This document shows, in pieces, positions 1-64,000 of a DNA stretch of 64,000 nt. Within the stretch, counting starts at the first letter, position 1, and each line of letters starts with the position of its first letter. The translations under genes were made by a program, and so were the position numbers. Source of the DNA: Nitrospirales bacterium (GTDB taxonomy: Bacteria; Nitrospirota; Nitrospiria; Nitrospirales; UBA8639); assembly GCA_031315865.1 (NCBI GenBank), contig JALDRJ010000002.1, positions 124,001-188,000 of the forward strand, written 5' to 3'. Under the pieces are notes generated by a model. It saw nothing but the letters and a program-made list of their open reading frames with translations, did no database searches and was not told the DNA's origin.

Positions 1-522
1 GAAGATAGGGACACCCTCATCGATCACGACGAAGATTTGGTCTGTGGACACACCACACGGTTGCACATCTCGGCCTTTAACATCGCAGGCAGTCGGGAAG
101 ACGACGACCTTTGGACTGGCTTCAACAGGCTCTTCGACATTGGCAGGTGTTTCCGTAAATGCAATGTTTAGGATAGGACGCTGTTTGGGTCTGCTTTTTT
201 GAGATAATTCAAACAAATTAGGCCATTCCCATCGACAGACATGACACCAAGGAGCCAAAAATGCCAGAAATGTGGAATGTCCAAGCTGTAACGCCTTGCT
301 GCTACGTTCTCCCTCTAACGTCATCAGCTCAAATTCCTGGACCTCCACAGGAGAAACAGCATCGGCAGTAGAGGCCCAGAGAGTCATCCAGAGAGCCAGG
401 CTAATAAGGAAAATCATGAGACACGCGACCATGTTATAGACCCCTTGAACTCTCGTCGTCTGATAGGTGCCGGGCTGGCGCCCACGCACTGAGACGGCTT
501 CCATTCTCTGATCACACAGCAT
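1..522 (-). CDS. Exported thioredoxin-like (TlpA/DsbE-type) protein, C-terminus cut by the window edge
   Basis: The minus strand reads open from an ATG at 522 to the window edge (174 codons). After an N-terminal stretch of about 30 residues there is one hydrophobic segment (VACLMIFLISLALWMTLWA) ending near ADA, which fits a signal peptide or anchor. The thioredoxin-like part follows and carries the redox motif APWCHVC (CxxC) after a typical beta-strand (HSTFLAFLAPWC). The family reduces or isomerises disulfides, or supports cytochrome c maturation, outside the membrane. The start at 522 is backed by GAGG eight bases upstream and lies nine bases after the stop of the DsrE-like gene, so the two form an operon. 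An alternative start is the ATG at 504. The cis-proline region is outside the window. Confidence 0.75.
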   Translation of the reverse strand, partial: MLCDQRMEAVSVRGRQPGTYQTTRVQGVYNMVACLMIFLISLALWMTLWASTADAVSPVEVQEFELMTLEGERSSKALQLGHSTFLAFLAPWCHVCRWEWPNLFELSQKSRPKQRPILNIAFTETPANVEEPVEASPKVVVFPTACDVKGRDVQPCGVSTDQIFVVIDEGVPIF

Positions 523-531
523 CAGGGGTCC

Positions 532-1008
532 TCACGGTTTGATGTACACATATCCGTCTCGCTGAAGATCAGCGATGCGTTTGACGGCAACAGGATGCTC
601 AGTCGGGATAAACCCGGCCACTAACTTCTCTAATGGCGTTCCAAACAATTTCATCGAGACCTGACACATTTCCGCCGTGGCGCCCTTGTCCAGCACGATC
701 TTGATTTTGTCCTTTAATTCTTGATCAGCGTTGGCGTTTTCAAAGAGTTTCAAGGCTGGCCCATGTACGACCAGCACGACATCAATATGATCAGGGCCAC
801 CTTCGGCTTCGATATGTTTATTGATGAGAGCGAGAGCGTACTTCGCAACGGCGGGATCTGGACCATCCACATGATAGACCACTTTCACCTTGTCCGTATC
901 GTGGGATTCGCTCGCCTGCGTCAGATTCGCTCCGATCATCAGCAAACAGACCATCGCGAAAATCAACGCGGAGGAATAACAATAAGAGTGCTGATATTTG
1001 GTCAACAT
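532..1008 (-). CDS. Exported DsrE/DsrF-like family protein
   Basis: This 158-residue protein has an N-terminal signal peptide (hydrophobic ALIFAMVCLLMIGANL, cleavage near QAS). A small alpha/beta domain of DsrE type follows: strand KVVYHVDGPDP, helix, strand IDVVLVVHGPAL, then a cysteine in ATAEMCQVSM. DsrE-type proteins carry sulfur in sulfur-oxidising bacteria, and many exported relatives have unknown roles. The start is set by a strong GGGAGG seven bases before the ATG. It is the first gene of an operon with the downstream thioredoxin-like gene, which suggests a role in periplasmic thiol or sulfur chemistry. The sulfur function is inferred from the family only. Confidence 0.75.
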   Translation of the reverse strand: MLTKYQHSYCYSSALIFAMVCLLMIGANLTQASESHDTDKVKVVYHVDGPDPAVAKYALALINKHIEAEGGPDHIDVVLVVHGPALKLFENANADQELKDKIKIVLDKGATAEMCQVSMKLFGTPLEKLVAGFIPTEHPVAVKRIADLQRDGYVYIKP

Positions 1009-1151
1009 GACAACCTCCCTTGGTAAAACTTAATAGTGAATGATGATGCCGGCGTTTCACGGATCATGATGTTAAGACTATAGCCCCCCGGCAAGACAGA
1101 CTGGTAGGTGAGAACGCCTGGCGAATGGAAACTTTAATGCCCGTAGTCCGT

Positions 1152-1169
1152 TAGGGGTAAATGCCCCTA
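1152..1169. promoter_or_regulatory. Palindrome TAGGGG-N6-CCCCTA, candidate operator
   Basis: A perfect 6+6 inverted repeat with a six-base spacer overlaps the stop codon of the NarL-type regulator gene and lies about 145 bases upstream of the DsrE-like operon. The minus strand contains TACCCCT, which fits the NarL-family heptamer TACYYMT. A near-copy of the surrounding sequence occurs at 22174-22188 upstream of the cytochrome c gene. It could equally be a weak terminator for the regulator gene, but there is no T-tract. Confidence 0.4.
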
Positions 1170-1826
1170 TTGAGGAAATCGGCGAACGAACAAGGCAGCG
1201 GCTTGTGAACGGCGAGTGACATTGAGCTTGGTGAAAATATTCTCGAGATAGTGACCGACCGTCTTGTCGCTTAAGGACATCTTGATCGCGATTTCTTTAT
1301 TCGTCTTGCCCTCTGCCACCAAAGCCAACACTTTTTTTTCCTGGGGTGATAAATCTTCATTGCCGCCCTCTTGCGTCACTCCGGAAATCGTTTTCATTTT
1401 CTCGAGCACGCGTTGGGTCGTGGCGGGGTCGAGGATCGAGTGCCCTTCCGCGACGGTTTTCACCGCTCGGATCAATTCATTGCCCCCGACCTCTTTCAGC
1501 AAAAACCCGTCCGCTCCCGCCATAATGGTCGCCATCATCGCATCATCATCCGCGAAGGAAGTGAGGAACAAGATCCGGCTCTGTGGGCATGCACTCCGAA
1601 TTTCACGACAGGCCTCGATACCACTGCCATCAGGTAAGCGCACGTCCATGAGCACAACATCAGGCTCAAGACGGATGGCTTCGGAAATGGCTGCGGCTTG
1701 AGTCCCGGCCTCGCCGATCACCTGAATGCCTTCCGCCTCCCCAAACAGCGTTCGCAATCCAAGACGCAACACCTGATGATCGTCGACGAGAAGGAGCCTG
1801 ACTGGCTTAGGTTGACGCCGCGACAC
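1167..1826 (-). CDS. NarL/FixJ-family response regulator
   Basis: A 219-residue two-component regulator. The receiver domain has the acidic pair D15-D16 (LLLVDD), phospho-acceptor D61 (LMDVRLPDG), a switch Thr (FLTS) and a conserved Lys (LLKE). The C-terminal LuxR-type helix-turn-helix runs LSPQEKKVLALVAEGKTNKE and on to about residue 210. I chose the GTG at 1826 because AGGAG sits six bases upstream and the receiver domain begins at once. The ORF is open to 1892, but that extra part lies inside the kinase gene. The start overlaps the kinase end by 20 bases, so the two are translationally coupled and form a cognate pair. Targets are unknown; the neighbouring DsrE operon is a candidate. Confidence 0.9.
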   Translation of the reverse strand: MSRRQPKPVRLLLVDDHQVLRLGLRTLFGEAEGIQVIGEAGTQAAAISEAIRLEPDVVLMDVRLPDGSGIEACREIRSACPQSRILFLTSFADDDAMMATIMAGADGFLLKEVGGNELIRAVKTVAEGHSILDPATTQRVLEKMKTISGVTQEGGNEDLSPQEKKVLALVAEGKTNKEIAIKMSLSDKTVGHYLENIFTKLNVTRRSQAAALFVRRFPQ

Positions 1827-3270
1827 CTCTCTCCTGTTTGTGAAGATCAAAAATGATGTGTGTGCCTTTCTTCCGTTCAGACACCAGCTCAAACCGAGCC
1901 CCGAGTTGCCGTGCCCGTGCCGCCATATTCTTCAACCCGTAGCCTTGCTTCTGACCCTGCCCGATATCAAAGCCGCATCCGTCATCTTCGATCTCCAACC
2001 GCACCACTGACTCTTTCATAGAAAGCGACACGGTTCCGGACTGAGCCTGGGCATGTCTGAGGCTGTTGCTCATCGCTTCTTTCAGGATGTACAGGACATG
2101 GGTGGATTCCTCTCGAGTCAATTGCCTGGCCGCCTCGGGATCCACGTGCATGCGAACGTTGAATGGACCAGAATCATTCATCGTTCCGACTAGCGACGCG
2201 ATCGCCTCATCCAATGGGAGTTCATGCTGGGGATCTGGCTCTTTCCCGCTCAGATAACTTCGCAGATCCCGAATCACGACCTTGAGTTCCGCGATCAAAT
2301 TGTCGATTTGATTGACCGCTTCCCGGGGTCTTGTGAGAATAAGCCGCTGACACCGCTCAAGACTGAGTCCGACGGTAAAGATCGATTGAATCGCACCATC
2401 GTGCAGGTCTTGCACCAACCGTTTGCGCTCCTCCAACAGGGCACGTAGTTGTAATTCACTTCGACGTACAGATTCTTCAGCTTGCCTGGTCTGAGCCAGC
2501 GATACTTGCAATTCGGTCAGGGCCCCGAGATAGTCACGAACCACGTACCCCAAGACAAGCAGGTAGGCCGCGAGACGAATCCAATGCCAGAACCACCATT
2601 GCCAATCCCATACCGATGAGTAGGTGAACATGAATTCGGAAAGGCCGAACAGCAGCGCGAGACAGGCGAACATGCCATCTTCAAACTTATGCGTCCTGCG
2701 GTAATCAGACAAAAAATACATGGCTCCCGCGAAGAAGAGTATGCCTGCTATGGTTTTAATTACGATGGCCGTCTGGGTAAATTCGCCTTGGTGAATCATG
2801 ACCGGGAGCTGTTCCGGAAATCCGAGCGTCCACAAACCGAACGCAATCATGCCCACAGCGAGCCACCACAAACTTGAGACTCTCGGCCGCCTTCCTTGAC
2901 TTTCCGAGGGGCTGAGCCACACCAGGGCAAATCCAAGTCCTCCGACGAGACCGGCGAGACTACGCAGTAAAACGAACCCGCTCCCTGGCGTCGAAAGCGC
3001 ATGAAAGACTTCCAAAAGGCCCATCGCCAGGAAGCCACCCGCCACCGGATAAAATTTCTTGCGAGTCTGTTGTTGAGTGCTCTGGAGCAACACGATCGCC
3101 ATAGCGATCGCCGTTAGCCCACCGAGCGCCACGATCGTGGAGTGAAGAGGCTCATGGTGCCATCGCCAACCGGGAAAGAGCATGGATAACCCCAGGCTGG
3201 CCAGCAGGGCCACCACACTACTCCCAATGACAAGATAGACCGAAGACGGAAACATCGCCTTCCGCTTCAT
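1807..3270 (-). CDS. Membrane sensor histidine kinase, HisKA_3 type (partner of the NarL regulator)
   Basis: A 487-residue NarX/DegS-class kinase. Residues 8-250 hold several transmembrane helices and the HALSTPGSG segment seen in MASE-type membrane sensor domains. A short coiled coil (255-285) leads to the HisKA_3 phospho-acceptor motif with His290 (DLHDGAIQSIF). The ATP-binding domain shows the N-box (EAMSNSLRHA), the G1 box (DDGCGFD) and a glycine-rich lid (GYGLKNMAARARQLGA). The ORF is open to 3432, but the ATG at 3270 has GGGAGGG seven bases upstream and starts a clean membrane protein. There is no periplasmic ligand domain, so the signal is probably sensed in the membrane. It likely phosphorylates the regulator encoded immediately downstream. 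Confidence 0.9.
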   Translation of the reverse strand: MKRKAMFPSSVYLVIGSSVVALLASLGLSMLFPGWRWHHEPLHSTIVALGGLTAIAMAIVLLQSTQQQTRKKFYPVAGGFLAMGLLEVFHALSTPGSGFVLLRSLAGLVGGLGFALVWLSPSESQGRRPRVSSLWWLAVGMIAFGLWTLGFPEQLPVMIHQGEFTQTAIVIKTIAGILFFAGAMYFLSDYRRTHKFEDGMFACLALLFGLSEFMFTYSSVWDWQWWFWHWIRLAAYLLVLGYVVRDYLGALTELQVSLAQTRQAEESVRRSELQLRALLEERKRLVQDLHDGAIQSIFTVGLSLERCQRLILTRPREAVNQIDNLIAELKVVIRDLRSYLSGKEPDPQHELPLDEAIASLVGTMNDSGPFNVRMHVDPEAARQLTREESTHVLYILKEAMSNSLRHAQAQSGTVSLSMKESVVRLEIEDDGCGFDIGQGQKQGYGLKNMAARARQLGARFELVSERKKGTHIIFDLHKQERGVAAST

Positions 3271-3619
3271 GAAACACCCTCCCCAGGCATGCAGATTTTC
3301 TCCGTGCTCGGGAACCATTCCAGAGTGGCCAGTGTGGAGCGACAACGGAACAGGAAGAGTTGTCTCATATGCCTGGTCCTTTCGATTCTGCGATTGAACT
3401 GACCCAAGCGGGACTCGCCATATTCCAGTCACCGCAGTCTAGCATACATCCTCACCTCCATGCTCGCCACCAGGGCAGGTTGACTGGCCAAAATGTGATG
3501 ACTGTATCATTATCGAATCACTTGGATTTTTTAAGAAACACCCCAACGTAAAAAGGAAATTCGTGAGGCGTGCGTAACCTGCGCACTGCGAGGCGTGATT
3601 CAATGACGAAGGCAAGGTA
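3271..3619. other. Intergenic stretch upstream of the histidine kinase
   Basis: About 350 bases between two minus-strand genes. It must hold the 3' end of the sigma-54 activator transcript and the promoter of the kinase-regulator pair. I see no convincing hairpin with a T-tract and no clear promoter boxes. Short ORFs here have no ribosome site or protein-like composition. Confidence 0.5.
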
Positions 3620-5683
3620 TTACACGGGACGGGAGACGCCCAACTTTTTCATCTTAGAAGTCAAAGTCGTTCGTTTCATCCCCAAGCGCGCAGCCGCGCC
3701 ACGTGGGCCTCCAATGACCCATTTGGATTCGCGAAGAGCCTTGACGATGTGGTCCCGTTCAGCAACCTTCAACGACGTAATCGGCGGAGACGTCTTCTGA
3801 CGTGTTGGCTTCAATCCGCCAACCGAAACAACAAGCTCTGGTCCTTGCGAGAGTATCACTGCCCGCTCAATGAGATTTTCCAGCTCTCTGACGTTCCCCG
3901 GCCAATGATAGTGAACGAGCCGGTCCATGGTATGTTGGGCAATCGATTCAATGGACTTCTTCATTCGCGTCGCGTAACGCTGCGTAAAATAGCGAACGAG
4001 CACTGGGATGTCTTCGGGCCGGTCCCGAAGCGAGGGAACGGTAACCGGAAAGACATTGAGCCGGTAATACAAATCGTTCCGGAATTGATTGGCTTCCACC
4101 ATTTCCTCCAAATCACGGTTGGTAGCCGCCACCAATCGAACATCGACCCGAATCGTCCTGGTACTGCCTAAGCGTTCAAATTCCTTTTCCTGGAGCACCC
4201 GCAATAATTTGCTCTGAAGCTCGAGAGAAATCTCCCCGACCTCATCCAAAAAGATCGTGCCGCCATGAGCGAGTTCGAAACGTCCGACTTTTTGTGTAAT
4301 GGCACCGGTAAACGCGCCTTTCTCATGTCCAAACAGTTCACTTTCGAGCAGACCTGTGGGAATAGCCGCGCAGTTGAGTTTGACAAAAGGCCGTGCAGCT
4401 CTTGAACTCAACTCATGAAGGGCCCGTGCGACGAGTTCCTTGCCCGTACCCGTCTCCCCCTGAATCAATACCGTCGAATCGGTAGGAGCGACGATTTCGA
4501 CCTGTTGCAGAACACGCTTCAAGGCATGACTATCTCCGATGATTTCTTCAAAATGATGTTCCGTCCTGATCTCATCCTTCAGGTACACATTCTCTTGCTC
4601 CAGACGTTCCTTGAGTTCAGTGATTTTTTGGTAGGCCATGGCATTATCCAATCCAATCGCCACTTGTGTTGCCACTTGACCGAGGAGTTCAAGTTCTTCT
4701 CGTCCAAACGCGTGATCCTCTGAACTTGCCACATTCAACGTCCCGAGCACCTGCCCTCGGACAACGAGGGGAGCGCTGGCCCCAGACTTCATACCTTCAT
4801 CCAATAACTGCCGTACTGCCTCCGATGAGTAGGTTCTCATTTCCTCTTCATCCCAGGCATAAGGCTGTCGGCTCCGGAAGGCTCTTCCAGGAAGGGCTTC
4901 ATCTATGCCAATCGTGGCGCCAGACCGAATGTGTCCTCGACTGTCCGGAAAATCCAGGACCGGCCGCAGAAACGTCTCGGTTTTTGGATCATACAAATAC
5001 AGGCTCGCGACCACGTGAGGAATGACCTTTCTCAGTGAGGCGCTCATAGCGGCAAACAGCTCTTCCAAGTTGCGTGCAGAGACCACGGCATTATTGACTT
5101 CCAGTAGAAGTCTGGAATGATCCCGTTCACGTGAGAGCGCCTGTACGTGAAGAACGTTATCGACGGCCACGGCAATCGGCTTCGCCATGTGTTCGAGGAA
5201 CTGAACATCCGATGCCTGGTATGTGGCCGGCGCACAGCTGGCAAAAACCATGGCCCCGAGGGTCCTGACGGCGGTCGTCAACGGAATCGCGCACAGAGAC
5301 CTGACGCCGTCTTCGCGCATGCAAGAAAAGGCGGCCTCGTACCGGTGATCGCTCATCAGGTCTTCCACGAGAAGGGGCCGTTGAGTCTGGACGGCGGTTC
5401 CCGACGGGTGATCATCCACCCCCCATTCTTTTCCCCCTTCGATATCAGCCGGAACATTGGCCTGAATCAGATAATCGCAAACAATTTGCCGGTCAGGGTC
5501 ATAGAGGGCCAGGGCAAGGAAATCAACAGGCAGCAATCGTGGAAGCAATCCCCCAAAGTCTCGAAGCAGCGCGGAAAGATCCCGATTCTTGGAGATAGCC
5601 TCGGTGATCTCCAAGAGTACTTGAGAGACAAGATCTGATCGGACATTCGATGAGAGGGAATTCTTGTTCATCATGGCTCGCAT
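3620..5683 (-). CDS. GAF-GAF-AAA+-HTH sigma-54-dependent transcriptional activator (FhlA/NorR-like)
   Basis: A 687-residue enhancer-binding protein. Two GAF domains (about residues 20-170 and 185-345) would bind a small ligand or sense redox state. A short coiled coil leads to the AAA+ domain with Walker A (GETGTGKE), the sigma-54 contact loop GAFTGA, Walker B ([11 protein letters not shown]), and sensor and arginine-finger segments ([27 protein letters not shown]). A Fis-type HTH closes the protein ([20 protein letters not shown]). Such proteins open promoters bound by RNA polymerase-sigma-54. There is no receiver domain, so control is probably by ligand binding to the GAF domains. Its target was not identified. 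The start is uncertain among ATGs at 5683, 5674 and 5671. Confidence 0.92.
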
Positions 5684-6144
5684 GACACCTATATCGCAGG
5701 CGTGAAATCTCTATCCGGACATACTTTACATGCCCAACACGCTCGAATGATCAGCCGCCACCAACCTCTTCCTCTTCTTGCATGCCTTTCTTGGAATCCG
5801 TGTCCGCTTATGGACAGTGCGTCGTCTCGATTCATTCATATCGCTAGTATCTCACACGCCTCTTGAACGTGTGATGTGCATTTTTACGGATTATGCGGTC
5901 TGCCGCAAGTTCAAAGTTTACGACACATCCGCTGAACCATGAGATTGAGATGACAACCATACCCTGGCTCAGCCATGCAGTCGACGATCCGTGTACGGGC
6001 ATGTTGAATTTGGTTCGCGGGTTAATCGTATCATGATTCACGATCACTGAAGAGCAAAAAGCATTGCTCTTAGGGATGTGAACTCCCTCTTACTTGTTGT
6101 ACACTTGAAGCATTTGATCGCTAAGCTATGTACACCGTTCACTC
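5684..6144. other. Divergent intergenic region between two sigma-54 activator genes
   Basis: About 460 bases upstream of both activator genes, so it should carry both promoters. The one recognisable element is one copy of a 48-base interspersed repeat (5947-5994). No protein-coding signal is convincing across the region as a whole. Confidence 0.5.
5947..5994. repeat. 48-base interspersed repeat, copy 1
   Basis: 45 of 48 bases match 34259-34306 in the same orientation. Read on the minus strand, the three differences give two silent changes and one Met/Val change in the shared peptide TRIVDC(M/V)AEPGYGCHL. This hints that both copies are remnants of one protein-coding element. No intact gene surrounds either copy. 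Confidence 0.7.
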
Positions 6145-8046
6145 ATGACGCCAGATTCGAACCTCGACAACAAAAGTCTCGAAACCCCTGAGCAGCTCCA
6201 ACGGGCACTCCATCATTTAGGTGAACGTGTCAAAGAACTCTCAGCCCTCCACACGACGGCTCGGCTCTTCCAGGAGGATGACGGGTCGATGGAACAACTC
6301 TTGTCGAAGCTTGTTGCATTGCTACCCCCCTCTTGGCAATATCCTGACAGTACCGCCGCACGCATCCGTTTCAATGATCTTGAAGTCACGACTTCCAACT
6401 ATCGAACGACATCATGGGTCCAACGAGCCGATCTTGTCTGCCAAGGACAGATCTCTGGATTCATCGAAGTGGTGTATCTTGAAGAACAGCCACTTGAGGT
6501 CGAAGGCCCCTTTTTGGCAGAAGAACGAAGTCTCATTAATTCTCTGGCTGAAATGTTGTCGATTTACCTGGACAGAAAACAATCGAATGAGGCACTTCGA
6601 CATGCCCATGACGAACTGGAGGAACGTGTCAGTGAACGAACGGCCGCGCTATCGGAAGCCAATAAATTATTGCAAGACGAGGTGACCCAAAGAACCGAGG
6701 CCGAGTCGCAACTCGAAACCGTCATCAGCCAACTCCAACGGAGCCATGACGATCTTGAGGCGATGATGAATCAACTCTCGATCGGCGTAGCCCTTACCGA
6801 CCCCGATGGCATCATCCTGTTCCTAAACCGTGCCGCTCAAGAGTTTTGCCCGAAACGTTCCACACGGTACGTCGGCAAACATTGGAGCGAGCTCTTTGGC
6901 GACACCGAATATCGTACGCGCCTCGAAGAAATGCTTGAACGCCGGCCAGCGCAACGCCAATCTCTCATGGTTCAAATGCCCAACACGACCGGAGGACGTA
7001 TCTGTTGGGCCAATGTGGATATTGGGGACGACCCCAGAGTACCCGGTCAAAAAATCTTTTATATGTACGATGCCTCCGAAGTTGAAGATCTCCGCCGGCT
7101 CCTCGGCGAAAGCGGAAAATTTCAAGATTTGATCGGCAAGAGTCCAGGGATGCAGGCCGTGTTTCAGCAGATCCATGAACTCGCCCGCGTGGACTCGACG
7201 GTCTTGGTCGAAGGCGAAACAGGTACAGGTAAGGAACTGGCCGCGCGGGCGATCCATCGTTCAAGTCACCGGAAAGACGGACCATTCGTCCCCGTGAATT
7301 GCGCGGGGCTCACAGAATCACTCGTCGCCAGTCAACTCTTTGGCCACAAACGGGGGGCATTCACCGGGGCCGTTTCCGACCAAACCGGCGTATTTGAGGC
7401 CGCGGAGGGCGGAACGCTGTTTCTTGACGAAATCGGAGACATCCCCCTGTCAGTTCAAACAAGCCTGCTTCGAGTCCTACAGGAACGAGAAGTGACGCGT
7501 CTCGGTGAGTCGAAACTCAGGAAAGTTGATGTTCGAGTGATTGCCGCGACGCATCATCGATTGGCCGAAGACGTGGAATCCGGGAACTTCCGCGCCGATC
7601 TCCTGTATCGTATCCGTGTCGGACGCATCCTGCTCCCTCCTCTTCGCGAACGAAAAGAAGACATTCCCTTGCTGGCCAGCTTTTTCTTGGGACAATGCCG
7701 TGCAAGCACGGGACGCCCTGTGAATAAGATTAGTCATGAAGCGGTACGCCTGCTGATGGCCCATCATTGGCCAGGCAACGTCCGAGAACTCCAACATGCC
7801 GTCGAATTCGCCGTGATTCGATCCCGAGGACACATACTACAGCCTCATGATTTTCCACCAGAGGTCATTGAACAGCAGGACCTTCCTCAAATCACCCGAG
7901 GCAAGAACGCTCCAGTCGCAGACCAAGATAATTCCATCCTCTCAGCTCTTGAGAAAACCGGGGGAAATCGAAGTGCCGCCGCCAAACTCCTCGGCATCAG
8001 TCGAGTGACGTTATATCGTCGTCTATCCCGCCTTGGCATTGATTAA
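6145..8046 (+). CDS. PAS/GAF-linked sigma-54-dependent transcriptional activator
   Basis: A 633-residue enhancer-binding protein. Residues 1-150 look GAF-like. Residues 150-215 form a long coiled coil ([19 protein letters not shown]). A PAS domain (about 210-310) includes [19 protein letters not shown]. The AAA+ core carries GETGTGKE, the GAFTGA loop, [11 protein letters not shown] and [17 protein letters not shown]. The end is a Fis-type HTH ([20 protein letters not shown]). It lacks a receiver domain, so activity is probably set by PAS/GAF sensing or by a separate kinase. A close match to a sigma-54 promoter lies 174 bases after its stop, so the small exported protein at 8335 is its most likely local target. 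Confidence 0.92.
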
Positions 8047-8140
8047 TCTCTGTATTCATTCAACCTAACCTTCCAGTCTCTTTAATCTCCGAACCACCAC
8101 TCCCGCGCATGAAACACATGAAACACTTATGCATCACATC

Positions 8141-8159
8141 TGTAAACTATTCAGTTACA
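8141..8159. promoter_or_regulatory. Inverted repeat TGTAA-N9-TTACA, candidate upstream activator site
   Basis: A 5+5 inverted repeat centred about 85 bases before the -12 element of the sigma-54 promoter at 8220-8235, a usual distance for enhancer-binding protein sites. Just upstream, the word ATGAAACAC occurs twice in tandem near 8110-8126. The region is AT-rich. Binding is inferred only. Confidence 0.35.
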
Positions 8160-8219
8160 CACTTACATTTATTTAACTGCACGTTATATATAAATGATTA
8201 ATATTTAATGCTTTTTACA

Positions 8220-8235
8220 TGGCATGACTCTTGAT
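8220..8235 (+). promoter_or_regulatory. Sigma-54 (-24/-12) promoter
   Basis: The sequence TGGCATGACTCTTGAT matches the consensus TGGCAC-N5-TTGCW at all but two positions (C to T in the -24 box, C to A in the -12 box). The spacing between the -24 GG and the -12 doublet is exactly 10 bases. It lies 100 bases before the ATG at 8335 and directly downstream of a sigma-54 activator gene. Expected transcription start is near 8246, giving a leader of roughly 90 bases. Confidence 0.6.
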
Positions 8236-8334
8236 TACTTAATGAAGCAGTGTAAACAGAAATTAAGGATAATCAAATTGATTCGTTCTCATACAAAAAC
8301 GGAAAAAGCTGAGAAGCTACGAAAGGAGGCCACA

Positions 8335-8727
8335 ATGTCTATAAAAACGATCAGCGTCGGATTAGCGATGATGGTAGGGGTGGCGTTCACTTATTCCCCA
8401 GCATTAGCCAAGGGTTTCGATTCTACTGACACTGTCAGTCGGCAGACATTAGAAGCCCTGTCTGTAGATGAACATCGACGATTAGCCGATTCTGCAAAAG
8501 CCACCTTTGAGGATCTTGAAAGTCAGATCCAAAAGGTACAAGCACGCATCGACAAACTCAGTCAAAAGCCTCATCTCGATACCAAAGGGTTTAAGCGTCA
8601 AGGCTTACGGCTCTGGAAAGGTAAGCTTGTTAATGAGCTCAGAGAGGCTGCAAATAAGATGGTCTGGCACAAAACCCAAGCGAAAGATATGTTGGCTTCT
8701 CGAGACAAGCAAGAACAAGACTCCTAA
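8335..8727 (+). CDS. Small exported coiled-coil protein, probable sigma-54 target
   Basis: A 130-residue protein of unknown function. Residues 1-24 are a signal peptide (ISVGLAMMVGVAFTYSPALA, cleavage after ALA). The mature part is charged and helical, with heptad-like segments (FEDLESQIQKVQARIDKL) and no cysteine. The start is fixed by AAAGGAGG seven bases before the ATG; an ORF open from 8224 lacks such a site. A candidate sigma-54 promoter lies 100 bases upstream and a strong hairpin lies 27 bases after the stop, so this looks like a one-gene transcript. A periplasmic stress or surface role is possible but nothing in the sequence proves it. Confidence 0.75.
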   Translation: MSIKTISVGLAMMVGVAFTYSPALAKGFDSTDTVSRQTLEALSVDEHRRLADSAKATFEDLESQIQKVQARIDKLSQKPHLDTKGFKRQGLRLWKGKLVNELREAANKMVWHKTQAKDMLASRDKQEQDS

Positions 8728-9060
8728 GATACCTCTTTAGATTGCCCCACTCTTCTCCTGGAGCCACAAGTGCCTGTGCGCTCCAGGAGACTCTGGTAGA
8801 TTCTTCTCATAAAGACTTATCTCTCGGAATGCGAGGTTGCTTTCTATCCTGTCATACCTTGCTATCTGGCATCTAAGAAATTTTAAAGGACACTACATCC
8901 GCTCTTCCGCCTGGCGACACATTTCAATTCTGTGCAAGCGATTTGTAACGACTCTCACCGTTCACTAAGTCATTCCGCTCATCCTCACATCATGTATTGA
9001 GACACCATAGCTCCCACATAATTCTGAATTTTCTTCAAGAGATTCCAGTCGAGACACACC
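8728..9060. other. Intergenic region with terminator of the 8335 gene
   Basis: About 330 bases. The first part carries the hairpin at 8754-8790. The rest should hold the promoter of the receiver gene at 9061. There are no coding signals. Confidence 0.5.
8754..8790 (+). terminator. Hairpin terminator after the small exported protein gene
   Basis: A perfect 11-base stem (TCTCCTGGAGC with GCTCCAGGAGA). An inner CACA/TGTG pairing shortens the loop to about six bases. There is no strong T-run, so termination may be partial, or the hairpin may stabilise the mRNA 3' end. Confidence 0.6.
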
Positions 9061-9498
9061 ATGAAAAAAATTCTCATCGTTGATGATAATCAGAATGTAC
9101 GATTCTTTCTTTCTGAGTTTTTCAAATTACATGGATTTTTCTGCGTGAGCCTGTGTGATGGCTCTCAAGCCATAACTCGAATAAAGCAAGAAACCTTCGA
9201 TCTTGTGCTGACTGATCTACACATGCCCATCATGAATGGATTTGAGTTAATCACAGCACTCAAAAAAACCCAAGGTGAGTGCGCCAAGATACCGGTCATT
9301 ATAATGACGGCCGATGGCAGTTCGTCGGTCAGGAATCACGCCCGCCAGGCAGGAGCAGTTGGAATCTTACATAAACCATTTGATACAAGAGAATTACTGA
9401 CTATGATCTCCGTTGCTTTACGCCTCAACACATCCACGTACCACACGGAAAATTCTCACGAACAGAAGCCGAAGAACGTCACGTCATCTTCCATGTAA
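9061..9498 (+). CDS. Single-domain response regulator (CheY-like receiver)
   Basis: A 145-residue protein made of one receiver domain plus a polar tail of about 25 residues. Acidic residues are in ILIVDDNQ, the phospho-acceptor Asp is in LVLTDLHMPIMNG, the switch Thr is in IIMTAD and the Lys is in LHKPFD. There is no output domain, so it probably relays phosphate or binds a partner protein. There is no adjacent kinase gene; the nearest kinases are those at 1807 and 17669. No strong ribosome site is visible before the ATG. Confidence 0.85.
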   Translation: MKKILIVDDNQNVRFFLSEFFKLHGFFCVSLCDGSQAITRIKQETFDLVLTDLHMPIMNGFELITALKKTQGECAKIPVIIMTADGSSSVRNHARQAGAVGILHKPFDTRELLTMISVALRLNTSTYHTENSHEQKPKNVTSSSM

Positions 9499-9565
9499 TT
9501 AGGATCTGCCCCAAAGCACTCCTCCTGACATTGAGAACTTCCCGTCACCATCTGGTATTCAATGT

Positions 9566-10207
9566 TTATCTTTTCGTAGGCTGTGCTTCCGGCATCTTTT
9601 TTTCTTGAATCACCTCGACTTCTAAGATAATTTTGACCTCGTCACCGACCATCAAGCCGCCATTATCGAGTAACTTGCTAAATTTCATCCCAAAATCTTT
9701 ACGGTTAATAGTCCCTTCAGCCGTAAATCCCGCCCGAATATTGCCCCATGGATCCTTGGCCACACCATTCAATGTGCCAACCAGCGTAATTTCCTTGGTG
9801 ATACCACGCAAAGTCAGATCGCCTAACGCTGTATACGAATCGCCTGTCTTCTTATAACTTTTCATCTTGTAGGTCATCGTGGGAAACGTTTTGGCATCGA
9901 AGAAATCCGGGCTTCGGAGATGTTCATCACGTTTACTGTGATCAGTAAAGACTGACTGCGTTTGAATCACAGCTTCAATCGTTTTGAACTTTTTGGCTTC
10001 AGGATCCATTTCAATCGTCCCCGAATATTCCAAAAATTTTCCGTTCGTTTTTGAGACGACCATATGCTGGACCTGAAACCCGATCGTCGTATGATCCGGA
10101 TCGAGCTTCCATTGTGCCATCTCGGCTGTCGCCGCATTCACAAACATCAAGCTTGTCACAGCCATCATGCCCATCAATCCCTTGATCTGTCGTAATCGAT
10201 TCCCCAC
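9566..10207 (-). CDS. YceI-family periplasmic lipid-binding protein
   Basis: A 213-residue protein with a signal peptide (about residues 1-28) and a YceI beta-barrel. It opens with the family-typical AQWKLDPDHTTIGFQVQHM and has FDAKTFPTMTYKM and GDLTLRGITKEITLVGTL. YceI proteins bind isoprenoid-like lipids in a lipocalin-type barrel; the ligand here is unknown. The start is a GTG with AGGAGG five to six bases upstream. It sits alone, convergent with the receiver gene at 9061. Confidence 0.9.
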   Translation of the reverse strand: MGNRLRQIKGLMGMMAVTSLMFVNAATAEMAQWKLDPDHTTIGFQVQHMVVSKTNGKFLEYSGTIEMDPEAKKFKTIEAVIQTQSVFTDHSKRDEHLRSPDFFDAKTFPTMTYKMKSYKKTGDSYTALGDLTLRGITKEITLVGTLNGVAKDPWGNIRAGFTAEGTINRKDFGMKFSKLLDNGGLMVGDEVKIILEVEVIQEKKMPEAQPTKR

Positions 10208-10296
10208 AGCGACCTCCTAACCTAAAAAAATAATGAGACCTTCTGCCTGCCGTTTACACTCATTTCCGCAGACACGTTTCCCGACGTTTTCCCATA

Positions 10297-10953
10297 TTAT
10301 GTTGGTACATTCAATGCTGTTGAATTCAACCATGTTTCAATGATTGAAGCAAGTGAGTCGAAGGCTTGATAGCCCTGCGTTAGCATAGTCATCCCCTGAT
10401 CATTCTGACCTAGAAGTGTCGGAAATCCACTCACACCTAACTCCCGAGATCGATCAAATTCATCCCACACCTCTTGTTTAACCTGCGTGCTCCGAAACAA
10501 TCCTTCAAATTTCGCCCTATCGGCTCCCAGACTTTGGGCGAGATCGGCCAACACTGACTCTTTGGTCACGTCTTGGTTCTCTCGGTAAAATGCATAGTGG
10601 ACCATTTTTAGGTACTGAAATGCCAGTGAAGGGTGTAACGTTCGCATGACCACAACCCCTCGAGCAGCCGGTTCAGTATCGTACGTGAAATCAGGCCCCA
10701 TATGAAATGTAAAATCAAAGAGTTGACCAGTCCGTAGATGAACAGCATGCCAATGTTCGAGAATCGTCTTCCGTCGTTGCTCATCAAAGCGTTCTTTGTT
10801 TCCTGGACGAAGCCCTCCCAAGAGCAATTGAATATGACATCGCTCTTGATAACGTTCGCGTACGGCTTCGATAACCGGAGAGAACCCCCAACACCACGAA
10901 CACATAGGGTCGGTCACATAAACGAGTGTGTGAGTCTTTGGCATTGCCATCAT
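10297..10953 (-). CDS. DsbA-family (FrnE/isomerase-like) thioredoxin-fold protein, cytoplasmic
   Basis: A 218-residue thioredoxin-fold protein of the DsbA-like group, with active-site motif CSWC at about residues 18-21 (DPMCSWCWGF) and a cis-Pro segment (GVSGFPTLL). The helical insertion (residues about 60-160) is typical of this group. There is no signal peptide, so it acts in the cytoplasm, possibly as an oxidoreductase or in small-molecule metabolism. It starts eight bases after the methyltransferase gene and is presumably co-transcribed with it. Confidence 0.85.
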   Translation of the reverse strand: MMAMPKTHTLVYVTDPMCSWCWGFSPVIEAVRERYQERCHIQLLLGGLRPGNKERFDEQRRKTILEHWHAVHLRTGQLFDFTFHMGPDFTYDTEPAARGVVVMRTLHPSLAFQYLKMVHYAFYRENQDVTKESVLADLAQSLGADRAKFEGLFRSTQVKQEVWDEFDRSRELGVSGFPTLLGQNDQGMTMLTQGYQAFDSLASIIETWLNSTALNVPT

Positions 10954-10961
10954 TCTGGGTT

Positions 10962-11993
10962 TCAGTTTTTATACGAAATCAGAACATGTTCTTTGGATTC
11001 GGGAACTGCAAACATCTCACTTCTTGGAAATCCCCCAGCGCGAAACATCCTATCGAGTTCCATAAATGTATACGCATCCCCGCCCGGAGTCGTCACGAGC
11101 ATGATCAATGCAAAATCCGCTGAGGACGGACTCACTCGATCTTCATGTGGAACAAACTCCACAGTGATGACGCGTCCGTTCGGGTGAAGAGACGCATGGA
11201 CCTTTCGAAGTAGAGAGACACACGTTTCAGCATCGAAATGATGCAGAAAGTTCGGAAGGAGGATCAGATCGTAATCAGATTTGAAATCAATCGTAAATGC
11301 GTTCCCGGCGATCGTCTGGTATCGATCCCCTAGAGAAGCCGCCTGGGCGTTTTTCTTAGCCACCTCCAAAACAGGCGCCGAATCCAATCCTACAATGACA
11401 GCTTCAGGAAAAGCCTTTCCGATCTCGATCCCAAACATTCCATGACCGGCTGCAATATCCAGCACTTTTTTTACGGGCTCTCCCTGTTGAGCCTGTTCAG
11501 ACAGATGATGGGCGATCCATTTGGCCGGCGGCATCATCATCGGAACCATCGCTTGCGCGAACGTGACCCACTCCGGATGCTCTTCCGCCGTCGTACCTTT
11601 TTCATCCAAGGCTGTCCCCCCCTTTCGCACAGCTTCAGTCAAATGACGAAACCCATCATAGAGAGGAGCTGACAACATAAAATCCACGGTCCCGCCCAAG
11701 TATGTGGGTGAAGAACTCACGAGAAACGCTTTCGAATCGGGCATCAGCCCATAGTGATTCTCATCTTTGGTCAGAAACCCGAGAATCGCCAAGCCGTCCG
11801 CCAACATTCGCATGCCTCGTTCGGAGGTTGCACATCGTTCGGCCAACGCAGGGACAGATTCATACCCTTCATCAATCGCAGTAAAGACACCGAGGTCTAT
11901 CCCAGCCTTAAGAATCGCACTTCGTTGATGTGCATTGATCGCTTCAAGTATTCGCTGTGGCGAGGCACCCGTCATTGACTGTTGTGATGTCAT
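10962..11993 (-). CDS. SAM-dependent O-methyltransferase (acetylserotonin methyltransferase-like)
   Basis: A 343-residue enzyme with an N-terminal winged-helix dimerisation domain (about residues 10-100) and a Rossmann methyltransferase domain. SAM motif I is VLDIAAGHGMFGIEIG, followed by an acidic loop (VGLDSAPVL), LPNFLHHF and GGDAYTFMELDRMFRAGGF. This architecture is shared with plant-type small-molecule O-methyltransferases and related bacterial enzymes. The substrate cannot be read from sequence. The ATG has AGAGGAAAGG upstream. It leads an operon with the DsbA-like gene. Confidence 0.85.
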   Translation of the reverse strand: MTSQQSMTGASPQRILEAINAHQRSAILKAGIDLGVFTAIDEGYESVPALAERCATSERGMRMLADGLAILGFLTKDENHYGLMPDSKAFLVSSSPTYLGGTVDFMLSAPLYDGFRHLTEAVRKGGTALDEKGTTAEEHPEWVTFAQAMVPMMMPPAKWIAHHLSEQAQQGEPVKKVLDIAAGHGMFGIEIGKAFPEAVIVGLDSAPVLEVAKKNAQAASLGDRYQTIAGNAFTIDFKSDYDLILLPNFLHHFDAETCVSLLRKVHASLHPNGRVITVEFVPHEDRVSPSSADFALIMLVTTPGGDAYTFMELDRMFRAGGFPRSEMFAVPESKEHVLISYKN

Positions 11994-12036
11994 GATCCTT
12001 TCCTCTTAGATGAAGCCAAATAATAGCGCAAGCCGC

Positions 12037-13125
12037 TTACATAATAAGCTCTACCAACCCGTAGACGTTAAAGGTTTTTCCTTGATATGAGGCTTTGCCG
12101 CTGACAATTCCCATCGCAAAACCGCCGATCACCCAAGTGGAAACCCGATGAAACTCGGACAGTTCAAGTATCACGCTACCACCACCGCTTGGCGTAATCC
12201 ACTTCAGACTCCATTCCACAGGCCATCGATACAGGCCTAACGCCTGGCTGAACCTGAGAGGCGTGAGCTGCAAGACTTGAAATCGTTCAGGCTCCCCTTC
12301 GACGGAAACGAACCCATCAAGTTTTCCGACCAGAGGTGTAAGTCGTTCGCTCTGTTGACTATGAACATAGAGATCGCCAACGCCGTCCATCGAAAGATAA
12401 AATCCCTGGAATTCCTTCCACAGTCCCCAATACGTGCGGGACAGACGGTTAAACTCAGTCATGAATACGTACTCATGGATAATCCGTCCCTTTACGATCC
12501 GCTCCCCCCAATGCAAGGTAGCCGGGGCCGAGCTCATTCGATACTGTTCCTGGCCATAGGTTCGTGAGAGAGCCGTTGCAAGCGGGGCCACAATGAGTGA
12601 GAGAGCATTCGATCGGCTCTGAATCGTTCTTCCAGTTTCAACATCCCCCTCAAACTGAAACATCGGAGAATCCGGTATAGTAACGACTTCCCGCCCTGAG
12701 TTCTCATACGACCCACTTCCTTGAAGAGCTATCCAGCCTTGACGCTCGTCATGGAGTAACGCAAAGATTTCAGACTGATACTCTTCCCCGTCTTTCCCGC
12801 GATTGGCATCCAAGACAAAAGCGACATGTCCCCGCTCATCTTGTCCGACAAATGAAAAATAATCCGAGACATACACCAGAGAAGACGTCGCGGCTACCGG
12901 CTCTTGAATCTGGCCATGCTGAGATTGACTGGCCGGGCATGGGAATGGAACAAAGACGCAGAAACACAGCAATCCGAAAGCAACCAATCGACTAAGACAG
13001 AGACTCTCAAAGAAAATTTGCGTCTGAAGGGAAAACAAGATGGATGAAAAGGACTCCCCAAAGGGATAGAAACAAAGGCCTCCCCGCCGGCGATAGCGGG
13101 GAGGGCACTTATTGATGTCGACCAT
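12037..13125 (-). CDS. Conserved-looking exported protein, possibly CrtC/AttH-type lipocalin fold; start uncertain
   Basis: The ORF encodes up to 362 residues and I do not recognise the family with certainty. The mature part is rich in beta-strand patterns with Trp and Gly (HEYVFMTEFNRLSRTYWGLW, WSLKWITPSGGGS), reminiscent of two-lobed AttH/CrtC barrels. A signal peptide core (LVAFGLLCFCVFVPFPCPAS) lies around residues 47-66 of the longest reading. The ATG at 13125 has no ribosome site, and the first 20 codons overlap the terminator hairpin of the Pal gene. The true start is therefore probably an alternative codon such as a TTG between about 12985 and 13045. Confidence 0.55.
   Translation of the reverse strand: MVDINKCPPRYRRRGGLCFYPFGESFSSILFSLQTQIFFESLCLSRLVAFGLLCFCVFVPFPCPASQSQHGQIQEPVAATSSLVYVSDYFSFVGQDERGHVAFVLDANRGKDGEEYQSEIFALLHDERQGWIALQGSGSYENSGREVVTIPDSPMFQFEGDVETGRTIQSRSNALSLIVAPLATALSRTYGQEQYRMSSAPATLHWGERIVKGRIIHEYVFMTEFNRLSRTYWGLWKEFQGFYLSMDGVGDLYVHSQQSERLTPLVGKLDGFVSVEGEPERFQVLQLTPLRFSQALGLYRWPVEWSLKWITPSGGGSVILELSEFHRVSTWVIGGFAMGIVSGKASYQGKTFNVYGLVELIM
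13079..13104 (-). terminator. Rho-independent-type terminator of the Pal-like gene
   Basis: A perfect 9-base GC-rich stem (CCTCCCCGC with GCGGGGAGG) and an 8-base loop, 61 bases past the Pal stop. On the minus strand it is followed by CCTTTGTTTC. It argues against translation starting at 13125 for the next gene. Confidence 0.7.
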
Positions 13126-13164
13126 TAATCATGGACGATGGCTCAAGTTCTCAAGCGCAGCTTC

Positions 13165-14001
13165 TCATTTTACCGCGAAATGCACTCGACGGTTGGCTTG
13201 CCAGCATTCACGGGTTTGTTCATGACAAAACGGTTTTTCTTTCCCAAAACTCACAACCTGCAATTTATCCCCCGGAACACCAAGATCAACCAGATAATCC
13301 TTCACCGCGAGCGCCCGGCGTTTTCCGAGTATCATATTATAGCTCTCGGTCCCCCGCTCGTCACAATGACCTTCCAAGAGAATCGTTCGATCAGATAATT
13401 GTGTGGAGAGCACTTCGGCGTTCGCGACAAGCTCCGGATAGGCTTCTTTCCGAAGTCCAAAACGATCGTAATCAAAATACACATCTTCCAATGCTCGGAG
13501 AAACTCTTCTATTCTTTGTTCCTTCTGGACGATCTCCGGCTCTCTCGGACTCAACTTGGCAATCTCCAGTGGAAGTTGTTGAGAAATCGGCTCTTGGATC
13601 ATTTCCATCTCTTCCATGTTCCCCACAAGATCAGGTTCGGAAGCCACAAGATTTTCGCCTGCTGACGAAGATGAAGATGATGATGTCCCGACATTCCCTT
13701 GAGTTTGAGGCGTAGCGAAAATCGGTTGAACCGACTGGTTCTCATGGAATGTCGGAACCGGTGGCGCCTCGCCAGCAATATCCATGACTTGACGCTCTTC
13801 TGTATCCTTGGCCCTCTCGCCAGAGTTTGTGGTACCACTGACCAAACTCTCGGACGCATTCATCGTTTCTGCCAATTGACCAACTTCCGGAGTCGTTGAC
13901 GAAACATCCTGGCTCATCACCCTGGTATGTAATCTGGAACTGCACCCCGCCAAAACAACAAGGCACAAAACCCACATAATAGGCAAGTTCTTCAATGGCA
14001 T
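13165..14001 (-). CDS. Pal/OmpA-family peptidoglycan-associated lipoprotein
   Basis: A 278-residue lipoprotein with signal sequence and lipobox LAGC (Cys19-20). A long Ser- and Gln-rich linker follows, including SSSSSSAGEN around residue 110. The C-terminal OmpA domain has VYFDYDRFGLR, LLEGHCDERGTESYN and LGKRRALAVKDYL, matching the peptidoglycan-binding pocket of Pal (Asp and Arg that hold diaminopimelate). It tethers the outer membrane to peptidoglycan. It is longer than usual Pal because of the linker. The usual tol genes are not next to it. GGGAG lies six bases before the ATG. Confidence 0.88.
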   Translation of the reverse strand: MPLKNLPIMWVLCLVVLAGCSSRLHTRVMSQDVSSTTPEVGQLAETMNASESLVSGTTNSGERAKDTEERQVMDIAGEAPPVPTFHENQSVQPIFATPQTQGNVGTSSSSSSSAGENLVASEPDLVGNMEEMEMIQEPISQQLPLEIAKLSPREPEIVQKEQRIEEFLRALEDVYFDYDRFGLRKEAYPELVANAEVLSTQLSDRTILLEGHCDERGTESYNMILGKRRALAVKDYLVDLGVPGDKLQVVSFGKEKPFCHEQTRECWQANRRVHFAVK

Positions 14002-14596
14002 TGTATGCTCCCTTCTTCGTAACAGGCGTTATGATTAACGTTTTCAGGCTATGGAAGCCAAGTTAGACAAGTCAAGTCTTCCACTTAGGTTCTTTGCTCG
14101 TTGTCTGTTTCGCTCTTTTGCTGCTCATTCTTGTCCTTGAATGGCAGAGTCATTTATGGCCGATCGACGGACGATAGACATGCGTCGAATTCTCAACAAT
14201 TCGAGACAACTCTGACACACACACGAGACCCTGCATCATTACGGACATGAACGTGATGAAATTTGGTGACCGATTAATACAGCAATCAGGGTAGAGTGGA
14301 TGAAGACAAAGAAGAAGTCGGGACTAAAATGCCAGAAGAAATTGACACGAGCCGACTGGCCCATCAGTTAGAATTCCAGCAGAATCTTTGCGATACTCCA
14401 CGGTCATATTTTGTAATAGGCCACGCGTCTGACGCGGCGTCAAAGCCAAGGAACAATTGGTACCAAAGACGATCCCTGAAGTACCAGCCCAAAATTCGGT
14501 ATATCCAGAACGGCCTTTATACTCCGCCCAAGCCAACGGCACCTTCATTATACAGATTCAATAACCCTGTGGAAACATGCTCGAATTGGGGCCCAT
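14002..14596. other. Intergenic region upstream of the Pal-like gene
   Basis: About 595 bases holding the 3' end of the VOC gene transcript and the promoter for the Pal gene. A 74-codon minus-strand ORF (14324-14548) lacks a ribosome site and a recognisable domain, so I do not call it. No strong hairpin is seen. Confidence 0.5.
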
Positions 14597-15010
14597 TCAT
14601 TCACTCGAGAACGAAATCTTTGCATCTTGAATCTCTCGGTAAGGGAGTAACCAGACGAGGGATTCATCATGTAAGTCACCTACCTGAACACGATTACCCC
14701 ATGGGTCGCGAAAATCGCACCGAAAATCAGGGTGAATCTCTAACCCATATTTTTGAGTAATCTTGTCACGCACTTCTCGTATTTGTGATTCATCTCGAAC
14801 CATGATACCGAAATGTTTCGTTCGATCAGGCCTGAGTTCCTCCACCTCGAAAATCGCCAGAAATTGATGCTCACCTAACTTACACCATGCGGCTCCTTCT
14901 CCACCCCTGAGCATTTCTAAGTGAAAGACATCCGAGTAAAACTCGACGGCTTTTTTCGCATCATCAACCTCGATCGCAACGTGATTGACTCCGTAAACCT
15001 GAACCGACAT
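14597..15010 (-). CDS. VOC-superfamily (glyoxalase/dioxygenase fold) protein
   Basis: A 137-residue protein with the paired beta-alpha-beta-beta-beta modules of the vicinal oxygen chelate fold: VNHVAIEVDDAKKAVEFYSD at the start and FRDPWGNRVQVGD near the end. Likely metal ligands are the early His, the Glu in FLAIFEVEEL and a late Asp/Glu. The fold serves glyoxalases, dioxygenases and resistance proteins, so the reaction is open. The ORF extends to 15064, but the ATG at 15010 has GAGG eight bases upstream and begins at the domain. Confidence 0.8.
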   Translation of the reverse strand: MSVQVYGVNHVAIEVDDAKKAVEFYSDVFHLEMLRGGEGAAWCKLGEHQFLAIFEVEELRPDRTKHFGIMVRDESQIREVRDKITQKYGLEIHPDFRCDFRDPWGNRVQVGDLHDESLVWLLPYREIQDAKISFSSE

Positions 15011-15643
15011 GTCCCATGCCTCCGTTTCGCTCGTTCCAAATTCTCCCTCTGAGTATACAGGCAACCGGACAGATACTCATCAAAAAACTCATGAACATAA
15101 ACCCATTTAGATTAGGATAAAACCCCGAAGCAAATCGCCACAATCGTCGATTCGGACGTACTCCTAACCCTACAGTGAACGAAAGTCCAGTCCCTTGGCA
15201 GTTATTTTGAAGATACAGAGCAATGTGTGAACTTTTTCCATGTAGGTGAAACCCTACAGGAAGCCCATGCTCACCTCAGCCATCAATCGCCGCTAAAATC
15301 TCATAAGTACATGCTTTTATTCATTATTCCAATAAAATATCAGCCAGGAATGATGTTTGCTTTTATAATCATTCCTCTAAGGATCACTTAGACCTGCCTT
15401 ACCATGAACGAGGTTGTTTCATGTCGTATACGGCTCAATAATCGAAAATATTCGTCGGAGCATTACGAGTTGGCGGAGGGACTGAAGTTTTAAGAGGACA
15501 CCAGGATCTGAGCCGCACCGAGGACCTGGCCTCCTCAATATAGCCACCTTCTCATTTGGTCTCTCCGCCGCCATATTTACCACTCAATGCCCGAAATATA
15601 CAACGAACCCTTCTCCTCCTCAACCCGATTGGTAAGCTTCTAG
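15011..15643. other. Long intergenic region upstream of a receiver gene
   Basis: About 630 AT-rich bases between divergent genes. It holds a perfect 9-base inverted repeat (15346-15376) and a sigma-54-like word at 15196-15211 that is too far from the next gene to assign. No coding signals are seen. Confidence 0.5.
15346..15376. repeat. Perfect inverted repeat AGGAATGAT-N13-ATCATTCCT
   Basis: A 9-base stem with a 13-base spacer rich in T, about 270 bases upstream of the receiver gene and 340 bases upstream of the VOC gene. It could be an operator or a hairpin in a leader RNA. No copy was noticed elsewhere in the window. Confidence 0.5.
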
Positions 15644-16060
15644 ATGTTATCGAGTCCATACCTGCAGTCTCCTGTCTTCGATAAGAATGAGAAACCGCCA
15701 AAGCGCATTCTGCTGGTCGATGATGACCTGCTCGTTCGAGGATGCATGCGACGATATCTTGAGGGGCAAGGGTATCACTGCACCGAGGCCGACAATGGGG
15801 CTATGGCTTTGAACACTCTCGCGAACCGAACCTTTTCTCTCATCATCACGGACAACCAAATGCCAGTCATGGATGGCATCACATTTCTGGAAACCCTTTA
15901 TGCGAGACAGCAAGGATCAACTCCTGTCATCATCGTGACTGGACGTGTGACTTCGTCACTCACTCAACGAGCCCACCATATTGGAATCACTTCGATTATC
16001 GAGAAACCCTGCACATTGGGGATCCTCTCGGAAGCCATTGTTGAATCAATTGAAGCTTGA
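15644..16060 (+). CDS. Single-domain response regulator (receiver only)
   Basis: A 138-residue receiver with an N-terminal extension of about 20 residues. It has the acidic triplet ILLVDDDLL, phospho-acceptor Asp in LIITDNQMPVMDG, Thr in IIVTGR and Lys in IIEKPCT. No DNA-binding or enzymatic output follows, so it probably acts by protein contact or phosphorelay. It is convergent with the MFS gene. The closest candidate partner is the hybrid kinase at 17669. Confidence 0.85.
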   Translation: MLSSPYLQSPVFDKNEKPPKRILLVDDDLLVRGCMRRYLEGQGYHCTEADNGAMALNTLANRTFSLIITDNQMPVMDGITFLETLYARQQGSTPVIIVTGRVTSSLTQRAHHIGITSIIEKPCTLGILSEAIVESIEA

Positions 16061-16112
16061 AATATCCTCTTGACGACAGGTTTTCCTTGAGCATTCTTAC
16101 CTCCGTACGTTC

Positions 16113-17441
16113 TCATCTTGGTTGCCGGGACATGAAGTATTGCGCGAGACCACCGCACAACATTCCCAAGACTCCGCACCCCATCACGCCATACCAAATC
16201 CCCCTATACTCCCCAAGGGAATCTTCTGCCATATCTGCGCCGAACGCCATTCCAAGAAAACCACTCATCGATAAAACCACAGCCCCAACGAATTGACCAA
16301 TCATATTCATCCCCCCTAGGTAACGACCAGTCATTGCCACGCCCCATCGCTCTGAGACGATGGCATTCATGATAGGAAACGCATGGAGGAAAATTCCCAG
16401 AAGGAATGAAACCATACCCAATATCCATGGCGATAATGCGGCATACAGGTAGGTGCTGACACAGCCACCAGCGATTCCCAGACTGATTGCCGGGACGAAA
16501 ACTCGTGGGAGTTTCCAGCGCATCAACCAATCTGAGAGCTTGCCAAGTACAGGACTTCCGATGACATGCCCCACAACATACAGCGTCCCGACAGTCCCCC
16601 CGGCAATGGCTGCAGCGTTTATGTCATATTGCTCCTTCAATCGAAACCAATCAGCGGCGAACAAACTCATCCATGCTGGCACAAGCCGTAACGCGACAAG
16701 ACTAAGTGCAAAATACCCTCCGAGTAACCACAAGACAGGATCGCGCGTCCACGTCCATGCTCCACCACTTGATATTGCGTGCGTGCCATCAGTCCCAGCG
16801 GCAGCGTTCCCGCGCAAAGCAACCCCCTTGAAGGAAGCGGGATATGAGCGGAGGAATCCCACACAAAGAATCCCCACGAGCGACACCAGCACGGCGACAA
16901 GCTCGATGGCCCCTCGCCACCCAGATCTCAAGAATGATGAGTCTTGCAACAAGTACACTGACAGGAGTGGCATCAACAAAAAAGCGACTCCCTGTCCGAC
17001 CCCACCTCCAATTCCGTAATAGGTTCCGTTCACCACCCCACGCTCACGCTCACCAAACCAATGACTCAGCATGCTGGCAATCGGCACAAACGCTGTCGCA
17101 GCCGTGATCCCAAGAAACACCCTCCACACGACCGATTCCTCCAGACTGTCAGACGTAGAAAAGCCCAACAATCCCGCGGCTGAAAGGAGAGCACCCGCGC
17201 CGATGACATATCGTCCGCCAAATCGATCCGTGATCCAGCCCCATGGAATTTGCGCCAACGCATAGGGATAGAAAAAGGCACCACCCAAGAGGCCCAACGC
17301 GGCCTTATCGAGCCCTAAATCCTGACTGATATATGGCGCCAGTCCCGTATAGCTCCATCGCACCAGGAATGACACCCCATAGGCCAGAGTACAGAAGAGT
17401 AGAATGATCCATCGATATGACGGGCGATGCAAAATATTCAA
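16113..17441 (-). CDS. Major facilitator superfamily transporter
   Basis: A 442-residue inner-membrane protein with about 12 predicted helices. The motif between helices 2 and 3 is typical of MFS carriers (GWITDRFGGRYVIGAGALL). Helix 1 has VRWSYTGLAPYISQDLGL, and helix 5 a Gly-rich stretch (NGTYYGIGGGVGQGVAFLL). The pattern is closest to anion/organophosphate-type symporters, but the substrate cannot be assigned. A central loop of about 30 residues (around 210-235) separates the two halves. It stands alone, convergent with the receiver gene. Confidence 0.85.
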   Translation of the reverse strand: MNILHRPSYRWIILLFCTLAYGVSFLVRWSYTGLAPYISQDLGLDKAALGLLGGAFFYPYALAQIPWGWITDRFGGRYVIGAGALLSAAGLLGFSTSDSLEESVVWRVFLGITAATAFVPIASMLSHWFGERERGVVNGTYYGIGGGVGQGVAFLLMPLLSVYLLQDSSFLRSGWRGAIELVAVLVSLVGILCVGFLRSYPASFKGVALRGNAAAGTDGTHAISSGGAWTWTRDPVLWLLGGYFALSLVALRLVPAWMSLFAADWFRLKEQYDINAAAIAGGTVGTLYVVGHVIGSPVLGKLSDWLMRWKLPRVFVPAISLGIAGGCVSTYLYAALSPWILGMVSFLLGIFLHAFPIMNAIVSERWGVAMTGRYLGGMNMIGQFVGAVVLSMSGFLGMAFGADMAEDSLGEYRGIWYGVMGCGVLGMLCGGLAQYFMSRQPR

Positions 17442-17599
17442 ACCTTCTCAGGCCATGACGCACGGATTACTGTACACGCGAAACTCTGACAATCTTGAAA
17501 ACTCTTGAGGTTGAGGTAGGCGGGATCGTGACAGAGGTGGGCTCGTGCGGACTGTTAGCTTCTCGCGGCCTTCTTCGCAAACGACGAATCAGGTCTCGA

Positions 17600-17668
17600 T
17601 TACAGAACAGGATCGGAAACATTCCTGTTGTCTTCAGTCGCTATAATTTCTTTGAGCGTCATCGCCAA
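17600..17668 (-). pseudogene. Stranded 3' end of the hybrid kinase after the in-frame TAA
   Basis: In the kinase frame, 22 sense codons follow the TAA at 17669-17671 and end at a second TAA (17600-17602). The encoded LAMTLKEIIATEDNRNVS looks like the alpha-5 helix that closes receiver domains. A single base change in one codon would explain the break. Confidence 0.6.
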
Positions 17669-19342
17669 TTATTGAGCCTTCACAGGCTTCATAAGAAATG
17701 CACGAATCCCCATGGCTTTCGATTTCTCCAAGGACATCGCATGGCTATAGCCTGTACATAAGACGATCGGAATGTCCTTTCGTATGGCCAATATTTCACG
17801 GGCAAACATTTCACCAGTCATCACCGGCATCGTTTGATCGGTAACGACGATATCATACTGAAACGGCTGGCGACGAAAGAGTTCTAAGGCCTTTTGCGCG
17901 CATGTTTCGAAGACCACGTCATATCCGAGGTACGTGAGCAACTGCTCGCCCCAGCGGGCTATGCTTTCTTCATCATCGACGAATAAGACCATCCCTTTTC
18001 CGGTAGGTAACGATCCCTCATCATCAAAAGCCAATGGCTTGCTCATGTAAAGGCAGGGAAGCAAAACATCAAATCGGCTCCCGAGCCCCGGCGCACTCGC
18101 GGCCGCCACGGCCCCCCCGTGACCGAGAACGATACTATGAACGACAGCAAGCCCTATGCCGGTTCCTTCTCCTAACGATTTTGTCGTGAAGAACGGATCG
18201 AAAATTCGATCAAGAATTTTCGGATCCATGCCTTCTCCCGAATCAGAGACAGTTAAACGGATATAATGCCCCGGTGCGAGCTGAGTCCCCCCATGCATCA
18301 CGGGCTCCTTGATGTCTTCAGTCGTGACAGCAATCTCTAGCACACCGCCTTGCTTCCGCAATGCCGCTTCGGCGTTGGTACAGAGATTCATTAACACTTG
18401 ATGGATTTGTGTGGGATCCGCATGAATGAGACACCCTTTATTTCCAGAGATCCCGCTTTGACGGATATCAATATTGGCGGGCAAAACGGGTCGAAGCAAT
18501 CGAAGAGCTTCCGAGACAATCTGAGGTAAATCAACCGATTGCCGTTCTTGTTCAGTTGTACGGCTAAATGCCAGAATTTGCCGCACCAACTCTCTCGCAC
18601 GAGTCGCGGCGGTAATCACTTCGTTGAGGTAGGTATGGATGAGAGATGTCTGCGCAGCGTTCATGAGCGCGAGTTCAGCATAACCAAGAATAGAGCTCAA
18701 GATATTATTAAAGTCATGAGCGATGCCGCCCGCCAATGTGCCGATAGCCTCCATTTTCTGAGCTTGCCGGAGTTGCCGTTCGCACTGCAGCAGAGACTCT
18801 TCGACACCTTGCCGTACTTTCATTTCCTCTTGGAGCACCTGCTTCACCCTCGAAACTTCTTCGGCCTGACCTCGAACCCTGATTTCCAGCTCATCAAAGG
18901 ATTTTTGCATTGCCCGTTCAGACGCTTTCCACGCGAGACGGTCTTGGTACACTTGAACCGCCTCACGGAGTACGACCGGTAATAATGTTAAATACGCTCC
19001 AGCGGGGTCTTTCATAATATAGTCATCGACTCCGGCCTTGAGAGCTTCCACGGCAAGATCTTCAGTCCCCACTCCTAGCAAGATGACGAAAGGGATCATC
19101 ACACGAGACTGTCGGATTTCTTGAAATACGGCGATACCGGACTTCTGAAGGCCCACGTTATCACAAAGGATGAGATCAATATCTGGTGGATTGCCAATGA
19201 GCCGGTCGAGCACCTGGCCTGCAGCCTGACAAACCAACAGGTCCCATTGAATCTGTCGATCCGTCAGCGCAGACCGAACGGCATGATGATCCGAAGGGTC
19301 ACTGGCAACATGCAACAGGCGGATATGGGTGACGACAGACAT
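17669..19342 (-). CDS. Hybrid sensor histidine kinase (REC-coiled coil-HisKA-HATPase-REC), C-terminus truncated by an in-frame stop
   Basis: A 557-residue protein. An N-terminal receiver-like domain (about residues 1-125; Asp in DLILCDNVG, Lys in YIMKDP) is followed by a coiled coil (about 145-210). HisKA carries the phospho-His in GGIAHDFNNILSSILG, and the ATPase shows N-box LMNLCTNAEAAL, VSDSGEGMD, and FFTTKSLGEGTGIGLAVV. A C-terminal receiver has VLFVDDEE, IVVTDQTMPVMTG and FLMKPVKAQ. It stops at TAA right after the conserved Lys-Pro, before the last helix. Reading on in frame gives LAMTLKEIIATED to 17602, which is exactly what the missing helix should look like. The start at 19342 is favoured by GAGGGAG; the ORF is open to 19420. 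Confidence 0.88.
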   Translation of the reverse strand: MSVVTHIRLLHVASDPSDHHAVRSALTDRQIQWDLLVCQAAGQVLDRLIGNPPDIDLILCDNVGLQKSGIAVFQEIRQSRVMIPFVILLGVGTEDLAVEALKAGVDDYIMKDPAGAYLTLLPVVLREAVQVYQDRLAWKASERAMQKSFDELEIRVRGQAEEVSRVKQVLQEEMKVRQGVEESLLQCERQLRQAQKMEAIGTLAGGIAHDFNNILSSILGYAELALMNAAQTSLIHTYLNEVITAATRARELVRQILAFSRTTEQERQSVDLPQIVSEALRLLRPVLPANIDIRQSGISGNKGCLIHADPTQIHQVLMNLCTNAEAALRKQGGVLEIAVTTEDIKEPVMHGGTQLAPGHYIRLTVSDSGEGMDPKILDRIFDPFFTTKSLGEGTGIGLAVVHSIVLGHGGAVAAASAPGLGSRFDVLLPCLYMSKPLAFDDEGSLPTGKGMVLFVDDEESIARWGEQLLTYLGYDVVFETCAQKALELFRRQPFQYDIVVTDQTMPVMTGEMFAREILAIRKDIPIVLCTGYSHAMSLEKSKAMGIRAFLMKPVKAQ

Positions 19343-19940
19343 CAGTGCGATAGCTCCCTCATAAGAGAATGCAATGAATAAATCCGGCCTTCTTTCTAGG
19401 GCAAATTTTTCCAGAATCACCCGGCTACTAATGAACGCTCAACGACTGAGAGCATCTCAGGATCGTTCAATAGGGTTGACGCGTCCGTCTTCAACCTAAT
19501 GTAAAGAAAACAAACGGATTATCCATGACCAAGATACTCGTGACTCTCCTCTAAGCCGAGATTCCCTTCATGAATGCGGTAGGAAAATAAACAAGATGAG
19601 GCAGGATGAAGAAGCATAGGTCTACATGCACAGAAATAATACGTTAAAAAAATTTGCATAGAAAAAAATCTTGAAGGAATTGACGCATAATGTCAAGAAC
19701 GTATCGCGTGCCCCAAAACCACGATCAGACGAAGGCACAAACTCCTCGCTCGTCATTCATCATCCTTGGCAACTCCGAACTTTGACGACCCATTCAATGC
19801 AGTGGTAGATTCCCAATCTACTATAGCGAAACCAAATACCTTCCACCCGATTCAAGACAACTGACGCCGCGTAAGACACGACTTCACACATTCGGAAGTT
19901 CATTTGAACGGCGATAACGGCGATCATACACATAGGCTTC
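19343..19940. other. Divergent intergenic region between the hybrid kinase and thiD
   Basis: About 600 bases, AT-rich near 19620-19700. It must contain both promoters. There is no THI-box (TPP riboswitch) core before thiD. No convincing hairpins or ORFs are present. Confidence 0.5.
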
Positions 19941-20768
19941 ATGCAAAATTCTTCCTCTTCCACTCAGCTGCCAATCCAACAAGTGCTCACCATAGCAGGA
20001 TCTGACTCGGGAGGGGGAGCGGGTATTCAAGCCGACCTGAAAACCTTCTCTGCGCACGGCGTGTTCGGGATGTCGGTTATCACTTCGATTACGGCACAAA
20101 ACACGCAGGAAGTCACGGCGGTATATGATCTTCCTCAATCCATTATCGACGCCCAATTGGAGGCGGTCTTTTCAGATTTTGAGATCTTCACGGTCAAAAC
20201 TGGCATGCTATCGACCACCGATATCGTGTCCGGAGTCAGTAAAAAGCTTGCACAATACCCGATCAAAAATCTCGTCGTCGACCCCGTCATGATGTCCAAG
20301 AGCGGACAACCCCTCTTGCAAGATGATGCGATTGATGCCGTGAAGACCAAATTACTGCCATTGGCCTTTCTTGTGACGCCGAATATTCATGAGGCTGAAT
20401 TGCTCGCGCAGATGAGGATTCAAACACTGGCTGAAGCACGTGAGGCCGCAAAAATCATCCATCGACTGGGCTGTCGACACGTATTGATCACAGGTGGCCA
20501 CTTACTCGAAAAGCCAGCCATGGACCTTCTCTATGACGGACGATTCTTTAAAATGTATCCGGGAGACTTTATTGACACGCCTCATACCCATGGAACCGGC
20601 TGCACCTATGCGTCAGCCATCGCGGCAAACCTCGCAAGAGGGCTTGCCCTGCCAGATGCTGTCGATGCCGCAAAACGCTACATCACTTCAGCCATTCGAC
20701 ACGGGCTGGCCATCGGTCATGGCCATGGGCCGACTGATCACTTTTATTTTCTTCCTAAACAAAACTGA
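19941..20768 (+). CDS. thiD: Hydroxymethylpyrimidine/phosphomethylpyrimidine kinase
   Basis: A 275-residue ribokinase-fold enzyme that phosphorylates HMP and HMP-P to the pyrophosphate used in thiamine synthesis. It has the family start [37 protein letters not shown], the ATP-side [11 protein letters not shown] and the anion-hole/catalytic [19 protein letters not shown]. Length matches the single-domain family. No other thi genes are in the window and no riboswitch is visible upstream, so it seems to be a solitary gene. Confidence 0.95.
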
Positions 20769-20859
20769 ATCTTCCTGAAAGATTACTTGCTCATTCGTGA
20801 AACAACACCGCCTCTATGCATTAGCGGATTTTGGATAAACACGCTTCAGCACCCACGGC

Positions 20860-21207
20860 TTAGTATTCTTCGGCATGAAAATGCCCTAACACGGCATGAT
20901 GCAACTCATGACCACAGACAGAAAAATTCCACTTTGAGCAATACAAGGTCTTAGTCGTAAGGTCATAGAAGCCTCTGATATTTTTTATCTGCGGCGCATG
21001 CTCTCCATGGAACGACGTGAATTGAATCCCTGTCCGGCCAGTATGTTGCTCCCATTCCTCTCGAAGCGTTTCCTGATCGACGAACACCACACGCAAGTCT
21101 TGAAGAATATGTTCATCTCGATACCGGCCATCATGGCTACACCCCATTCCACCGGCCAACATCAGGTACAGGGTAAATACGATGACAGTATGGAAAAGTA
21201 CTCGCAT
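20860..21207 (-). CDS. Small putative lipoprotein with an HExxH metal-binding motif
   Basis: A 115-residue protein of unknown family. The N-terminus has one hydrophobic stretch ending at LAGGMGCS, which can act as a lipobox (Cys near 22). The C-terminus has CGHELHHAVLGHFH, containing HExxH with further histidines, as in gluzincin-type metal sites. Two other Cys lie close by (LYCSKWNFSVCGHE). It is much shorter than most peptidases, so it may be a minimal protease or a metal-binding protein. The start at 21207 has AAGGA 11 bases upstream; the ORF is also open from 21237. It is convergent with thiD. Confidence 0.6.
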   Translation of the reverse strand: MRVLFHTVIVFTLYLMLAGGMGCSHDGRYRDEHILQDLRVVFVDQETLREEWEQHTGRTGIQFTSFHGEHAPQIKNIRGFYDLTTKTLYCSKWNFSVCGHELHHAVLGHFHAEEY

Positions 21208-21535
21208 CGAAAAAAGATCCTTCAGCTTTTTCCCCATTCGAGATAGTCAAAAAGCACGCCCGATGCCAACCACGATCGGAAGCATAAAGATCCCCTAGCC
21301 CATTGAAAAGTTTGAACATTTATGACGACATCCTTGAACGCTTCACGAGACAGAATGATTGTGCCATACACGAAATGGATACGCGCCGGTATCTAATTGG
21401 ATATGAGCCAGGGTGGGTGGGAGCGTACGATGTTGATTCATCGTACGTGACGGTAAAAAAAATTCGAAGAATGCCTCTACGTAGAAAGACGTAAATCCTT
21501 CACGACCAGAACGTTTCTCGATGGGTTGACATCAA

Positions 21536-22087
21536 TTATTCAGCGACTCGCTCCAGGTATGCCACCATCTTGTCTAACGCTCCTGCGCTCAGCTTTTTCC
21601 CATACCAGCGAGGCATCACGCGATCAGGGTACCCGGGAACCACATACGCGCCGGGCTCCAGAATAGACTCCATGATATACTCATGAACCGTGGTGGCTTT
21701 GCCGTGATAATTCGGGTCGGCTAAACGTTTGGGGCCATTGGTTTCGAGGACTAGACGAGGCCCCTCTCGCCCTTTGGCGGCCAGAATTCCTGGAATGGTA
21801 TGACAAGCGGCACAACCGGACTGAATGAAGAGTTTCGGGATCGGCTCCTCTCCGGTCGCCAATGGAATATTGGCCAAGGCAACCTTGGGATCTCCAGTCT
21901 TGTGGGGTTGCGCGGCTCCACTTTTTTCAAGACCGGGACCTTGACCTTCGATTGATGGATTCTTCGAAACGGGGCGACCAGAAAACATTGTCATTGACAG
22001 AGTCACAAAAATTCCGCCCAGTACCGCTAAAATAATCAACCATGTTTCCCTGTCCAGAAAAGACTTTTTCGATCGTGGTTCAGTCAT
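21536..22087 (-). CDS. Membrane-anchored c-type cytochrome
   Basis: A 183-residue protein with a short cytoplasmic N-terminus, one transmembrane helix (about residues 16-38, WLIILAVLGGIFVTLSMTMF), a flexible linker and a class I cytochrome c domain. Heme attaches at CAACH (about residues 98-102) and the axial Met is probably in DRVMPRWYG. It would face the periplasm and shuttle electrons; the partner is unknown. The ATG at 22087 has GGAG just upstream; the ORF is open to 22129. A motif shared with 1150-1165 lies about 90 bases upstream. Confidence 0.85.
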   Translation of the reverse strand: MTEPRSKKSFLDRETWLIILAVLGGIFVTLSMTMFSGRPVSKNPSIEGQGPGLEKSGAAQPHKTGDPKVALANIPLATGEEPIPKLFIQSGCAACHTIPGILAAKGREGPRLVLETNGPKRLADPNYHGKATTVHEYIMESILEPGAYVVPGYPDRVMPRWYGKKLSAGALDKMVAYLERVAE

Positions 22088-22468
22088 ATGACTCCATGAA
22101 GATAAAATTGTTCCGTCATCAAGCACCATCAGACTTCATGCATCGTCATTCCATGATCCTGCCGTCATTGACAGGCATTACCCCTAACACATGACATGAG
22201 CAAATGACAGGAGAGCGTCTCCCACAGTTTTTGTGGACAACATTGTGAATGAACCGTTCATGAATAGTCCGACATCCAAGCCCACTCGGCCAATACTACA
22301 AACTGCATATTTATAAGGCATTGTGCCTCAGAAACATAACCTACCATATCTTGTATATCGAAATTATCCCTGAACATAAGACCTCGATGAACGATCTGTC
22401 TCGCATTCACTGCCTCGAACGACGCAGCCAAAAGAAATACATACCATCATTCAGCTAATCTCTTCCGT
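22088..22468. other. Divergent intergenic region (cytochrome c / hydrolase)
   Basis: About 380 bases with promoters for both genes. The only marked element is the word at 22174-22188. No coding signals are seen. Confidence 0.5.
22174..22188 (+). promoter_or_regulatory. GGCATTACCCCTAAC motif, second copy of the element near 1160
   Basis: This 15-base word equals the minus-strand sequence at about 1150-1165 except for one extra T in the latter. It contains the NarL-like heptamer TACCCCT. It lies about 90 bases upstream of the cytochrome c start. Confidence 0.35.
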
Positions 22469-23458
22469 ATGTTCCAGACCCATCCATTCATCCCGCACCC
22501 CTTCCTTCGCGGTCCACATCGAATGACATTAGTCCCTCGTTGGATTCCTCGTCCATCCTTGCTTCGCGATGTCCCGACAGAGACGCGTCTCTTTCAAGTC
22601 GATTCACAGTCACACATTTCTGCCAAATGTCACTGGCAACGCCATCCCGAAAAACACACGACCATCGTTCTCATCCATGGCTTAGAAGGGTGCACCGAGT
22701 CGCACTACATGAAAGGCATCACACACAAGGCCTGGCATGCAGGAATCAATGTCATCAGACTAAATCAACGCAACTGTGGAGGGACAGAACATTTGACGCC
22801 TACCCTCTACCATACCGGAATGAGCGGCGATCTGCATGCCGTGACCTTAGAACTCACCTTTCACGATAAGCTACCTCATATTTGGTGTATAGGCTTTTCC
22901 ATGGGTGGCAATATTACACTAAAATTCGCGGGCGAAGTTGGAGACTCGCTCGAAAGCTTACGGGGATTCGTCGGAGTCTGTCCCAACATTCACCCGGCCG
23001 CTTGCGTCGCCGCTCTTCAGTTACCTCATAATTTGATCTACCATCATTATTTTCTTCCCAGGCTGAAAGCCAGATTACGACGGAAAGCGCGACATTTCCC
23101 CGGGAAGTGGGATCTTGCCAAACTTTCTACGATCAAAACCATGTGGGAATTTGATGACGTGTATACCGCGCCAGATAGCGGGTATCAGGGTGCTGAAGAC
23201 TATTACGACCAATGCGGAGCGCGCCACGTGCTCCACGCTATCCGGACACCCACATGGATCATTACGTCTCAGGATGACCCGTTCATTCCTCTCCACATCT
23301 TTGACGTCGAGCCGATTCGAGAGAATCCTTCCATTCAATTTATTGCCCCTGCGACTGGCGGACATTGTGGCTTTCTTCAACGTACTCAGCCTCATGAAGA
23401 CCATTTTTGGATCGAAAACCGTCTAGTCGAGCTTGTGAAAACAGGCATTCGCCGATAG
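22469..23458 (+). CDS. Alpha/beta-fold hydrolase of the YheT family
   Basis: A 329-residue serine hydrolase. The strand-loop VLIHGLEGCTESHYMKG forms the oxyanion region. The nucleophile Ser is in GFSMGGNITLK, the acid is in SQDDPFIP and the His is in TGGHCGF, giving a complete triad. The order and length fit YheT-type esterases, whose natural substrate is not settled. There is no signal peptide. The start is uncertain: an ATG at 22523 would remove 18 residues lacking features. It is a single gene. Confidence 0.85.
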   Translation: MFQTHPFIPHPFLRGPHRMTLVPRWIPRPSLLRDVPTETRLFQVDSQSHISAKCHWQRHPEKHTTIVLIHGLEGCTESHYMKGITHKAWHAGINVIRLNQRNCGGTEHLTPTLYHTGMSGDLHAVTLELTFHDKLPHIWCIGFSMGGNITLKFAGEVGDSLESLRGFVGVCPNIHPAACVAALQLPHNLIYHHYFLPRLKARLRRKARHFPGKWDLAKLSTIKTMWEFDDVYTAPDSGYQGAEDYYDQCGARHVLHAIRTPTWIITSQDDPFIPLHIFDVEPIRENPSIQFIAPATGGHCGFLQRTQPHEDHFWIENRLVELVKTGIRR

Positions 23459-23644
23459 CCAAAGAGACGGCCTTTGAGTTTCCCCTGTCATGCGTACCAT
23501 GGTCCTTTTGAGAGCGTCAGGCTAGGGCATCAAACTTTCTTACGACGAGTGCTTGCACATTCAGCTTTCTTGAGCTAGAACCATTACTGGAGATTATCAT
23601 ACGTGAACCGAAGAGTTTTACCTGTATTTTCCTGGACTTGAACG

Positions 23645-25006
23645 ATGCCCAACCTTTCCAAATCCCAGCCTGGCTTTCTTCGACAGGTCCACGAACCCAC
23701 GAAAAAATTCCTAGAAGAATGGCTCGATGCGCCCGCGCATATCCATCATATCGCTCATCGAATGGCGAATCCGCCTTTGGAGCGCCCGCAAACCCGTCGA
23801 GAATTCCAACACCTGTTGCACTCTCTGTCGATTCCAGAACGCACGACGGTCATTCAGGAAAAATTTGGTTACGGAGTCTCTACCGCCCACAATGGGGATC
23901 GACTCGTCATTACCTGGGAAGCGCACACGGAATACTACAGTTACCAGGTCTGGCACATTCCCCATGACAGCTCCCAGCTGCTTGAATTCGGTCCGATAAC
24001 ATTTCCTGACTATGTTTTCCCGTTTTCTCCTCTGGGCATCGCCGTCAATGCTCTCGACATCATCATTACCCCGAATGCCCAGGTGACACCGCAGGCCCTG
24101 AAGCTACGCATGCCAGGACCACAACTCCACGGCGGCCAAGTGTTTGGAGACGAGATTTCCGTCGTCGCTAACTTCTCTCCGGATGAATACGGACGTGAGC
24201 GGTATTACGTCTGCGCGGCATCCCGTGATGTGCTGCAAGCGAAACTGACGAATTTAATCGACACTCTGGTGGCGATCGAAAACTATACGCACCTGATCCT
24301 TCTCCCGTATCAGGCCTTCAGCACGGCGGTTGATCAAGTACATCACTTCGAACAACGACATCTCTACCAACGCAACGTCATCACGAACCAGCTCGAAACC
24401 GCCACGTCCGAAACCTTGCAGAAATGGCTCACGGTATTGACCCAGGATTTCATGAAAGTCAGTCGATTGGCAGAATCGATGCGCTATAAACTCTCCGCGG
24501 CAGTGCCCTATGAACGAATCATCGAAAGGAACGTCAAGACACTACAGGAGCAAGCGTTACCGTCATGCCGGTTAATTTCTGACTACATCCACCACAAAAC
24601 AACCGGAGTGGCGGATGGCTATCAACAACTATTGAAACGTATCGATGCCTTGGAAAAGGATTTTGAGGGAACGATCTCCGTCATACGAACCAAAGTCGAT
24701 CTCCTCTTACAAGATCAGAACCTTGCCCTCCAGGATCAAAACCTCAAACTGTTGGCGAGTGTCGATAAAACCACGAAAAGCCAGGCCATCCTCCAACATA
24801 CGGTCGAAGGACTGTCGGTCATCGTCATCGCCTATTATCTCAGCGGCCTGGGCAGCTATGTCTTTAAGGCGTTACATGAAGCGGGCATTCTCGACAGTTA
24901 CTCCTTCGCATCGGGAGTTTTTGTTCCAGTCTCCTTGATCATGTCTTCTGGTCTCGTGTTCATCGGAAGAAAAATTCTTAATACGCGCCTCTTTCAAGAG
25001 CACTAG
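23645..25006 (+). CDS. DUF3422-family membrane protein
   Basis: A 453-residue protein matching my memory of DUF3422: a soluble N-terminal part with EKFGYGVSTAHNGDRLVITW and FSPLGIAVNALDIIITPN, a long helical middle, a coiled coil (about residues 330-390, with QDQNLALQDQNLKLL repeated) and two C-terminal transmembrane helices (about 390-445). Members have no established biochemical role but share a layout with CorA-like proteins. It is followed eight bases later by DUF1499 and then MscS in the same direction, which suggests an operon with a membrane-tension or ion theme. Confidence 0.82.
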   Translation: MPNLSKSQPGFLRQVHEPTKKFLEEWLDAPAHIHHIAHRMANPPLERPQTRREFQHLLHSLSIPERTTVIQEKFGYGVSTAHNGDRLVITWEAHTEYYSYQVWHIPHDSSQLLEFGPITFPDYVFPFSPLGIAVNALDIIITPNAQVTPQALKLRMPGPQLHGGQVFGDEISVVANFSPDEYGRERYYVCAASRDVLQAKLTNLIDTLVAIENYTHLILLPYQAFSTAVDQVHHFEQRHLYQRNVITNQLETATSETLQKWLTVLTQDFMKVSRLAESMRYKLSAAVPYERIIERNVKTLQEQALPSCRLISDYIHHKTTGVADGYQQLLKRIDALEKDFEGTISVIRTKVDLLLQDQNLALQDQNLKLLASVDKTTKSQAILQHTVEGLSVIVIAYYLSGLGSYVFKALHEAGILDSYSFASGVFVPVSLIMSSGLVFIGRKILNTRLFQEH

Positions 25007-25014
25007 GTGATCAC

Positions 25015-25377
25015 ATGCCTCAGCGCCACTCGCTCAAACCCTGTCCAGACTCGCCAAATTGCGTGTCTTCTCACAGTCATGACCCCAGACATCACATCGA
25101 GCCACTTGCCTTTTCAGGCACGATCGACGAGGCAAAAGAGAAATTACGAACGATTCTTGAGCGACAATTCCAGGCGCACATTACGACGGATCATGACTTC
25201 TATCTCCATGGCGAGGTAACCTCTCCATGGTTCCGGTTCATCGACGATATCGAATTTCTCTTCGACGCCGAACGGCACCTCATTCACGTCCGATCAGCTT
25301 CCCGTACAGGATATTGGGATCTTGGCGTCAACCGAAAGCGTATTGAGAGACTTCGAAAGCAGTTTGCCGATTCTTGA
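25015..25377 (+). CDS. DUF1499-family protein
   Basis: A 120-residue protein with family-typical PCPDSPNCVSSHS near the start, PWFRFIDDIEFLFDAE and the closing DLGVNRKRIERLRKQF. The function of DUF1499 is unknown. The conserved Cys pair (PCPDSPNC) may bind something or form a disulfide, but no signal peptide precedes it. It starts eight bases after the DUF3422 stop and ends 42 bases before the MscS start, consistent with one transcript. Confidence 0.85.
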   Translation: MPQRHSLKPCPDSPNCVSSHSHDPRHHIEPLAFSGTIDEAKEKLRTILERQFQAHITTDHDFYLHGEVTSPWFRFIDDIEFLFDAERHLIHVRSASRTGYWDLGVNRKRIERLRKQFADS

Positions 25378-25419
25378 TCTTCAATCTGTCTGAAACACCA
25401 CTAAACAGGAGATATGACC

Positions 25420-26235
25420 ATGCAAGACACTCTCGAACAGGGAATCGCGCTCCTCACAATGTATGGTTTGAAGTTGATCGGCGCCATCCTCATCCTCATC
25501 GTTGGACGGATGGTTTCATCCTGTGTTGCCAGATCTGTAGACCGATGGCTCCTACGATCAGGGAAAGTCGACGACACCCTTCGGCCATTTTTCGCGAGTT
25601 CTGCTCGCTACCTTGTTCTCATTGTCACCGTCCTCGCCGTTCTTTCCCAATTCGGGATTGAAACCACGAGTCTCGTCGCGGTCCTGGGCGCCGCCAGTTT
25701 AGCGATCGGCCTGGCCTTACAGGGTACGCTGAGCAATGTTGCCGCCGGTGTCATGCTGCTCATCTTCCGGCCATTCAAAGTTGGGGATTACGTAGAAGCC
25801 GCCGGCATTGCGGGAACCGTGAAGGCCATTACGCTCTTAGTCACAGAACTGGCCACACCGGACAATGTGCAAATTTTGGCGCCCAACGGCCAGGTCTGGG
25901 GCGCCATCGTGAAAAACTACAGCCATCATGCGACCCGCCGAGTAGATCTGGTCATGGGAATTGATTATGGCGACGACATTGACAAGGCCATACAAACCGT
26001 CACATCCGTCGCCAACGCAGACTCCCGAATCCACACAGACCCCGCTCCGATGGTCGTGGTCGGCAACCTGGGAGACAGTTCGGTGGACTTGACGATTCGC
26101 GTGTGGTGTAACGCCGGCGACTACTGGGGCGTCAAATTTGATCTCACGAAAACCCTCAAACAACGATTCGACGCCGAAGGCATTTCGATTCCGTTCCCGC
26201 AACGAACCGTGCATATGACCCGAGCCGAAGGATAG
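25420..26235 (+). CDS. mscS: Small-conductance mechanosensitive channel (MscS family)
   Basis: A 271-residue inner-membrane channel. Three hydrophobic helices lie in residues 1-105. The pore-lining third helix is Ala/Gly-rich (VAVLGAASLAIGLALQGTLS), followed by the beta-domain signature (FRPFKVGDYVEAAGIAGTV) and ILAPNGQVWGAIVKNYS. The length matches E. coli MscS. It opens under membrane tension to release solutes. The ATG at 25420 is preferred over 25414 because AGGAG then lies about eight bases upstream. It is the last gene of the DUF3422-DUF1499 set. Confidence 0.92.
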   Translation: MQDTLEQGIALLTMYGLKLIGAILILIVGRMVSSCVARSVDRWLLRSGKVDDTLRPFFASSARYLVLIVTVLAVLSQFGIETTSLVAVLGAASLAIGLALQGTLSNVAAGVMLLIFRPFKVGDYVEAAGIAGTVKAITLLVTELATPDNVQILAPNGQVWGAIVKNYSHHATRRVDLVMGIDYGDDIDKAIQTVTSVANADSRIHTDPAPMVVVGNLGDSSVDLTIRVWCNAGDYWGVKFDLTKTLKQRFDAEGISIPFPQRTVHMTRAEG

Positions 26236-26290
26236 GCATCACGCGGCCACATCTCGCTTACATAGCGGCTTGTAAATCTTGGAAGAGGGG

Positions 26291-26645
26291 TCAAGTTGCG
26301 TATTTTATAACATAGCGCTTGAGCTGTTGAACGGTTTTTGCGAGGGCTGGGTCTTCCTGGCTCTGATTCCGTATCTGACTGGTGATAAAACTCACAGACC
26401 CGACATTCGAGAGTTCAAATTCCCCCATAATGTCCGTCAACCGATACTCCCCAAGCTGTTGACAGAGATATATGACCAGCTTATGAGCCAAGAGGCCCTT
26501 AATAGAAGTAGCCGTTTTATCGATTGCCTGTCGGGAACTTACAGGATTCCTTGAATTCACCAATATAGATAGCCTGCCACCCATTACCCCGAGCCATGAC
26601 ATGATAGAGAGCACCGGCATATTCAAGACGTAATTGTCGGGCCAT
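26291..26645 (-). pseudogene. Remnant of a REP-associated (Y1/RAYT-type) transposase
   Basis: On the minus strand the ATG at 26645 starts MARQLRLEYAGALYHVMARG, the typical N-terminus of Y1 (IS200-like/RAYT) transposases. After about 35 residues it loses frame. A second frame then encodes a C-terminal tail (YRLTDIMGEFELSNVGSVS, ending YVIKYAT) of the kind found at the end of these proteins. The catalytic Tyr region, about 150 residues, is absent, so an internal deletion has removed the core. No flanking REP palindromes were recognised. Confidence 0.75.
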
Positions 26646-26923
26646 AGCCCCAAAATCAATAAGGGGGCAATATAAAGTCAAGCAATGACCCCATCTACTC
26701 TCCTTCCTCGGCAAGATATCCCAATCGGTTGCAACGAAAAGGCGGAATGCCAAGTTTTTGGAGATTGTCTCTGATTGCGTAACGTTGGGGCATTCAAGCA
26801 GATGGCTAGAATGACTCGTGACTGAACGCGACCATCCAGAATTCCATGATTTGGCCGAAAATTTAATAAGTCATGAATGTCTGACAGAGAACGGAAAACC
26901 GCCGTACGAGAATCCCCTTCCCC

Positions 26924-27942
26924 ATGTCAAATACTTCAGCGCACATCTTAGATGAGGCCATCATTCAACAAATTCAGGAATGGATGAATGCAAAAAGCAC
27001 GGAGGAATTGTTCGCGCTTGCACAAGAAGCGGAGAGCAGACCTGACGCCTATTCTGCAGAAGTTCTAGAGGCCACCAAGCGAATTCTGGCGCGACGCGGG
27101 GTTATCTCACACACAACCATTGAGGGGGACTATAGAGAGGAACCGGTGAACAATTTGAAGTTCAATGGCCAAATAAAACAATCCAGTATTTCAATTCGTT
27201 TAATGAATTACTTCGAGAGATCCTACGAGGTAACGTCAAGCGCTCCTACAAAATCCGTCATGCTGAGAACGCTTCTGCTGACAATGAAACCTCTTCACGG
27301 CAACCATGGCTAACAATTGACCAATTTTCTGACATCACCAATACATTTGAATCCCTCTACCGCCCACTATGGTCTCACATAATTATCGGAATGCGGATTG
27401 GCGCAGAGATCGTGTTCCTGTTTCTATACCCTCTAGTTATGGCAGGCATACGAACATCTTCAGGCTTTTCTTACGAACAAAGACCTCTGATGTTTCTGGA
27501 GGTGTTTATCTACATCAATGTGATTGGGGTTATCATTTCTTCAGTGAAGAACACATTTATGAAGAGGCAAGCTTCGAGTTATCGGCTGGATTTCAGTCCA
27601 GACTTATACGTGGCAAGCACGCTCTATGTTCTTTGTGGAGCTTACTACTACCTGAAATATCAAGCACTCGCCTTATTTTTCGCAGACACAATCTCCATCA
27701 TCTTTGGATTTCTAGGCTCATTGTTGTTCAGTCTCGTATGCGGAGTGCCAGCCGGAGCCATACTGGGCACAATCATCGGTCACTTCCGTGCTAAGACGCT
27801 TCCGCGTGCACCTGATGCCGAACCTGAAGGGTTCGTGCCTTATCAAATTGGGCTCATCTATGCTCCTCTAGGCTTACTGGTTGGAATTCCCTTGACATGG
27901 TGGCTGTATCCGCTGTTTTTAGAGGCTCTCACGAAATTGTAG
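26924..27942 (+). pseudogene. Frameshifted gene for a membrane protein (two pieces)
   Basis: The first piece (26924-27313 frame) begins MSNTSAHILDEAIIQQIQEW and reads naturally to about RRGVISHTTIEGDYREEP. The other piece, in a second frame, gives GEQFEVQWPNKTIQYFNSFN from about 27145, is open without a start codon, and continues into a four-helix membrane protein whose first ATG is at 27391 and which ends at 27942. The join lies between 27136 and 27180 and needs a one-base loss or two-base gain. The middle domain has regular spacing like GYF/J-type adaptor domains, but I cannot name it. A sequencing error is the other explanation. Confidence 0.65.
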
Positions 27943-27957
27943 AGCCACACGTGGCTC
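27942..27957 (+). terminator. Short hairpin at the end of the frameshifted gene
   Basis: GAGCCACACGTGGCTC can form a 6-base stem with a 4-base loop, beginning at the last base of the stop codon. No T-run follows, so its effect as a terminator is uncertain. Confidence 0.4.
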
Positions 27958-28228
27958 GTACATAATCTCGTGGCAATCGCTTCATCGCCGCCCCATGCCA
28001 GGAATATGGACGCGACCTTGGCCCGCGTGATCTTTTGCCAACAGCAAATTCCACCAACGGACACCCGCCAGAACAAAGATCCTCGAACAGCGCGCATCGT
28101 CAATTTTCGAAGCACGATCCTTATTGGCGAGTAGGTAAAGTGCCTACGTATCCAGCCGAATAGAGAGGAGTGGAGTACGGCTGTTTAGAAGACTGTCTGA
28201 GATCTTTCTGACAAGAAGGAGAGGACGT

Positions 28229-28831
28229 ATGGATAGCGCCACCATCTTTCTGATTCTGATGTGCTTGGCATTCGCCGCTCTGACCTTTTGGGTCGTCAAC
28301 TCATACAATCAGCTCATCGCGTATCGCAATCGCTTCAGGAACGCCTTTGCCCAGATCGATGTGCAACTCACGCGACGGTACGACCTTATCCCTAATCTCG
28401 TGGAAACCGCCAAGGCCTACATGAAGCATGAGCGTGAAACGCTGGAAGCCGTCATTCATGCAAGGAATCAAGCCTCTCAAGCCACCAAGCAAGCCTCGGC
28501 CAATCCCGAAGATACCAAAGCGATTCAGGGCTTAATCAGTGCAGAAGGCCTGTTGACCGGCACGATGAGCCGTCTCTTTGCCGTCATGGAGAATTATCCT
28601 GACCTCAAAGCCGACAAGCATATGCGACAGGTCAGTGAAGAACTGACGTCTACTGAAAATCGAGTGGCGTTTGCCCGCCAAGCCTACAACGACGCGGTCA
28701 TGATCTATAACACGCAACGCGAAACCTTCCCGGTCAATCTCGTGGCCGGCGGATTTCATTTTAAGCCGGCGCAACTGCTCGAAATCGAAGAAGTTCAAAA
28801 ACGTCAGGTTCCACAAGTCGCTTTTGCATGA
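28229..28831 (+). CDS. lemA: LemA-family membrane protein
   Basis: A 200-residue protein with one N-terminal transmembrane helix (residues 6-24) and a long helical bundle typical of LemA: VNSYNQLIAYRNRFRNAFAQ, QLTRRYDLIPNLVETAKAYM, ENRVAFARQAYNDAVMIYN and NTQRETFPVNLVA. LemA proteins are often paired with M48/HtpX proteases, as here. Their precise role is not settled. GGAGAGG precedes the ATG. The stop is 8 bases before the start of the protease gene, so the two are one operon. Confidence 0.93.
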   Translation: MDSATIFLILMCLAFAALTFWVVNSYNQLIAYRNRFRNAFAQIDVQLTRRYDLIPNLVETAKAYMKHERETLEAVIHARNQASQATKQASANPEDTKAIQGLISAEGLLTGTMSRLFAVMENYPDLKADKHMRQVSEELTSTENRVAFARQAYNDAVMIYNTQRETFPVNLVAGGFHFKPAQLLEIEEVQKRQVPQVAFA

Positions 28832-28838
28832 GCGCGCC

Positions 28839-30941
28839 ATGGATTTTTTTGGACATCAAGATCAGGCTCGACGCAAGACCCGATGGCTTCAAAGTCTGTT
28901 CGCGCTCGCCGTCACGGTGACGATTGTCGGCATCTATTGGACTATCTTGGGAACGATGTCGTGGATTGAGTGGAGGTCCGCGCTTGAGACTGATCCCTCG
29001 CTGCCCTTCTCCTGGGACTTTTTCTGGCGCTGGGATCTTACGCTGTTCAGCCTCGTCGGCCTGTTCTGCCTGATCGTGATCGCCTTGGGGTGCGCCATTA
29101 AATTCATGGAACTGCACGCTGGCGGCGCGTGGGCCGCCGAACTTCTCGGCGGGAAACGCCTTGATCCCTCCAGCCCCTCCGACGCCGCGCGCATACTCAT
29201 CAACGTCGTGGAAGAAATGGCCTTAGCCTCGGGAATGGCTCCACCACCAGTTTACGTTCTCGAGCAAGAGAAGGGGATCAACGCGTTCGCGGCTGGCTAC
29301 ACGGCGGATGATGCGGTCATTGGCGTCACTCGCGGCGCGATGACGCAGCTCACTCGCGATGAACTTCAAGGAGTGATCGGCCATGAATTCAGCCATATTC
29401 TCCATGGAGACATGCGATTGAATTTAGAAATGATTGGATTGCTGTACGGATTACAAGGGCTGGGAGCATTAGGCCGGACGATGCTCAACTGGTCTCTCAA
29501 TTATAGCGCTCATACGAGCAACTTTTTCACCCCCGTACATGGATTGAGTATTGTCTTGAGTCTTCTCGTCGGGGGCGCGCTGCGGGTGGTGGGATCTATC
29601 GGGGTGGTCTTGGCCAGCATGGTCAAAGCTGCCGTATCCCGTCAACGAGAGTTCCTGGCCGACGCCTCAGCCATCCAGTTTACCAGAAATCCTGAAGGAC
29701 TCGGCAACGCATTGAAGAAGATCGGGAACGTGAAGGAAGGCTCCATTGTCCATCATCCGGAAGCGCCTCAAATCAGTCATATGTTTTTCTCTCATGGCCT
29801 GTTGTCCGGACTTGAAACCCTGTTTGCGACCCATCCACCGTTAATCACACGCATACGGCGTATCGATCCGACATTTTCCGTCCAACCACCATCGAGTCAT
29901 TCAACGCAAACTTCTCATTCATCGAGGGCGACCGATAGAGGAATATCTTTCGCCTCGGCATCAAGCGCTGGAACGAATTCGTACCCGGCATACCAGCAGC
30001 CCACTCCAGACTCGATTGTGGATCAGATCGGCGCTTCGCATCCTCGCCATGTGAACTATATCCACACGCTCCTTTCGAGAGTCCCGCCGGTCATTCTCGA
30101 AGCCGTTCATGAGCCATTCGGAGCGCGAGCCGTGATATATGCCTTACTGCTGTCTTCCGATGCGCAGACAAGAGCCATTCAAGTCAGCCGATTAGCGTCG
30201 CATGCCGACCACGTCGTCTATCAAGAAACGCTCAAACTCGAGCCAGTCATGCAAAACCTCGAGCTTGCCGCCCGTCTTCCCCTCATTGATCTGGTCATAC
30301 CCACATTGAAGCTCCTGTCCGAGCCACAATACTCCCAGTTTAAAGCGAACGTGAGAAACATCATTCCACAAAAGAATCAGGGCGCTCTCTTCGGCTGGAC
30401 CTTACGGCGAGTCATGTTGCGACATCTCGACCCTCATTTCTATCCAGCCGCGCCATTTACTCTGCCGTGCCATTCGCTGAAACGGATAGCTCATCACTGT
30501 GGCGATTTGCTATCCGCCCTTGCCCATTACGGAAAGGGAAACAACGACGACGTCATGCGCGCTTTTCGCGCTGGCAAACAAGAACTCAAGATGCCTTCGC
30601 TTACGCTCGCTCCGGCCAGTCAGTGCACATTAGCTTCGCTAGACCTGACTCTCTACGCCTTGGCCCGGACGACACCAGAGGTTAAGCGAACCATCATCAA
30701 AGCTTGCACGGCCTGTATCTTGGCGGATCGTCATGTGACCCTTGAAGAAGGCGAATTGCTTCGCGCCGTCGCCGATTCGTTGGGGTGTCCCATGCCTCCC
30801 GTGTTTGCCGCGCTTCCACAACGTCTACCCAGCGATGTAAAAAATGCGGCATCTTCTTCGCCTGATGTCCCAAAATCGCCCGCACGAACAACCCACGGAG
30901 CCTCTCATGATCACACGCGTCACCATGCCAAAATTCACTAA
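28839..30941 (+). CDS. HtpX-like M48 membrane metalloprotease with C-terminal TerB-like domain
   Basis: A 700-residue protein. Two transmembrane helices lie at about 18-45 and 65-92. The M48 protease domain has GVIGHEFSHILHGDMRLN (HEFSH at 182-186, zinc ligands) and the third ligand in QREFLADASAIQF. Two more hydrophobic segments lie between them. Residues about 335-400 are a low-complexity linker. The C-terminal 300 residues are soluble, and about 590-670 reads like a TerB-type helical domain (CTACILADRHVTLEEGELLR). HtpX proper is about 290 residues, so this is the long form found with LemA. It degrades damaged membrane proteins by family role. ATG 28839 is chosen over a TTG at 28824. Confidence 0.9.
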   Translation: MDFFGHQDQARRKTRWLQSLFALAVTVTIVGIYWTILGTMSWIEWRSALETDPSLPFSWDFFWRWDLTLFSLVGLFCLIVIALGCAIKFMELHAGGAWAAELLGGKRLDPSSPSDAARILINVVEEMALASGMAPPPVYVLEQEKGINAFAAGYTADDAVIGVTRGAMTQLTRDELQGVIGHEFSHILHGDMRLNLEMIGLLYGLQGLGALGRTMLNWSLNYSAHTSNFFTPVHGLSIVLSLLVGGALRVVGSIGVVLASMVKAAVSRQREFLADASAIQFTRNPEGLGNALKKIGNVKEGSIVHHPEAPQISHMFFSHGLLSGLETLFATHPPLITRIRRIDPTFSVQPPSSHSTQTSHSSRATDRGISFASASSAGTNSYPAYQQPTPDSIVDQIGASHPRHVNYIHTLLSRVPPVILEAVHEPFGARAVIYALLLSSDAQTRAIQVSRLASHADHVVYQETLKLEPVMQNLELAARLPLIDLVIPTLKLLSEPQYSQFKANVRNIIPQKNQGALFGWTLRRVMLRHLDPHFYPAAPFTLPCHSLKRIAHHCGDLLSALAHYGKGNNDDVMRAFRAGKQELKMPSLTLAPASQCTLASLDLTLYALARTTPEVKRTIIKACTACILADRHVTLEEGELLRAVADSLGCPMPPVFAALPQRLPSDVKNAASSSPDVPKSPARTTHGASHDHTRHHAKIH

Positions 30942-31998
30942 ACACATGACCCATGGGTCCATCCTTGTGTGGAAAATGGAGGAAGGCGAAGCCGTGACAG
31001 AGGGGGATATCATCGCCGACGTCGAGACCGACACCGCCATCATGGAATTAGAGGCGCATGGATCAGGATTTCTCCGTCATATTCTCATCCAGGAAGGACA
31101 CTCGGTAAAGACTGACACCATGCTGGCGATCATCGGAGATTTAGACGATGACACGGAGTCTATCGTACAAGAAGCGCTGAAGATTCAAGATAAAACCGGC
31201 GTGTTTCAGACACCGTCAAAGTCAACGGGTCGACCCACGAGCCGCCATCGTCCTCAAACAGAAGAACTCACCACAATTCCCCATGCCCACGCAGCGAGTG
31301 ACTCGGAATCAGCAGTTCCGTCTCATGCGCTGAATGAAAGAAAACAGGAATCGAGTACGACTCGGTCCTCTGCTCTTAACGATGACGACATACCCCGTTT
31401 TCACCTGACGACGGATGTGAGCATGGCCGAAGGCGAACGACTTCGTGAACAAATGATAGACATTCAGCACATGCCACTGAGCTTGACGACACTCTATGTT
31501 CGAGCGGCCGCACTCGCGTTCTCCCGTCTGCCAACTTGCCTTGAGATCTTCTCAAGTCGAGGGCATTCTCTAGACATTGGCATCGGCATCATTGTGGACG
31601 ATCGAGTCCTCACACCAACACTTCACGACTGTGGGCGAAAAAATATCGCTGAACTTTCCCGTGAAATCCAAGTTATGACAAAGCAAACACGAGTTGATCC
31701 GCGCTTTTGTGAAAAGGAATCAGGCGCCCGTTTCTCGATACTCCACCTCGGCATGTACCCCATCGAACGCTGCGTCCCGATTCTGACCCCACCCCAAACA
31801 GCTGCCCTTTCAATCGGCGCCATTCGAGATGTCCGGCTGGAAAAAGATGGAACCGTTACGGTGGATCGTCGCGCAACGGTCACGCTGACCTGTCAACAAC
31901 CAGGCTTCGATGAAAAGCAAGGCTCTCAATTGTTAGACACATTGAAGCAATTGCTTGAGCGCCCACTAGCAATTTTCCTTCCAAACCCAGTAGAGTAG
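30907..31998 (+). CDS. E2-like (dihydrolipoamide acyltransferase) protein lacking lipoyl lysine and catalytic histidine
   Basis: A 363-residue protein laid out like an E2 of 2-oxoacid dehydrogenases. A lipoyl-type domain spans residues 1-80 (MPKFTKHMTHGSILVWKMEE, GDIIADVETDTAIMELEA). The canonical ETDKA is ETDTA, so the lipoylated Lys is Thr43. A polar linker (about 95-180) has no recognisable E1/E3-binding domain. The acyltransferase-like core (185-363) keeps ILTPPQTAALSIGAIRDVRL but replaces the DHRVIDG active-site motif with QQPGFDE, removing the catalytic His while keeping the Asp. It overlaps the protease gene by 35 bases; GGAG lies seven bases before the ATG. It is probably a pseudoenzyme. 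No E1 or E3 genes are in the window. Confidence 0.85.
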   Translation: MITRVTMPKFTKHMTHGSILVWKMEEGEAVTEGDIIADVETDTAIMELEAHGSGFLRHILIQEGHSVKTDTMLAIIGDLDDDTESIVQEALKIQDKTGVFQTPSKSTGRPTSRHRPQTEELTTIPHAHAASDSESAVPSHALNERKQESSTTRSSALNDDDIPRFHLTTDVSMAEGERLREQMIDIQHMPLSLTTLYVRAAALAFSRLPTCLEIFSSRGHSLDIGIGIIVDDRVLTPTLHDCGRKNIAELSREIQVMTKQTRVDPRFCEKESGARFSILHLGMYPIERCVPILTPPQTAALSIGAIRDVRLEKDGTVTVDRRATVTLTCQQPGFDEKQGSQLLDTLKQLLERPLAIFLPNPVE

Positions 31999-32092
31999 CC
32001 GACGTGAATCGTTGTTTGCCTATGCTTTCCCAGACGACGATCCGCGTTCAATCTGTCAATTCTTTATCCCCGAGAGAAAGTAATCCATCGCG

Positions 32093-32995
32093 ATGACGTT
32101 TGTACCCATCACGCAAGTCCAAACGATCAAGAAGCCTGGCCCGCGGCCACGTCTGCCGGAATGGTTCAAGGTGAAGTTGAAACAAGGCCCCGATTATCGG
32201 GATATCCGAACAATCATCGATGAACGCGGTCTTCACACCATCTGCGAAGAAGCACGGTGTCCGAATATGTGGGAATGCTGGAACAATCGTACGGCCACAT
32301 TTCTCATTTTGGGAGACATATGCACACGACGATGTCATTATTGTTCTGTCGAGACAGGAAGACCCACCGGCCTCGACCACGAAGAACCGCGTCGCGTCGC
32401 GGAAGCCGTTGAAGCCATGAGACTGCGCCACGCCGTGATTACTTCGGTCAATCGTGATGAATTACCGGACGGCGGGGCATCGATCTTTGCCGAGACGATA
32501 CGGCAAATCCGTGAAAGACTTCCGACGTGCGGCATTGAAGTCCTGATACCAGACTTTCAGGGTAATGAAGAGGCATTAGCAACCGTTCTTGCCGAACGCC
32601 CTGATATCCTTAATCATAATATTGAAACGGTTCCTCGTTTGTTTCCGTCTGTCCGCCCTCAGGGCAAATACCAACGTTCGCTCGACCTGCTCAAACACGC
32701 GAAGGCATCGGGGGCGACCACCAAATCCGGACTTATCGCTGGCTTAGGCGAAACGACCAACGAGGTTCGCGAAGTCATGCACGATCTCCATGAAGTGTCT
32801 TGCGATATCCTGACCGTCGGGCAGTATCTCCAGCCCACCAAAGACCACATGCCCGTGGCCCGATTCTACTCCCCACAAGAATTTGAGATGTTAAAAGAAG
32901 AAGCTCTCACGCTCGGCTTCAAACATGTTGAATCCGGCCCGCTCGTCCGAAGTTCGTATCATGCGGAAAAGCAGACAGCAGGAGCACATATGTAG
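32093..32995 (+). CDS. lipA: Lipoyl synthase (radical SAM)
   Basis: A 300-residue enzyme that inserts two sulfurs into protein-bound octanoyl groups. Both iron-sulfur sites are present: the auxiliary cluster motif CEEARCPNMWEC (Cx4Cx5C) and the radical-SAM motif CTRRCHYC (Cx3Cx2C). SAM-binding segments include VITSVNRDELPDGGA and KSGLIAGLGET, and VGQYLQPTKDH closes the domain. It follows the E2-like gene by 94 bases in the same direction. Its substrate proteins cannot include the neighbouring E2-like protein if Thr43 is correct, so it must serve lipoyl proteins elsewhere (such as glycine cleavage H protein or a true E2). Confidence 0.96.
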   Translation: MTFVPITQVQTIKKPGPRPRLPEWFKVKLKQGPDYRDIRTIIDERGLHTICEEARCPNMWECWNNRTATFLILGDICTRRCHYCSVETGRPTGLDHEEPRRVAEAVEAMRLRHAVITSVNRDELPDGGASIFAETIRQIRERLPTCGIEVLIPDFQGNEEALATVLAERPDILNHNIETVPRLFPSVRPQGKYQRSLDLLKHAKASGATTKSGLIAGLGETTNEVREVMHDLHEVSCDILTVGQYLQPTKDHMPVARFYSPQEFEMLKEEALTLGFKHVESGPLVRSSYHAEKQTAGAHM

Positions 32996-33125
32996 CGAGG
33001 ACATCGCAGAGTAATAAAACGTGATTACCAGTAAATCTCAAGCACCTTTCTAACGTTTGACAAAGAAACAGTCTGATACTAGCCTACTACTTAAGGCTAC
33101 GTTACAGTATATTGTTTTCCAACCT

Positions 33126-34100
33126 TTACATTCCTTTCTCACCCATACTCAATGCGATCGCGTAGATCCCGAATTGCGGCACCCAATGACTGTATTGTTT
33201 ATAGTCGTCCCGCCAGAATTCCGTTTTCTCCATATGCGTGACGACATGATCCATGTAGAGATCCCGATACGCTGCATCCCCAGTGGTTGTAAAAAGGGTC
33301 CAATAGGCCCAGGCTCGACTGAAGTTCAACCCTGCTGAATGGGGTTTTGGAGCAATCACATTGGGCTTCAGCCGCAAAATATCGGAAGAAAAAGAATGCA
33401 GCCAAGCCCTCGCCTCGTCAGACGGCAGAACAGACAGTATCGTTCTCGTGCGTTGAAGCGATGCCCCGAAAAACTCATCAATGTGCTCATCATAGGATGC
33501 CGGAAAATGCCGGTCGAGCGGGATGAATCGTTCTCTCGTCAACGTCATCAATCTTTTCTGCAACGCGGTATTCTCTTGCCAGCAACTCCATTCCCACAGG
33601 TTCAACACGGCCCAGGACACATTGCCGTACTCCCGGCGCGATGCATAATGAAGAATGTCGTCATCGGATAACGAAAAAACCCAGTGTTCTAACCGCGTGG
33701 CAATTTCCGTAGCGAGCACGTGTACATCCGAATGTCGTCCCCATCGTTCGCGCTCTTGGGCCAGCTTCAAAAACCAGGCATATCCATATGGCAACTCATG
33801 ATCCAATTCACCACATTGTAAACAGGTCAATTCTTCGGCCAATCGCTCCGATCGCAAGACCGCCTCTGCCGCATCAAACCATGGTGTATGGCCCGTCAAC
33901 CGGGAAGCCACGAGCAATGCATAGGTCCCGTGGACGCTGGAATGCCAGTCGATGCACCCACAAAATGCCGGATGGCGCGTATCTGTTCTCGTGACGCCCC
34001 GTTCGACCACCGTGGCCAGTGACGTGAGATAGTCTTTCCGCATCCCGCAGAACTCCTGCCAACATGTCAGGGGATGGCTACATCTCTTTTCGTTACTCAT
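33126..34100 (-). CDS. DUF2891-family protein
   Basis: A 324-residue cytosolic protein that fits DUF2891 in length and motifs: HPAFCGCIDWHSSVHGTYAL near residue 45, LPYGYAWFLKLAQE, and FSRAWAYWTLFT plus SHWVPQFGIYAIALS at the end. The helical pattern with conserved Trp/His resembles alpha/alpha-barrel enzymes acting on sugars, but no activity is established. AAGGATCT precedes the ATG. It is convergent with lipA and appears monocistronic. Confidence 0.75.
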   Translation of the reverse strand: MSNEKRCSHPLTCWQEFCGMRKDYLTSLATVVERGVTRTDTRHPAFCGCIDWHSSVHGTYALLVASRLTGHTPWFDAAEAVLRSERLAEELTCLQCGELDHELPYGYAWFLKLAQERERWGRHSDVHVLATEIATRLEHWVFSLSDDDILHYASRREYGNVSWAVLNLWEWSCWQENTALQKRLMTLTRERFIPLDRHFPASYDEHIDEFFGASLQRTRTILSVLPSDEARAWLHSFSSDILRLKPNVIAPKPHSAGLNFSRAWAYWTLFTTTGDAAYRDLYMDHVVTHMEKTEFWRDDYKQYSHWVPQFGIYAIALSMGEKGM

Positions 34101-34258
34101 AGATCCTTACCCATTTCAATGCATCGATTCTCCTGAACCGATTCGTTAAATCTTTACGACTCATTTTTCCCATATAGAGCAACAGAGCTCAAGGCAATTT
34201 TACGTCCTCGTCCGGCGAATCTCCAAAAGTGGTCCGTACTATTCGTCCTCTAAGCCAT

Positions 34259-34306
34259 GAGATGACAACCATACCCTGGCTCAGCCACACAGTCGACGAT
34301 TCGTGT
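34259..34306. repeat. 48-base interspersed repeat, copy 2
   Basis: It matches 5947-5994 at 45 of 48 positions. On the minus strand it ends a 63-codon reading frame whose last residues are TRIVDCVAEPGYGCHLMA. The parent element is not recognised. Confidence 0.7.
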
Positions 34307-34784
34307 CTGCTGGTCGGTGGCGGATCCCTTCAGTAACAGTGAAGTAATCGTGTGAGTGATGATCGTGTCTGCTAAAACCTGGCTGAGGTCATGTGAGGCA
34401 GAGCGAATCCCAATACGTGCCAATCGATATAGACGACACACCCCGTACGGTCCGTACGTTGAACCAGACGGAAGTTATTGGAAACGGCTATCACGAACAG
34501 ACCTGAAATTGGTTAGCGGATTAGCAGCTTGCGACAAGACTTTAAGTTCGATGTTCAGTACTGTATATTTTGCTTCTTTCTTATCGGCATCGGACTACTT
34601 AAATGCTGAAACAACGTGTCTTGGTCCCTTTTCTACATTGGCTACCGGAATATCGGACATCGAGTCAAAGGAACATCGATTGGCTTGGGTAAAGCGAAGA
34701 GGTCCGACATCCCACATTCCATAAACTTCGGGGATCGAAAACGAAAAAACAGTCGATTCCATAATTTGCTTATGCCGGTCGAAC

Positions 34785-34808
34785 TCACCAGGCTTTCAAA
34801 CCTGGTGA
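34785..34808. repeat. Perfect hairpin TCACCAGG-N8-CCTGGTGA
   Basis: An 8-base stem with an 8-base loop, about 120 bases upstream of the gene at 34928. It could be a leader-RNA element, an operator or part of a mobile-element end. No T-tract follows. Confidence 0.5.
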
Positions 34809-34927
34809 TGGGTGTGCGTTCAAACAGTCTGAGGCCTTGAGGCTTATCCTGGGAAGTGTATTGATTCCGATTGTTAGAGCGGAACATCCCCTTATTATTA
34901 ATAATCCTATAATGAATGGAGGAACAA

Positions 34928-36004
34928 GTGAAGAAATCAGCACAGTTCAGGCGGAGTTGCAAACCGGGGGCAATCGGATCGAAAGCATTAGGTCCGTTAG
35001 GATTACTCCCTGGAAAGTGGGAGGGGAAAGGAACTGGATGGAATATGATCGCCCTTCCATTTGACGGGGCACGCTTCAAATTCCGAATTCTTATGAATCA
35101 ATACGATGAAGAATTGGTATTCACGACAGTCAGTGACAATGTTGAAAACCGGGGATTAAAAGGTGTTCTCGACTCCAGCAACAACCCGCCTGGGAGCCCG
35201 GACGATGACCAATTTGTGGTTGCACTGGATTACCAGCAATCTATCACGCAAGGGAAAGCAGAGGATAATCCAGACAGTGGCGGTCTTGCCGGCGTGATCG
35301 GAAAACCGATCCATCATGAACCCGGTCTCTGGCTCTACATGAAAAACCTGAGGGCCATCGACAAAGATATAACGGATACGCCTGACGGAGGGATTAAAAT
35401 GGCTGATGCAGTCATCGAGGTTGCTCGGCTGGCTGCCGTCCCCCACGGGAATTCAGTGCTGGCCCTCGGCACCGCAACTACCGAGAAGGGAATGCCGGAC
35501 ATCCCGCCTGTGAGTGGTCTACCAATTGGACAATTCCAGGATTTATCTACACCTGACTCCAACTTCTTGACCGATCCGTATCTGGCTCCTTACAAGCACT
35601 ACATTGATAATCCATTCATGGGCGATGTTCAGGGTATTCCGGGATATCCGGGATTCAATCCGAAGGACATGCATGAAATTCTCCGGTTTGCCAATCAGAG
35701 CATTGACATAAAGCGCACGACGGTTTTGACTGTTGACACCACTCGCCAAAACGCTGGCATCGTCAACGCGCCTTTCGTGACAAAGCAGGCTGAGCCGGCA
35801 AGTATGAAGTCGACTTTTTGGATTCAAGAGTTGAAGGAAAAAGACCAATATGGGCGTCCGAAACTTCGGTTGCAGTACTCCCAAGTGGTGATGTTGGATT
35901 TTTTCCGGCCACGAGAGGACGGGCATCCTGATCGAGCGCGATGGCCGCACATTAGCATCAATACACTCGAAAAAGTGGCAGATTCAGCCGAATATGCTGA
36001 CTGA
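34928..36004 (+). CDS. Hypothetical protein with a nitrobindin/lipocalin-like N-terminal signature
   Basis: A 358-residue soluble protein. The GTG at 34928 is chosen because GGAGG lies five bases upstream; the ATG at 34916 lies before that site. The N-terminal LGPLGLLPGKWEGKGTGWNM resembles the first strand of nitrobindin-like heme/fatty-acid barrels (pattern LxxLxGxWxGxG). The rest, including HHEPGLWLYMKNL, GIPGYPGFNPKDMHEILRFA and FWIQELKE, also reads as barrel strands with loops. No heme-ligand His can be assigned with certainty and there is no signal peptide. The neighbours give no clue to function. Confidence 0.6.
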   Translation: MKKSAQFRRSCKPGAIGSKALGPLGLLPGKWEGKGTGWNMIALPFDGARFKFRILMNQYDEELVFTTVSDNVENRGLKGVLDSSNNPPGSPDDDQFVVALDYQQSITQGKAEDNPDSGGLAGVIGKPIHHEPGLWLYMKNLRAIDKDITDTPDGGIKMADAVIEVARLAAVPHGNSVLALGTATTEKGMPDIPPVSGLPIGQFQDLSTPDSNFLTDPYLAPYKHYIDNPFMGDVQGIPGYPGFNPKDMHEILRFANQSIDIKRTTVLTVDTTRQNAGIVNAPFVTKQAEPASMKSTFWIQELKEKDQYGRPKLRLQYSQVVMLDFFRPREDGHPDRARWPHISINTLEKVADSAEYAD

Positions 36005-36218
36005 TTATGAAGAGCCAAAGTCAGGATAATTTCGCCTTTCACTGATAGGAGGGGCTCACCGATACGGCTACAGGCGATCATAATACCGCTGATACGGTGT
36101 TATGATTGTCTGTGGTCATTCTCGATATGGAACCGGCAGCGACCGCACCTCACAGGATTCAACACTCCCATAATCTTGAACGTAAAATGGACAATTGGTT
36201 TGTGTTATTCTACGCGGT

Positions 36219-36653
36219 ATGGATCGTAGTGAACAGGTTCAGCGTGGCTTACGGCGGTTGAAACAGGCTATTGCACGGATCGAAGCTGATCTGGATAACA
36301 AAGCTCACCTGCCCCTAGATCCCCCCATTGCCCAAGAAGACCGGAACGTGGTGATTGATCTGATTCGCCTAGCGATTTGGGAGGAAAAGGAACAGGACCG
36401 TCCCCGCCTCACGCCCGATAAAGAAGGCATCGACTGGATGTGGATTTGTGGAAAAAAACTGGAGTATGCGCCGAGAGCGGAAGACGATGAAACGTTTTGG
36501 ATCACCAACGGGCGGCATGAATTCTTAAAAATGAAGTTTCAACACGGCGATTCCGTCGAAGAATTACAACTTACCTTTGCCCAATCAAAGCAGGCGATCA
36601 TCACAGAGTTGATCCGGCAGGGGTTGCTTCCAGACGAAACCTCCCTTCAATAG
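36219..36653 (+). CDS. Small hypothetical protein
   Basis: A 144-residue soluble, acidic protein that I do not recognise. It begins with a helical, charged segment (MDRSEQVQRGLRRLKQAIAR), then shows EGIDWMWICGKKLEYAPRAE and a helical end (AQSKQAIITELIRQGLLPDE). The ATG at 36219 lacks a clear ribosome site; the ORF is open from 36195. Codon use is normal for the window, and the composition is protein-like. Confidence 0.55.
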   Translation: MDRSEQVQRGLRRLKQAIARIEADLDNKAHLPLDPPIAQEDRNVVIDLIRLAIWEEKEQDRPRLTPDKEGIDWMWICGKKLEYAPRAEDDETFWITNGRHEFLKMKFQHGDSVEELQLTFAQSKQAIITELIRQGLLPDETSLQ

Positions 36654-36964
36654 GTGCAGTAGCCTCTCCTTTTGCAAGCGCACGGGGCCCCAGCCATCGA
36701 TACTCCAACCTGGCCTGGCTCGCTACTCCATGTTCTATCACACCACCGGAAGCCGCCATCAGGACTTGAACCGGCAAACATCAGATACGGTCTCTTTGGC
36801 AGAAGGCATGACGCGGCCAAGGAGGTCATGACAGGAAAAAATTTCACTGAGCAAGCTGTTTTAAATTCAGGAAACATTTCTGTGGTGATATCCAGTGTGC
36901 TGTACATATCCATGAAAGAGAGTTAGGCTAATAGAAAAGCGTGAAAGGCAATCCATACGTACAC
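36654..36964. other. Intergenic region before the copper genes
   Basis: About 310 bases. The stretch near 36750-36770 carries GGACTTGAACC, which recalls a tRNA T-arm, but the flanks do not fold into one. An 84-codon ORF here has no ribosome site. It probably contains the promoter of the metal genes downstream. Confidence 0.45.
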
Positions 36965-37336
36965 ATGAATTTACAATTTTCGCCAAAAGTAAAAGGCTGT
37001 GTCCTCCTTATCCTGTTTGCTTTTGTGCTTTGCGGGGCAGGTGGTTTGTACTGCCCCATGCCGGCCTCCGCCACCGACATACATCACTCGCAACCAACAT
37101 CTCACCATTCCACTTCTTTATTAATGACGAGCGACTGCCCTGACCAATTAAGCACATCATCTTCGGAAATTTTTGCAAATGACGATGTGTCTGTAGGCTC
37201 TATTTCTGCGGTCACGGTCTCCGGGTTACACGACATTCCTCGCTTCGGTCTTTTTCATTTTCTAGGTCATGAACGATTACCCTACCCCACGACCTACCCT
37301 CTTCGGCATCTTCTCTTCTCCGTTTTTCTAAATTGA
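36965..37336 (+). CDS. Small exported His/Ser-rich protein upstream of copA
   Basis: A 123-residue protein with one hydrophobic signal-like segment (GCVLLILFAFVLCGAGGLYC) and a mature part with a His cluster (HHSQPTSHHSTS) followed by a single Cys. I do not recognise a family. Small His-rich exported proteins often precede copper oxidase genes and may bind metal, so this is a reasonable but unproven guess. The ORF is open from a GTG at 36941; the ATG at 36965 gives a more usual signal peptide. Confidence 0.5.
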   Translation: MNLQFSPKVKGCVLLILFAFVLCGAGGLYCPMPASATDIHHSQPTSHHSTSLLMTSDCPDQLSTSSSEIFANDDVSVGSISAVTVSGLHDIPRFGLFHFLGHERLPYPTTYPLRHLLFSVFLN

Positions 37337-37508
37337 GCATTCCTCACGACTGAATAGCAAAAGTGTTCAGAATCCATGGGGGTTCTGGGATGAGCTGACT
37401 ATTTTCGTCACCGTTTCATGCTCGGCATGGATGTCAGCAAGAGCGCTCGAGAAAAATAAAACGAGGGTCACACGTCAAGGTTCAAAGCACGTAACAAGGA
37501 ACAGAAAC

Positions 37509-39359
37509 ATGAATAGCCAGCATCACGAGATAACACGGCGTGCGTTGCTAGCACGCATCGGAACGATGGGGCTCGCGGCTGCCCTGACCCCGTTCATCCC
37601 CTCCTACATTTGGGCATGTGCAGCGATCAATAGAGCAACACCCGCCTCACCATTGCGTGGAAATTCCATCGATTTAAGGATTACGGAGACTCCGTTTCGA
37701 ATTGGAGATCAACTTGGCATGGCGAAGACCATCAATGGCACGGTGCCGGGGCCTTTGATCCGCCTGCAGGAAGGGCAAACCGTCACTTTCAACGTCACTA
37801 ACCGATTAGAGGAAGACACGTCGATTCATTGGCATGGATTGATTTTACCGCAAGATATGGACGGCGTGCCTGGCGTGAGCTTTGCCGGCATCAAGCCAGC
37901 CTCGACTTTTTCCTACCGCTACCCGGTTCGACAAAACGGCACCTACTGGTACCACAGCCACTCCGGAGGGCAGGAGCAGTCAGGGGTCTATGGACCGCTG
38001 ATTATCGATCCGATCGAGCCGGAACCATTCCAGTATACCCGTGAATACGTAGTGGTGCTCTCGGATTGGACATTCGAGTCACCGGAAGTGCTCTTCGCAA
38101 ATCTCAAAAAAGTACCTGATTACTATAACTTTCAGAAGCGCGCCACTCGCGAATTTCTTACTGACATGAGGCGACAGGGGTTGTGGTCCACACTGCAGAA
38201 TTATTTGATGTGGGACAGGATGCGGATGGACCCGACGGACTTCGCCGACGTCAGCGGTTATGCGTATACCTATTTGATGAACGGCTTGTCGCCCGAAATG
38301 AATTGGACTGGGCGTTTTTGTCCAGGCGACAGGGTCCGTTTGCGCATCATTAACGCGGGGGCAATGACGTTCTTCGATGTACGCTTGCCCGGCCTCAGCA
38401 TGACCGTCATCCAGGCAGATGGACAAAACGTGCAGCCCGTTGTGGTGGACGAATTTCGCATCGGTCCGGCGGAAACCTACGACGTCATCGTCAATCCTAC
38501 CGAAAATCGGGCCTATACTCTTTTTGCTGAGACGATGGATCGAAGCGGATACGCCCGCGGCACGTTGGCTCCGCGCGCCGGCATGCGTGCGCCACTTCCT
38601 GAACGTCGATCGAGGCCACTCCGGACGATGGATGACATGGGTATGGCCGGTATGGACATGGAAAATATGGACGAGACTTCTCATGCGAGCCACGCCCACT
38701 TGCCCCATCAAGCCATGGGCATGATCGAGACCCCGGAAACACGACACGCGCACGACATGAACAGGCTGTCAGATATGCCGATAGATGATCCATCTCATTC
38801 AACGATTCCCGGCGTTAAACCGGTCAAGCATGGCCCCGACCATCACGGGACGGGCAATCAAGCTGTGGCGGAGCATTCTCAGAATCGTAGTGGCGAGCCT
38901 GGGAGAGGACTCGGCAACAGTGACCGGCGCGTGTTGGTCTATACCGATTTAAAGAGCCTTGTACCCCACCCCGACCAACGGAAGCCTGAGCGTGAGATCG
39001 AGCTCCACCTCACCGGCCACATGGAGCGCTATATGTGGTCATTCGACGGGAAAAAGTTTTCGGAAGCCAAAGAGCCCATTCAGTTTCGGTTTGGTGAACG
39101 TCTTCGCTTAACCTTCGTGAATGACACGATGATGGAACATCCCCTGCATCTGCACGGCATGTGGATGCACCTCGAGAATGGCACGGGGGTCTACCTGCCT
39201 CGGAAGCACACGGTGATCGTCAAGCCGGCAGAGCGACTCTCTGTTGCCATCACCGCTGATGCGCCGGGGCGTTGGGCATTTCACTGCCATCTGCTCTTTC
39301 ATATGAAGGCAGGAATGTTTCGAGTCATCGAGGTCACTGACCAAAAGAGCCAGATGTGA
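37509..39359 (+). CDS. copA: Tat-exported multicopper oxidase, copper-resistance protein CopA
   Basis: A 616-residue periplasmic oxidase that converts Cu(I) to Cu(II). The twin-arginine signal is TRRALLARIGTMGLAAALTP. The copper ligands are in HWHGLILPQDMDG, WYHSHSGGQ, HPLHLHGMWM and HCHLLFHMKAGMF, covering type 1, 2 and 3 sites. A Met/His-rich insert (about residues 375-415, GMAGMDMENMDETSHASHAH) probably gathers copper, as in CopA of Pseudomonas. The ATG at 37509 has AAGGA nine bases upstream and starts at the signal; the ORF is open from 37431. It overlaps the copB frame by a few bases at most, so they form an operon. Confidence 0.95.
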   Translation: MNSQHHEITRRALLARIGTMGLAAALTPFIPSYIWACAAINRATPASPLRGNSIDLRITETPFRIGDQLGMAKTINGTVPGPLIRLQEGQTVTFNVTNRLEEDTSIHWHGLILPQDMDGVPGVSFAGIKPASTFSYRYPVRQNGTYWYHSHSGGQEQSGVYGPLIIDPIEPEPFQYTREYVVVLSDWTFESPEVLFANLKKVPDYYNFQKRATREFLTDMRRQGLWSTLQNYLMWDRMRMDPTDFADVSGYAYTYLMNGLSPEMNWTGRFCPGDRVRLRIINAGAMTFFDVRLPGLSMTVIQADGQNVQPVVVDEFRIGPAETYDVIVNPTENRAYTLFAETMDRSGYARGTLAPRAGMRAPLPERRSRPLRTMDDMGMAGMDMENMDETSHASHAHLPHQAMGMIETPETRHAHDMNRLSDMPIDDPSHSTIPGVKPVKHGPDHHGTGNQAVAEHSQNRSGEPGRGLGNSDRRVLVYTDLKSLVPHPDQRKPEREIELHLTGHMERYMWSFDGKKFSEAKEPIQFRFGERLRLTFVNDTMMEHPLHLHGMWMHLENGTGVYLPRKHTVIVKPAERLSVAITADAPGRWAFHCHLLFHMKAGMFRVIEVTDQKSQM

Positions 39360-39361
39360 TC

Positions 39362-40270
39362 ATGAACGCCTCCGTTCGAACCGTTCTTTTATTAACGGTA
39401 GTCGGTTTCCTGGGCATGGGGTTCGACGCGGTCAGCGCATTCGCCAAGACGACCTTCCCCCCATCAACTCCTTCAAGTACGTCCACTCGCTCAACTCCTC
39501 AAAAAATTGTAGAGATGTACCAGCTGGCTCCGTTAAGTGCATCAACAGAAAAGAGGGACGGCCTGCCAAACGTCGCCCCCCAGACTGACTGGCCCAGTCC
39601 TGTGGAGGATGAGAAGAAACATATCTTTATTCTCGCTGACGTCCTTGAATATCGTCCAAACATGGGCGGGTCAGAGAGTGGAAACGATTACAGGTGGGAT
39701 ATCGAAGGCTGGTATGGAGGGGACTATAACCGCCTCTGGTTTAAAACTGAAGGACAACAGAACAGTGCTTTTAAAGCCGACTACGATGCAGATTCCCAGT
39801 TGCTCTACGGACGTTTTTTTCAACAGTATTACGATTTTCAGGTCGGCGGTCGTCTTGAAACGCAATCCTATCGTGATCACAATGTGACGCGTGGGCTAGT
39901 CGTCATCGGACTGCAGGGACTGGTGCCTTATAACTATGAAATTGAGTCCGCCCTATTTGTGAGTTGTCTCGGCCATGTGTCCGCTCGTCTGACGACGACC
40001 AAAGACCTGTCCTTGAGTCAACGCCTGATCCTCCAACTACGCCTAGAAACCAACGCGGCCATTCAACGGGTCAAAAAATTCACAACCGGTTCCGGACTCA
40101 ATAACGTGGAAGGGGGCGCACGTCTGCGCTATGAAATCCGGCGTGAATTCGCGCCCTACGTAGGAGTTTCTTTGGATAGAAGTTTTGGCGAAACCGCGAC
40201 CTTCGTCAGGAAAGAGGGCGGAGATTCAAGTCAGATTCGTTTTGTGGTGGGGGTTCGAGTATGGTTCTAA
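39362..40270 (+). CDS. copB: Outer-membrane copper-resistance protein CopB
   Basis: A 302-residue protein with a signal peptide (about residues 1-24) and a mature region typical of CopB: KHIFILADVLEYRPN, GGDYNRLWFKTEGQ and a barrel of alternating strands ending in Phe (VVGVRVWF), the outer-membrane assembly signal. It binds copper at or in the outer membrane and normally works with CopA. The usual Met-rich N-terminal repeats are absent here. The start is the ATG at 39362, two bases after the copA stop; a GTG at 39356 is less likely. Confidence 0.9.
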   Translation: MNASVRTVLLLTVVGFLGMGFDAVSAFAKTTFPPSTPSSTSTRSTPQKIVEMYQLAPLSASTEKRDGLPNVAPQTDWPSPVEDEKKHIFILADVLEYRPNMGGSESGNDYRWDIEGWYGGDYNRLWFKTEGQQNSAFKADYDADSQLLYGRFFQQYYDFQVGGRLETQSYRDHNVTRGLVVIGLQGLVPYNYEIESALFVSCLGHVSARLTTTKDLSLSQRLILQLRLETNAAIQRVKKFTTGSGLNNVEGGARLRYEIRREFAPYVGVSLDRSFGETATFVRKEGGDSSQIRFVVGVRVWF

Positions 40271-40410
40271 ATTGCGCAAACCGTTCGGGATTGTGAATTT
40301 ATCCCACACGCTAATCGGACGGGAAACTACAATACCTTCCAACTTGAGTCGTTATTCGATACCTTACACACCAAAAGTGCGATGGCTAAAGGATGACTTT
40401 CGTCCAAAGT

Positions 40411-42498
40411 CTACTCCGGCCAAAACCAAGTCAGCCCCCCCATGAACATTCGAGGTGTTCCCGGAACAAAGTGAATATCGGACACGCCACCGGCGGGTTC
40501 TCCAGAAAGACGGGAAGCATAGAAAAACTGCGCCTGACGCCAATCGGTATCGGTTAAATTGCGAATGCTGAAAAAGGCCTCCAAACGTCCTGCTGGTGGC
40601 CTAACGGGTATTTTGTAACGAAGAATCAGGTCGAAAATCGTAAAGGGTTCCAGTTTCACGCTGTCATCTTCCGTGCCGGCCCGACTTCCCACGGTCAACA
40701 TTTGTAATGTCCCGGAGAGTCCCATTGGAAGGCGGGCTGTCACCATTGAAAAGGCCGTGAATTCCGGAGCTAAAGGAACGGAATCGCCGGTTTTTCTGAA
40801 CTCGGCATGAGTATACGTGATGTCTGCTCGAAGAGTGAGCCATTCCAGCGGAGTGAGGCGAGCGCTGAATTCCATGCCCAGGCGGCGGGTCTTTCCACGT
40901 CTTTCCGTCGTGCCCTCATCCCCCACGAACACCAGTTCGGACTCCAGATCCAACAGCCAAAATGTAGCCAAAATTTCCGACCAGTCCCACGGATGGCTCT
41001 TGATGCCGACTTCATACCCAACAGCTCTCGGCAAGGTGTTGGCTGATGAATTTTCCACGACATCCCGTGCATCATTGCTGTGAAACCCCGTGCCAACATT
41101 CAAGAAGAATTCGGTCTGGTCCCAGGGGCCAAAAATCAGGTTGGCCTTTCCGCTGGTGATGGCATCGGAAGCGAACCCATTCGGCCTGACCGAACAGGCA
41201 GCGCCACAACGATCCTTCACATGATACGTGAACACATCGACCCGTCCGCCTCCGACAAATCGCAGCCAGGGGAAAAACTGTAGGTCCAACCTGAGATATG
41301 GAGAATAGGAGGATTCAAAAATGTCTGATTCCTGCGTGATGGCTAAAGACGAGCGTTTGTGTTGCGTGCCCAGACGGACCCGAATGTTATCGAACCGGGT
41401 CTGAAGTCCGGCCGTCATGGCGCCCTCAGAACCGAAGAATCGAAAAATCTGACGATAGCCGATATCCCCTCCAGTCAGCCAACGGTGATCCGTCTGTTCA
41501 ATGCCGTCACTGTTCACCGGATCATTGAGGTAGAACGTAAAATTAGTGAACAAAGAGAGATAATAATATTGAGCCCACAGACGGGCGAAAACAGTCCCAC
41601 CACCGGGAAGATCGGCAGAGTAATCTAAGCGACCGGTCGTTCGGATCGACTGTCCGCCTTCACTAGGGTCAAGGGACCCAAAACGGTCCAATCTCCCTGA
41701 AGTCACCTCTCGCAAAGGAATTTGGCCTGATCCATTCCATCGTCCATAATATTGGGTCAGGGTCACACTGAGTTGAGAGGATTCAGAAGGGTCTACAGTG
41801 AATTTAGCCAACCCGTTATAGCGGGTATTGCGATTGACAAAGTCATACGGGCCATCGGTGTAATAGAATTCCCCGGCCAACAGCGTGCGGAATTTTTCGT
41901 GAAAGGGAGAGGTGATGAACAGATGCCGTTGCGTGTTGAAACTTCCGCCTGCCGATTGCACGATCGTGTGAGGCACCCAGTCACGCGTGACGTAATTGGC
42001 GGCGCCCGCCGTGGCAAAGTCGCCATATTCCACATGATAGGGTCCTTTTTTAACGACGATTTCCTCGATAGTTTCCGGGATAATGAAATTGATGTCCCCG
42101 TATCCTTGTCCGTGCGCGTGGCTGCGCATATTAATGGGCATCCCATCTACATGAATGGCCAGGTCAGTGCCATGATCAGCATCAAATCCTCTCAGCAGAT
42201 ATTGGTCTGATTTTCCAGCGCCGCCGGAATGTTCCAAGGTGATAAGGCCGGGAGCCAACCGGAGCAAATCCGCTGGACGGCCTTGAGGTTGGAGCAGAAT
42301 GTCTTCATTCAGGATAATTCGATTGGACGAGGCCGCCACAGGCCGTTCTCCAACGACCAGGACCTCCTCCAAAACGGTGATGTCTTCTTGATCGTTTCCG
42401 AATGCAGGCTGTGTCCACAACTGACCGAAGAAGACAAAGAACACAATAGCCGGAATCCACACCGCTCGATGAAAGAAGACAGGATAGGGATACGTCAT
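40411..42498 (-). CDS. TonB-dependent outer-membrane receptor
   Basis: A 695-residue receptor with a signal peptide (ending WTQPAFG), a TonB-box-like stretch (ITVLEEVLVVGER), a plug domain (PADLLRLAPGLITLEHSGGA, YLLRGFDADHGTDLAIHVDG, VVKKGPYHVEYG) and a 22-strand-type barrel with a C-terminal Trp-Phe ending. The His-rich plug loop (MRSHAHGQGYGD) could contact a metal or metallophore. It lies between copB and a NikR-type regulator, so nickel or another divalent metal is a plausible cargo. The start is placed at 42498; upstream ORF space to 42603 contains an operator-like inverted repeat, so it is probably leader. Confidence 0.92.
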   Translation of the reverse strand: MTYPYPVFFHRAVWIPAIVFFVFFGQLWTQPAFGNDQEDITVLEEVLVVGERPVAASSNRIILNEDILLQPQGRPADLLRLAPGLITLEHSGGAGKSDQYLLRGFDADHGTDLAIHVDGMPINMRSHAHGQGYGDINFIIPETIEEIVVKKGPYHVEYGDFATAGAANYVTRDWVPHTIVQSAGGSFNTQRHLFITSPFHEKFRTLLAGEFYYTDGPYDFVNRNTRYNGLAKFTVDPSESSQLSVTLTQYYGRWNGSGQIPLREVTSGRLDRFGSLDPSEGGQSIRTTGRLDYSADLPGGGTVFARLWAQYYYLSLFTNFTFYLNDPVNSDGIEQTDHRWLTGGDIGYRQIFRFFGSEGAMTAGLQTRFDNIRVRLGTQHKRSSLAITQESDIFESSYSPYLRLDLQFFPWLRFVGGGRVDVFTYHVKDRCGAACSVRPNGFASDAITSGKANLIFGPWDQTEFFLNVGTGFHSNDARDVVENSSANTLPRAVGYEVGIKSHPWDWSEILATFWLLDLESELVFVGDEGTTERRGKTRRLGMEFSARLTPLEWLTLRADITYTHAEFRKTGDSVPLAPEFTAFSMVTARLPMGLSGTLQMLTVGSRAGTEDDSVKLEPFTIFDLILRYKIPVRPPAGRLEAFFSIRNLTDTDWRQAQFFYASRLSGEPAGGVSDIHFVPGTPRMFMGGLTWFWPE

Positions 42499-42548
42499 TA
42501 GGTGGAAGAGCGCGGAACAAACGAGAGGCACATAAATTCGACCGGTAG

Positions 42549-42567
42549 CACAAAATAAAAATTTGTG
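42549..42567. promoter_or_regulatory. Inverted repeat CACAAA-N7-TTTGTG, candidate operator of the TonB receptor
   Basis: A 6+6 inverted repeat in AT-rich DNA, about 51 bases before the receptor start and 150 bases downstream of the NikR-type gene. It does not match the E. coli NikR operator, so assignment to NikR rests on position only. Confidence 0.35.
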
Positions 42568-42718
42568 GCACTCCTTATACCAAGGCCCGCAAAATAACGT
42601 CAATCGAATTTATGGGTAATAGGAAATGGAACGATGCGAGAGAGGAAATTCAGCACCTGTCTTTCAGGCGAAAGGACCAGGAGTGCGAGGATCCCTTACG
42701 AAGGCTAAGATAAGGTGG

Positions 42719-43135
42719 CTATTTGAGGGATTTTCCGGTAGTCGTCATGGTGAGCTGTCCATGCTTCACCCCTCTGGTTTTAATCAGTAAATTTGCCAGA
42801 TCAACCAAGGCGGCACTACGTCCTTTGACCACAATGACTTCCAGGCAATGATCATGATCCAAATGCACATGAAGATTGGAAATAATGAACCGCCCGTATT
42901 CATGCTGATGATGTGTCAATTGTTGAAGCACATCCGCCTGGTGATGGTCATACACGAGTGTGATGGTGCCAACCGTTTCGTTGTTTCCTCCCCATTCTTC
43001 TCCCACCAGTTGATTGCGGATGAGGTCTCGAATCGCTTCAGAACGGTTCTGATACTTCTTCCGTTTAATGTGACGATCAAAGGCGGCCAGAAGCTTTTTT
43101 TCGAGGGAAACACCAAAACGGATTAGTTGGCTCAT
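42719..43135 (-). CDS. nikR: NikR-type nickel-responsive transcriptional regulator
   Basis: A 138-residue protein with an N-terminal ribbon-helix-helix (QLIRFGVSLEKKLLAAFDRH, NRSEAIRDLIR) and a C-terminal ACT-like metal domain. The nickel ligands are all present with NikR spacing: H78, H89, H91 and C97 (HVHLDHDHC). NikR binds Ni(II) and represses uptake genes. The ORF is open to 43180, but the ATG at 43135 starts directly at the DNA-binding strand. It is followed by the TonB receptor on the same strand, its most likely target, and preceded by the Spy-like gene. Confidence 0.93.
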   Translation of the reverse strand: MSQLIRFGVSLEKKLLAAFDRHIKRKKYQNRSEAIRDLIRNQLVGEEWGGNNETVGTITLVYDHHQADVLQQLTHHQHEYGRFIISNLHVHLDHDHCLEVIVVKGRSAALVDLANLLIKTRGVKHGQLTMTTTGKSLK

Positions 43136-43219
43136 CGTCGCGGAAAAACACTGATCAAACGTGTGATTCAGACACACCACTCCTCTTGTGATAGGAGGAT
43201 GCGCCCGGAGATATTCAGA

Positions 43220-43825
43220 TCAATGGCCTTTTTTAAGATCCTTACCATGGCTATAGCCCTCGGAATGACCTTGCCCATATCCGTGCTTGCCCATGGAACC
43301 ATGTCCCTTCATATCCGCCATGCCATGCATGCCACCCGACCCAAGGCTCATCTGTTTTTTCAATCGGTCACGAAACTGTTGATATTGATCGGGAGTCAAA
43401 ATCTCTTTGAGCTTCAGCAACGTATCGACCCGGTACAGCATGAATTGCTTTTGCAAGCCTCCGATTTCATCAACCTTTTTGGCAATCGCGGCTCGATCGG
43501 TTTCCTTTTGGTCCAGTAACGTACCCAAATCGATCATCGCAACACGGAGATCGGCTCCATTCTTGATCATTGTCTTGCGATACCCTGTTTCTACCGGAGC
43601 CAGGGCTTTTATTTGATCCTCCGTTAACCCGAGTTCCCGTTGCATTCCCAGAGGCGATAACGAACCATGATGCTTCATGCCGCCATGTCCTGATCCTTGA
43701 TGCCGCTCCATCATCCCGGAATGGCGATGTCCCTCGTCTCCGAACACGAGACCTCCTGACAGACATACCATCGTCAACAGTACCAAGAGTGTCGTACCCT
43801 GTCGTGCCCAAATCTGCCCCATCAT
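43220..43825 (-). CDS. Spy/CpxP/ZraP-like periplasmic metal-stress protein
   Basis: A 201-residue exported protein. The signal peptide spans about residues 1-30. The mature region starts with a His/Gly/Met-rich stretch (HRHSGMMERHQGSGHGGMKH), has the helical LTxxQ-type core (LGLTEDQIKALAP, LKEILTPDQYQQFRDRLKKQ) and ends in a second His-rich tail. The core matches the heavy-metal-resistance/Spy family: periplasmic chaperones or zinc/copper sensors. GGAGG lies before the ATG. It is on the same strand as nikR and the TonB receptor, 85 bases before nikR. Confidence 0.88.
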   Translation of the reverse strand: MMGQIWARQGTTLLVLLTMVCLSGGLVFGDEGHRHSGMMERHQGSGHGGMKHHGSLSPLGMQRELGLTEDQIKALAPVETGYRKTMIKNGADLRVAMIDLGTLLDQKETDRAAIAKKVDEIGGLQKQFMLYRVDTLLKLKEILTPDQYQQFRDRLKKQMSLGSGGMHGMADMKGHGSMGKHGYGQGHSEGYSHGKDLKKGH

Positions 43826-43995
43826 GAATGGTCCTCCTCAAAATTTTTGATGAACGATGCGAATGCTCTCAACCCTGACGGCCCGGGGTAGTATAACAAA
43901 TTCGACTGACAGAGTTGGGGACATTTACAAAAACAGAGTATACTGAAAGAAGACGTCGTTGTATCCTCAATAATTTCAAAGGACGAAGTGAGCTT

Positions 43996-45147
43996 ATGCG
44001 AGACTTTTTCCCAGGACTAGCAGGAGTACCTGCGACAAAATCCAATATCAGTTGGGTCGACGGACAAGCGGGGATTTTGGAGTATCGCGGCATTCGCATT
44101 GAAGAACTGGCGACTCATGGCACATTTACCGAAACCGCGTATCTGCTCCTGTTTAATGAGCTCCCAACCCGGTCAGCGCTTCAACAATTCGAGTCCGATC
44201 TCATGCGGCACCGCCGCATCAAATATCGCATTACCGATCTGATGAAATGTCTTCCAGAGCATGGGCATCCGATGGATGCTCTGCAAGCAGCCGTCGCGGC
44301 CCTGGGAATGTTCTATCCGCTCCCCAACGTCCAGGATGCCGAAGCCCGCTATTGGTCGGCCATTCGGCTCCTAGCCAAACTCCCGACGATCGTCGCCGCG
44401 TTCGCTCGACTTCGCCGTGGCGATCACCAGATTCAACCGAATGATTCACTTTCCTACTCGGAAAATTTCTTTTACATGCTCTTCGAACAATCCCCGGATC
44501 CCGCCATCGCGAAACTCTTTGACACCAGCCTGCTTCTGCATGCCGAACATACGATGAACGCCTCGACTTTTAGCGGTCTGGTCACGGCCTCGACTCTCGC
44601 CGATCCGTTCTCGGTCATTGCCTCCGCAATCGGCACGTTGAAAGGTCCACTTCATGGCGGAGCGAATGAAGCGGTCATTCATATGCTCAGGGAAATTGGC
44701 TCGGTTGAACACGTTTCCACCTACCTTGATCGGAAAATGGCGGCAAAAGAAAAAATCATGGGATTTGGTCATCGGGTGTACAAAGTCAAAGACCCTCGGG
44801 CCCTCATTCTCCAGGAATTCGCACGGCAAATGGACCACACTCACAAACAGGATTCATTGTTCAGGATCGCACGAGCCGTTGAACAAGAGATGGAGCAACG
44901 CGTCGGTCACAAAGGCATTCGACCCAACGTCGATTTTTACTCAGGCATTATCTACCATCATATGGGCCTCGAAACTGACCTCTTCACTCCAATCTTTGCC
45001 ATGGCACGCGTCGCGGGATGGCTCGCGCACTGTTTTGAGCAGTATCAGCACAATCACCTCTTCCGCCCAGACCAACTTTACGATGGCCCTCATAACCGCC
45101 CCTATGAACCTCTCGCGTCACGGAACAACCCGCCTTCTTCCGCATGA
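43996..45147 (+). CDS. gltA: Citrate synthase
   Basis: A 383-residue enzyme that condenses oxaloacetate and acetyl-CoA. Active-site regions are GPLHGGANEAVIHMLRE (His), MGFGHRVYKVKDPR (His) and RPNVDFYSGIIYHHMG (Asp). The length is the short, Gram-positive/archaeal-like type. The ORF is open from 43915, but the ATG at 43996 starts at the conserved domain (LAGVPATKSNISWVDG). Malic enzyme and succinate dehydrogenase genes follow on the same strand. In an rTCA autotroph such an enzyme would serve the oxidative direction; which direction runs here cannot be told from sequence. Confidence 0.95.
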   Translation: MRDFFPGLAGVPATKSNISWVDGQAGILEYRGIRIEELATHGTFTETAYLLLFNELPTRSALQQFESDLMRHRRIKYRITDLMKCLPEHGHPMDALQAAVAALGMFYPLPNVQDAEARYWSAIRLLAKLPTIVAAFARLRRGDHQIQPNDSLSYSENFFYMLFEQSPDPAIAKLFDTSLLLHAEHTMNASTFSGLVTASTLADPFSVIASAIGTLKGPLHGGANEAVIHMLREIGSVEHVSTYLDRKMAAKEKIMGFGHRVYKVKDPRALILQEFARQMDHTHKQDSLFRIARAVEQEMEQRVGHKGIRPNVDFYSGIIYHHMGLETDLFTPIFAMARVAGWLAHCFEQYQHNHLFRPDQLYDGPHNRPYEPLASRNNPPSSA

Positions 45148-45581
45148 TTCCTCCCTTCCCATATCCTTCATTGTCTTCGCAAAACCTTGAAATACCGTGG
45201 CGACAACAATCGTCGAATTTGGCCACGAGCAGGGGTACGATGTTCGGGCGAGTTTAAACGAGTTTCATCGCACCTCTAAAAAGATTTGGTGTCCTGTGAT
45301 TTTACCCGCCATCCCGCTTCAGCCCACTTGTGCTCACCCACAAAACCTTATATAGTAAAAGTGTGTGTTCACATTCTTACGCACGTCAACCCCAATCCAG
45401 TTAAAATTTTCACAACGATCTTGAGAAACGCTCGTTGAAAAGGTGAGTGGCCGTCCTCCCTTCTATCAATTACCCTTCACGTTGCTATCACCCTACAACC
45501 AGATTTTCGGTTCACGCCTGCGGGGCCGCGGAGAACGACCGCAGACGATGTGAGCTGCACGAATCGCCGGAGAAAAAAACC
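45148..45581. other. Intergenic region between citrate synthase and malic enzyme
   Basis: About 430 bases, enough for an independent promoter of the malic enzyme gene. The malic enzyme frame is open from 45447 but shows no ribosome site before 45582. I see no strong terminator. Confidence 0.5.
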
Positions 45582-46979
45582 ATGGCAGATCATAAGCCCG
45601 TCGTATCGCTCACCGGGAAAACAGAATTTATTCGGATGGTACGATATAAGAGTGAAAATCAAGTCGGCGTGTTGGCGCAACTCATGACGGCAATCGCCAA
45701 AGAAGGCGGGAGCATCGGAGATGTCAAAACGCGGAAGCTTGGCAAGTACTATATCTGGCGCGATGTCACCATCATTACACAAGACCGAGAACACTTTGCG
45801 CGTGTCCTCAAGGCCATTCGAAAATTGAAGGAGACCACCATTCTGCAGATCATCGATGAAGTGCTTGAACGGCATCAAGGTGGAAAAATCAGGATGGAAC
45901 TCAATACCAGGATTGAAACCGTCAACGACATGCGGCTGGTCTATACTCCAGGCGTGGCGGATGTCTGCCGTCTTCTCCAAAAAGACCCGAGTGAGGCCTA
46001 CAATTACACCTGGATTCACCATACAGTCGCGCTCTTGACGAATGGAAGCCGGACCCTGGGTTTGGGGAACATTGGTCCGCTGGCCGCCATGCCCGTCATG
46101 GAAGGCAAAGCCGCTCTGTTTCGAAAATTCACCGGCTACAACATGGTCCCCATCCCCATCAATACGACAGATCCACAGGAGTTCATTGACACCGCCATCC
46201 GTCTTTCTCCAGGATTTGGCGCCATCCACCTAGAGGATATTTCTGCCCCGGAATGTTTTGAGATTGAAACCGAGCTGGTGAAACGTTTGAGCATTCCCGT
46301 TATGCATGACGACCAAGATGGGACCGCCGTCGTCTGTCTCGCGGCCGTCATCAATGCATGTCGAATCGTCAAAGGCGACCTGGAAAAAGTTCAGATCGGT
46401 CAGGTCGGACTCGGCGCCGCTGGAAGTGCCATTGCGCGTTTGATCATGGCCTATACCAAACGAGACGTTTGGTGTTGTGACAAGAATCCCTCCGCGGTCA
46501 ACCGGTTGGAAGAGTTTCGCCGGAACAGTGCGACATTGAAAGAGATCATGAATCGCTGCGATGTCGTCATTTCCACGACCGGCGTTGAAGGATTAATCAA
46601 GCCGGATATGGTGAAGCCTCGGCAGATCATTCTGGCATTGACCAATCCCATCCCGGAAATTACCGAAGAACAAGCGCTGAGCGCCGGAGCCGCGTTCTAT
46701 TCGGATGGGCGGTACGTCAATAACCTGCTGGCCTATCCCGGCATTTTCAAAGGAGCCCTGGAAACTCGAGCCATGGCCATCAATGATTCCATGTTGCTGG
46801 CCGCCGTGCAAGCCATCGTCGAGGCCACGCCCCAGGGCGAGATCGTGCCCAGCCCCTTGGATTTAACCGTGCACGTCGCCGTGACAAAAGCGGTCGCCAA
46901 AGCGGCCATGGCCAGCGGCGTCGCACAAAAATATTTTGAGGACGACTATTTTGACGTTGAAGAGAAACTGGCCACATGA
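45582..46979 (+). CDS. NAD(P)-dependent malic enzyme with N-terminal ACT domain
   Basis: A 465-residue enzyme that decarboxylates malate to pyruvate, or acts in reverse. Residues about 15-90 form an ACT domain (VRYKSENQVGVLAQLMTAIA) for small-ligand control. The catalytic part has VYTPGVADVCRLL (Tyr), GKAALFRKFTG (Lys), the acidic metal site LEDISAPECFEIE and HDDQDGTAVV, the Rossmann motif QVGLGAAGSAIARL and ALTNPIPEI. GGAG lies eight bases before the ATG. The ACT-malic enzyme layout recurs in many autotrophs and anaerobes. It sits between citrate synthase and the succinate dehydrogenase operon. Confidence 0.94.
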   Translation: MADHKPVVSLTGKTEFIRMVRYKSENQVGVLAQLMTAIAKEGGSIGDVKTRKLGKYYIWRDVTIITQDREHFARVLKAIRKLKETTILQIIDEVLERHQGGKIRMELNTRIETVNDMRLVYTPGVADVCRLLQKDPSEAYNYTWIHHTVALLTNGSRTLGLGNIGPLAAMPVMEGKAALFRKFTGYNMVPIPINTTDPQEFIDTAIRLSPGFGAIHLEDISAPECFEIETELVKRLSIPVMHDDQDGTAVVCLAAVINACRIVKGDLEKVQIGQVGLGAAGSAIARLIMAYTKRDVWCCDKNPSAVNRLEEFRRNSATLKEIMNRCDVVISTTGVEGLIKPDMVKPRQIILALTNPIPEITEEQALSAGAAFYSDGRYVNNLLAYPGIFKGALETRAMAINDSMLLAAVQAIVEATPQGEIVPSPLDLTVHVAVTKAVAKAAMASGVAQKYFEDDYFDVEEKLAT

Positions 46980-47082
46980 CCATCCAATAGGGCTTTTCGC
47001 AACCATGAAGAAAAACAGAACAGAACCCATTCATTCGCCTGCGGGACATGCTTACTGATTCCTCCCTCTCTGTAATATACCC

Positions 47083-48798
47083 ATGACCACTGTTCATACC
47101 TACGATGTCCTGGTTATCGGAGCTGGGCTCGCCGGAATGCGAGCCGCGTTGTCTGCCCACCATCAAGGTGTGAGCGTCGGGGTTCTGACCAAAGTTCATC
47201 CGGTCCGGAGTCATTCCAACGCTGCACAAGGAGGCATCAATGCCGCGCTGACCGACCGGGGAGATAAATGGGAGGATCACGCGTTCGAAACCGTCAAAGG
47301 CAGCGATTACTTGGGCGACCAAGATGCCGTAGAAGTCTTAGCGCAAGAAGCCGGGCAGGATATTATCGACTTGGAACACATGGGAGTGATCTTCAACCGA
47401 AATGAGGAAGGACGGTTGGGAACCCGCCGATTCGGTGGACAGAAACGCGCCCGGACATTCTTTGTCTCTGATTTCACGGGACAAGCCATGTTGCACGTCT
47501 TGTTCGAACAAATCCTTCAAGCCAAACTCCCTATCTTTGAGGAATGGTTCGTCACTTCCATCGTCAAGGACGATCATGGACGATGCGCCGGGGTCATCGC
47601 GTTCGAAATTCGAACGGGGAAATTTTCCCTGTTCAAGGCCAAGGCCGTCATCTTGGCCGCTGGCGGGCTTGGTCGTGTGTACGAACCCAGTACCAATGCG
47701 TTGATCTGCACTGGCGATGGGATGGCGCTGGCCTATCGGGCTGGTGCTCCTCTCATGGATATGGAAATGGTCCAGTATCATCCCACGACTCTCAAAGGGA
47801 AGGGACTCCTCATCAGCGAAGCCGCTCGCGGCGAAGGAGCGTATCTGCTCAATAGTGAAGGGGAACGATTTATGGAACGGTACGCTCCCAACATGATGGA
47901 GCTGGCTTCCCGTGATGTCGTTTCACGAGCCGAACAACTTGAGATCAATGAGGGTCGCGGCATCAATGGTTGTGTATTGTTGGACTGCCGGCACCTCGGC
48001 AAAGCGTTCATCCACGACCGATTGCGGCAAATCAATGAGGAGGCCAAAACCTTCGCGAATATTGACCTCGCGGAAGAACCGATCCCTATCCGCCCGGGCA
48101 TGCATTATCAAATGGGAGGGATAAAAACGGATATTGACGGACGATGCTGGGACATCCACGAGCAATGGAAGGGTGTGCCAGGATTATTTGCCGCCGGCGA
48201 AGCGGCCTGCGTCAGTCTCCATGGCGGGAATCGTCTCGGCGCGAATTCGTTGCTGGATACCGTCGTGTTCGGAAGACGCGCCGGAGTCTGTGCCGCAAAG
48301 TACGCCAAGACATGTTCCGCGCCAAGCCTCTCGGAAGCCGTGGTGGACAGCGATCAAAGTTTTGTGGCCTCGATACTCAACAGACCCGCACAAGAAGATA
48401 CGATCGCCCGAATCCGATTGGAGATGGGCCAGACCATGAATCGGCACCTTTCCGTCTTTCGAGACGAAGATGGCATGAATACCGCACGAAAGGTCATCGA
48501 GTCGCTCAAAGTACGATGGAAATCGGTCGGAATCAAGGACAAAGGCCGCGTCTTTAATACCGGCCTCATGAACACCCTGGAACTCGGATTCATGCTGGAT
48601 TGCGCAGAGACGATCATCACCGGAGCGTTGACGCGCAAAGAAAGCCGTGGGGCGCATTTCCGAACAGACTATCTGGATCGGGACGACGACGAATGGCTGA
48701 AGCACATTTTGCTATATCATAGCGGGAACGGCGCGCCAGACATCGATTATCTTCCCGTTCGCATTACTCAGTGGAAACCACAAGCCCGGGTGTATTGA
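47083..48798 (+). CDS. sdhA: Succinate dehydrogenase/fumarate reductase flavoprotein subunit
   Basis: A 571-residue FAD subunit. The nucleotide-binding start is VLVIGAGLAGMRAALSA, the covalent-FAD histidine is H44 in HPVRSHSNAAQGG, and catalytic residues lie in MVQYHPTTL and EAARGEGAYLLN. AGEAACVSLHGGNRLGANSL and the C-terminal SRGAHFRTDY match the family. It is the first of three overlapping genes (sdhA-B-E). Direction of electron flow (succinate oxidation or fumarate reduction) cannot be read from sequence. Confidence 0.96.
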   Translation: MTTVHTYDVLVIGAGLAGMRAALSAHHQGVSVGVLTKVHPVRSHSNAAQGGINAALTDRGDKWEDHAFETVKGSDYLGDQDAVEVLAQEAGQDIIDLEHMGVIFNRNEEGRLGTRRFGGQKRARTFFVSDFTGQAMLHVLFEQILQAKLPIFEEWFVTSIVKDDHGRCAGVIAFEIRTGKFSLFKAKAVILAAGGLGRVYEPSTNALICTGDGMALAYRAGAPLMDMEMVQYHPTTLKGKGLLISEAARGEGAYLLNSEGERFMERYAPNMMELASRDVVSRAEQLEINEGRGINGCVLLDCRHLGKAFIHDRLRQINEEAKTFANIDLAEEPIPIRPGMHYQMGGIKTDIDGRCWDIHEQWKGVPGLFAAGEAACVSLHGGNRLGANSLLDTVVFGRRAGVCAAKYAKTCSAPSLSEAVVDSDQSFVASILNRPAQEDTIARIRLEMGQTMNRHLSVFRDEDGMNTARKVIESLKVRWKSVGIKDKGRVFNTGLMNTLELGFMLDCAETIITGALTRKESRGAHFRTDYLDRDDDEWLKHILLYHSGNGAPDIDYLPVRITQWKPQARVY

Positions 48799-49757
48799 TG
48801 AGCACCACGCTTCGTATACGCCGGTTCAATCCTGAGCAGCAGGCTCCGGCGCCATTTTTTCAAGACTATGAACTCGAACTCGAGCCATCGGACAGCGTCC
48901 TGGACGGGCTCATTAAGGTTCGAGAGACACTCGACGATTCACTCGGACTTCGGTGTTCATGCCGTGGTGCCATCTGCGGGTCTTGCGGCATGCGGATCAA
49001 CGGCCATGCCACGTTAGCCTGCAAAACAAAGATCGTCACCGCCACTCAAGAAGGTACAACCATTCGCGTCGAACCCATGAATAACATGCCCGTCATTAAA
49101 GACCTCATCACGGACATGTCGGCCTTTTGGGACAAGATTCGCCAGGTTCGGCCCTGGCTGCAACCAAGCGGAGCGACGCCAGAGGCTGAATACCTCGCGC
49201 CGGCAGAAGCCATGAGTCATCTGTCTGGCGTCATGACCTGCATTATGTGTGGCGTCTGCGTCTCCGACTGTACGGTGCTGGAAGTCGATTCGCGATTTGT
49301 GGGCCCGGCGGCTTTGGCCAAAGCCTATCGATTCGTCGCCGATCCTCGTGACGGACAGAAAGCCCAACGGCTCAACGCCCTGAACGAGCCAGGCGGCATG
49401 TGGGATTGCACCAGATGCATGGAATGCATACAAGTCTGCCCCAAAGGGGTTGGTCCGATGGACCGCATCATGTCATTGCGCGCCAAAGGCATGGACGAAC
49501 ACGTTTCATCGACATGCGGCTCACGCCATGCCGAAGTCTTTACGGATATTATTGAGCGTAAAGGGCTGCTCGATGAACCGATGCTGGCCCTGCGAACGTT
49601 TGGACTGGGAAACTGGCGCCGCCTGCTCGGCATGATTCCAGTGGCACTTCAATCGTTGCGCCACAAGAAAGTTCCACCGTCCGGCCCTTTCCACCGTGCA
49701 ATTCCCGGCATTGAACAGATCAAGCGGCTGTTTGCTCGCGTAAGGAGAAACCCATGA
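48798..49757 (+). CDS. sdhB: Succinate dehydrogenase/fumarate reductase iron-sulfur subunit
   Basis: A 319-residue subunit. The [2Fe-2S] ligands are in CSCRGAICGSCGMRING, a first four-cysteine set in CIMCGVCVSDC and a second in CTRCMECIQVCPKG. The C-terminal extension (about residues 230-319) is longer than in E. coli SdhB. Its start ATG shares one base with the sdhA stop (TGATG), so translation is coupled. It passes electrons from the flavin to the HdrB-like subunit encoded next. Confidence 0.96.
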   Translation: MSTTLRIRRFNPEQQAPAPFFQDYELELEPSDSVLDGLIKVRETLDDSLGLRCSCRGAICGSCGMRINGHATLACKTKIVTATQEGTTIRVEPMNNMPVIKDLITDMSAFWDKIRQVRPWLQPSGATPEAEYLAPAEAMSHLSGVMTCIMCGVCVSDCTVLEVDSRFVGPAALAKAYRFVADPRDGQKAQRLNALNEPGGMWDCTRCMECIQVCPKGVGPMDRIMSLRAKGMDEHVSSTCGSRHAEVFTDIIERKGLLDEPMLALRTFGLGNWRRLLGMIPVALQSLRHKKVPPSGPFHRAIPGIEQIKRLFARVRRNP

Positions 49758-50644
49758 AATACGCCTTCTTCCCCGGCTGTGTCTCGAAAGGCGCGTGCCC
49801 TGAACTGTATCAATCGGTCATGCAAGTCTACCCCAAGATCGGGATCGAGCTTGAAGAAATGACCACGGCCTCCTGCACCGGTGCAGGCGTGCTCCAGGAA
49901 AAAGACCGGCGGTTAGGCGATGTGCTCAACGCGCGGACATTTGCCCTGGCCGAACAACAGCAGTTGCCCATCATGACGATCTGTTCGACCTGTCAAGGAG
50001 TGATGAGTCAGGCCAACCATCGCATGACGACCGACCCGGCGTACCTCGCGGAAATCAATCAGATACTGGGAGAGGAAGGCTTACAGTATCAAGGCACCAC
50101 GAGCATCCGGCACTTCGTGTGGATCTTATTGGAGGACGTCGGAGAGGATACACTCAGGCAGTACATCACAAAACCCCTGACCGGGTTGCGAGCCGCCCCT
50201 TTTTATGGTTGTTACCTGCAACGTCCGACCGATGCCCTCCAGTTTGACCAACATCCCGATCGCCCCAAAGCCCTGGAGCGCGTCATCGAAATCCTCGGGG
50301 CGGAAGTCGTGGATTTTCCCGGCAAGAGTCGATGCTGCGGATTCCCGATTCTCACGATCAATGAACCAAACTCTCTCACGATGGTCGCGACGCATACCTC
50401 GGACGCCAAAAGGCATGGAGCCGACATTATGGTCACGCCTTGCCCGCTTTGCCATTTAAATTTAGATGGGATGCAGGCGAAAGCTGCGGGCCAGCAGAAG
50501 ACATCGATCGATCTCCCGATCCTCCACCTCCCTCAACTCCTGGGTCTGGCTATCGGAATGACGCCTCAATCGCTTGGCCTAGGCCGCAATCTCGTTTCTC
50601 CGGATTCTGCGTTGCGCAAGCTTGCCGGTGCGGGAGTTTCGTAG
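49754..50644 (+). CDS. sdhE: Type-E succinate:quinone oxidoreductase subunit (SdhE/HdrB-like, CCG domains)
   Basis: A 296-residue protein built from two CCG modules as in heterodisulfide reductase subunit B. Module 1 is degenerate: C9, S40-C41 in place of CC, and C77-x2-C80. Module 2 is complete: C153, C194-C195 (SRCCGFP) and C230-x2-C233 (CPLC). There are no transmembrane helices, so membrane contact may be by amphipathic segments, as proposed for type-E enzymes. The ATG overlaps the sdhB stop. No hydrophobic sdhC/D genes are present in this operon. The name SdhE here means the type-E subunit, not the flavinylation factor. Confidence 0.9.
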   Translation: MKYAFFPGCVSKGACPELYQSVMQVYPKIGIELEEMTTASCTGAGVLQEKDRRLGDVLNARTFALAEQQQLPIMTICSTCQGVMSQANHRMTTDPAYLAEINQILGEEGLQYQGTTSIRHFVWILLEDVGEDTLRQYITKPLTGLRAAPFYGCYLQRPTDALQFDQHPDRPKALERVIEILGAEVVDFPGKSRCCGFPILTINEPNSLTMVATHTSDAKRHGADIMVTPCPLCHLNLDGMQAKAAGQQKTSIDLPILHLPQLLGLAIGMTPQSLGLGRNLVSPDSALRKLAGAGVS

Positions 50645-50693
50645 CAGCCATGTGAGGAAGCCGAAGATTTTTTGAGGTTGGAGAAAACAGATT

Positions 50694-51125
50694 ATGAATT
50701 TCGACCCAGCGATAGCCGCACGTCAAGCCCTCAGACAAAGCGAAGAATGTGGAGAACTCGGTGAGTTCGAGGATGATGTGCTCGAAACCGAGGAGACGTT
50801 TTCGTCCATTCAAGGCCCCGAGGCCACACAGGCATACAAGCAGTTACAGTGCTATGGCGAGCAATTGCCCGACGCGCGGTATTTTCAGGAATTTCTCGTC
50901 TACATCACCTGGCAACAGGTGACCGAGGGACCACTGCCAGAATTTTTCCAGCAAGGACTCACATTGTGCGACCGATTTATGGAACGTTTTTCGAAAGACA
51001 TCATCAATACCCCATCCTATGACCATGTCCTCGCCCTCCGACAGTCGTTCCAGGCGGGACTGGGGATTGAAACGGAAGACATCATCGAAGAACATGAAGA
51101 AGACGCATTCGCTGGCGGTGATTGA
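50694..51125 (+). CDS. Small acidic protein of unknown function, coupled to the SET gene
   Basis: A 143-residue, strongly acidic protein (Glu-rich at both ends: GEFEDDVLETEETFSS and EDIIEEHEEDAFAGGD). No lysine-rich or catalytic motif was recognised. It is predicted mostly helical and cytosolic. Its TGA is followed at once by the GTG of the SET-domain gene, so both are made together. It starts 50 bases after sdhE. A partner or substrate role for the SET protein is possible from position only. Confidence 0.65.
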   Translation: MNFDPAIAARQALRQSEECGELGEFEDDVLETEETFSSIQGPEATQAYKQLQCYGEQLPDARYFQEFLVYITWQQVTEGPLPEFFQQGLTLCDRFMERFSKDIINTPSYDHVLALRQSFQAGLGIETEDIIEEHEEDAFAGGD

Positions 51126-51539
51126 GTGCGTCGAAACACTTGGCCTGTGAATACGAACGTTCAACCCAGTCCCATCAATGGGAAAGGACTCTTCGCCGCA
51201 GAGCCCATTCGAGCAAGGCAAAAAATAGGAGAATTCGAAGGTGAAGTGATTAGCCAACGAGTAGCACGACGACGGGCGAAGACACGCCGTCACATCGCGA
51301 TCGTGGAAGTGAATAATGGCAAGGCCATCGATGCGGCCGGACAGAAACACGGCTTTCGCTTCATCAATCACTCGTGCAGCCCGAATACCTACATGCGAAT
51401 CATTCGAGAACGGGTAGAATTTTACTCGCTACGCCACATCAAGGTCGGCGAGGAACTCACCTGTCACTACGGTGAGTCCCACCATGAAGGCTTACGCCGA
51501 TGCACCTGTCAAAGCGCCAACTGTCGGCTCTTCCTCTAG
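51126..51539 (+). CDS. Bacterial SET-domain protein, probable lysine methyltransferase
   Basis: A 137-residue protein that is almost only a SET domain. It has the SAM-binding GKGLFAAEPI near residue 20, the signature RFINHSCSPN (residues 78-87), and EELTCHYGE with the catalytic Tyr near 115. It closes with a post-SET motif C126-x-C128-x4-C133, which together with C84 or C113 can hold zinc next to the active site. Such proteins methylate lysines, in eukaryotes mainly on histones. The bacterial substrate is unknown. The GTG start directly follows the stop of the acidic gene; no separate ribosome site is evident, consistent with re-initiation. Confidence 0.88.
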   Translation: MRRNTWPVNTNVQPSPINGKGLFAAEPIRARQKIGEFEGEVISQRVARRRAKTRRHIAIVEVNNGKAIDAAGQKHGFRFINHSCSPNTYMRIIRERVEFYSLRHIKVGEELTCHYGESHHEGLRRCTCQSANCRLFL

Positions 51540-52113
51540 AGATCATCGAGAACCCTCGTGAACGACGGCTGTTTTTCAACGAACAGCAACCAGCAACGTT
51601 GCCTGAGAACCTCCACCAAGTATTCGTCAAGGCTTCGCGCGAAAGGACCGAAAAGATTTCTAGTTGAAGTGCTTACAAACCATTCTCCAGGAGGCGCCCT
51701 ATGGATGGCCTTGCCGCATTAAACGCCGCGAATATTCAAGCCATGAAGGATCTTCCATTGATTGAATCGGCGACCAGCGTCCAGTCATCCAGACAAGTCA
51801 AAACCCCGACGGCCTTCTCGATCGACTCTGTGAGTATTTCTCCGGAAGCCGCCGCATTACAGAAAAAGAACCCGTAACCTCACGCTCCCCTGCTCCCCTC
51901 TTTTTATCGCCTCCAGCTGTTTGTAAGAACAGTCACCCCCTACAAGCAAGCCGTTGGACCTGTTGTCTTTGACTCCAAAAATTTGCCTTCCAGAGAATAG
52001 TTGCATACATTGTGTCTATTGCCCGTTTATCGCGAATCCCAATACGTTTCAAAGGGCCATGGGGCTGATGAGATTTTCCATGGTCTATTCACTCAACCGA
52101 GGACACACGTAGT
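51540..52113. other. Intergenic region with one very short gene
   Basis: About 570 bases between the SET gene and the FAH-family gene. It contains the 58-codon gene at 51701-51877. The rest is non-coding and should carry its promoter and that of the gene at 52114. Confidence 0.5.
51701..51877 (+). CDS. 58-residue small protein with strong ribosome site
   Basis: The frame begins MDGLAALNAANIQAMKDLPL and ends VSISPEAAALQKKNP. CAGGAGG lies eight bases before the ATG. The end recalls the SPEA(x)ALQ tails seen in some flagellar and surface small proteins, but I cannot assign a family. There is no signal peptide or cysteine. The ribosome site is the main evidence that it is translated. Confidence 0.5.
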   Translation: MDGLAALNAANIQAMKDLPLIESATSVQSSRQVKTPTAFSIDSVSISPEAAALQKKNP

Positions 52114-52914
52114 ATGAATATTATCCGGTTTCAAGATGCGACAGGTCACATTGGCTACGGCCAACCTCTTGGCAACAACATGGCCCAACGTATCCATGGG
52201 GATCTGTTCGGTGATTTTCAGGTAAGTGATCAAACGGCCGAGGTCGCCAAGCTCCTTGCCCCGATCGTTCCCCCCACGATCTTATGCATCGGGCTGAACT
52301 ATAAAGCCCATGCGGAAGAAACAGGCGCCAAACTTCCGGAATTTCCCGTTCTCTTCATCAAGGCCGCCAACACGTTGAATCATCCGGAAGAGCCGATCAT
52401 GATTCCGAGGGTCGCTCCTGGGCAAGTGGATTATGAGTGCGAACTCGCGGTTATCATCGGCAGGTCAGCAAAAAACGTGAAAAAGGCCGAAGCGCTCGAT
52501 TATGTACTGGGGTACACCTGCGCGAATGACGTCAGCGCCCGACGCTGGCAAAAAGAGGGCGGAGGAAAGCAGTGGTGTCGCGGCAAATCGTTCGATACGT
52601 TTTGTCCACTTGGCCCACATCTCGTGACTCGAGACGACATCCCGAATCCGAATGACTTGAGGATTAGCACACGGTTGAATGGCGAGGTCATGCAAAATTC
52701 AAATACGTCAGACATGATCTTCGATATTCCATCATTGATCAGTTTCTTGAGTCAGAGCACCACGCTCTTGCCGGGTACGACTATTTTGACCGGCACCCCC
52801 TCTGGCGTGGGATTCACGCGGACACCGCCCGTATTCCTCGAACATGGCGATCAGGTCACGGTCGAGATAGAGCAGATTGGCGCTCTTAAAAACCCAGTGC
52901 AGGATGAAAAATAA
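52114..52914 (+). CDS. Fumarylacetoacetate hydrolase (FAH)-family enzyme
   Basis: A 266-residue enzyme. The metal site is in VDYECELAVIIG (Glu-x-Glu) with a later Asp in CANDVSARRWQ. Other family segments are CIGLNYKAHAEETG, GKSFDTFCPLGPHL and TGTPSGVGF. FAH-type enzymes hydrolyse or decarboxylate 2-oxo-acids such as acylpyruvates, oxaloacetate or fumarylpyruvate. With the TCA genes nearby an oxaloacetate-type role is thinkable, but it is not shown. There is no signal peptide. Confidence 0.92.
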   Translation: MNIIRFQDATGHIGYGQPLGNNMAQRIHGDLFGDFQVSDQTAEVAKLLAPIVPPTILCIGLNYKAHAEETGAKLPEFPVLFIKAANTLNHPEEPIMIPRVAPGQVDYECELAVIIGRSAKNVKKAEALDYVLGYTCANDVSARRWQKEGGGKQWCRGKSFDTFCPLGPHLVTRDDIPNPNDLRISTRLNGEVMQNSNTSDMIFDIPSLISFLSQSTTLLPGTTILTGTPSGVGFTRTPPVFLEHGDQVTVEIEQIGALKNPVQDEK

Positions 52915-52922
52915 GCTAGAGT

Positions 52923-54104
52923 TTAGTCTTTCTCCACCTTACCCCGCTTCCCCTTGGAAAGCGTCGGCAAAACACTTTGCATATTCCTGAGTAATGCTTG
53001 CGCCACGACTCGGTGTCCGTCTTCATTCCAATGAACATCACCTTCGATGAAGTACCTCTCGATGACCTGCTTCGCCTCACCGTCACGGGAAATGAACAGG
53101 GGGAACAAATTTAAAAAATTGACTGAACGCTCCCTGGCCCATGCTTGCCAAACAATCACTTGCCTGGAATATAGGTCGTTGTGAACGATCTGGTCCGGCC
53201 AGGGATACACGGCAAGCGTCATTCCTATTTGATGGTCCTGAAGTAACCGATACAACCGTTCCATCATCCGCCGGACCTTCTCCAAGCCTCGCTCTCCGTA
53301 CTCGCGAAACAGGCGTTCATCGACCGTCCATAAACTTTTTTGTTGATTGATCCCATACCGTCGTTCCGTCTCTGTGCGGAGATCTTCGTGAGTCGGATCA
53401 AGAGCTGTCTGGATCTTGACGACCACAGTCCAGATATTTTTGAGTAGACCCGTATATTCATACACAAACTCTTTCAGCCTGGATGTTTGACTCTCGAGAC
53501 CCACCACTCGCCCATCTTGCATGTCATACCGTTTTACTTCATCCTCGATATCGGAGATATCTAAAAACACGACAAGATGATCAAAATCCAACCCGACCGT
53601 CTCGAGCAGGCATTCAACTTTTTTGAAATAGATCGTGGGGGAATAGGAAGAAACGCCGGCATTCAGGACTTCAATCTTGTCCAGAGACAAGGCGTGATCC
53701 ACGATGCCGACAAACGTCTTTTCATACGCGATCCCGATGCCTTCTGTGAACGAATCGCCGATAAACAAGATACGATAATTATCAGTTTTTAGCTGAACCT
53801 GACCAACGCGCTTGTCTTTAAAGCCAAGCGAATTGGTATAGAATGGACTGGAAAGATTGCCCCACTTTTGCTCCCGCTGCTCTCCATTGGCCTTGAGCGT
53901 ATGATGAAAAACCGGAGACGATTCACGTAACGCTCGTCGCTCCGCATACTTATGAATCGTGCCGTATTTTTGAATATGATAGATCCCGGTCAGGACGAAG
54001 TCTGCGATGAGCGTAAGGCCAACCATGACCAGCGCCAGTATGGTCTTGGGGTACCGTTCGAACCGATTGACTCGTGAAGGCGTTTCCCGTGTAAAAGTCT
54101 TCAT
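52923..54104 (-). CDS. Membrane-anchored SGNH/GDSL-type hydrolase
   Basis: A 393-residue protein with one transmembrane helix (about residues 20-42) and a periplasmic SGNH domain. Block I is RILFIGDSFTEGIGIAYE (nucleophile Ser), block II has NAGVSSYSP, and block V has DVHWNEDGHRVVAQAL with the catalytic Asp and His. The layout resembles AlgX/AlgJ-like and other polysaccharide O-acetyl transfer or esterase proteins. The substrate is unknown. It is convergent with the FAH gene (stops eight bases apart). Confidence 0.82.
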   Translation of the reverse strand: MKTFTRETPSRVNRFERYPKTILALVMVGLTLIADFVLTGIYHIQKYGTIHKYAERRALRESSPVFHHTLKANGEQREQKWGNLSSPFYTNSLGFKDKRVGQVQLKTDNYRILFIGDSFTEGIGIAYEKTFVGIVDHALSLDKIEVLNAGVSSYSPTIYFKKVECLLETVGLDFDHLVVFLDISDIEDEVKRYDMQDGRVVGLESQTSRLKEFVYEYTGLLKNIWTVVVKIQTALDPTHEDLRTETERRYGINQQKSLWTVDERLFREYGERGLEKVRRMMERLYRLLQDHQIGMTLAVYPWPDQIVHNDLYSRQVIVWQAWARERSVNFLNLFPLFISRDGEAKQVIERYFIEGDVHWNEDGHRVVAQALLRNMQSVLPTLSKGKRGKVEKD

Positions 54105-54200
54105 CGAACTCGGAAGCCAGAAGAGTCAGAGGCAATACATACGAGTATGAAGCCGAACGTAAAGGAGGAGAGCGTTGTAACCCGAAACAACGCAGATGGA

Positions 54201-54234
54201 CTTCCAGCCCTCAGTGAACGAGGGCATCCGGAAG
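54201..54234 (-). terminator. Compound hairpin downstream of ilvD
   Basis: Inner 6-base stem GCCCTC/GAGGGC (7-base loop) inside outer CTTCC/GGAAG pairing, 55 bases after the ilvD stop on the minus strand. The following sequence is only mildly T-rich. Confidence 0.5.
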
Positions 54235-54288
54235 AGGATTCCAAATTGGCGCAAACAGGGTTCTCGGTAGAGCCGTGTCTATGACGGA

Positions 54289-56136
54289 TTACAGCTTGAG
54301 CTGTTCTAAATTCCGGACAGCCCCTTTATCGGCGCTCGTCGTTAGGGCGGCATAGGCCTTAAGGGCGGAAGACACCACACGGCTTCGAACTTCGGTCGGC
54401 ATCCACGCATCGTGCCCTTTGGCTTTCATTCGCCCACGACGCTCGACTAATTCGTCATCGGACACGTTGAGATGAATCGTTCGTTTGGGGATATCGATCT
54501 GTATTTCATCACCCTCTTCCACAAGGCCGATCGCGCCCCCCTCTGCCGCTTCAGGGGAAACATGGCCGATGGAAAGACCCGATGTACCGCCTGAGAACCG
54601 GCCGTCGGTCAGAAGGGCGCAAGCCGCACCCAAGCCTTTAGATTTGAGATAGCTAGTCGGGTACAACATTTCCTGCATCCCTGGCCCTCCCTTCGGGCCT
54701 TCATACCGGATGACGACAACATCCCCTGCCAAGATTCGATTATCGAGAATGGCCTCAACGGCAGAATCTTGTGATTCAAAAACGCGCGCGGGGCCAGAAA
54801 AGACCCAAAGCTTCTCATCGACACCGGCCGTTTTCACGATACAGCCGTTTTTGGCGATGTTGCCATAGAGCACGGCGAGACCGCCCTCTCGGCTATAGGC
54901 ATGTTGGATATCGCGAATACATCCATTCTGCCGATCAAGATCCAAGGTCTCATAACGGGTGTCTTGGCTAAAGGCCGTTTGGGTGGGAATTCCAGCGGGC
55001 CCGGCCCGAAAGAACTTCTTGACAGCCTCGCTCTTCGTCACGGCCACATCCCAGTGCTCGAGTGAATCCCCAAGCGATTCACTATGCACACTCTTCACCT
55101 TCATGTTCAGCAAGCCACCTCGATTGAGCTCACCAAGAATTCCCATCATCCCGCCGGCTCGATGCACGTCTTCCATATGATACGTATCGATTGCTGGAGC
55201 CGCCTTACAAAGATTGGGAACCTTTCGCGACAACTGGTCAATATCCTGCAACGTAAAGTTCACTCCCGCCTCCTGCGCCGCCGCGAGCAAATGCAGGATC
55301 GTGTTGGTGGATCCTCCCATGGCGATGTCCATGCTCATGGCATTCGCGAACGCCTCATACGACGCAATGCTTCGAGGAAGGACTGATCCATCATCCTTTT
55401 CATAGTAACGTTTACAGAGTGCGACGATCTGACGGCCGGCTTCCAAGAACAATTCTTTTCGATCGGCATGCGTGGCCAGTAATGACCCATTACCGGGCAA
55501 CGCTAGCCCCAACACTTCCGTCAGACAATTCATGGAATTCGCGGTAAACATCCCGGAACAAGACCCGCATGTGGGGCAGGCCGATCGTTCATATTCCTCC
55601 ACTTCGCCATCAGACAGCTTGTCGTCTGCAGCTTTGACGATGGCATGAATGAGATTCGTATGATGATCCGCTAACTTCGTGCGTCCCGCTTCCATCGGTC
55701 CCCCGGAAACAAAAATGGTCGGGATATTCAACCGCAACGTCGCGTTCAACATGCCGGGAGTGATCTTGTCGCAGTTCGAGATACACACGAGGGCATCAGC
55801 GCAATGGGCGTTTACCATGTATTCGACAGAGTCCGAGATGATATCTCTGGATGGCAGACTGTACAGCATCCCGTCATGGCCCATCGCAATGCCATCATCG
55901 ATCGCGATCGTGTTGAATTCTTTGGCGACGGCTCCGGCCTTTTCGATTTCCCTGGCCACTAATTGACCTAAGTCATGTAAATGCACATGACCAGGCACAA
56001 ACTGGGTAAACGAATTGGCGATCGCGATAATGGGTTTGCCAAAGTCATCATTCTTCATTCCAGTCGCCCGCCAAAGGGCACGGGCACCGGCCATATTCCT
56101 GCCTTGGGTAGAGGTCTTTGATCGAAGTGGGGGCAT
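54289..56136 (-). CDS. ilvD: Dihydroxy-acid dehydratase
   Basis: A 615-residue iron-sulfur enzyme of valine, isoleucine and pantothenate synthesis. It dehydrates 2,3-dihydroxy acids to 2-oxo acids. Cluster cysteines lie in [12 protein letters not shown] and [18 protein letters not shown]. Other family marks are [45 protein letters not shown] and [15 protein letters not shown]. The length fits the long E. coli type. It is a single gene; no leader peptide or other ilv genes are beside it. Confidence 0.96.
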
Positions 56137-56391
56137 CTCACAAACTCCTGTGTGTTGAAAGCTGTTTACGTGCTGCTTGCATGCTGAAAGATAATGTCAG
56201 AGATTCTAGCATCATTGGCCCACATCTGAGAAATAAGCCCCCTGTCCCAACTTTAGAGCTCTTCACAAACATTACCATTTGATCATTTCGTTGACTCTAT
56301 TCGACTGAAAACAGTAAACAGAATCCCACGATGAACGGACAGATTATGGCGTCGAACGATACATGATCTTCTATCGCGAGGAGGAAAAGCT

Positions 56392-57228
56392 ATGAAGGTA
56401 AAACACCATGTTCTGTATCTGCTGACCACCTTGTCATTGTTGGCTCCTAGCGGAGTTTGGGCAATGCCATTTCTGCCGGATTTCAATGCGGCCACATTCA
56501 TCCCCGGTGCTCCCATCGACAACGCGTACTTCCCAATAGTCACAGGCGTCAGTCAAACCTACCAAGGACAGAAGGAGGAGGATGGGGAGATCGTCACAGA
56601 GAAGTTCACATTTTCCAATCTGGGTCCTGGGCCGACGATACTTGGAGTCCAGACCACCATACAGCGTGACCGCGCATTCGAAGATGGTGTGATCGTCGAA
56701 GATACGTTTGACTATTATGCGCAGGACACGGTCGGCAATGTCTGGTACTTTGGGGAAGATGTCACCAACTTTGTCTATGACGACGACGGCAATCTGATTG
56801 AAACAAACAATGAAAGCGCATGGAGAGGTGGCGTCAACGATGCGCTGCCTGGATTCATCATGCCCGCTGACCCCATCGTGGGATTCAATTACCGGCAAGA
56901 ATTCGCACTTCAGGACGAAGCTGTAGACGAAGCCACGATCTTTTCACTCGGAAATACCGTCTCACTCAGTATCGGCGAGTTCACGAATACCCTGCAAATC
57001 TTGGAAGAAAACGGATTGGACCCCGATGCCAGGGAATTTAAATACTATGCTCCCGGACTGGGCCTGATTTTGGTCGAAGAAGGCCTGACTCCAAATTTAC
57101 AGGATCATGAATTTCGTGTGGAATTGGTTTCTTCCGTCCCGGAACCTTCGACAGTGGTATTGATGGGATCAGGTCTGGCCGGACTGATGGGTTGGAGGTA
57201 CCGAAAAAGCAAAGGGTGTTCAGATTGA
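56392..57228 (+). CDS. Exported PEP-CTERM protein
   Basis: A 278-residue protein with a signal peptide (residues 1-24, ending GVWA), a beta-rich acidic mature part without cysteines, and a C-terminal PEP-CTERM tag: VPEPSTVVLMGSGLAGLMGW followed by RYRKSK. Such tags are recognised by exosortase (EpsH/XrtA), cleaved and attached or released at the surface, commonly in bacteria that make exopolysaccharide. The exosortase gene is not in this window. GAGGAGG eight bases before the ATG fixes the start. The mature part is not a family I can name. Confidence 0.85.
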   Translation: MKVKHHVLYLLTTLSLLAPSGVWAMPFLPDFNAATFIPGAPIDNAYFPIVTGVSQTYQGQKEEDGEIVTEKFTFSNLGPGPTILGVQTTIQRDRAFEDGVIVEDTFDYYAQDTVGNVWYFGEDVTNFVYDDDGNLIETNNESAWRGGVNDALPGFIMPADPIVGFNYRQEFALQDEAVDEATIFSLGNTVSLSIGEFTNTLQILEENGLDPDAREFKYYAPGLGLILVEEGLTPNLQDHEFRVELVSSVPEPSTVVLMGSGLAGLMGWRYRKSKGCSD

Positions 57229-57235
57229 AAAACCA

Positions 57236-57267
57236 GGGGAGATGCCTTCGTCCGCCTGGATCTCCTC
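57236..57267. terminator. Bidirectional-looking hairpin between convergent genes
   Basis: GGGGAGAT pairs with ATCTCCTC (one G-T pair) across a 16-base loop, with an alternative CCAGG/CCTGG pairing inside. It lies just after the PEP-CTERM stop and overlaps the porin stop, so it may end both transcripts. Confidence 0.5.
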
Positions 57268-58366
57268 AAAATCCCACCGTCAATTGTGAGCCTATCATAT
57301 GATGGCTCTGTAGCTCGTTGTCCAGATCGTCGAAGGCGAAGTCGTTCTGGTAGGTTCCATAGAGATAGTCGATGGCCACACTCAAATTGTTAAAAGGCCG
57401 CCACGTTGCCGCCACGCCATATTGCCATTTCGGTTCATCTGCTAACTCATCGCTGAACTCTAAGCGAAGGGCGAATTGCAGAAAATTGACTGGAAAATAA
57501 GCCAGCTCAAAATTTGAAGAAAAGGGCTTATTGGCGTTCTTGTCAAACTCCTGAAACCTCTTCATGGCCTTCAGTGCCTCTACGGTCAATTCAAATGGAG
57601 GCATTCCTATCCGGGTATACACATTCCAGGCCGGGACACGACGCTGATAGGTATTGTTGTAGTCCAGGAGCAATGCGTCCTGACTTTCGGCAAGATCGGA
57701 AAGATACCCGGCGCCGATTATCAGCGACTCATCGTTCGACGTGTATTCAAGACTGAGACCCCAGTCAACTGCATTTTGGGTCTTTTGCTTATCGGCTTTA
57801 CTTTCAAACACGTACGCTGCGAGTTCCACAGAATCCCAAAACGTGTAGTCGAGTTGGACAGCTCTTCCTCGCGTCTGACCAAATTCCAACAACGGTCCTG
57901 TCACAAAATGGCTATAATAGGCACCAAAAGGCACATAGAGCTGGCCAAGCTTAAAGCCGAAATCGGCGAGGTCGATTCCGATGAGGCCTTCGTCCAGCTC
58001 TTGATAGTGCCGACGGCCGTTTTCTTCCACCGCAAACAGCACCTCGGCTTCAAACCATTCCCCGTATTGAACCTCAAAGCCAAGCTCGACGGCCAATTCG
58101 GGATCTGGATCGTCGTTTGAATTCCTCCCGGCACGCACGCGATTAGCCCGGTATTCTTTTTCTAGATCCATGACGCCGCCAATCTTCAGCCACTCGGTGA
58201 CCTGCTTGCCAAGACCAGCCTCTCTTCGCTCTTCCGGACTTCTGTAAATTCTCACGGGGTCACTTGACGATGGTTCTAAGGCCTTCCTCGTCTGCTCTTG
58301 CGCACCGGCGAAGCTTGGGCCAAGAACAAGCAGAAACAGGAGAGAACAGAGAAAAGACATAAACAT
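57266..58366 (-). CDS. Outer-membrane porin-like protein (LbtU/phosphate-porin type)
   Basis: A 366-residue protein with a signal peptide (residues 1-22, ending GAQ), a short periplasmic part including a coiled stretch and a barrel of alternating strands with aromatic girdles (YVPFGAYYSHFVTGPLLEFG, WQYGVAATWRPFNN), ending in GSQLTVGF with C-terminal Phe. The pattern resembles LbtU-type and related porins that pass metal chelates or anions; no substrate can be set. It is divergent from the OmpR/HK pair at 58644, whose target it could be. Confidence 0.8.
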   Translation of the reverse strand: MFMSFLCSLLFLLVLGPSFAGAQEQTRKALEPSSSDPVRIYRSPEERREAGLGKQVTEWLKIGGVMDLEKEYRANRVRAGRNSNDDPDPELAVELGFEVQYGEWFEAEVLFAVEENGRRHYQELDEGLIGIDLADFGFKLGQLYVPFGAYYSHFVTGPLLEFGQTRGRAVQLDYTFWDSVELAAYVFESKADKQKTQNAVDWGLSLEYTSNDESLIIGAGYLSDLAESQDALLLDYNNTYQRRVPAWNVYTRIGMPPFELTVEALKAMKRFQEFDKNANKPFSSNFELAYFPVNFLQFALRLEFSDELADEPKWQYGVAATWRPFNNLSVAIDYLYGTYQNDFAFDDLDNELQSHHMIGSQLTVGF

Positions 58367-58643
58367 TCAGGAATCGATCCGTCAACGGGCGTTTACTTAG
58401 GTAGTAGCTTTTGTATTCTAGGGTGCCAAGTTCCCGGTTGCGAAGCAATCACGCTGCGGGAAGTTCATCATATGGTAATGTTGTCACATATCAGGTTTCG
58501 CTATGATGGAATGATAAGCATGGCTTTTAACATTATCGGTAAGGTCATGAAATTCGTGCAGGCGATGATACGGAAAGAATTGTGGACAAGACGCATGACA
58601 ATGAGACGTTGGCCATGTGGGATAAGGTGTCAAGGGGAAAAAC

Positions 58644-59324
58644 ATGAGAATCCTATTGGTTGAAGATGATCGCGTCATCGCTGATTTTATTCAAAAAGGC
58701 ATGAAAGAAGCTGGCTTTACGATTGACCATGTAGAAGACGGTATGAGGGGTCTTGAAGCATTACTCTATGAGAGTTATGACCTGGCAATTCTTGATCTGA
58801 TGTTGCCCCGGTTAGATGGCCTTTCAGTGCTTGGCCAGCTCCGGGAGCAAAAAAAAGCGCTCCCCATCCTCATCCTGAGCGCCAAGCGATCAGTCGATGA
58901 ACGGGTAGACGGTCTTCGCCATGGTGGAGACGACTACCTCACAAAGCCATTTTCATTCAGCGAGTTGCTCGCGCGTGTTGAATCTCTACTACGCAGAAGC
59001 CAACGGATCACCGAGCCCACGAGCCTTACGTATGAAGACCTCTCCATCGATCTGCTTGCGCGCACGGCCAAACGGGCCGGAAAGAAGATCGACTTGCAAC
59101 CCAAGGAGTTTGCCTTGCTGGAATACCTGATACGCAATTCTGGTAACGTTGTTTCCAAGACGATGATCATGGAACGTGTCTGGGATTACAACTTTGACCC
59201 TGGAACCAACGTGGTGGAAGCGCGCATCAGCAAACTCCGTGAAAAGGTCGACAAAGACTTTCACAAGCCGCTGATCCACACGATCAGGGGGCTCGGGTAC
59301 GTTCTGAGGGATAACGATGCGTAA
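58644..59324 (+). CDS. OmpR/PhoB-family response regulator
   Basis: A 226-residue regulator. The receiver has ILLVEDDRVIADF, phospho-acceptor Asp in LAILDLMLPRLDG, Ser in ILSAKR and Lys in YLTKPF. The winged-helix DNA-binding domain has LQPKEFALLEYLIRNSGNVV and VWDYNFDPGTNVVEARISKL, a form common in CusR/CopR-like regulators. AGGGG lies before the ATG. The kinase gene overlaps its end by eight bases. Metal sensing is a reasonable guess given the class, though the copper genes are 18 kb away. Confidence 0.93.
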   Translation: MRILLVEDDRVIADFIQKGMKEAGFTIDHVEDGMRGLEALLYESYDLAILDLMLPRLDGLSVLGQLREQKKALPILILSAKRSVDERVDGLRHGGDDYLTKPFSFSELLARVESLLRRSQRITEPTSLTYEDLSIDLLARTAKRAGKKIDLQPKEFALLEYLIRNSGNVVSKTMIMERVWDYNFDPGTNVVEARISKLREKVDKDFHKPLIHTIRGLGYVLRDNDA

Positions 59325-60720
59325 GGTTCCTAAGACATTAACCTTTCGCTTGACGCTTTCCTACGCTTCTGCCTTTCTGCTCTCTGCCATCGCAAGCCTC
59401 GGCGTGTTGTATTTTTCCATCAACAGCATCTTGAGTAATCGCATGGACGAAGATTTAGAAGAAGATATCGTGGAATACCGCGACCTTTACCAGTCAGAAG
59501 GGAAAGAGAGGGTGCTGAAAGAACTTGAGCGTGAAGCCACATCGAGTGATCAGGGCAAGATGTTCATTCGATTGATGACGGATACGGGTCAGCCAATCTT
59601 TGCCTCTGACTTGTCAGACTGGGACGGATTGAACACCGACCAGCGATATGTTCAAGACGTCATGGGAGCGAAGGCTGGACATCGCATAGACACGCTTGAG
59701 CTGCCTGACCAGGAGTATCCTGCGAGGGTCGCCTATGGCCTGATCGGCCCTGATCTCATCTTGCATATTGGAGAGTCTCAGGAAGAGACCGAAGAAATCA
59801 TGGACGTACTGCTTCTGGTTTTCGCGGGGATGTTTTGTATCGCAATTCCCATAGCCTCTGGGATTGGATGGGTGATCGCCAGAAAGGCGGTCGCGGGCAT
59901 TGAGGAAGTGAGTCATGCGGCGGTGGATATCGAGAAAGGGCAGCTTGACCGCCGTGTCACGATCACCAATCAGGGGGAAGAAGTCCAGAAGCTCGTAGAT
60001 ACGTTTAACGCCATGGCGGAACGCATTCGAACCCTCATCTCGGAAATGCGTGAAATGACAGATAATATTGCCCATGACCTTCGCAGTCCGTTGTCACGAA
60101 TTCGCGCTATTTCAGAACAGGCTCTCTCATCGGCAAACAGTGAAGAAGACTATCATTCGGCCGCGTCCGATACGCTCCAAGAATGCGATCGCCTCCTTCA
60201 CTTGATCAATACGACCTTAGATGTCGCCGAAGCTGAAGCCGGCGTGATGCAGACCGATCAAGAACCCGTCAACCTATCGACGCTCATCGAAGATGCCCGC
60301 GATCTCTTCGAGCCTGCCGCAGAAGAAAAAGGTATCGAATTGACATGTAAGCTCGACTCCGATTGCCGAATTCAGGGCAACCGGCAGATGCTTCAGCGCA
60401 TGATCGCGAATCTACTCGATAATGCGCTGAAATATACGCCATCTCATGGCAACATTTCGATCGGCCTCGTTGGCAGGCAACATGCTCTGCGGGTCACCGT
60501 GACTGACACCGGAATCGGCATTCAACCGGCTGATCAACGGCGCGTCTTTGACCGGTTCTTCCGGTGCGATCACAGTCGTGCTCAGGAGGGATGTGGTTTG
60601 GGTCTGAGTTTTGCCCGTGCCGTGGCCTGTGCTCACGGCGGCGACATCACGCTCGTCAGCGAACCTCCTCAGGGCAGCACATTCATCATCAACTTACCCC
60701 GGCTCGCCTCACATTCCTGA
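59317..60720 (+). CDS. HAMP-domain sensor histidine kinase (partner of the OmpR regulator)
   Basis: A 467-residue kinase with two transmembrane helices (about 12-38 and 163-187) around a periplasmic sensor loop of about 120 acidic residues. HAMP is at about 188-240. HisKA has the phospho-His in DNIAHDLRSPLSRIR, and the ATPase shows N-box MIANLLDNALKYTP, VTDTGIGI, FFRCDHSRAQEGCGLGLSF. The layout matches CusS-like kinases. It overlaps the regulator gene, so they form an operon. Confidence 0.93.
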   Translation: MRKVPKTLTFRLTLSYASAFLLSAIASLGVLYFSINSILSNRMDEDLEEDIVEYRDLYQSEGKERVLKELEREATSSDQGKMFIRLMTDTGQPIFASDLSDWDGLNTDQRYVQDVMGAKAGHRIDTLELPDQEYPARVAYGLIGPDLILHIGESQEETEEIMDVLLLVFAGMFCIAIPIASGIGWVIARKAVAGIEEVSHAAVDIEKGQLDRRVTITNQGEEVQKLVDTFNAMAERIRTLISEMREMTDNIAHDLRSPLSRIRAISEQALSSANSEEDYHSAASDTLQECDRLLHLINTTLDVAEAEAGVMQTDQEPVNLSTLIEDARDLFEPAAEEKGIELTCKLDSDCRIQGNRQMLQRMIANLLDNALKYTPSHGNISIGLVGRQHALRVTVTDTGIGIQPADQRRVFDRFFRCDHSRAQEGCGLGLSFARAVACAHGGDITLVSEPPQGSTFIINLPRLASHS

Positions 60721-60889
60721 CACGTTCTTCCCGTATCTCACCTCCTGGTAATACAGCGATCATCTCGGGATGAACTTCGTCTAGTACTCTCCACTTCAAG
60801 CTTGGACGACGTCGAAACCTATTTTGTCCTTTCGGCGTTGAAATCACCTATCACACATGTTCAACAAAAAAACGACAGGAGGTATCACG

Positions 60890-61699
60890 ATGAGAAAAAC
60901 GACCGTTCAGTTACTTTTCCTTTCTTTAGCCATGTGCGCACTGTGGATGATCGGCATGGTTTCAGTCAGTTGGGCGAAAAATGATCACGAAGCTCCGTTT
61001 TCAAAAGCCGAATTGTTCTTTGAATTGAACAATACCGATGGCGATCTGGGCATTCATGCTTCGATCGATGGCGACCCATGGAAGAAGCTGACCATCGAAG
61101 ATCCCAGGGGAAGAAAGATGTTGAACATTCGAGCGAACGGTCGCCTGGAAGCCCAAGGAATGACTGAACTCTTTTTTGAGAGTGCCGAGCCGCAATTCGA
61201 AGACCTCTCCCCTCAAGAATTCTTCAGACGGTTCCCAGCGGGAACATATGAAATCGAAGGTAAAACGCTTGAAGGCAACGAACTTGGCAGTGAGACCAAA
61301 CTCACGCATGTAATGCCGGCGCCCCCGGAACCGACCGTGAATGCGTTGCCAGCAGCGCAGGTCTGCGACGCGGACGACCCTGGCTATGACGCCACCGTGA
61401 CACATGCTCCTGTGACGATTGCATGGCCGGCTGTGACCACTTCACATCCTGACCCTAACGGTGGTGGCGCCGGAATTCAGCCGCCAGTTCCGGTGGTAAT
61501 TCACAACTACGAGCTCGTGGTCGAAGTACTGAACCAGTCATTTCCCTCGAAATTTTATGTCATGCTCACCCCTGGGGAAACTTCGATAACGATTCCCGAG
61601 GAATTCATCGCATTGGGAACTGAGTTCAAGTACGAGGTGTTGGTCAGGGAAGAGAGTTTTAATCAAACGGCTATCGAGAGCTGCTTTGTCCTGGATTAA
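60890..61699 (+). CDS. Exported protein of unknown family with a fibronectin-type-like C-terminal part
   Basis: A 269-residue exported protein. The signal peptide is LLFLSLAMCALWMIGMVSVS, ending WAK. The mature N-terminal half (about 30-140) has ELFFELNNTDGDLGIHASID, a segment often seen in uncharacterised secreted proteins of environmental bacteria. The second half (about 155-269) reads as a single beta-sandwich (VTIAWPAVTTSHPDP, IHNYELVVEVLNQSF), similar to FN3 domains. AGGAGG lies seven bases before the ATG at 60890; the ORF is open from 60857. It follows the HK/regulator pair. Confidence 0.7.
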   Translation: MRKTTVQLLFLSLAMCALWMIGMVSVSWAKNDHEAPFSKAELFFELNNTDGDLGIHASIDGDPWKKLTIEDPRGRKMLNIRANGRLEAQGMTELFFESAEPQFEDLSPQEFFRRFPAGTYEIEGKTLEGNELGSETKLTHVMPAPPEPTVNALPAAQVCDADDPGYDATVTHAPVTIAWPAVTTSHPDPNGGGAGIQPPVPVVIHNYELVVEVLNQSFPSKFYVMLTPGETSITIPEEFIALGTEFKYEVLVREESFNQTAIESCFVLD

Positions 61700-62296
61700 G
61701 GGAGTTTTTTGAATGTGTCAACGAGAGCTATCAGCTCACTGTTGAGACTGGAAAAGCTCCGGTTTCGCAGTTGGACAGAAATCAGTGAATGGGATTGGAG
61801 AGCCCCTTTGCAGACCATACTTCTGCTCCCATCATCAGAAAGCATTGGTCGCATATTTTCCAGTCGATTACACTTCTGAAAATGAAGGTAATCGACAATG
61901 GGATCCACGAGCCTCACCAATCTCACCCAAAGAAGCTTGTCAGTTCAGAGTATACAGAGCTGGCAAGCTTCTTTGCGTTTCACCTATTCAGCGACCATAA
62001 CGGAGAAGTCATAAGAACGTGAAATACGCGCACACACGCAAGAGACAAACGCTCCTTCAATTCTGACGTGACGAGTTTGCCTTATCAAAGGTAACAGCTA
62101 ACAAACCCCTGCCATTTTCCTCAAAAACTACGCGGCGCCTTGTTCAGTTTAGCAATGTGTCTCGTAGGACAATGATTCCAAACGGAGCATAGAGTATTTC
62201 TATCCTCAACACTAAGAGGCTTCACATGTATTGACAGCAAATTTCAAAGGTGAGAAGGTTACAAAACATACGTGTCGTCACAAAAAACTCACAAAA
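61700..62296. other. Intergenic region before the transglycosylase gene
   Basis: About 600 bases. It contains a strong 16-base inverted repeat (61928-61975). Two short overlapping ORFs around 61785-62022 lack ribosome sites and span the hairpin, so they are not called. The rest should hold the promoter of the gene at 62297. Confidence 0.5.
61928..61975. repeat. Strong inverted repeat with 16-base arms
   Basis: Arms 61928-61943 and 61960-61975 pair over 16 bases with only one G-T pair; the loop is 16 bases. The right arm continues into CTTCTTTGCGTTT, mildly T-rich. It lies 229 bases after the secreted-protein gene, so it may be a distal terminator or a mobile-element relic. Confidence 0.65.
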
Positions 62297-64000
62297 ATGC
62301 TTATAATCGTGTCCAAAATAAAGGAACTAGCTCCAACTGGCCTGTACCTCATAGTTGTCATTGGGATGACGAGCCTGTGTTGGAACGTAGCGGCCGCTGT
62401 CGCCGAGCTCTGGCCAGCGAATCAATACTCGCAGACAGAAAGCCATGTTCAGCAAGAAACCTCCCATCGTTTTTTAGTGTCGAATGGCCGCTCCTATGCC
62501 ATGATGCCACTCGAGCGGAATCAACATGTCACCCGCATCATCGATTACTATCAACATGACATTCACGAGAGATTCCAGAAATACCTTGACCGATTCGAGG
62601 GGTACAAGAAGCTGGTTCAGCGCATTTTCAGAGAAACTGGATTACCGCCAGAGCTTGGGTATCTCTCGCTCGTCGAGAGTGGCTTTAACCCCAGGGCCCT
62701 CTCGCGGGCCAAGGCGTCAGGTCCCTGGCAATTCATGAAAGCCACTGGCCATCACTATGGGCTTCATGTGACATGGTATGTCGATGAACGTCGGGATCCG
62801 GTGAAGTCAACGCGCGCCGCGGCTCGCCACCTCAGAGACCTCTTTGAGAAATTCCAGGATTGGCCTCTGGCACTCGCGGCTTACAATGCGGGTGAGTCGA
62901 AAATTACCCGCGCTATCCGGAAAAGCGGGAGCCGGGACTTTTGGAAGATCCGGCAAACGCCGTACATCATGCAAGAAACCAAGGATTACGTTCCCAGTTT
63001 TATCGCGGCAGTGCTCATTGCTTCACAACCAGCCCGTTACGGATTTGCGCTCAATCAGACAACCTCGTATTCATACGCTGAAGCGTTAGTGAGGAAGCGT
63101 GCCCATCTCAAAGCTGTAGCAAACACGACCGGAATTTCCCTTAACGTCTTAAAGGATCTGAACCCGGAGCTTCTTCAAAACATCATTCCTATCGTGGACG
63201 TCGGATATTCGCTCAAAGTTCCTCTGGGAAAAGGCTCTCTCGTACGAGAGCGCCACGATCAAATCGAAACGTGGATAAAGCCACTTCCGGATTCTGCCAT
63301 GTGGTATCGGGTCCAGTTTGGGGAAACACTCGAAGACGTTGCCCGACAATTTGGTCTCACCAAACAGGCCCTCCGGCATCTCAATAACCTTAAGGAAGAC
63401 GAGGAGATTCTCTGGAACGACCGTCTGCGCTTGAGATTAGATGATGGGAGCGTCCCAGACGGACTCGAAATAGAACCGCCCCCCCCGCCCACCTGGTACC
63501 GGGTCCGGTTTGGAGACACGCTGGAATCGGTCGCCGAAAAATTTAATTTGACCGTCCCAACACTCCGGCGCCTCAACAATCTCGAGAAAGATCACAAGAT
63601 TCTCTGGAGCGACCGCCTGCGGGTCAGACCGGCCGAAGACGACGATCCCTCACTCGTCCCGAAAGCGGAACCGCCGCCGCCCCCGCCCACCTGGTATCGG
63701 GTCCGGTTTGGAGACACGCTGGAATCGGTCGCTAAGGAATTCAAGCTGACCGTATCAACACTCCGGCGCCTCAACAATCTCAAAAAAGACCATAAAATTC
63801 TCTGGAACGACCGCCTGCGGGTTAGACCGGCCGAAGACGACGACCTCTCACTCGTCCCAAAAGCCGGACCGCCGCCACCCCCGCCCACCTGGTATCGGGT
63901 CCGGTTTGGGGACACGCTGGAATCGGTCGCCGAAAAATTTAATTTGACCGTACTAACACTCCGGCGCCTCAACAATCTCAAGAAAGACCATAAGATTCTC
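62297..64000 (+). CDS. Lytic transglycosylase (MltD-like) with tandem LysM-like domains; 3' end beyond the window
   Basis: At least 568 residues, open to the window end. A signal or anchor helix lies at about 16-36. The SLT domain follows: catalytic Glu in [35 protein letters not shown], and [14 protein letters not shown]. It cleaves peptidoglycan glycan strands. From 63302 onward come four LysM-type units ([19 protein letters not shown], then [17 protein letters not shown]...) with PPPPPT linkers, which bind peptidoglycan. The last three are nearly identical. The start at 62297 lacks a ribosome site; GTG at 62309 is an alternative. Right end is cut. Confidence 0.88.
63494..64000 (+). repeat. 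Tandem 198-base coding repeat (LysM units)
   Basis: Three successive units start at 63494, 63692 and 63890 (the last incomplete), each 198 bases and near-identical over the LysM core and Pro-rich linker. The unit before them (63302) is more divergent and 192 bases long. The array continues beyond the window. Confidence 0.85.

Follow-up and report, generated by a model that had tools for sequence, protein, structure and literature searches.

What an E2-like acyltransferase can still do once it has lost both the lysine that carries lipoate and its catalytic histidine, and how it came to lie between a membrane protease gene and lipA, are the questions raised by this locus of a Nitrospirales bacterium. 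The window, which is the whole stretch of 64,000 nucleotides that was analysed, comes from a genome of 3.78 Mb in two contigs, which belongs to a Nitrospirales family and has NPIRA01 (G002) and NPIRA02 (G003) among its genus mates. In a working E2, a lysine holds lipoate, His and Ser residues carry out acyl transfer, and the subunit-binding domain docks E1 and E3, while the N-terminal arm of the catalytic domain normally clasps a neighbouring subunit. The fate of each of these parts in the protein examined here, P0001, is described below, and the features of the locus are listed in Table 1.

Table 1. Features of the P0001 locus, in window coordinates.
Feature	Position	Strand	Basis
LemA-family protein, part of the older block	28229..28831	+	Pfam, comparison with relatives
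M48/HtpX-like membrane protease with long C-terminal extension	28839..30941	+	ORF list, Pfam, comparison with relatives
P0001, degenerate pyruvate-dehydrogenase E2 homologue, pdhC-derived	30907..31998	+	363-aa ORF, Pfam, alignment, tree
Lipoyl domain, residues 1-80	30907..31146	+	complete beta-barrel predicted; family consensus matched at 46/80 residues
Codon ACC = Thr43 in ETDTA, replacing the lipoyl-accepting lysine (K43T)	31033..31035	+	alignment with E2s
Linker, residues 81-160	31147..31386	+	predicted disordered at 100-158
E2 catalytic (CAT-like) domain fold, residues 161-363	31387..31995	+	Pfam, AlphaFold2, fold search
Leu279-His280 (LHLG), replacing the active-site Ser-Asn of the SNLG motif	31741..31746	+	alignment with E2s
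QQPGFDE, residues 330-336, replacing DHRxLDG	31894..31914	+	alignment with E2s
lipA, lipoyl synthase	32093..32995	+	adjoins M48 without intervening E2 in sister genomes
Segment replacing pdhABC and the metallo-beta-lactamase-like gene of sister genomes	34100..43220	.	locus comparison

P0001 belongs to the E2 superfamily by descent, as seen from the homology of its lipoyl and catalytic domains, its placement in an E2 tree and a fold search. Its Pfam scores are 55 bits for Biotin_lipoyl (PF00364, residues 4-76) and 93 bits for 2-oxoacid_dh (PF00198, residues 160-357), compared with 64 bits for the lipoyl, 251 bits for the catalytic and 46 bits for the E3_binding domain in the E2 of a sister species. 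The Pfam search finds no E3_binding (PF02817) match in P0001 and the subunit-binding motif is also absent in alignment, in agreement with the first-pass annotation, which had reported the peripheral-subunit-binding domain as missing; in the linker region it is missing or unrecognisable, as is the catalytic domain's N-terminal arm. The same annotation described a well-started reading frame, and indeed the ATG start has GGAG about six bases upstream.

Alignment to true E2s, the comparison that the first-pass annotation suggested, confirms its two central observations, Thr43 in place of the lipoyl lysine and QQPGFDE in place of DHRVIDG. As CQQPGFDE (residues 329-336) lines up with the CDHRxLDG of relatives, the histidine has become Gln331 and the glycine Glu336, while Asp335 of HxxxDG is retained; an alignment with human E2p sets the corresponding motifs opposite the altered ones. 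An E2-alignment scan of the named genomes returned 76 loci, 70 of them readable, and the lysine and the histidine are present in every readable one. In these 70 E2 homologues, which were collected by patterns that avoid the tested sites, Lys43, Asn280, Asp330, His331, Arg332 and Gly336 are kept without exception. Because Lys43 and His331 are so universally kept, the losses at the ETDTA motif and the active site are not due to chance. Sequencing error is ruled out as their cause, since the changes extend along the entire protein, whose reading frame is open. In fact, P0001 differs at 60 of the 111 columns that are invariant in 27 true E2s, whereas any other left-out E2 differs at 0-5, and 57 of 108 aligned, otherwise invariant sites are altered. 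The earlier description of two independent losses in an otherwise intact protein therefore holds for both losses but not for the rest, given these many changes, the missing N-terminal arm and the retained Asp335. Of the features of a functional PDH E2, P0001 keeps the lipoyl domain fold but lacks the lipoyl lysine, the subunit-binding domain, the HxxxDG and SNLG motifs and the pdhA/pdhB partner genes. By the established E2 mechanism, the absence of Lys43 should keep P0001 from being lipoylated in the normal position, that of His331 and Ser279 should rule out E2-type acyl transfer, and that of a subunit-binding domain should prevent E1 or E3 from being recruited by the usual route.

A tree of 31 E2s places P0001 within the E2 clade of its Nitrospirales family, with support of 98/95, or 99/95 once distant outgroups are removed. 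Its end branch is 4.0-5.3 long, against 0.01-0.8 for the other E2s in the tree, and it shares 36-38% identity with the E2s of NPIRA01 and NPIRA02. The best reading of these data is that P0001 is a lineage-specific descendant of the pdhC of its family. Its exact position within the family is unsettled in the tree, with a p-AU of 0.057 for grouping with the genus E2s and no rejection of grouping with another genus, and some of its residues fit the E2s of other genera better than those of the genus. These results can be taken to suggest an ancient paralogue, functional in its own right, that predates the genus and was lost elsewhere, rather than the former pdhC of this genome. However, there is no second copy of a P0001-type E2 in the 49 family genomes at E 1e-20, such a history needs many losses, and long-branch effects could account for the placement, so that we consider it rather improbable. 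The first-pass annotation looked for support to orthologues that share Thr43 and the missing histidine beside lemA, M48 and lipA, but none was found among the 49 family genomes or the 396 phylum genomes. A scan of the named genomes with P0001 alone as query also gave no match.

Another finding, missed by the first-pass annotation, is that orthologues of pdhA and pdhB are lacking from the genome. It contains no E1-beta orthologue but only distant E1s of at most 42% identity, which lie in other clusters described below, and the window has neither pdhA nor pdhB nor the metallo-beta-lactamase-like gene. The gene order in NPIRA02 is LemA, M48, lipA, an oppositely oriented gene, a metallo-beta-lactamase-like gene, pdhA, pdhB and pdhC, and in NPIRA01 a small conserved gene comes after pdhABC, with citrate synthase and sdhA beyond it. 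In the window, LemA and M48 are followed by P0001, then by lipA and the oppositely oriented gene; a 9-kb stretch of different genes separates these from the small gene, after which come citrate synthase and sdhA. The intact pdhABC of both relatives thus adjoins genes that flank the site in the window. P0001 lies about 11 kb from this site, and no remains of pdh turned up in a search of the ancestral position. G001, a further genus mate, has neither an E2 nor an E1 orthologue and shows equal flanks without pdh. The loss of pdhA and pdhB explains how the catalysis of the E2 could be lost. Ferredoxin-dependent 2-oxoacid oxidoreductase families were found in all five genomes compared, which would make PDH loss metabolically plausible; roles of POR and OGOR in Nitrospira have been described (PMC8115632). 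The segment that replaces pdhABC encodes, by names read from translations, a multicopper oxidase, a TonB-dependent receptor, a NikR-like regulator and others. A 362-aa ORF at 34916-36004 has no Pfam match at E 0.001.

The claim that P0001 is tightly linked to the LemA-M48 protease operon and to lipoyl synthase is correct as far as this genome goes, where the M48 and P0001 frames overlap by 35 bases and lipA begins 94 bases downstream. However, the arrangement is not conserved. M48 immediately precedes lipA with no E2 between them in G003 and G004, and some relatives have no M48, so a conserved linkage of the E2 to LemA-M48-lipA is rejected. The simplest reading of the M48-lipA adjacency in G003 and G004 is that the E2 entered an existing block. 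Since M48 and lipA stand together without P0001 in sister species, the linkage says little about function. The overlap makes an M48- or LemA-linked role possible, yet M48 exists without P0001 in relatives. That P0001 has been recruited to a new job outside metabolism, for instance as an adaptor of the LemA-M48 protease or as a lipoyl-domain mimic acting on the adjoining lipoylation machinery, seems to us unlikely. As for lipA itself, the genome also encodes GcvH and an LplA/LipB-type enzyme, so lipA has other work and lipoylation of P0001 is not implied. Promoter and terminator scans gave results no better than chance, and the gap between P0001 and lipA shows no notable RNA fold (z -1.67). The M48/HtpX-like protease, which is paired with LemA, has a C-terminal extension of about 350 residues with a weak TerB-like match at its end and is present in only three of the 49 family genomes at E 1e-40.

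The source genome encodes just two members of the E2 catalytic family, and P0001 is its only PDH E2 of this type. The second E2-like protein carries ETSKA, has HQVSEG in place of HxxxDG and ends in a Cys-rich tail (CxxC...CxxC). It is encoded on contig 2 (2314865-2319029) together with an E1 alpha-beta fusion and a phosphopantetheinyl-transferase-like protein in an exopolysaccharide-type cluster, which is an odd place for an E1-E2 pair without evident E3. Its relatives occur in other genus members, including sister species that have no P0001. A second locus on contig 2 (about 2835688-2837816), within a nucleotide-sugar/polysaccharide biosynthesis cluster, encodes a pair of E1 alpha and E1 beta but neither an E2 nor an E3 in the vicinity. 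We rejected this pair, at 2.836 Mb, as a partner of P0001 because of its cluster and because it is also found in G002, which has a normal PDH. It could be argued that P0001 still serves a 2-oxoacid dehydrogenase-type reaction with another E1 or E2, for instance as a structural subunit in a mixed core, in the manner of E3BP, an E2 homologue of no known catalytic function that sits inside E2 cores (PMC8146983). The match of P0001 to the E3BP structure 6h60 and the E1-E2 pair at 2.315-2.318 Mb fit this idea. However, the purpose of E3BP is its E3-binding domain, none of which was detected in P0001, and the other E2 is of a distant type, lies in a polysaccharide-type cluster and has related E2s in sister species without P0001; we regard such a role as very improbable.

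The main rival, which we rank next after a binding or scaffold protein and hold to be a serious though less probable account, is that P0001 is a dying relic, a functionless E2 left after the loss of pdhAB. Its frame would then still be open by chance, because constraint was relaxed recently or incompletely, or because frame breaks would disturb lipA translation. The absence of pdhAB, the very long branch, the alteration of over half of the invariant sites, the lack of any orthologue, the erosion of the linker and the catalytic arm, and the sister species G001 that has no PDH at all are consistent with this account. Several results argue against it. P0001 has no stops and no frameshifts, whereas neutral simulations that reached the same loss of 57/108 invariant sites, taken as the measure of change since the end of catalytic constraint, gained a mean of 7-9 stops, with 0-2 of 1000 runs per setting stop-free. 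The mean BLOSUM62 score of the mismatches is +0.56 in the lipoyl domain, 0.00 in the catalytic domain and -0.60 in the linker, compared with about -0.6 in neutral simulations. The substitutions are therefore conservative in both domains, while the linker changes as if unconstrained. GC content by codon position (0.60/0.43/0.52) resembles that of lipA and neighbouring genes. The nonsynonymous distance to the G003 E2 is 0.48-0.52, and synonymous sites are saturated and give no dS estimate. AlphaFold2 predicts the lipoyl and catalytic domains with pLDDT mostly of 85-98 and a disordered linker between them, although the input alignment consisted of true E2s, which the predicted fold partly mirrors. 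In Foldseek searches with this model, E2 proteins rank first and E2 cores are the best PDB matches. By the pseudogene criteria tested, P0001 does not behave as a pseudogene, with its frame undisrupted and its substitution pattern not neutral. Taken together, the open frame, conservative substitutions and predicted folds favour a kept protein, although, coming from a single genome, they bear only indirectly on selection after the catalytic losses. They support the earlier view of a pseudoenzyme rather than random decay, from which the proposed scaffolding or regulatory role can only be inferred.

We therefore lean towards the explanation that P0001 is a lineage-specific, orphaned, dead E2 that has been kept, at least for a long time, as a non-catalytic binding protein or scaffold. 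It descends from the pdhC of this Nitrospirales family; pdhA and pdhB would have been lost in this lineage, and an E2 copy would have come between M48 and lipA. Released from catalysis, this copy lost the lipoate lysine, its catalytic His and Ser and its E1- and E3-binding parts. It would nevertheless have been retained with an open frame and two foldable domains, and its translation is probably coupled to that of M48. Such a protein could work through an unmodified lipoyl-like domain, a flexible tether and a CAT-fold core. Of these points, the data show the losses, the descent, the lack of pdhAB orthologues, the open frame and the predicted folds; that P0001 is expressed, coupled to M48 and used as a scaffold is inferred. 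Against this explanation stands that P0001 is known from one genome with no orthologue, and the loss of the N-terminal arm weakens any scaffold built on E2 trimers.

Like the bacterial PDH E2s of NPIRA01 and NPIRA02, with which it shares the family E2 clade, P0001 has the domain order lipoyl, linker, catalytic, but it differs from them in lacking the lipoyl lysine, catalytic His and Ser, subunit-binding domain and pdhA/pdhB partners, and in its genomic place. Catalytically dead E2 homologues are already known, as E3BP or protein X (PDHX) of eukaryotic PDH shows (PMC8146983). This protein resembles P0001 as a non-catalytic E2 homologue with lipoyl and CAT-fold domains, and its structure 6h60 is among the PDB sequence and fold matches of P0001. 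However, E3BP binds E3 and works in the E2 core, whereas P0001 has no E3-binding domain, no such partner and no lipoyl lysine. A chloroplast PDH E2 is reported to moonlight as a nucleic-acid binding protein (PMC3570535), which offers a precedent for non-metabolic jobs of an E2, although that protein, unlike P0001, is a working PDH subunit. Our literature searches found no bacterial E2 without both the lysine and the histidine. What appears to be new in P0001, so far in one genome, is that the lipoyl lysine, the subunit-binding domain and the partners are gone as well. P0001 is a clear case of a complex core that has lost its partners, in which catalytic and docking features have gone while fold and frame remain. 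Provided that it is made and kept, P0001 would represent a bacterial E2 pseudoenzyme that has neither lipoate nor a subunit-binding domain nor a partner and is stripped further than the eukaryotic E3BP.
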